This document shows positions 1 to 17,882 of a stretch of DNA of 17,882 nucleotides, in pieces. The stretch's first letter is position 1. Each line of letters starts with the position of its first letter. Origin of the DNA: a bacterium (GTDB taxonomy: Bacteria; JAHJDO01); the NCBI GenBank assembly GCA_030611945.1, contig JAUWOV010000036.1, positions 1 to 17,882 on the forward strand, read 5' to 3'. The notes beneath the pieces are model-generated. The model was not told where the DNA came from and did not search any database. It saw nothing but the letters and a program-made list of their open reading frames with translations. The position numbers were made by a program, and so were the translations under genes.

Positions 1-30
1 TTGAAATCGTTCGCCATGTCGAAAAGCCAT
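1..30 (-). CDS. Start of a gene cut by the window edge, possibly an IS1182-type transposase
   Basis: Ten codons are visible on the minus strand, reading MAFRHGERFQ and running off position 1. The start is well supported: AGGAGGG lies at 39-45 (minus strand), 8 bases before the ATG at 28-30. The opening resembles the N-termini I recall for IS1182-family transposases (Met-aromatic-Arg-x-Gly-x-Arg-x-Gln). Ten residues cannot prove this, but the repeat-rich neighbourhood fits a mobile element. It could equally be an unrelated gene. The strong ribosome binding site is the only firm evidence. Confidence 0.35.
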   Translation of the reverse strand, partial: MAFRHGERFQ

Positions 31-395
31 TTAATTCTCCCTCCTAAATATATCTTGTCTATTCAGTATATTATATGAATAAATACCCTATACTTCCAGA
101 ATAAACCTATTATGACACAGTCTCCAAGTCGGAGAATGACAAACGAGATTGCTTCAGGATTTCATCTTTCGCAATGACGGGAAATGGATATTCAGATGGG
201 CAGCCGCAAGGGCTGCCCCTACAATAACCGCCAGCTAAAGCAGGCGGTTGAGGGAAAGAGAACAACAGACTGCTTCAGCTGTCTGTTGGAAATAAGCAAA
301 AGTCAAAGAAAGCATTTGGGATTTGGGGTTCCCGGGGTTCCCAATGACAGAATTTTATGGTTTTTTGCAGAGATAAGTGATATCGTGTTATTAGT
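31..395. repeat. Gene-free stretch made of several palindromic repeat fragments
   Basis: No convincing gene lies here; the open frame at 184-399 is an artefact of repeats. Three perfect hairpins sit in series. GGGCAGCC pairs with GGCTGCCC (198-205/211-218). AACCGCC pairs with GGCGGTT (226-232/243-249). CAACAGAC pairs with GTCTGTTG (263-270/281-288). Before them, CGAGATTGC at 144-152 and GCAATGACGG at 171-180 are the two ends of a widespread interspersed element, read on the minus strand as GTCATTGCGA to GCAATCTCG. At about 320-342 GGGGTTCCC is repeated almost directly. This looks like a graveyard of small dispersed repeats, not a regulatory region. Confidence 0.7.
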
Positions 396-635
396 ATGAA
401 ATATTCGAAGCATTTTGAAGATATGCTGCTGGAGCGAAAGATTGATGTTTCATGGGTAAATGCAACTTTAGGAAAGCCCGAAAAGGTTGAAATACATAAA
501 GACGGGACAAAACATTTTATTCGAAGAATTGAAGAAAATGACAATAGATATCTAAGAGTTGTTATTAATGAAGTAACGACTCCTGCAAGAGCAGTTACAG
601 CATTTTTTGACAGAAGATTAAGGAGAAAATCATGA
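396..635 (+). CDS. DUF4258 family protein, putative toxin of a small TA-like pair
   Basis: This is a 79-residue basic protein with the DUF4258 layout: an N-terminal SKHFEDMLLERKI helix (His6 is the usual conserved His), a central strand around KHFIRR, and a C-terminal RYLRVVIN strand followed by TAFFDRR. DUF4258 proteins commonly sit directly beside DUF2283 proteins and are treated as putative toxin-antitoxin pairs, with RNase-like toxins suspected but rarely tested. That arrangement is seen here, because its TGA overlaps the next ATG in ATGA. No clear Shine-Dalgarno precedes the ATG, so the start could be weakly translated. Family assignment is fairly sure; toxicity is inference. Confidence 0.75.
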   Translation: MKYSKHFEDMLLERKIDVSWVNATLGKPEKVEIHKDGTKHFIRRIEENDNRYLRVVINEVTTPARAVTAFFDRRLRRKS

Positions 636-832
636 GACTAAAAGTTGACAAAGAAAGTGATGCGCTATATTTTCGACTGGATGAAGATAGAATTGTAGAA
701 TCAGAAGAAGTGCAGCCAGGTGTTATTCTTGATTATGATAAAGATGGTCGCGTAGTTGGGGTAGAGTTGTTAGGAATTGCTGCCAGAGCCAGCAAAGAAG
801 ATCTCTCTTCATTGCAATTTCAAACGGTTTGA
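632..832 (+). CDS. DUF2283 family protein, putative antitoxin partner
   Basis: This is a 66-residue acidic protein with the DUF2283 signature: the N-terminal strand pair LKVDKESDALYFRL, then VESEEVQPGVILDYDKDG, then VVGVELLGI and a short C-terminal helix. The length matches the family. The start overlaps the DUF4258 stop by four bases, and AGGAGAAA lies just upstream inside the previous gene, so translation is probably coupled. The charge contrast with the basic partner (acidic against basic) is what one expects of an antitoxin. Function is inferred from family and context only; no DNA-binding domain is visible. Confidence 0.75.
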   Translation: MRLKVDKESDALYFRLDEDRIVESEEVQPGVILDYDKDGRVVGVELLGIAARASKEDLSSLQFQTV

Positions 833-848
833 CTATCAGTAGGATATA

Positions 849-870
849 AAAGGGACACCGACTTTTTTTT
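849..870. repeat. GGGACACCGAC-T8 fragment of a dispersed repeat
   Basis: AAAGGGACACCGAC is followed by eight T residues. It resembles the 'GGGACA..CTTTTT' scraps that recur between genes in many genomes rich in small transposons. There is no stem before the T run, so I do not call it a terminator. The following 890-940 text (TCTGGATTCC ... AATGACAAA) also looks like an eroded copy of a widespread hairpin repeat, and the patatin start lies at its edge. No clear promoter was found in 833-939. Confidence 0.4.
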
Positions 871-939
871 AATCAGCTCTCAAATCTTTAAACGTCTGGA
901 TTCCCACTCTGCATTGATCAGAGGATCGGATAATGACAA

Positions 940-1800
940 ATGAAATTTCCAATGAGAAGACATAAAAAAGTAGGACTTGCTCTAGGAGGCGGGGCTGCAA
1001 GAGGGCTGGCTCATATCGGAGTTCTGAAGGCTTTAGCGGAAAACAATGTTCCTATTGATGTGATAGCCGGAACAAGTATTGGAGCATTAGTGGGTGTCTG
1101 TTTTGCTAAAGATGGCGAAATAGATACTCTTGAAGAGATCGTATTAAACATAGATTGGAAACAATTAGCCCTTTTAGTTGATCCGAATTTAGCTCTATTG
1201 AAAAAAGGATTTATTCACGGAGAAAAGATTAAAGAGCTTCTGTGTTCCATTATCGGAGACATAGAATTCAAGGACTTAAAAATTCCATTTAGAGTTATAG
1301 CTACTGATGCCACTACAGGGGAAGAAATAGTGATTGACGGCGGTTCTGTAGCTGAAGCTGTGAGAGCAAGCATTTCAATTCCGGTGTTGTTTACGCCTGT
1401 AAAATTTGGAAACAAGTTTCTAATAGATGGCGGTATGGTAAATCCTGTTCCTGTTGATACAGCTAAAAATATGGGGGCAGAATTTGTTATTGCCTGTAAT
1501 GTAATACCAGAACCGCAAAAAAGAAAGCGAAATTATATGAAAAACAAATCCATGACAAAATTAACTAAAAAAATAGATCCGAACACTCCTAATATTGTTG
1601 ACGTTCTAATAAATTCATTCTATATCATGGAGCATAGAATAGCGGTTTTAAATTTAAAGAAAGCTGACATAATAATTAATCCTGAAGTAAATGACATATC
1701 TATATTGGAATTCTACAAAGGAGCAGAAGCTATTTCAGAAGGGTATAAAGCAGTATTAGATGCGCTGCCAAAAATCAAAAAGCAAGCTAATATATGTTAA
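940..1800 (+). CDS. Patatin-like phospholipase (RssA/YchK-type)
   Basis: This is a predicted serine acyl hydrolase with a Ser-Asp dyad, acting on phospholipids or related acyl esters. Visible motifs, in order, are the oxyanion-hole loop GGGAARG (residues 16-22), the nucleophile elbow GTSIG with Ser46, and the catalytic Asp163 in IDGGMVNPVPV. At 286 residues it is a single-domain member like RssA or YchK; there is no signal peptide, so it is probably cytoplasmic or peripheral. The ATG at 940 has only a weak GGA upstream; an in-frame ATG at 952 is an alternative and would still keep all motifs. Its last 7 bases overlap the next gene, a lipoprotein, suggesting coupled translation and an envelope role. 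The true substrate is unknown. Confidence 0.9.
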   Translation: MKFPMRRHKKVGLALGGGAARGLAHIGVLKALAENNVPIDVIAGTSIGALVGVCFAKDGEIDTLEEIVLNIDWKQLALLVDPNLALLKKGFIHGEKIKELLCSIIGDIEFKDLKIPFRVIATDATTGEEIVIDGGSVAEAVRASISIPVLFTPVKFGNKFLIDGGMVNPVPVDTAKNMGAEFVIACNVIPEPQKRKRNYMKNKSMTKLTKKIDPNTPNIVDVLINSFYIMEHRIAVLNLKKADIIINPEVNDISILEFYKGAEAISEGYKAVLDALPKIKKQANIC

Positions 1801-2984
1801 AAAGAATCTTCGTATTCACCTTACTCTGTATATTCCTTACAGGATGCATCACCTCCTTGAGACTTACCAGAAAAGAAAGTAAAAATAACAATGTTTTTGA
1901 AGAGTTTGGAATAAAATATAAACCTGATTATATAGTATCCTCTTTTCTTTATAAAAATCCTCCTAAGATTGTGACAATACTTCCATTCAAAAACATTACA
2001 AGAGAAATAAGCAAAGATGGCAGTATTCAAATAAAAAACAACAATCTTCCGGAATCTATATCCGATACACTCAGAGACACCTTTTTTAGACATATAAGCA
2101 CAAAATCCTATACATATATGAAACTTAAAAGTAGCGATGCTTTACTTAAAGAACAAGGTTTGATAAACCCCGATAAGCTCTTCAAAAAATCAGCACAGAA
2201 AATAGGGAGAAATTTATCTACCGATGCCCTGATATATGGAAAAATCACTCATTACAGAAAATTCTATGGAGTAATTTATTCCCAGATAGGTATTGGAGTT
2301 TCTGTAAAAATGGTTGATTCACACACAGGCAATTTATTATGGCAGGCAAGCGATATAGCCACAAGTCATGAAGGCAGACTATATATCTCTCCACAGGACT
2401 TAGTGATGGGTGCTATTGATTCAGCTTTGCATATGAGAAAAACATGGATACATCGAGTTTCTGATCAGCTTTTCAGAGATATATCCCTGACACTGCCGGA
2501 TGTAGGTACTCCGGTGATTCCCACAGTTATCATAAATAATAAAACTGCTTCAATTTACTCAGAACCATCAAGTAATGCAGAAATTATTGCAAGCGCGTCC
2601 AGGAAAACAAAATTTGATATGGTCAGCAGATTGAACGACTGGTATTTTATAAAAATCGCTGAAAATAAGTTTGGATGGATTTATAAAGAGGACATTGTTC
2701 CTCATTTTATCAATATTGAAACAGCAAAAAAATTGCAGCGTCTTAGCGAAAAACAAGTTACTACTTATCCAACCAAGACAAGAAAAATTAAACAGAGATA
2801 CTCAAAGAAACAACCCGCTAGATACTATATGGTTAAAAAAGGAGATACATTACACAGCATAGCAGGGAATCCCGATATATACGGAGATAGATCAAAATGG
2901 AAACTAATTTATGATGCGAACAAGGAAAGAGTCCCGCAAATCAATCTCTTAAATTCAGGCCAGATTCTAATAATCCCTCACTGA
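1794..2984 (+). CDS. Lipoprotein with GNA1162/DUF799-like, SH3 and LysM domains
   Basis: Residues 1-18 form a lipoprotein signal: a basic start, a hydrophobic stretch and an LTGC lipobox with Cys18. Residues about 55-235 resemble the GNA1162 (DUF799) lipoprotein family, with the early strand IVTILPFKNIT and a later strand-turn-strand block ending SHTGNLLWQAS. A bacterial SH3-like domain follows at about 244-300 (TASIYSEPSSNAEII ... GWIYKEDIV). After a basic linker comes a LysM module at about 343-396 (YYMVKKGDTLHSIAG to GQILIIPH). The last two modules are typical peptidoglycan binders, so the protein probably tethers the outer membrane or a lipoprotein complex to the wall. It is co-transcribed with the patatin (7-base overlap). 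The exact partner is unknown. Confidence 0.8.
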   Translation: MLKRIFVFTLLCIFLTGCITSLRLTRKESKNNNVFEEFGIKYKPDYIVSSFLYKNPPKIVTILPFKNITREISKDGSIQIKNNNLPESISDTLRDTFFRHISTKSYTYMKLKSSDALLKEQGLINPDKLFKKSAQKIGRNLSTDALIYGKITHYRKFYGVIYSQIGIGVSVKMVDSHTGNLLWQASDIATSHEGRLYISPQDLVMGAIDSALHMRKTWIHRVSDQLFRDISLTLPDVGTPVIPTVIINNKTASIYSEPSSNAEIIASASRKTKFDMVSRLNDWYFIKIAENKFGWIYKEDIVPHFINIETAKKLQRLSEKQVTTYPTKTRKIKQRYSKKQPARYYMVKKGDTLHSIAGNPDIYGDRSKWKLIYDANKERVPQINLLNSGQILIIPH

Positions 2985-2992
2985 TGTTATAA

Positions 2993-3982
2993 CTACTTTT
3001 CAACTATAGTCTCTTCAATCTTCATTCCAAAATGCCTGCCTGATTTCTCTGTGTGCCCAAGCACTTCATCTCCTGGCTTCAAGCTGACGACAGAAACTGG
3101 TTTTCCTTGCGGAGTTACTAATCTTATTGTTTCTGCATTTTGCAGGACAAGTGATACTTTCTGTTTGCTACAGGTTCCTTCCACAAGAAGCATAGGCCTT
3201 TTCTCAATCTTTATTCTACCAACAATTACATCCTGCGTTTTTCCTTCCCAGTTTACAATCAGCGCCTTATCCCCTGCTTTAAGATCCGAAAGATACCGTG
3301 TTTTTCCCTCTGTAACCATCACATATGCATGCACTCCCCCTGCATTTACACGAAAAGGTCTCTGGTCAACATATGGATTTTCTACTGATTCCGAATGCAA
3401 GAGAAACATGCCTGAGCTCGTATTGCCAACCAGCATTCCTTCTCCGATGATCATATTGGTGCATGTATCTATGCAAACCCTATCTCCAGTTCCTAATGGT
3501 TTTACAGACTTGATCTTTATTGTCTTGAGTGATATCAAATTTTTCTTTACTTTTAGCTGATTAATTACTTTTCTTAATTCAGCAGGTTTTTTTATATTCA
3601 GCAAAACGCCGTCTACTCCTTTTTCAAGAGTGTTCAGCGCCAACTCTGCTTCTTCTAAATTTCTTACCTCCGCTATCAAGCCTTTTGTTTGAGCAATAAG
3701 ATTTTCCATAGGAATAATCTTCCAGTCATGTGTCTTAATAACTATCCATTTATTATGTATTGCTGCCGCTCTGATTTCATCCTCTTTTCCCTTAATCTCT
3801 ATTTGCGCAACATCCTTGCCTATTCGCAGATCTCCGTCCTCAGAAACCGTTTGTATCTTTCCGAGTTCCTTTACCTTCCCGTTAAACCCATTATTAATAA
3901 CAACAAAATCCGCCCCGCATTCCAGAGCTGTAATAACAATCTCTTTATTCCACGGTCTCGCATCTACCCAAACTTGTTTCAT
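2993..3982 (-). CDS. 3-dehydroquinate synthase II (archaeal type)
   Basis: This enzyme (EC 1.4.1.24) performs NAD-dependent oxidative deamination and cyclisation of 2-amino-3,7-dideoxy-D-threo-hept-6-ulosonate to 3-dehydroquinate, feeding the shikimate pathway without DAHP synthase and AroB. The family hallmark is unmistakable: GMLVGNTSSGMFLLHSES followed by VENPYVDQRPFRVNAGG (residues 182-216), plus GTGDRVCIDTC at 164-174. At 329 residues its length is normal for the family. It follows the ADTH synthase gene by 11 bases with a good AAGGAA site, so the two catalysts of the same two-step route are made together. The enzyme is mostly archaeal; scattered bacteria carry it. Its 3' end lies only 8 bases from the stop of the convergent lipoprotein gene, with no obvious terminator between. 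Confidence 0.95.
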   Translation of the reverse strand: MKQVWVDARPWNKEIVITALECGADFVVINNGFNGKVKELGKIQTVSEDGDLRIGKDVAQIEIKGKEDEIRAAAIHNKWIVIKTHDWKIIPMENLIAQTKGLIAEVRNLEEAELALNTLEKGVDGVLLNIKKPAELRKVINQLKVKKNLISLKTIKIKSVKPLGTGDRVCIDTCTNMIIGEGMLVGNTSSGMFLLHSESVENPYVDQRPFRVNAGGVHAYVMVTEGKTRYLSDLKAGDKALIVNWEGKTQDVIVGRIKIEKRPMLLVEGTCSKQKVSLVLQNAETIRLVTPQGKPVSVVSLKPGDEVLGHTEKSGRHFGMKIEETIVEK

Positions 3983-3993
3983 TATTTATTTCC

Positions 3994-4791
3994 TTAATTT
4001 AAAATTCCTAACGCTTCCTCTACAGAGACATCTTCATGAACAATTTTGCATATTGCCTCAACCATCTTTTTTGGGCACTTATGCTGAAACGCATTTCTGC
4101 CGATAGAAACCCCTGCTCCGCCTGCTTCCAGTGAGTTTTTAACATTTTCAAGCACTTCGCTGTCATTAGACGCTTTTTCTCCACCTGCAATAACTACCGG
4201 TATCGGGCATCCTTCAACAACCTCAGAAAAAGTCTCCTTTGAACCTGTGTATGTAACCTTAACAATATCTGCTCCTAATTCTGCCGCAATCCTCGCTGCA
4301 TGTTTAACCCCTTCAACATCTGACTCGCTCTTGACCTTTTTCCCTCGCGCATACATCATTGCAATAAGAGGCATACCCCAGTTCATACATGCAACGCTGA
4401 CACTGCCAAGATCCCTCAGCATCTCTGCCTCGTTCTCAGCCCCAATATTTATATGAACAGATACTCCATCAGCGCCCATTTTCAGAGCATTTTCAACTGT
4501 GTTCACCAGAACCTTTGCGTTCGGGTCAGGACTCCACACAGTACTGCCTGAAAGGTGTAGAATTAACCCTATATCCTTACCATGTCGTCTATGACCATGC
4601 TTGGGAAGACCAATATGTCCCAAAACTGCATTTGCGCCGCCTTCAGCAATGTCATTCACCATATCCCGCATATTCTCAATTCCCTTGATTGGTCCTACAG
4701 TTACACCATGATCCATTGGCACAATAACGGTTTTTCCACTGTTTCTATCAATTATCCTCTCTAAACGTATACTCTTTCCTAATCTGGACAT
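3994..4791 (-). CDS. 2-amino-3,7-dideoxy-D-threo-hept-6-ulosonate (ADTH) synthase, class I aldolase fold
   Basis: This is the first step of the archaeal aromatic route (EC 2.2.1.10): L-aspartate semialdehyde is joined to a three-carbon unit from 6-deoxy-5-ketofructose 1-phosphate. The 265-residue TIM barrel is of the DhnA/FbaB type. Asp27 (PMDHGV), Tyr147 (MMYARG) and Schiff-base Lys178 (DIVKVTYTG) match the catalytic Asp33, Tyr153 and Lys184 known for Methanocaldococcus MJ0400, with a constant offset of six. A class I fructose-bisphosphate aldolase is the alternative, but the adjacent 3-dehydroquinate synthase II decides the call. The start has AAGGAG 8 bases upstream, and the gene has its own near-consensus promoter. 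Confidence 0.92.
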
Positions 4792-4824
4792 ACTACGATC
4801 TCCTTTATATTTGGCACAATCCGC

Positions 4825-4853
4825 ATGATATTAAATTTAACGTGTTGTGTCAA
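4825..4853 (-). promoter_or_regulatory. Promoter for the ADTH synthase / DHQ synthase II pair
   Basis: On the minus strand a perfect -35 TTGACA (4853-4848) is separated by exactly 17 bases from the -10 TATCAT (4830-4825), five of six matching consensus. Transcription would begin near 4818, giving a leader of about 27 bases with an AAGGAG site before the ATG at 4791. The promoter lies in the 67-base gap after miaA, so the aromatic genes can be expressed apart from the upstream operon. Confidence 0.75.
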
Positions 4854-4858
4854 ATTTC

Positions 4859-5788
4859 TCATAATCCTGCCAGTCTAAGAATTTTATGACAAATTGAATC
4901 AATTTCCTCATCTGCATCACTTGTTTCTATCCACTTAATCCGAGAATCCTTATTGAACCATGTCATTTGTCTTTTTGCAAAATGGCGTGTGTTTCTCTTG
5001 AGAAGCACTTTTGCTTCATTGAGACTACAATGTCCGTTTATATATTCCAGAACTTCTTTATATCCCAAACTCCGCATAGGCAAAAGGTCTTGGCTATATC
5101 CTTTTTTTATAAGCTGCCTAACTTCTCCTGTGAATCCCTTTTTGAACATCAAATCCACTCTGCTCTCAATTTTCCCATAGAGATTTTTACGTTCCGTCTT
5201 AAGACCTATTATACAATATCTACAATCTATGGACTTGGCTTTAGCTTTACTCTGAAGACTTGAAATAGTCTCTCCTGTTGAGAAAAAAACTTCCAGAGCT
5301 CTGATTATTCTTCTCCAGTCATTTGGATGAATCCTTGCTGCAGCTATAGGGTCAACTTTTGCAAGCTTTTCATGCATATAACGGGAACCCTTATCTGCCA
5401 GCTGAGTTCTTACTCTTTTTCTAACAGTCTCTTTGACCATAGGTTCAGAGAAAAGACCATCAATTACAGCTCTTATATATAAACCTGAGCCTCCGACAAG
5501 TATTGGAGTTTTGCCTGAGTTAATAATTTTGTTTATTTTATCTCTTGCCATTTTTGCATATTCCCCTGCGCTGAAATATTGATCAGGAGAAATAATACCT
5601 ATCATGTGATGAGTAACCGCTCTTCTCTCTTCTCTTGAGGGTTTTGCCGTTCCAATATTCATGTATTTATATACTTGCATGGAATCTGCTGATACAATTT
5701 CCGACGGAAAGAATGTAGAAAGGCTTACAGCAATTTTACTTTTGCCTACACCTGTAGGGCCTACAAGGACTATAATGGAGGGATTCAT
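4859..5788 (-). CDS. miaA: tRNA dimethylallyltransferase
   Basis: MiaA (EC 2.5.1.75) transfers a dimethylallyl group to N6 of adenosine 37 in tRNAs reading UNN codons. The P-loop GPTGVGKS is at residues 10-17, SADSMQVYKYMNIGTAK at 33-49 supplies the catalytic Asp35, and VGGSGLYIRAVIDG and the RNTRHFAKRQMTWF block near the C-terminus are family signatures. At 309 residues it is complete. Its ATG overlaps the stop of the preceding kinase gene in a 4-base ATGA, so the two are translationally coupled. The C-terminal ISRIKW-like region (SRIKWIET) is also typical. The assignment is secure. Confidence 0.97.
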   Translation of the reverse strand: MNPSIIVLVGPTGVGKSKIAVSLSTFFPSEIVSADSMQVYKYMNIGTAKPSREERRAVTHHMIGIISPDQYFSAGEYAKMARDKINKIINSGKTPILVGGSGLYIRAVIDGLFSEPMVKETVRKRVRTQLADKGSRYMHEKLAKVDPIAAARIHPNDWRRIIRALEVFFSTGETISSLQSKAKAKSIDCRYCIIGLKTERKNLYGKIESRVDLMFKKGFTGEVRQLIKKGYSQDLLPMRSLGYKEVLEYINGHCSLNEAKVLLKRNTRHFAKRQMTWFNKDSRIKWIETSDADEEIDSICHKILRLAGL

Positions 5789-6576
5789 CTATTTATATCT
5801 AAAACCAATTCTCCTACGCTCTGGTACCTTTTTGCAAGATCAAGATTAAGAGCTCTTAGAATAATATTTTCAAGACCCTTAGACACCTTCTGATTATAAA
5901 ATCGTGGTGGTTTAATAAGCATATTCAGTTGCTGAACAGCAATTTTATGTAAAGAGTTTCCCTCAAACGGTCTCCTGCCTGTTGCAAGTTCATATATAAC
6001 AACACCTAGAGAGTAAATATCGGATCTCTCATCTCCTCTATATCCTTTCACTTGTTCGGGAGACATATAATGCGGCGTACCAGCCCTCTCTCTAATCCTT
6101 GCATTAGACTTGTTTTTTTCATAAGCCAAACCAAAATCTATTATTTTCACATCCATATCCTTTGTCAAAATCATATTTCTGCTTTTTATGTCCTGATGGA
6201 TAATGCCCCTTTTGTGAATATATCCAACTGTCTCGCATACACCAAGAATTATATCAATATAATCTTTTAAGAGATTATGATGCGTTTTTATCAGCTCTCT
6301 GAGATTGTGTCCGTCAAAATATTCCAGCACAATATAACAAATATCATCTTCTCTGCCAAAGCCATACACTTTAGAGATATTTTTATGATTTAATTTCTGA
6401 ATTATCTCGGCTTCATAAAAAAATCTATTGATACGCCTCTTGTCAGTATCCGGTTTTACTTGCAGTATTTTGATTACTACATTTCTCTTGTCTTTAGTCC
6501 CTAAATAAACATCTGTAAGACCGGTAGAAGCAAGATGTTTACTTATTTTGTATCCTGATATGTATGTTCCAATCAT
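5785..6576 (-). CDS. Hanks-type Ser/Thr protein kinase, catalytic domain only
   Basis: A single bacterial Ser/Thr kinase domain fills all 263 residues, with no transmembrane segment, PASTA or other sensor domain. Seen in order: a glycine loop that is degenerate (LASTGLTDVYLG), the ATP-anchoring Lys36 (VVIKIL), helix-C Glu55, a catalytic loop HQDIKSRN with Asp129, Lys131 and Asn134, DFG at 147-149, GTPHYMSPEQ at 166-175 and DIYSLGVVIYELATGRRPF. HQD replaces the common HRD, so it is a non-RD kinase and may not need activation-loop phosphorylation. It should be catalytically active and cytoplasmic. It is sandwiched between rfaE2 (3 bases upstream) and miaA (4-base overlap), an unusual placement; targets cannot be guessed. 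Confidence 0.93.
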   Translation of the reverse strand: MIGTYISGYKISKHLASTGLTDVYLGTKDKRNVVIKILQVKPDTDKRRINRFFYEAEIIQKLNHKNISKVYGFGREDDICYIVLEYFDGHNLRELIKTHHNLLKDYIDIILGVCETVGYIHKRGIIHQDIKSRNMILTKDMDVKIIDFGLAYEKNKSNARIRERAGTPHYMSPEQVKGYRGDERSDIYSLGVVIYELATGRRPFEGNSLHKIAVQQLNMLIKPPRFYNQKVSKGLENIILRALNLDLAKRYQSVGELVLDINR

Positions 6577-6579
6577 AAT

Positions 6580-7056
6580 TTATAACTGTTGTTGTATTTT
6601 TTTTATTATATCGGTTGTTGAATGATTTTTTCTATCCCCGGTTATTGCAATCTGCCCGCCATATGAAAGAACAATCTCTCGTTCTGGCACAGTCTCAACT
6701 GTATAATCTGTTCCTTTTGTATGTATTGCCGGTTTTATAATCCTTAACAAATTTTCTACAGTAGGGTCTGAAAAAGGTACTACATAATCCACGCATTCCA
6801 AAGCTGCTACAATCTCTATTCTATCTTCCTCCTGCATAATTGGTCTGCCCTGCCCTTTCAATTGCGATTCCGATTTATCATTATTAATCCCTACAATCAG
6901 TATATCGCCCAAAGACTTTGCTCCTTCAAGATATCTGATATGTCCAACATGAAGAACATCAAAACAGCCATTTGCAAAAATTATTTTTTTATTATCTTTT
7001 TTAAGTTTTTTTATCAGATTGGGAAGTTTGTCTAGGCTACAAATTTTCTTCATCAT
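6580..7056 (-). CDS. rfaE2: D-glycero-beta-D-manno-heptose 1-phosphate adenylyltransferase (stand-alone RfaE2/HldE-C type)
   Basis: The enzyme (EC 2.7.7.70) makes ADP-heptose precursor for lipopolysaccharide core or related glycans. The cytidylyltransferase-fold signature ANGCFDVLHVGHIRYLEGAK (residues 28-47, HxGH at 36-39) is followed by VGINNDKS, GRPIMQEEDRIEIVAAL, KGTDYTVETVPE and the terminal GDRKNHSTTDII block. At 158 residues this is the nucleotidyltransferase domain alone; the heptose kinase partner (RfaE1) is not in the window. MMKK gives two possible starts one codon apart. The ribosome binding site is weak (TCGG), and a TTCGGAAA repeat lies just upstream in the leader. It heads the operon with the kinase and miaA. 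Confidence 0.92.
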   Translation of the reverse strand: MMKKICSLDKLPNLIKKLKKDNKKIIFANGCFDVLHVGHIRYLEGAKSLGDILIVGINNDKSESQLKGQGRPIMQEEDRIEIVAALECVDYVVPFSDPTVENLLRIIKPAIHTKGTDYTVETVPEREIVLSYGGQIAITGDRKNHSTTDIIKKIQQQL

Positions 7057-7065
7057 ACACCGATT

Positions 7066-7165
7066 ATTTTCCGAACCATCATTGATAATGTTTTGAACAT
7101 AACTTGTTGCATTCTAAACAGTTTTGAAGTTTTATATTTCCGAACCTTTCCCTATGATTCGGAAA
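7066..7165 (-). promoter_or_regulatory. Leader with three TTCCGAA/TTCGGAA motifs
   Basis: In the mRNA of the rfaE2 operon, UUUCCGAA (7165-7158) is followed by UUCGGAAA at 7144-7137 and again at 7073-7066, the last just before the rfaE2 start. The first can form a hairpin with either of the two later copies. As DNA, 7137-7165 is an inverted repeat with a 13-base centre that overlaps the predicted transcription start, like an operator. GGTTCGGAAA is an exact direct repeat in the two later copies. Whether it works as DNA or RNA is not decided by the sequence. Confidence 0.5.
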
Positions 7166-7166
7166 T

Positions 7167-7195
7167 AGTATACAGAACCGAGGCAACCATATCAA
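7167..7195 (-). promoter_or_regulatory. Promoter of the rfaE2-kinase-miaA operon
   Basis: Minus strand -35 TTGATA (7195-7190), 17-base spacer, -10 TATACT (7172-7167): each hexamer has five of six consensus bases. The predicted start is near 7160, which gives a leader of about 104 bases before the rfaE2 ATG at 7056. Confidence 0.75.
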
Positions 7196-7211
7196 ATTTC
7201 ATTCAAGATTT

Positions 7212-7236
7212 TTATCAAACAGGTGTCTCGACCTGT
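7212..7236 (-). terminator. Possible weak terminator after the GH130 gene
   Basis: Reading the minus strand, ACAGGT-CGAGAC-ACCTGT (7236-7219) forms a perfect six-pair hairpin followed by TTTGATAAAAA. The T tract is interrupted, so termination may be partial. It lies 40 bases after the GH130 stop and just before the rfaE2 promoter, the right place to separate the two operons. The same palindrome could also be a dispersed repeat. Confidence 0.4.
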
Positions 7237-7276
7237 AGTTAAGTAAAAAAACGGGATGTGCCTCTATTTACTCTAT

Positions 7277-8188
7277 TTACCCATTTCGTAGGCAAAACTC
7301 AACTAAGTCTTCAATGGCTGTCTGTGCCAGACACATTCTTGTATCTGCGCCGCCATAATAAATATTTAATTTACCATCAGTGGTTTCAACTGCACCTGCA
7401 GTAAAAACAACGTTCGGAACTTGACCGATACATTCATAATTTTTTTCAGCGGCTAGAATGAATTTTTCAGGAGCTTTTAGAACAATTGAAGGATCTTTAA
7501 GATCAAGAAGCATTGCTCCAAGATAATAATTTTCAGTGGATGCTGTATGGCAAGTGGCATGGTAAATCTCCAGCCAACCCTTGTTTGTTTTAATCGGAAT
7601 AGCCCCTGCGCCATTTTTGCGTCCACCCCATCCTAAGACAGGAATTTTTAATGGTTTTGCATTTCCCCAGTAGATAAGATCAGGGGAATAATTAATCCAC
7701 ATACTGCCGGATCCATTAATACTTTGCGGGCGATCGATTCTGACATAAAGTCCATTGATTTTCTCAGGAAACAGCACACTGTTCCTGTTAGACGGCATTG
7801 AAATCGAACCAACCGGCTCAAAATTAATAAAATCATCAGTTTTTGCCATTGCGGAACAGCAGCCAAACTTCATCCATGATGCATGACAAACATAATATGT
7901 TCCATCAAGCCGTGTGATTCGCATATCAAAACGGTGTCCTCCCCACTCTTTCTCCAACTCGGCAAGAGGATAGTTAATAGGATCGGGATTAACCTCAAAA
8001 TTTACTCCATCCTCACTTAAGGCTGTATGAAAATAAGTCTTACGATCATATTTTTCTACTCTTAAAAGCATTAAAAAACGACCGTTAAAATATGTCGCTC
8101 CGGCATTGAAAACCGAATATGTTTCAAACGGCATATCTTCAGGACTGATAATCGGATTCTTCTCATGTCTAATTAGCGGTGATTTCAT
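7277..8188 (-). CDS. GH130 family protein (beta-mannoside phosphorylase-like)
   Basis: GH130 enzymes cleave beta-mannosides with phosphate to release mannose 1-phosphate; a few members are hydrolases. Family features seen: HEKNPIISP at the N-terminus (8-16), VFNAGA at 26-31, RFDMRITRLDGTYYVCHAS at 86-104 with Asp88 where the catalytic Asp of the EDPR-like motif is expected, and a C-terminal YYGGADTRMCLA at 277-288. At 303 residues it is a typical single five-bladed propeller, with no signal peptide, so cytoplasmic. The motif change from the more usual E-D-P-R to F-D-M-R may mark an uncharacterised subgroup, so the linkage cleaved is uncertain. It has an AAGGGGAT ribosome site and may have its own promoter upstream. 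Confidence 0.85.
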   Translation of the reverse strand: MKSPLIRHEKNPIISPEDMPFETYSVFNAGATYFNGRFLMLLRVEKYDRKTYFHTALSEDGVNFEVNPDPINYPLAELEKEWGGHRFDMRITRLDGTYYVCHASWMKFGCCSAMAKTDDFINFEPVGSISMPSNRNSVLFPEKINGLYVRIDRPQSINGSGSMWINYSPDLIYWGNAKPLKIPVLGWGGRKNGAGAIPIKTNKGWLEIYHATCHTASTENYYLGAMLLDLKDPSIVLKAPEKFILAAEKNYECIGQVPNVVFTAGAVETTDGKLNIYYGGADTRMCLAQTAIEDLVEFCLRNG

Positions 8189-8265
8189 CTCTATCCCCTT
8201 TCTGTTAAAGTTTGTTTAAATATGTGTTATAGTTTAGCTATCAAAAGTTAAATTTTTCAACTTTT

Positions 8266-8358
8266 TTACGTTTTTACTTTATATGTAGAAACGTCACAAC
8301 AACTCAAGCTCTCTGCCACCTCCTTTTCAGCTTGATTAACCTTATTATATAATATCAT
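8266..8358 (-). CDS. Candidate 30-residue small ORF before GH130
   Basis: The frame starts at an ATG (8358), reads through VNQAEKEVAESLSCCDVSTY, and stops at TAA. The ATG has only GAAGAAG upstream. AAGGAGG lies within the frame and could serve an internal TTG start 11 bases on. An open frame this long is common by chance, and it overlaps the proposed -10 box, so the two readings compete. The twin cysteines are the only notable feature. It may be a gene remnant. Confidence 0.15.
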   Translation of the reverse strand: MILYNKVNQAEKEVAESLSCCDVSTYKVKT

Positions 8359-8374
8359 AACACAACTTCTTCAA
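8344..8374 (-). promoter_or_regulatory. Candidate promoter for GH130
   Basis: On the minus strand a TATATAAT block contains a perfect -10 TATAAT (8349-8344), with TTGAAG at 8374-8369 upstream. The spacing is 19 bases to TATAAT or 17 to the overlapping TATATA. The leader to the GH130 ATG would be about 150 bases. This would let GH130 be expressed apart from the upstream sugar locus. Confidence 0.45.
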
Positions 8375-8522
8375 ATTCCACTTTATTTCCCATCACTAAG
8401 CTCTACCCCCCCCTAAAACGGTAGCGGAAGAGCTTGTAGCCTCTCTCTTAAAAAACCAACTTTTCCCTATTCTTGCCGACATTAAATAATTTTCGGTTGT
8501 CAATATAATATTTTTCATACGA

Positions 8523-9422
8523 CTAATTATGATTATTCTTTATAAGCTTTTCTAAATATCTTTTCCCCTCTACATAAGCAGTATTTGGATCATCTACGAT
8601 ATTAACTTCTATATCTAAAGCCTCTTCATAACCGACTTCATTGAAAGCACGCAATGCCTTATCCCATTCGATTTTCCCCTTTGGAGGCATCCAATGGTCA
8701 TCTACGCATCCATCGTTATCGCAAATATGAGTTCCAAAAATCCGTTTTCCTAATTTATATACAGCTACATGCACGGGTTCCTTCTGAACAAAAATATGGC
8801 CTGTATCCAGTATAAAACCAAGATTAGGATTATTATCAAGGCAAGAAAGAAGACGCAAAAAACTATCAGTTGTACAAATCACACCATAAGGAACCGCCTC
8901 AATTGCAAGCTTCATACCCGCATCCTGTACAATTTTTAAACATTGACTGGTGGTATCCACATAAGTGTCCCACGCCCTCTCCCAATTCACTCCTGAAGGA
9001 GAGTCAATAACAGGTTGAATAGCTCCAGGATATGTCTCGTAATAATCAGAGATTAATTCAGTAGACGGGGCGGCAGGAATATTAAAAACCTCGACAATCC
9101 CAAGCTTTTGGCAAATTTCAACCAGTTTTTTCAATTCTTCCAGCCCCTGATTAATTCGTTTTTTGTCTAAACTAGAAATATCTGTCTTCGCGGAATGAGC
9201 AATAAACTGGCTGCTTTCCATTTCTAAGTTCTCGTAGTGATCGTGAATTCAAGAGATGTTTTCATTAGTATAGATTTCTATTTGTTCTTTTGAATATGTC
9301 TCCAACTGGAAGCCGCAAAATCCCATATCTTTTCCCATCGAAACAAGCTGAAGTATTCTTTTAAGTGTTATATGCTCACCAAAATGAGCAAAACCAAAGG
9401 CTGGACTAAGCCCGATTTGCAT
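8523..9422 (-). pseudogene. Xylose isomerase-like (AP endonuclease 2 family) sugar isomerase/epimerase, interrupted by in-frame TGA
   Basis: The full frame starts at an ATG at 9422 with an AGGGGGA ribosome site, reads MQIGLSPAFGFAHFGEH for a normal TIM-barrel opening, then meets TGA at codon 58 (9251-9249). The same frame continues with IHDHYENLEMESSQFIAHSA to a TAG at 8523. There is no frameshift: both parts are in register and together make about 299 residues, a normal length. Metal-site residues all lie after the stop: Glu175 (AIEAVP), Asp206 and His209 (ILDTGH), His232 and Glu272 (LDIEV), in full-length numbering. A start at 9221 (232 residues) would lose the first two barrel strands and has no good ribosome site. 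CGA (Arg) to TGA is the likely lesion. Alternatives are a sequencing error or recoding. Intact relatives convert aldose and ketose sugars or epimerise them. Confidence 0.75.
9249..9251 (-). other. In-frame TGA codon in the isomerase gene
   Basis: This is codon 58 of the full-length frame; the flanking codons read ENIS-stop-IHDHYEN. Other genes in the window end in TGA, so TGA is not generally a sense codon here. Confidence 0.85.
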
Positions 9423-9436
9423 TTTTCCCCCTTTAT

Positions 9437-10459
9437 TTAGTTTGTATGCGAAACTTCTACCAAAATATCTATGTTTTCAGGGGGAGTATTCTCATTCATT
9501 CCTCCTCCTGCAGAAAGCATAAATCCTTTCCCATTTTTACTTGAGGCAATACATTCTCTTGCTGCCAGTTTAACTTTATCATGATCGCCTGATTGCATTA
9601 CTTTAACCGGGCATAAATTCCCCAAGATACAGCAGTGACCACCTATTTGCAACAGTGCCTGTGCTAAATCCGTTGTTGGGCCTATATTGAAAACATCTAT
9701 TCCCGTCTGCCCAATTAATTCTATGACATGGTCGGATTTAGTATCACAATGAAAGACCATGATATGATCTTTAAAATATTCCCTTATCCTGCAATGATAA
9801 GGGAAAAGAAATTTCTTATATATATCCGGCGATATAAGACCTGAAATATCATCAGTTAACAAAATACCCTCTGCTTCCGACAGCACATCTTTTTGTGCCT
9901 CCAACCAGATAATTATACTTTGAGTAGCTTTCTCCAGTAATGCATTAGCCAAATTGGGTTTTAAATATAAATTAACCAAAAAATTATTTAGTCCCCAGAG
10001 ATGAGAAGCTAACTCGCCAGGCCCATTACTGTGAAGAAAATGAAGATTGTCAGTAAATTCTCTTCTTTCTCTAAACGTCTTTAACGTTTTCAGATACCAT
10101 GGCATTAACCCGTCTTCTTTTGGATTAGGAATATTTAATGTTTCAATGTCCTTGTCTTTTTTAATAACGTACTGCTTTACCTGAGGCATAGTATCTCTTT
10201 GCCAAGAAATAACACCACCAAAACTACCAAATAATCCTGCCCCATAATCAGGCCAGCAACCTGGAATAAACAATACCTCAGGAAACCTTTTAAATGCCTG
10301 TAATTCAACTTCTATTAGTTTCTCAGGATTGTACAAGCACTCAAAGAGCTCCACGCCAGCCAAAGAGGCAAAAAAACGAGGTGTGCCTAATAGAGCCACC
10401 GGAACAGAATCGATCTCTTTATGTTTTACTGAATTTAGGAAACGTTCCCAGGCATTCAT
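9437..10459 (-). CDS. Uroporphyrinogen decarboxylase / MtaA-like family protein
   Basis: This is a 340-residue TIM barrel of the UroD superfamily. It lacks the paired N-terminal arginines expected of true heme-pathway UroD and instead resembles the methyltransferase-like branch (MtaA, CmuA and many uncharacterised members). Candidate zinc ligands are His237 and Cys238 in MVFHCDTKSD and Cys283 in LGNLCPVKV; GFMLSAGGGMNENTPPENI near the end is the typical last loop. Members of this branch are often found in sugar-degradation clusters of PVC-type bacteria with AP2-type isomerases, and the reaction is unknown there. Methyl-group removal is one idea, but no corrinoid protein is visible in the window. 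It sits 14 bases upstream of the isomerase and 12 bases after the cupin. Confidence 0.8.
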   Translation of the reverse strand: MNAWERFLNSVKHKEIDSVPVALLGTPRFFASLAGVELFECLYNPEKLIEVELQAFKRFPEVLFIPGCWPDYGAGLFGSFGGVISWQRDTMPQVKQYVIKKDKDIETLNIPNPKEDGLMPWYLKTLKTFRERREFTDNLHFLHSNGPGELASHLWGLNNFLVNLYLKPNLANALLEKATQSIIIWLEAQKDVLSEAEGILLTDDISGLISPDIYKKFLFPYHCRIREYFKDHIMVFHCDTKSDHVIELIGQTGIDVFNIGPTTDLAQALLQIGGHCCILGNLCPVKVMQSGDHDKVKLAARECIASSKNGKGFMLSAGGGMNENTPPENIDILVEVSHTN

Positions 10460-10471
10460 ATTTCACCTACT

Positions 10472-10837
10472 TTATTTTCCGTTATCATAACTTCCTTGCA
10501 CCACAGACGGGCTGAAAACATAAAAAACTTTCAAATCTTTATCAGTTGTTGCTTCAAGAGAATGTTCAACCCCTTTTGGTACAAACATAAATGTCCCTCC
10601 CTTAATTCGTTCTGGTTTCCCCTCAAAATACATATTCCCCTCACCTTCAAGAACATATAATATCTCTTCTTCTTTTTCATGCACATGAGAAGGAGCATGA
10701 GCATTACCGGGAAAAACAGCCACTCCTGCGCACATATTTTTTGTTCCCATATTATCAGGTCTTACGACCATTTTGTGCTTACGTCCGGGGAGAGCTTTCG
10801 TTATAACTTTACTTTCGTGAATGGTAAATCTTTGCAT
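10472..10837 (-). CDS. Small cupin-domain protein
   Basis: A single cupin barrel of 121 residues. Motif 1 runs GNAHAPSHVHEKEEEILYVLEGEG (given in parts: PSHVH at 49-53, EEE at 56-58, LEG at 63-65), with metal-ligand candidates His51, His53 and Glu57 or Glu58. Motif 2 is FVPKGVEHS with His92. All four canonical metal ligands are therefore present, so it probably binds a metal and could be an isomerase or epimerase for sugars, or a sugar-binding regulator. It has an excellent AAGGAGTGA ribosome site and begins 4 bases after the transketolase C half ends, so it belongs to the same operon. The substrate is unknown; its place between the transketolase and UroD genes suggests action on a short-chain sugar product. 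Confidence 0.8.
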   Translation of the reverse strand: MQRFTIHESKVITKALPGRKHKMVVRPDNMGTKNMCAGVAVFPGNAHAPSHVHEKEEEILYVLEGEGNMYFEGKPERIKGGTFMFVPKGVEHSLEATTDKDLKVFYVFSPSVVQGSYDNGK

Positions 10838-10841
10838 AAAG

Positions 10842-11780
10842 TCACTCCTTTTTATTTAATAAACTTTTAGTTTGTTTGACAATATTTTCAACTGTTAATC
10901 CTGCTCGCTGCAGTAATGATTGATGACTTCCAGAGTCACTAAAGTAATCTGATACACCAAGTATTTTCATTGGCACAGGACATTTTTGAGAAACAACCTC
11001 AGCTATTGCGCTTCCAAGACCTCCATAAATATTATGTTCTTCAACTGTCATTACAGCGCCACATTTTTTAGCCATGGAAATTACTGCTTTCTCAGGAATA
11101 GGTTTTACTGAAATAATATCATGAACAGTAACTGATATGCCCTCTTTTTCAAGTAAATCTGCTGCTACAACAGCCATATGAGATGTAAAACCATTACTGA
11201 AAATAACTATATCATTCCCATCCTTAAGCCGATTCCCGCTTAAGACATCCACCTCAGAAGCTTTAGAATAAATAACAGGTTCATTATCACGAAGCACACG
11301 TATATAAACAGGCCCTTTGTGTTGAGCCGCCCATAAAACACATGCTTTACAAGAGGTAGCATCTGAAGGAGCTAATATTGTCATATTTGGAAGACCTCGC
11401 ATAGTATTAATGTCGGCAATGCATTGATGAGTGGGACCATTTTCCCCAGTACAAAGCCCCCCATACGGTGCGCCAATTTTTACGTTCATATTGCCGATAC
11501 AGATAGATGTTCTTATTTGTTCGCAGGGGCGCATACTTGCAAAAACCGCTAATGTTGTAGCAAACGGAATCTTACCGCAGCTAGCAAGTCCTGCAGCAAA
11601 ACTCATCATATTCTGTTCTGCTATTCCCATATTGAAAAAACGGTCGGGAAATTTCTCGGCAAATAAAGATGTCTTAGTTGCCTTGGACAGATCACAGTCA
11701 AGGACAACCACATTCTTATTTTTTTGCCCAATCTCTACAAGCGATTCACCATAAGCGCTTCGCATAGAAGCTGTCTGCAT
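10842..11780 (-). CDS. Transketolase C-terminal half, second pair (divergent active site)
   Basis: This 312-residue protein is the pyrimidine-binding and C-terminal part of a split ThDP enzyme; it should act with the N half encoded just upstream (35-base overlap). The catalytic Glu55 is in MGIAEQN. The substrate region differs from ordinary transketolases: where E. coli TktA has His461 and Asp469 in THDSIGLGEDGPTHQ, this protein reads APYGGLCTGENGPTHQ, giving Tyr106 and Asn114. His118 and Arg164 (equivalent to His473 and Arg520) remain. Those swaps should change recognition of the phosphate and of the C2 hydroxyl. The start at 11780 has AAAGGATATGGAA upstream; a Met six codons later has none. 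DXS-like activity is less likely because of the pairing and length. Confidence 0.88.
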   Translation of the reverse strand: MQTASMRSAYGESLVEIGQKNKNVVVLDCDLSKATKTSLFAEKFPDRFFNMGIAEQNMMSFAAGLASCGKIPFATTLAVFASMRPCEQIRTSICIGNMNVKIGAPYGGLCTGENGPTHQCIADINTMRGLPNMTILAPSDATSCKACVLWAAQHKGPVYIRVLRDNEPVIYSKASEVDVLSGNRLKDGNDIVIFSNGFTSHMAVVAADLLEKEGISVTVHDIISVKPIPEKAVISMAKKCGAVMTVEEHNIYGGLGSAIAEVVSQKCPVPMKILGVSDYFSDSGSHQSLLQRAGLTVENIVKQTKSLLNKKE

Positions 11781-12600
11781 TTTCCATATCCTTTTTCATT
11801 TGTTTACATTTCTCAGCCAGTTTATCTCTATCCATCAAACTATGCCACAGATAATCATTCTCCATAAAACTCACACCCTTGCCTTTAATGGTATTAGCTA
11901 TGATTACAGTCGGAACTTCTTTAGTATTTCTTGCTTTTTCAAAAGCGGGAAGGATCTCATTTATATTATGTCCATCAATCTCAATAACATTCCAATTGAA
12001 ACCTTTCCACCTTTTAACCATTGAACCGGGTGAAAGAACCTCATCAACGCTGCCGTCAAATTGAAGGCGATTATAATCAACAATAGCTAACAAATTATCA
12101 AGTTTAAAATGTGAAGCGCACATTACAGATTCCCAGACCTGTCCTTCGTTCATCTCCCCACAGCCCAGCATTACATATGTCCTGTAGAATTTTCTATCAA
12201 TTTTAGCAGCCACTGCCATACCTGCTCCAACAGATAATCCCTGTCCTAAACATCCGCTTGTCATGTCTATACCCGAGGTATGAATTTCAGGATGACCTTG
12301 AAGAAAGCTTCCTGCTTTGCGCAGTGTTTTTAATTTCTTAACGGGAAACACTCCCCGCCGCGCTAGTGCCGCATATAACACAGGACAGGCATGACCTTTA
12401 GAGAGAATAAACCTATCCCGATCCGGCCAATCAGGTTCCTCCGGACGAATGTTCATCTCTTTAAAATATAGACAGGTTATTATATCCGCGGCAGATAAAC
12501 AGCCTCCTGGATGACCTGAACCGGCATTAGATATCATTCGCACAACATCATAACGCAAAAGCTGCGCCCATCGTTCCAATTCTTTTGTTTTATCTATCAT
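11746..12600 (-). CDS. Transketolase N-terminal half, second pair, with GCG in place of GDG
   Basis: This 284-residue ThDP-diphosphate-binding half has SGHPGG (His30), LSKGHACPVLY (His70), QGHPE (His103) and MENDYLWHS (His253), all matching transketolase active-site histidines. The metal motif GDG reads LGCGEMNEG here: Cys147 takes the place of the Mg-binding Asp, while Glu152 and Asn177 (DYNRLQFDG) remain. It begins in a 4-base ATGA overlap with the stop of the previous C half, and its own 3' end overlaps the next C half by 35 bases, so the four transketolase genes are tightly coupled. It is clearly a paralogue of the N half at 13559-14395, roughly half the residues matching by eye. Confidence 0.9.
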   Translation of the reverse strand: MIDKTKELERWAQLLRYDVVRMISNAGSGHPGGCLSAADIITCLYFKEMNIRPEEPDWPDRDRFILSKGHACPVLYAALARRGVFPVKKLKTLRKAGSFLQGHPEIHTSGIDMTSGCLGQGLSVGAGMAVAAKIDRKFYRTYVMLGCGEMNEGQVWESVMCASHFKLDNLLAIVDYNRLQFDGSVDEVLSPGSMVKRWKGFNWNVIEIDGHNINEILPAFEKARNTKEVPTVIIANTIKGKGVSFMENDYLWHSLMDRDKLAEKCKQMKKDMENADSFYAKRLW

Positions 12601-13556
12601 CTTTTCTTCTTTTTTCTGCCTACTACTTTAAAACAGCCAGAGATAATATCATCTACAGACATTTTGTATTTTTTGAGAAGTAATTCATACTCTCCTGATT
12701 CAGCAAATGTATTTCGAAGTCCGATTCTCTGAATTGGAATAGGATAGTTTTCACCTAGAAATTCCGAAACAGCGCTTCCAAGTCCACATTCAACCTGATG
12801 GTCTTCAACTGTAACTACTCCTCCTGTTTTTCTTACAGAATCAAGAATAATAGACTCATCTAAAGGTTTAATTGTATGCATATCAATGACTTCCGCCAAA
12901 ATTCCCTGTTTTGAAAGAATATCCCTAGCATCCAAAGCCTTTGAAACCATATCTCCAATGGCAATTATAGTAATATCCTTTCCTTCGCGTAAAAGTATCC
13001 CTTTCCCTATTTTAAAGCTTGTTTCTTCATTATAGATTACAGGAACCCCATCTCTTGTAAGACGTAAATAAATAGGTCCATCCCATTGTGTTGCTGCAAT
13101 AACCAATTCCCTTGTTGAGACTGCATCAGCAGGCATAATAACAGTCATTCCAGGGATTGTTCTCATTATGCCGAGATCCTCGGTTGCCTGATGAGTAACC
13201 CCATCGTTTGCTGGGGTAATTCCTCCATGGCTTACACATATCTTTACATTCACATGTGGATAAGCCACAAAAGTGCGCACTTGTTCACATGCCCGCATAC
13301 TTGCAAAAACTGCATAGGTAGAAACAAATACAATTTTCCCACAGGATGCTGCGCCTGCAGCTATCGCCATCTCATTTTGTTCCGCAACTCCAATATTAAA
13401 ATAACGTTCAGGAAATTCTTTACCAAATATTGCGCTTCGGGTGCTTTTGCCAATATCTGCTTCAAAAACAACAATTTGATCATTCTTCCGCCCAAGTTCC
13501 ACCAAAGTATCTCCATAAGCATTACGCGTTGGAATAGAATCGCCTAATTTATACAT
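12597..13556 (-). CDS. Transketolase C-terminal half, first pair
   Basis: This 319-residue partner of the N half begins 2 bases before it in the map (2-base gap). It opens GDSIPTRNAYGDTL, has the catalytic Glu59 in GVAEQNE, and keeps the standard substrate residues: VSHGGITPANDGVTHQ has His110, Asp118 and His122, matching His461, Asp469 and His473 of E. coli TktA, and Arg168 in LTRDGVPVIY matches Arg520. So this half looks like an ordinary transketolase acting on phosphorylated sugars. The C-terminus ends in a run of basic residues (GRKKKKR) produced by an A/G-rich stretch, which also supplies the ribosome site for the next gene. Confidence 0.92.
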   Translation of the reverse strand: MYKLGDSIPTRNAYGDTLVELGRKNDQIVVFEADIGKSTRSAIFGKEFPERYFNIGVAEQNEMAIAAGAASCGKIVFVSTYAVFASMRACEQVRTFVAYPHVNVKICVSHGGITPANDGVTHQATEDLGIMRTIPGMTVIMPADAVSTRELVIAATQWDGPIYLRLTRDGVPVIYNEETSFKIGKGILLREGKDITIIAIGDMVSKALDARDILSKQGILAEVIDMHTIKPLDESIILDSVRKTGGVVTVEDHQVECGLGSAVSEFLGENYPIPIQRIGLRNTFAESGEYELLLKKYKMSVDDIISGCFKVVGRKKKKR

Positions 13557-13558
13557 AG

Positions 13559-14395
13559 TTATGAACCTCTAATCTCTTCAAGCGCAATTTTAAGCTGTTC
13601 ATCATCAGGAGCAAGTCCATGCCAATCAACCTTATTTTCCATAAAACTTACTCCCTTTCCTTTTATTGTATCTGCAACAATTACTGTAGGTTTATTATGT
13701 GTTTCACGCGCTTTTGCAAATGCTTTAATAATTTGATTAAAGTCATGACCATTAGTTCTTATTACATTCCAGTTAAATGCCTCCAATTTATCTACGATGG
13801 GTTCAAGTGGCATTACTTCGTCATTATCTCCATCAAGCTGAAGTTTGTTATAGTCAATAATTACGACCAAATTGTCCAGCTTAAACTTGGTCCCTGCCAT
13901 GAACGCTTCCCACACTATACCTTCATCTAATTCCCCGCAACCCAGCATTACATATACACGAAAATCCTTTTTATCCAATTTACCCATAAGCGCCATGCCA
14001 ATACCTATAGACAAACCGTTTCCAAGTGAACCTGTAGTAAAATCCACTCCCGGAGTTTTTTTCATATCAGGATGTCCTTGAAGCCGACTGTTTATTTTTC
14101 GGAGAGTTGCAAGCTCTTCAATTGGGAAAAATCCTTTCATGGCCAGAACGGAATAGAGGACAGGGCAGGCATGCCCTTTTGAAAGAATAAACCTGTCTCT
14201 GTCGGGATCTCTTTGGTTATCCAGATTAATGCGCATTTCATGACAATAAAGCGTCGTAATTATTTCCGCTGCTGACAATGCGCCTCCAGGGTGTCCTGAC
14301 TGTGCAGCATGAATCATCTTGAGAATATTTATCCTCAACTCTGTTGCTTTCTCTTCTAAAAAACTTACTAAATTTTTATTGATTGTATCAACCAT
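13559..14395 (-). CDS. Transketolase N-terminal half, first pair, with GCG in place of GDG
   Basis: This 278-residue split transketolase N half has SGHPGG (His35), LSKGHACPVLY (His75), QGHPD (His108), GSLGNGLSIGIGMAL and KGKGVSFMEN with His259 close behind. The ThDP metal motif is again LGCGELDEG, with Cys153 for the usual Asp, Glu158 retained and Asn183 (DYNKLQLDG) retained. It is probably the first transketolase gene of the operon, 27 bases after the fucosidase stop, with only a weak AGAAG site before ATG. With the C half at 12597 it should form an alpha2beta2 enzyme transferring two-carbon units. Confidence 0.92.
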   Translation of the reverse strand: MVDTINKNLVSFLEEKATELRINILKMIHAAQSGHPGGALSAAEIITTLYCHEMRINLDNQRDPDRDRFILSKGHACPVLYSVLAMKGFFPIEELATLRKINSRLQGHPDMKKTPGVDFTTGSLGNGLSIGIGMALMGKLDKKDFRVYVMLGCGELDEGIVWEAFMAGTKFKLDNLVVIIDYNKLQLDGDNDEVMPLEPIVDKLEAFNWNVIRTNGHDFNQIIKAFAKARETHNKPTVIVADTIKGKGVSFMENKVDWHGLAPDDEQLKIALEEIRGS

Positions 14396-14422
14396 TTAAA
14401 TTCTTCTATATTGCCTGCAACT

Positions 14423-15652
14423 TCATACCAATCTTAGCTTAATAACTGTATCGTAAGGGTCTATCTGTTTTTTAGGTAAGTCTTTAAGAAATAAACGCTC
14501 ACCATTCTGAACAACGGAAACTTTCTCGCCCGTGGCCAAGAGATGAGCTGATTTTATCTTTCTCTTAACCGGTGCAATACATATTTCTTTCCCAGGACAT
14601 CTAAAAACATGGAGATAAACTGTATTTCCCTTAGCAGTAGTTAGCCCGACCATTCCTCCCCTAAATGGAGCACTCCTACATCCATAAATAGACTCACTAT
14701 TCACTTTCATCCATTTTCCAATCTCTTTAAGCCTTTTTACCGAAGGCACAGGTATTGTTCCATCCTGTTTCGGTCCAATATTAAGCAGAAAATTCCCACT
14801 ACTACTTACACAGCGAACCAAGTCCTGAATAAGCTGTCTTGTGGATTTCCAGTTACTATCTGCCTTTGAATATCCCCAGTTATCATTCATCGTCACACAA
14901 GATTCCCATGGTCTATCTGGAGCACGAATTTCCGGAGCAGCTGTTGGAATATATTGTTCTGGAGTAGCAAAATCTTCAGGTAACTTGGAACGGTCATTAA
15001 TTAAAACCTGCGGCTGTAACTTTCTAACCATTTTGTTTAGTTTTTTGGACTGCCAGGCTTCTTGCAAAGTAAAATTATCCCATGCTCCTGGCCTATCAGG
15101 TGGAGGGAGTGGTGCACCGTCATACCACAAAACATCAATTTTTCCATAATTTGACATAAGTTCCTTTACCTGACTATGAACATACTCAACAAGTTTTTTC
15201 CATTCCTTCGGATTCTTCATTGGTCCGTTAAAGAAAGCAGGATATCTCCAGTCACGAAGGGAATAATAGATGCCGATTTTTATCTTGGCTTGCCTGCAGG
15301 CTTCAACAAATTCAGCGACAAAGTCCCTTTTTGAACCGGTTTTCACAGAAGTAAAATCAGATACATTACTATCAAAGAGGGAGAAGCCATCGTGGTGCAT
15401 TGCAGTAAACACAATGTATTTCATTCCAGCTTCTTTTGCCAGGGAACACCATTCATTGACATTAAATTTTCTTGGGCTAAATTTTTTAGCCAATAAGGCA
15501 TACTCCTCCTTTGGAATCTTCTCAAGATCCATTACCCATTCACCCCTGGCGAGGATTGAATAAAGCCCCCAATGAATAAACATCCCAAATCTTGCCTCTC
15601 CAAACCATTTTACCCTTTTCGTTTTCTCTGCTTTCTTCAAATTATTCTCCAT
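14423..15652 (-). CDS. GH29 alpha-L-fucosidase, cytoplasmic
   Basis: This retaining glycosidase is expected to release alpha-L-fucose (EC 3.2.1.51) or a closely related sugar. The family entrance WFGEARFGMFIHWGLYS (residues 16-32), KYIVFTAMHHDGFSLFDS (78-95, His86 and His87), LRDWRYP and the nucleophile Asp178 in DVLWYDGAPL are all present, as is MNDNWGY and NFLLNIGPKQDG further on. At 409 residues it is the catalytic barrel plus a short C-terminal beta domain. There is no signal peptide, so the substrate must be imported first. The start overlaps the stop of the large hydrolase-like gene by 11 bases. Substrate cannot be fixed further; GH29 members also act on methylated or other deoxy sugars. 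Confidence 0.93.
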   Translation of the reverse strand: MENNLKKAEKTKRVKWFGEARFGMFIHWGLYSILARGEWVMDLEKIPKEEYALLAKKFSPRKFNVNEWCSLAKEAGMKYIVFTAMHHDGFSLFDSNVSDFTSVKTGSKRDFVAEFVEACRQAKIKIGIYYSLRDWRYPAFFNGPMKNPKEWKKLVEYVHSQVKELMSNYGKIDVLWYDGAPLPPPDRPGAWDNFTLQEAWQSKKLNKMVRKLQPQVLINDRSKLPEDFATPEQYIPTAAPEIRAPDRPWESCVTMNDNWGYSKADSNWKSTRQLIQDLVRCVSSSGNFLLNIGPKQDGTIPVPSVKRLKEIGKWMKVNSESIYGCRSAPFRGGMVGLTTAKGNTVYLHVFRCPGKEICIAPVKRKIKSAHLLATGEKVSVVQNGERLFLKDLPKKQIDPYDTVIKLRLV

Positions 15653-17882
15653 ATACCTCTATCTCCCATATCTCAACAACTTTTCCTTTCAATATCTTTC
15701 CACCTTTTACCGCCAGAGGCAGTAATCGCAGCCTTTTGGTTTCTACTAATGGAAATTTAATGGTTTGTACTTCCCTGCGGAGATCATGTTTATTCGTTTT
15801 CACATTCGCAACTCTTACCCATGCCCCATCTTTCTCCACCTCAATCTGTAGTAGGCTAATATTTGAATCTATTACTACCTTGCAAATATTCTCCTGTTTA
15901 GCAAATATTATCTCTACCCATGAAGGCTCCTTCGGCTCGCCATACCACGACGTCCCCTTAATACCATCAATAATGCGTTCTGGTAAGGGACGAGGGAAAT
16001 TAAAGCGAATAAACCAATTCGGGGAGACTTTCACCGTCGTACCCAATGTTTTGTGGGCAAGGTTACCTGGCTTGATGATTGTGCTACAGGCAGATTCAAT
16101 CTCCTTAAGTGCATCGGCAATCTCCAACCTGCAGGCAACAGATTTATCAGTAGTGTAAATGTGTGTATCGTAAGGCTTAAACGAATCGGCAAACTTACCA
16201 GACTTTATTTTAATATTACGACCTTCACCAACTACAAAAAGGTCTCCATCCTTTAGATCGACAGCATTAAACGTTATTTTTCTTCCTTTATCAGAACTGC
16301 TGACAGCAAAAAGATAAGAATCTTTGCCCACCTGCCTGCGGCTTAAATGTAAATTCTGGTGCTTGCCATTACCTTTGATAGCGATAAATTTATCAGGAGA
16401 TTCAGGGGCAAATATTGCCTCACGCAGCAACTGAGCCTCTTCTGACAGATAAGCCAGTCCTATCTTTACATGAGGTTCTATCCAATAGCGACAATACCAG
16501 AAAAACCCTTTAGCGCCGGCAATTGCCGCCTGATACATCTGGTTGCGCAGTTCAATAAAGGATGGCGGGCGTTGATCTCGGAGGCCAAATGTATCCCAAC
16601 TAAACGCCTGTAACACTACCCAGACAGGCTTACGTCCTTTGCTGACTCTAATGCACTCTTCCAAAAGTTGAGTAGATACCCGGGGACGTACCTGTCCCCC
16701 ATCTTTCAGAAAGTGGGGGTATGGGTCAGGCATAAAAAGAGACATGGCCTCGGCATAATATCTGATTTTTGGAATCTTATTGTTTGTAATGGAAGTTGGA
16801 TGATATGGGTCCTCCTCTCGTAGGATGTTATTGATCTTCTTCATTCTCTCCAGGTATACTTCATTTGGCGATGCTTCGTCATTGAGATACCATGCAAATA
16901 TTGCAGGACAGTCTTTCATCTTACGTACATAGGAGCGAATTGCTCCCTTCTGCTCCGGTGTCAGTTTCTTCTTCCCATTCATCTTGACGCACTGCGGGTA
17001 TGGAGGCATAAAGATTTTCAGATTAAATTGATGTAACGCATCAAGATACTTTGTGTCCTTTTCAATAAGACGCGCCCAACGTGATTTCATGTCTACCATC
17101 GCATTGCAGCCCAACTCAGCAGCCTGCCAGATCCCTCTCGGCCACTCATCACCGTAGATTCCAAAAGGCAAGAAAGGTTTATTATCTATAAGACATACAA
17201 AATTCTCATCAAAGCGAACTTCTCCTTCCCGGGGCGCAAGTTTATGTAAAATATCCTGCCAATTGGCCAGTGTTTTGCCTGTTGGCTTATGCACCAGAGC
17301 GCCTTTCATTAGGTATTTACCTATCTCTAGTCCGGGAAGTGAGATAGAGATATTTATCTTCTCATCTCTTATTCCAGCGTTTTGACTGCAGAGAATCTTC
17401 TTATCTGAATTCAGGGAAAACTCAAACAGGTAATCATTTCTTTCTTTTGGATCCAAAGCAGTGATCACCTCTAATTTTAAATCTTTTATATTCTGAGCGG
17501 CAAAAATTGCGTTCCTGTAATGAGGACGGAGAACCTCTACCTTCAGAGGCGCATAATCAAGAGGGACGGTAAATGATTGAAAGCAAACAGTTTTCTGTGT
17601 TTCAGTATCCTGCAGAGCTACTCTAAGTTCTCCTTCTCCGCTATCTGGAACTGGAATGAAAATGTCCTGACGATGAATGCCGTTAGAAAGTTTTATACCG
17701 GATAAAAGAACAGTTGACTCTTTCTTCCCAGCTTTCAGAATTGCCCTGAGGTCTGCCTTCCGTGGTACAGATGAGGTGTTTTCAATCAGAAGTTTCACTT
17801 CACTAACCATTTGTCCCTGTCGAGGAAATACTGTTACGGTTTCCAAATCGAGGTTCAACAGGAAAGGATTTAAGTCAACGTC
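15642..17882 (-). CDS. Large glycoside-hydrolase-like multidomain protein, N-terminus outside the window
   Basis: The open frame runs without a stop to the window edge (17882); the TTG at 17858 is not a convincing start, as the eight codons before it are also open. Three parts are visible, counting from that TTG. An Ig/beta-sandwich-like stretch is at about 1-215. A TIM-barrel-like part opens near residue 230 (PFLPFGIYGDEW) and includes FAWYLNDEASP near 328, where Glu328 is a likely acid/base. At about 600-738 lies a discoidin-like (F5/8 type C) beta domain ending VVEIWEIEVYGE. The overall plan recalls GH2- or GH42-like proteins, but I cannot assign a family. The stop overlaps the fucosidase start. 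A palindrome inside the gene is listed separately. Confidence 0.75.
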   Translation of the reverse strand, partial: DVDLNPFLLNLDLETVTVFPRQGQMVSEVKLLIENTSSVPRKADLRAILKAGKKESTVLLSGIKLSNGIHRQDIFIPVPDSGEGELRVALQDTETQKTVCFQSFTVPLDYAPLKVEVLRPHYRNAIFAAQNIKDLKLEVITALDPKERNDYLFEFSLNSDKKILCSQNAGIRDEKINISISLPGLEIGKYLMKGALVHKPTGKTLANWQDILHKLAPREGEVRFDENFVCLIDNKPFLPFGIYGDEWPRGIWQAAELGCNAMVDMKSRWARLIEKDTKYLDALHQFNLKIFMPPYPQCVKMNGKKKLTPEQKGAIRSYVRKMKDCPAIFAWYLNDEASPNEVYLERMKKINNILREEDPYHPTSITNNKIPKIRYYAEAMSLFMPDPYPHFLKDGGQVRPRVSTQLLEECIRVSKGRKPVWVVLQAFSWDTFGLRDQRPPSFIELRNQMYQAAIAGAKGFFWYCRYWIEPHVKIGLAYLSEEAQLLREAIFAPESPDKFIAIKGNGKHQNLHLSRRQVGKDSYLFAVSSSDKGRKITFNAVDLKDGDLFVVGEGRNIKIKSGKFADSFKPYDTHIYTTDKSVACRLEIADALKEIESACSTIIKPGNLAHKTLGTTVKVSPNWFIRFNFPRPLPERIIDGIKGTSWYGEPKEPSWVEIIFAKQENICKVVIDSNISLLQIEVEKDGAWVRVANVKTNKHDLRREVQTIKFPLVETKRLRLLPLAVKGGKILKGKVVEIWEIEVYGE
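16682..16699. repeat. Perfect hairpin GGGGAC-N6-GTCCCC inside a coding region
   Basis: GGGGAC at 16682-16687 and GTCCCC at 16694-16699 pair perfectly around GTACCT. On the coding strand it reads through as Gly-Gly-Gln-Val-Arg-Pro-Arg. It resembles the GGGGACAGGTAC...-type dispersed repeats found between genes, here inserted in frame in the large hydrolase-like gene. Confidence 0.6.

Follow-up and report, generated by a model that had tools for sequence, protein, structure and literature searches.

The window analysed here, a 17,882-nucleotide stretch of a draft bacterial genome, contains a sugar isomerase gene whose reading frame is interrupted at codon 58 by an in-frame TGA. The most probable explanation, and the one we favor, is that this dispensable, acquired gene carries a single recent nonsense change. 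The frame is otherwise intact, the gene lies within an island of sugar-catabolism genes and the draft genome contains no genes for selenocysteine insertion. That the stop is real in cells and the enzyme's function lost is what we infer from these observations. The features on which the argument draws are as follows.

8523..9422, minus strand: xylose-isomerase-like TIM-barrel gene (sugar isomerase/epimerase) with its frame interrupted; 299 codons, then TAG
9252..9422, minus strand: N-terminal piece of 57 codons, expected to supply the barrel's first strand/helix and its second strand (strands placed from homologues)
9249..9251, minus strand: in-frame TGA, codon 58, placed by alignment in a variable helix column
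8523..9221, minus strand: internal ORF of 232 codons, starting at the first ATG past the TGA (codon 68), with all four metal ligands inside
9437..10459, minus strand: intact upstream neighbour, URO-D/MtaA-like methyltransferase family
10472..15652, minus strand: cupin, two split transketolase pairs and alpha-L-fucosidase, all intact, upstream
7277..8188, minus strand: intact GH130 (mannoside phosphorylase family) gene, downstream
7021..7174, no strand assigned: 154-bp stretch at the island edge, 88% identical to C58:5039-5192, which lies beside rfaE1 on that other contig

Translation of the minus strand across 8523-9422 gives 57 codons, the TGA (9251..9249), 241 open codons and a terminal TAG. 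The initial annotation described a frame and protein homology continuing on both sides of the TGA, and translation, codon usage and homologue alignments all bear this out. Codon-usage scores are coding-like on both sides (0.15 for the N-terminal part and 0.20 for the C-terminal part, where genes of the window score 0.12–0.27), and the other frames of the same stretch score about 0 or below. The start and ribosome site are likewise intact, with a AAAGGGGG stretch just upstream of the isomerase ATG. The 241 codons past the TGA contain no second lesion, and 103 of the 2169 single changes in this segment would create a stop. The gene is present in a single copy in the genome.

The read-through product, with X at the stop, matches Pfam AP_endonuc_2 (PF01261) over residues 31–292 (3.7e-29; 102.6 bits, cut-off 31.1). 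The part beyond the stop retains this match when searched alone (3.6e-28), and the 57 residues before it give no match to the profile by themselves. Distant homologues, drawn from plasmids and two other genomes, align across the TGA junction; in one example from the Rhizobiaceae, GFELTAWSVDMLGYYTDETIRELR lies opposite GFQLETYSKEQIEIYTNENIS*IHD of the window. The catalytic residues were said to lie beyond the stop, and the metal ligands Glu175, Asp206, His232 and Glu272 are indeed all downstream of it. They are the counterparts of Glu152/Asp185/His211/Glu246 in the L-ribulose 3-epimerase of Methylomonas (PMC8167858). The barrel match, above the curated cut-off, and the Glu-Asp-His-Glu ligand set together place the protein in PF01261, the sugar phosphate isomerase/epimerase superfamily that includes D-tagatose/L-ribulose 3-epimerase, IolI and fructoselysine 3-epimerase. 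It shares no more than 28% full-length identity with anything found, scores well under all NCBIfam equivalog cut-offs (leaving its substrate unassigned) and carries the TGA interruption. No close homologue usable for dN/dS was found in 385 sampled genomes or in plasmids. One match from the search of genome contigs was dismissed as a chance-level hit to a long unrelated frame, and a structure prediction for the read-through protein, made without an alignment, was set aside (mean pLDDT 33.6).

A premature stop that truncates a conserved domain ahead of its active site is one mark of a nonsense pseudogene and is present here, and the isomerase resembles nonsense-interrupted bacterial pseudogenes in having one in-frame stop, an otherwise intact frame and coding signal, and a dispensable, species-variable setting. 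It looks like an ordinary, recently broken gene. It differs from checked nonsense pseudogenes in being known from the sequence of one assembly, where an error may have produced the stop. Such an error in the consensus or assembly, or a minority strain allele carried into a metagenome consensus, would leave the isomerase intact in living cells; this is the main rival to a real mutation, a serious contender although clearly the less likely of the two. It predicts the same sequence, and the otherwise perfect frame fits it equally well as it fits a recent mutation. The draft, moreover, is fragmented (1.66 Mb, ~91% complete and with 3% contamination, in 119 contigs, of which C69 carries the window). 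Against an error, every one of the window's remaining 16 main ORFs is open and nothing else in it looks damaged, and relatives match both sides of the contig edge, giving no indication of a gross chimera.

The initial annotation had offered three options: fresh inactivation, assembly error, and readthrough or selenocysteine recoding. The first two together hold nearly all of the probability. Insertion of selenocysteine at codon 58 has the identity of the codon as its sole point in favor, and we regard it as having a negligible chance of being correct. The draft contains no selA; no selB scores above the cut-off, the scoring proteins being EF-Tu and related GTPases only; and no tRNA-Sec is found above the cut-off, those sub-threshold candidates that ARAGORN could name being common tRNAs such as Trp, Leu, Ser and Gly. 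The suggestion of a stem-loop just past the TGA also fails, as no SECIS element is present there: the RNA folds no better than its shuffles (z +0.64), and the window gave no Rfam hits. A third sign of recoding would be Cys or Sec at the corresponding position in homologues. Column 58 is not conserved and holds K/E/A/S/Q/G/R/D/Y/I, never Cys, among the aligned homologues. All three hallmarks of a selenoprotein gene (the Sec genes, a SECIS element and a Cys/Sec column) are thus absent, and recoding is contradicted as far as a draft that is 91% complete allows.

Readthrough of the TGA by other means depends on how this genome decodes UGA. As previously noted, TGA serves as a stop elsewhere in the window, terminating 7 of the 17 main ORFs; across ~509 kb of the genome it terminates 67 of 255 long ORFs (26%). 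Release factor 2 is present with a score well above the cut-off (503.7 bits). Among the tRNAs read, none has the anticodon UCA, and a weak hit at C8:3673-3732 was not called by ARAGORN. Genomes in which UGA has been recoded as Trp are recognized by a tRNA-Trp(UCA), loss of RF2, rare terminal TGA and many in-frame TGA codons, and none of these is seen here. Genome-wide reassignment was rejected on these grounds and because no other gene in the ~509 kb is split by TGA.

A subtler form of UGA decoding would be allowed by the genome's tRNA-Trp(CCA), of which a single copy was found (C103:1627-1699; L085:1501-1574). A G27.A43 mismatch reduces its anticodon stem to 4 bp; A9 and G24 are retained and the loop has 7 nt. 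In these features, and in being the sole copy found, it resembles the 4-bp anticodon-stem tRNA-Trp(CCA) described previously (PMC13092985), although nothing in the window's genome points to UGA reassignment; sequence analysis and publication place it in the same class. These Blastocrithidia-like tRNAs account for ~2% of bacterial tRNA-Trp, and when overexpressed in E. coli the 4-bp form raises UGA readthrough ~2.5-fold (PMC13092985). Leaky decoding of the isomerase UGA as Trp by this tRNA, yielding some full-length enzyme, is therefore conceivable, and the form of the tRNA would permit it at a low level. We nevertheless consider it improbable: ~6.5% of standard-code bacterial genomes also have only a 4-bp form (PMC13092985), RF2 is present and a quarter or so of long ORFs end in TGA, no other TGA-split gene appears in the ~31% of the genome surveyed, and Trp is absent from column 58 of the homologues. 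The readthrough option of the initial annotation finds no positive evidence at the site itself, and the unusual tRNA leaves room for weak leakiness rather than a programmed event.

The survey of split genes covered that same ~509 kb with a filter for same-frame neighbours with coding signal, which detects nonsense splits and not frameshifts. Stops with same-frame coding signal on both sides comprised 27 TAA, 11 TAG and 4 TGA. Apart from the isomerase, the TGA cases are borders of separate genes (TyrRS/MFS, MarR/GT4 and CDP-alcohol phosphatidyltransferase/TrpE). A TPR gene on contig C78 (L124:6183-6950) is split mid-repeat by an in-frame TAA (6707-6705; GAAQYKKGD*EKALGSFTKAL). Because this gene is split in the same manner by TAA, the isomerase lesion is not TGA-specific. 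The presence in this assembly of at least one further clean nonsense split, with a different stop codon, is as expected for scattered mutations or for scattered consensus errors, and not for UGA decoding. The split TPR gene lies just upstream of an apparent BatD-type gene. Elsewhere, contig C92 carries two broken UDP-sugar dehydrogenase copies near each other (L138:1118-1754 and 2402-2818), with an apparent toxin-antitoxin pair of small genes between them.

The interrupted gene might also encode a two-piece enzyme, in which translation terminates at codon 58 and reinitiates at the codon 68 ATG, with the two products, of 57 and 232 aa, joining to form a single barrel. That ATG, ten codons past the TGA, does open 232 codons containing all of the metal ligands. 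No recognizable ribosome site precedes it, however, none of the homologues found is split at the same place and codons 59–67, between the stop and the ATG, still align to homologues. We judge this arrangement more improbable still than leaky decoding of the UGA.

The genomic setting of the isomerase is consistent with a recent nonsense change being tolerated. The comparison drew on four further members of the genus, and these were the phylum's only other representatives in it. The isomerase gene and its operon are absent from all four, the URO-D-like neighbour has only distant relatives in them and a core gene of the window is 91–95% identical in three of the four. Two relatives have rfaE1 immediately after rfaE2. 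In the window's genome, rfaE2 lies at 6580-7056 and rfaE1 on contig C58, each adjoining the same 154-bp stretch (88% identity). The DNA between them is devoted to sugar catabolism: on the window side, fucosidase, split transketolases, cupin, the URO-D-like gene, the broken isomerase and GH130; on the C58 side, a LacI-type regulator, a cupin and further genes, named from sequence alone. These comparisons point to an island found only in the window's species among the five genus genomes, with a size of at least ~16 kb if both contig ends belong to one insertion. A grossly chimeric contig was rejected as an explanation of this boundary, as C58 matches the island edge on the other side and relatives match both sides.

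Several other features of this region were observed. The 154-bp edge stretch, at 7021-7174 and on C58 (L066:5039-5192), includes an apparent duplicate of the initial bases of rfaE2. The two transketolase pairs (10842-14395) are consecutive members of one operon, each with its N and C halves encoded by separate genes, and share a short stretch ~72% alike at the DNA level. This bacterium also carries shikimate entry genes of archaeal type at 2993-4791 (3-dehydroquinate synthase II and ADH synthase); these are also found in the genus relatives.

If the stop is a genuine nonsense mutation, translation of the isomerase would start normally and halt after 57 codons, and the product would be a fragment lacking any metal ligand, so that the sequenced strain would not make the isomerase. 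Its gene is part of an island for sugar use, one that differs from species to species within the genus, and there the loss of a single enzyme would be tolerated; a species-specific island of this kind is a likely home for a tolerated null allele.

In annotation, the isomerase is best flagged as interrupted, and the draft genome's sugar pathway is to be treated as possibly incomplete. A broader implication attaches to the very unlikely case, marginally less so than the two-piece enzyme, that an otherwise standard-code bacterium reads the isomerase UGA at a low level through its 4-bp-stem tRNA-Trp, with the leaky stop still passing a trickle of a catabolic enzyme. Were such readthrough shown at native tRNA levels, it would answer a question left open by the study of 4-bp-stem tRNA-Trp (PMC13092985).

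Follow-up and report, generated by a model that had tools for sequence, protein, structure and literature searches.

The Asp of the GDG motif is regarded as an invariant hallmark of ThDP enzymes, in which it anchors the metal. Textbook ThDP residues are replaced in some working enzymes, such as glyoxylate carboligase, which lacks the catalytic Glu, and branched-chain E1 alpha, which has Glu in place of the metal Asp. We know of no ThDP enzyme with Cys at this metal-ligand position. The closest solved structure to the proteins described here is the split-chain transketolase of Carboxydothermus hydrogenoformans (6YAK), in which the N and C halves are encoded by two genes. Its ion ligands are Asp148, Asn178, and Leu180, together with the diphosphate (PMC7661550). 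The 6-deoxy-6-sulfofructose transketolase SqwGH also consists of split subunits encoded in a sugar-breakdown cluster (PMC11659671, PMC9594981). In the sulfo-TK pathway, the split transketolase removes two C2 units one after the other (PMC9594981), and SF transketolase subunit G is reported to keep D155 as a metal ligand (PMC11659671).

The window, i.e., the whole stretch of 17,882 nucleotides that was analyzed, carries four adjacent transketolase half-genes on its minus strand (Table 1). The transketolase N, pyrimidine, and C domains (PF00456, PF02779, and PF02780) were all detected well over the Pfam cut-offs, and the AlphaFold2 model of TK1-N (pLDDT 92) matched 6YAK with a Z score of 43.8 and an rmsd of 0.9 over 275 residues. 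The ThDP motif reads VYVMLG-C-GELDEG in TK1-N and TYVMLG-C-GEMNEG in TK2-N, and re-reading of the two Cys codons confirmed the GCG that a preliminary description had reported for both N halves. As had also been proposed there, both Cys residues align with Asp155 of E. coli TktA; they likewise align with the Asp of GDG in 6YAK.

Table 1. Positions of the split transketolase genes, their Cys codons, and neighboring sugar-related genes in the window
Feature	Position	Strand	Evidence and remarks
Xylose-isomerase-like TIM barrel (sugar isomerase/epimerase), probable pathway member	8523..9221	-	PF01261; relative in L142
UroD/MtaA-like protein	9437..10459	-	PF01208; neighbor also in Pirellulales tandem loci L139 and L140
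Small metal-type cupin, HxH...E...H	10472..10837	-	Cupin_2; HxH...E...H read from translation; conserved beside the tandem transketolases; candidate sugar isomerase/epimerase
TK2-C, C half	10842..11780	-	PF02779, PF02780; catalytic Glu kept, Ser385Ala, His461Tyr, Asp469Asn
TK2-N, second split transketolase N half, GCG variant	11746..12600	-	PF00456 1.7e-56; 6YAK E 5.9e-91
TGT codon	12162-12160	-	Cys of TK2-N replacing metal-ligand Asp
TK1-C, transketolase C half	12597..13556	-	PF02779, PF02780; Glu411, Arg358/Ser385/His461/Arg520 equivalents kept
TK1-N, split transketolase N half (ThDP diphosphate/metal-binding domain), GCG variant	13559..14395	-	PF00456 9.8e-59; 6YAK E 2.2e-94
TGC codon	13939-13937	-	Cys153 of TK1-N replacing metal-ligand Asp (TktA Asp155, 6YAK Asp148)
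Alpha-L-fucosidase-family glycoside hydrolase, upstream, same direction	14423..15652	-	PF01120 6.9e-94

In the alignment to TktA, the Asn185 equivalent is kept in both N halves, and Ile187, whose position provides a main-chain metal ligand, is replaced by Leu. 6YAK (54% identity over 275 residues) has the same Asn and Leu metal ligands and the same diphosphate contacts as the window proteins. It differs in that its Asp148 is Cys in both of them and in that the window has two tandem pairs and a cupin. Both pairs have the equivalents of His26, His66, His100, His261, His473, Glu160, and the catalytic Glu411, and TK1 and TK2 thus retain the catalytic Glu and the active-site His of a split-chain transketolase. 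Because the transketolase homology is certain and the signature is broken at one residue, GCG standing in place of the GDG-type motif with the Asn kept, both N halves were filed as a variant. The full-length transketolase of the same genome (G000:C54) has the same catalytic residues and reaction class, but it is a single chain and keeps the Asp (TDG).

The preliminary description had stated that all other ligands and active-site histidines are kept. This holds for the N halves but not for TK2-C, in which the pocket residues are Ala385, Tyr461, and Asn469; in TK1, the phosphate pocket is kept (Arg358, Ser385, His461, and Arg520, plus Asp469). Both pocket patterns were found again in the Omnitrophota orthologues. 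Judged by these residues, TK1 looks like a normal phosphate-handling transketolase, and TK2 looks like a transketolase of altered specificity. The Ser-to-Ala change of TK2 is shared with SqwGH (PMC11659671, PMC9594981), and a distant sulfoquinovose-isomerase-family protein was found in the Omnitrophota and Actinomycetota loci. However, the Asp155/Asn185/Ile187 metal-ligand set of SqwGH is broken by the Cys at 155, and the sulfonate-orienting residues RAFDR are absent: the equivalents of R358, S385, H461, and R520 are R, S, H, and R in TK1 and R, A, Y, and R in TK2, the His position being Asp in RAFDR, His in TK1, and Tyr in TK2. SqwI isomerase (PF02502) was not detected among the scanned window genes. 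As RAFDR, the Asp155 ligand, and SqwI were all missing, classification as a sulfo-TK system was rejected.

The gene order N1-C1-N2-C2-cupin is repeated in L138, an Omnitrophota locus whose four halves and cupin show 72–79% identity to their counterparts in the window. Tandem TK1-TK2 with a cupin was also found in the Pirellulales loci L139 and L140, and L141 contains TK1 and a second N half cut by the contig end; in all, the TK1-TK2 pair occurs in four other genomes (one of them cut by the contig end), with cupins nearby. L032, which shares its contig with L139, carries a fusion of the cupin to TK2-C. The system is represented by positions 10472-14395 of the window, 5102-9490 of L138, and 2261-3610 of L032. 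Cupin relatives were present in the loci of 11 of the 33 Cys rows and 1 of the 68 Asp rows, a contrast that is only indicative given the short flanks of the Asp loci, and the single Asp row is an Asp-bearing TK2 of the same tandem system. UroD-like proteins accompany the window system, L138, L139, and L140, and the surroundings contain xylose-isomerase-like and fucose/arabinose-isomerase-like sugar isomerases, dehydrogenases, and glycoside hydrolases. Both enzymes belong to an accessory carbohydrate-breakdown operon, and the tandem split transketolase pair with the cupin apparently represents an undescribed sugar pathway.

The distribution of the Cys form was examined with a motif pattern allowing any codon at the Asp position; of 385 genomes from across the domain, 154 had matches. 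The matches listed are a sample, read by eye. Among them, Cys was limited to the two window matches and single ones in G231 and G276, and all others had Asp. In this sample, Cys is unusual and not the ordinary residue that the preliminary description had considered for split transketolases. Occurrence of GCG was rare and patchy (1 of the 74 genomes in the phylum of G276), and same-genus split relatives read SDG or GDG. The phylum of the window is represented in the search set by five genomes, all of one genus. Same-genus transketolases (L009, L010, L001, L018, and L020) have Ser or Thr in place of the first Gly of GDG (SDG, TDG) and keep the Asp.

A GTDB scan of approximately 85,000 species for the Cys form yielded 32 stretches, 28 of which were transketolase N-half loci; L033, L034, L038, and L048 were not transketolases and were dropped. 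The scan pattern requires an exact GxGExxEGxxWE, so that Cys forms with other neighboring residues are missed. The Cys records were named as Omnitrophota, Pirellulales, Planctomycetaceae, Actinomycetota, Nitrospinota, Bacteroidales, Ardenticatenia, Bacillota, and Diapherotrites, among others. No GCG match was obtained in viral contigs, and nothing at ≥60% identity was found in plasmids. When the homologues were tabulated at the ligand column, as the preliminary description had proposed, the 102-row alignment contained 68 Asp, 33 Cys, one gap, and no other residue; the Cys rows were gathered by searching for Cys, and their share is not a frequency. Cys153 and Asn183 were invariant among 25 GCG-type N halves chosen for Cys, in which the mean column identity was 58%. 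Literature searches, covering open-access papers only, returned no published account of Cys at the metal-ligand Asp, consistent with the earlier view that it is not a recognized subfamily mark.

TK1-N and TK2-N are only 58% identical to each other, and their orthologues in a separately assembled Omnitrophota MAG also have Cys (75% identical). In a quick tree of 93 N halves, TK1-N fell into a clade of ten sequences from several phyla, all with Cys (SH-aLRT 95), and TK2-N fell into a clade of four, three with Cys and one with Asp (SH-aLRT 100). With weaker support, the two clades combine in a group of 15 sequences, 14 of which have Cys. A single origin of all Cys sequences, forced into one clade, was rejected (AU p 6e-49, quick tree), and the best trees required 10–12 changes, at least four of which are forced by the starred branches. 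The substitution is thus shared and maintained across species, as first described, but it recurs in several independent lineages and is not restricted to the window or to one subfamily as had been implied. The argument drawn earlier from the differing codons is weak alone; the real support comes from cross-species conservation and the tree. That the same rare swap arose separately several times in distant microbes speaks for a functional enzyme whose metal site has changed and against an error.

The Asp codons (GAC/GAT) and the Cys codons (TGC/TGT) are two bases apart, and none of the one-step neighbors of Asp (Asn, Glu, Gly, Ala, and Tyr) occurred among 101 rows or among the matches listed from the 385 genomes. 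We take the two-base gap, together with the lack of one-step residues, as evidence of selection for Cys, with the direction of change not given by the tree. The recurrence of this two-step swap with no third residue seen points to a second evolutionary solution at the metal site.

Thiolates coordinate Mg and Ca poorly, so that the Cys may bind a softer metal or leave its place to water. We lean, with some reservation, toward the reading that TK1 and TK2 are active ThDP split transketolases (alpha2beta2 type) with a changed metal site, thiolate or otherwise, working in tandem and in succession. In the thiolate form of this reading, the ligands of the metal would be Asn, a main-chain carbonyl, the diphosphate, and the cysteine thiolate, and the site would favor a softer divalent metal (Mn, Fe, or Zn) over Mg or Ca. 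A true thiolate site of this kind is possible but doubtful. Alternatively, the thiol would not bind and water would take its place, and because of the poor affinity of thiolates for Mg and Ca, the metal site could simply be weaker. Transketolases of Bacillus methanolicus were reconstituted by Mn, Mg, Co, Ca, and Cu (PMC3905653); as ordinary transketolases accept several metals, a metal shift would need no new chemistry.

TK1, with its normal phosphate pocket, and TK2, with its changed pocket, probably act one after another and may shorten an unusual ketose by two-carbon units, the cupin being a candidate isomerase between the two steps. By analogy with the sulfo-TK pathway (PMC9594981), we infer that two ketol transfers follow each other and are separated by an isomerisation. 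The broader proposition that several lineages swapped Asp for Cys and shifted from Mg/Ca to Fe/Mn/Zn, all within an undescribed tandem-transketolase and cupin pathway, is put forward tentatively.

The alternative that survives best, although it is unlikely, is a tolerated replacement: the enzymes would be ordinary Mg/Ca transketolases with a dispensable Asp, since Asn, the main chain, and the diphosphate would suffice, and Cys would reflect drift of little effect. The scattered occurrence of GCG is consistent with this explanation, as is the presence of either Asp or Cys in TK2 orthologues with identical pocket residues. In L077 (G008:C339:8433-9182), the TK2 orthologue has Asp (GDG) and the adjoining TK1 has Cys; this Asp protein is 74% identical to the Cys protein of L032. 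The TK2 of L077 thus has Asp beside an identical set of pocket residues and indicates that the TK2 reaction can do without Cys, a point against the favored reading. However, drift should have given the one-base replacements before the two-base Cys, and none of them was seen; Cys is also invariant in the TK1 clade. Natural Asp/Cys orthologue pairs (L077 and L032) make the metal choice of ThDP enzymes directly testable, and the Cys form also marks an uncharacterized tandem-transketolase sugar pathway with a linked cupin.

Partners covarying with the Cys were sought at Tyr182, Cys77, Asn191, Ile104, Thr120, and Glu193, and none was significant by independent pairs; Tyr182 and Cys77 were enriched with Cys, but within what shared ancestry explains. 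This lack of a covarying column also counts against the favored reading. A second Cys, in KGHAC and two residues after the diphosphate-contacting His, was present in 28 of 32 Cys rows and 19 of 58 Asp rows. It would fit redox control, in which the thiol holds the metal only when reduced and oxidation or persulfidation switches off cofactor binding, and several source records look like MAGs from anoxic settings, as judged by isolate names only. This second Cys is, however, not significant once ancestry is counted, and four Cys proteins lack it, leaving redox control improbable.

Loss of the textbook metal ligand could also mean that the paralogues are catalytically dead and serve in regulation or as a scaffold. 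Against this, the equivalents of Asn185, Glu411, and the five His residues are kept in both pairs, and the N and C halves stay together across phyla, which makes such a role very improbable. Neither enzyme looks decayed, since only one metal ligand is exchanged and the catalytic Glu and His remain; with the Asn, the main-chain ligand, and the diphosphate contacts also in place, both are most likely active. Sequencing or assembly error might be suspected in a window that is one contig of a 119-contig draft genome, but it is refuted, with negligible probability, since Cys rather than the GAC once envisaged at both sites was found in two window genes and 31 further rows of independent assemblies, with both codons in use (TGC 21, TGT 11, as counted among the 33 GCG rows). 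Together with the divergence of the two genes and the Cys of the independent MAG, this places the substitution beyond chance or assembly error.

Elsewhere in the window, positions 2993-4791 encode 3-dehydroquinate synthase II beside 2-amino-3,7-dideoxy-D-threo-hept-6-ulosonate synthase, a pair that makes up an archaeal-type start of aromatic amino acid synthesis (its first two steps) within a bacterial genome. A stand-alone PknB-like protein kinase of 263 amino acids without PASTA domains is encoded at 5785-6576, directly upstream of miaA with a slight overlap.
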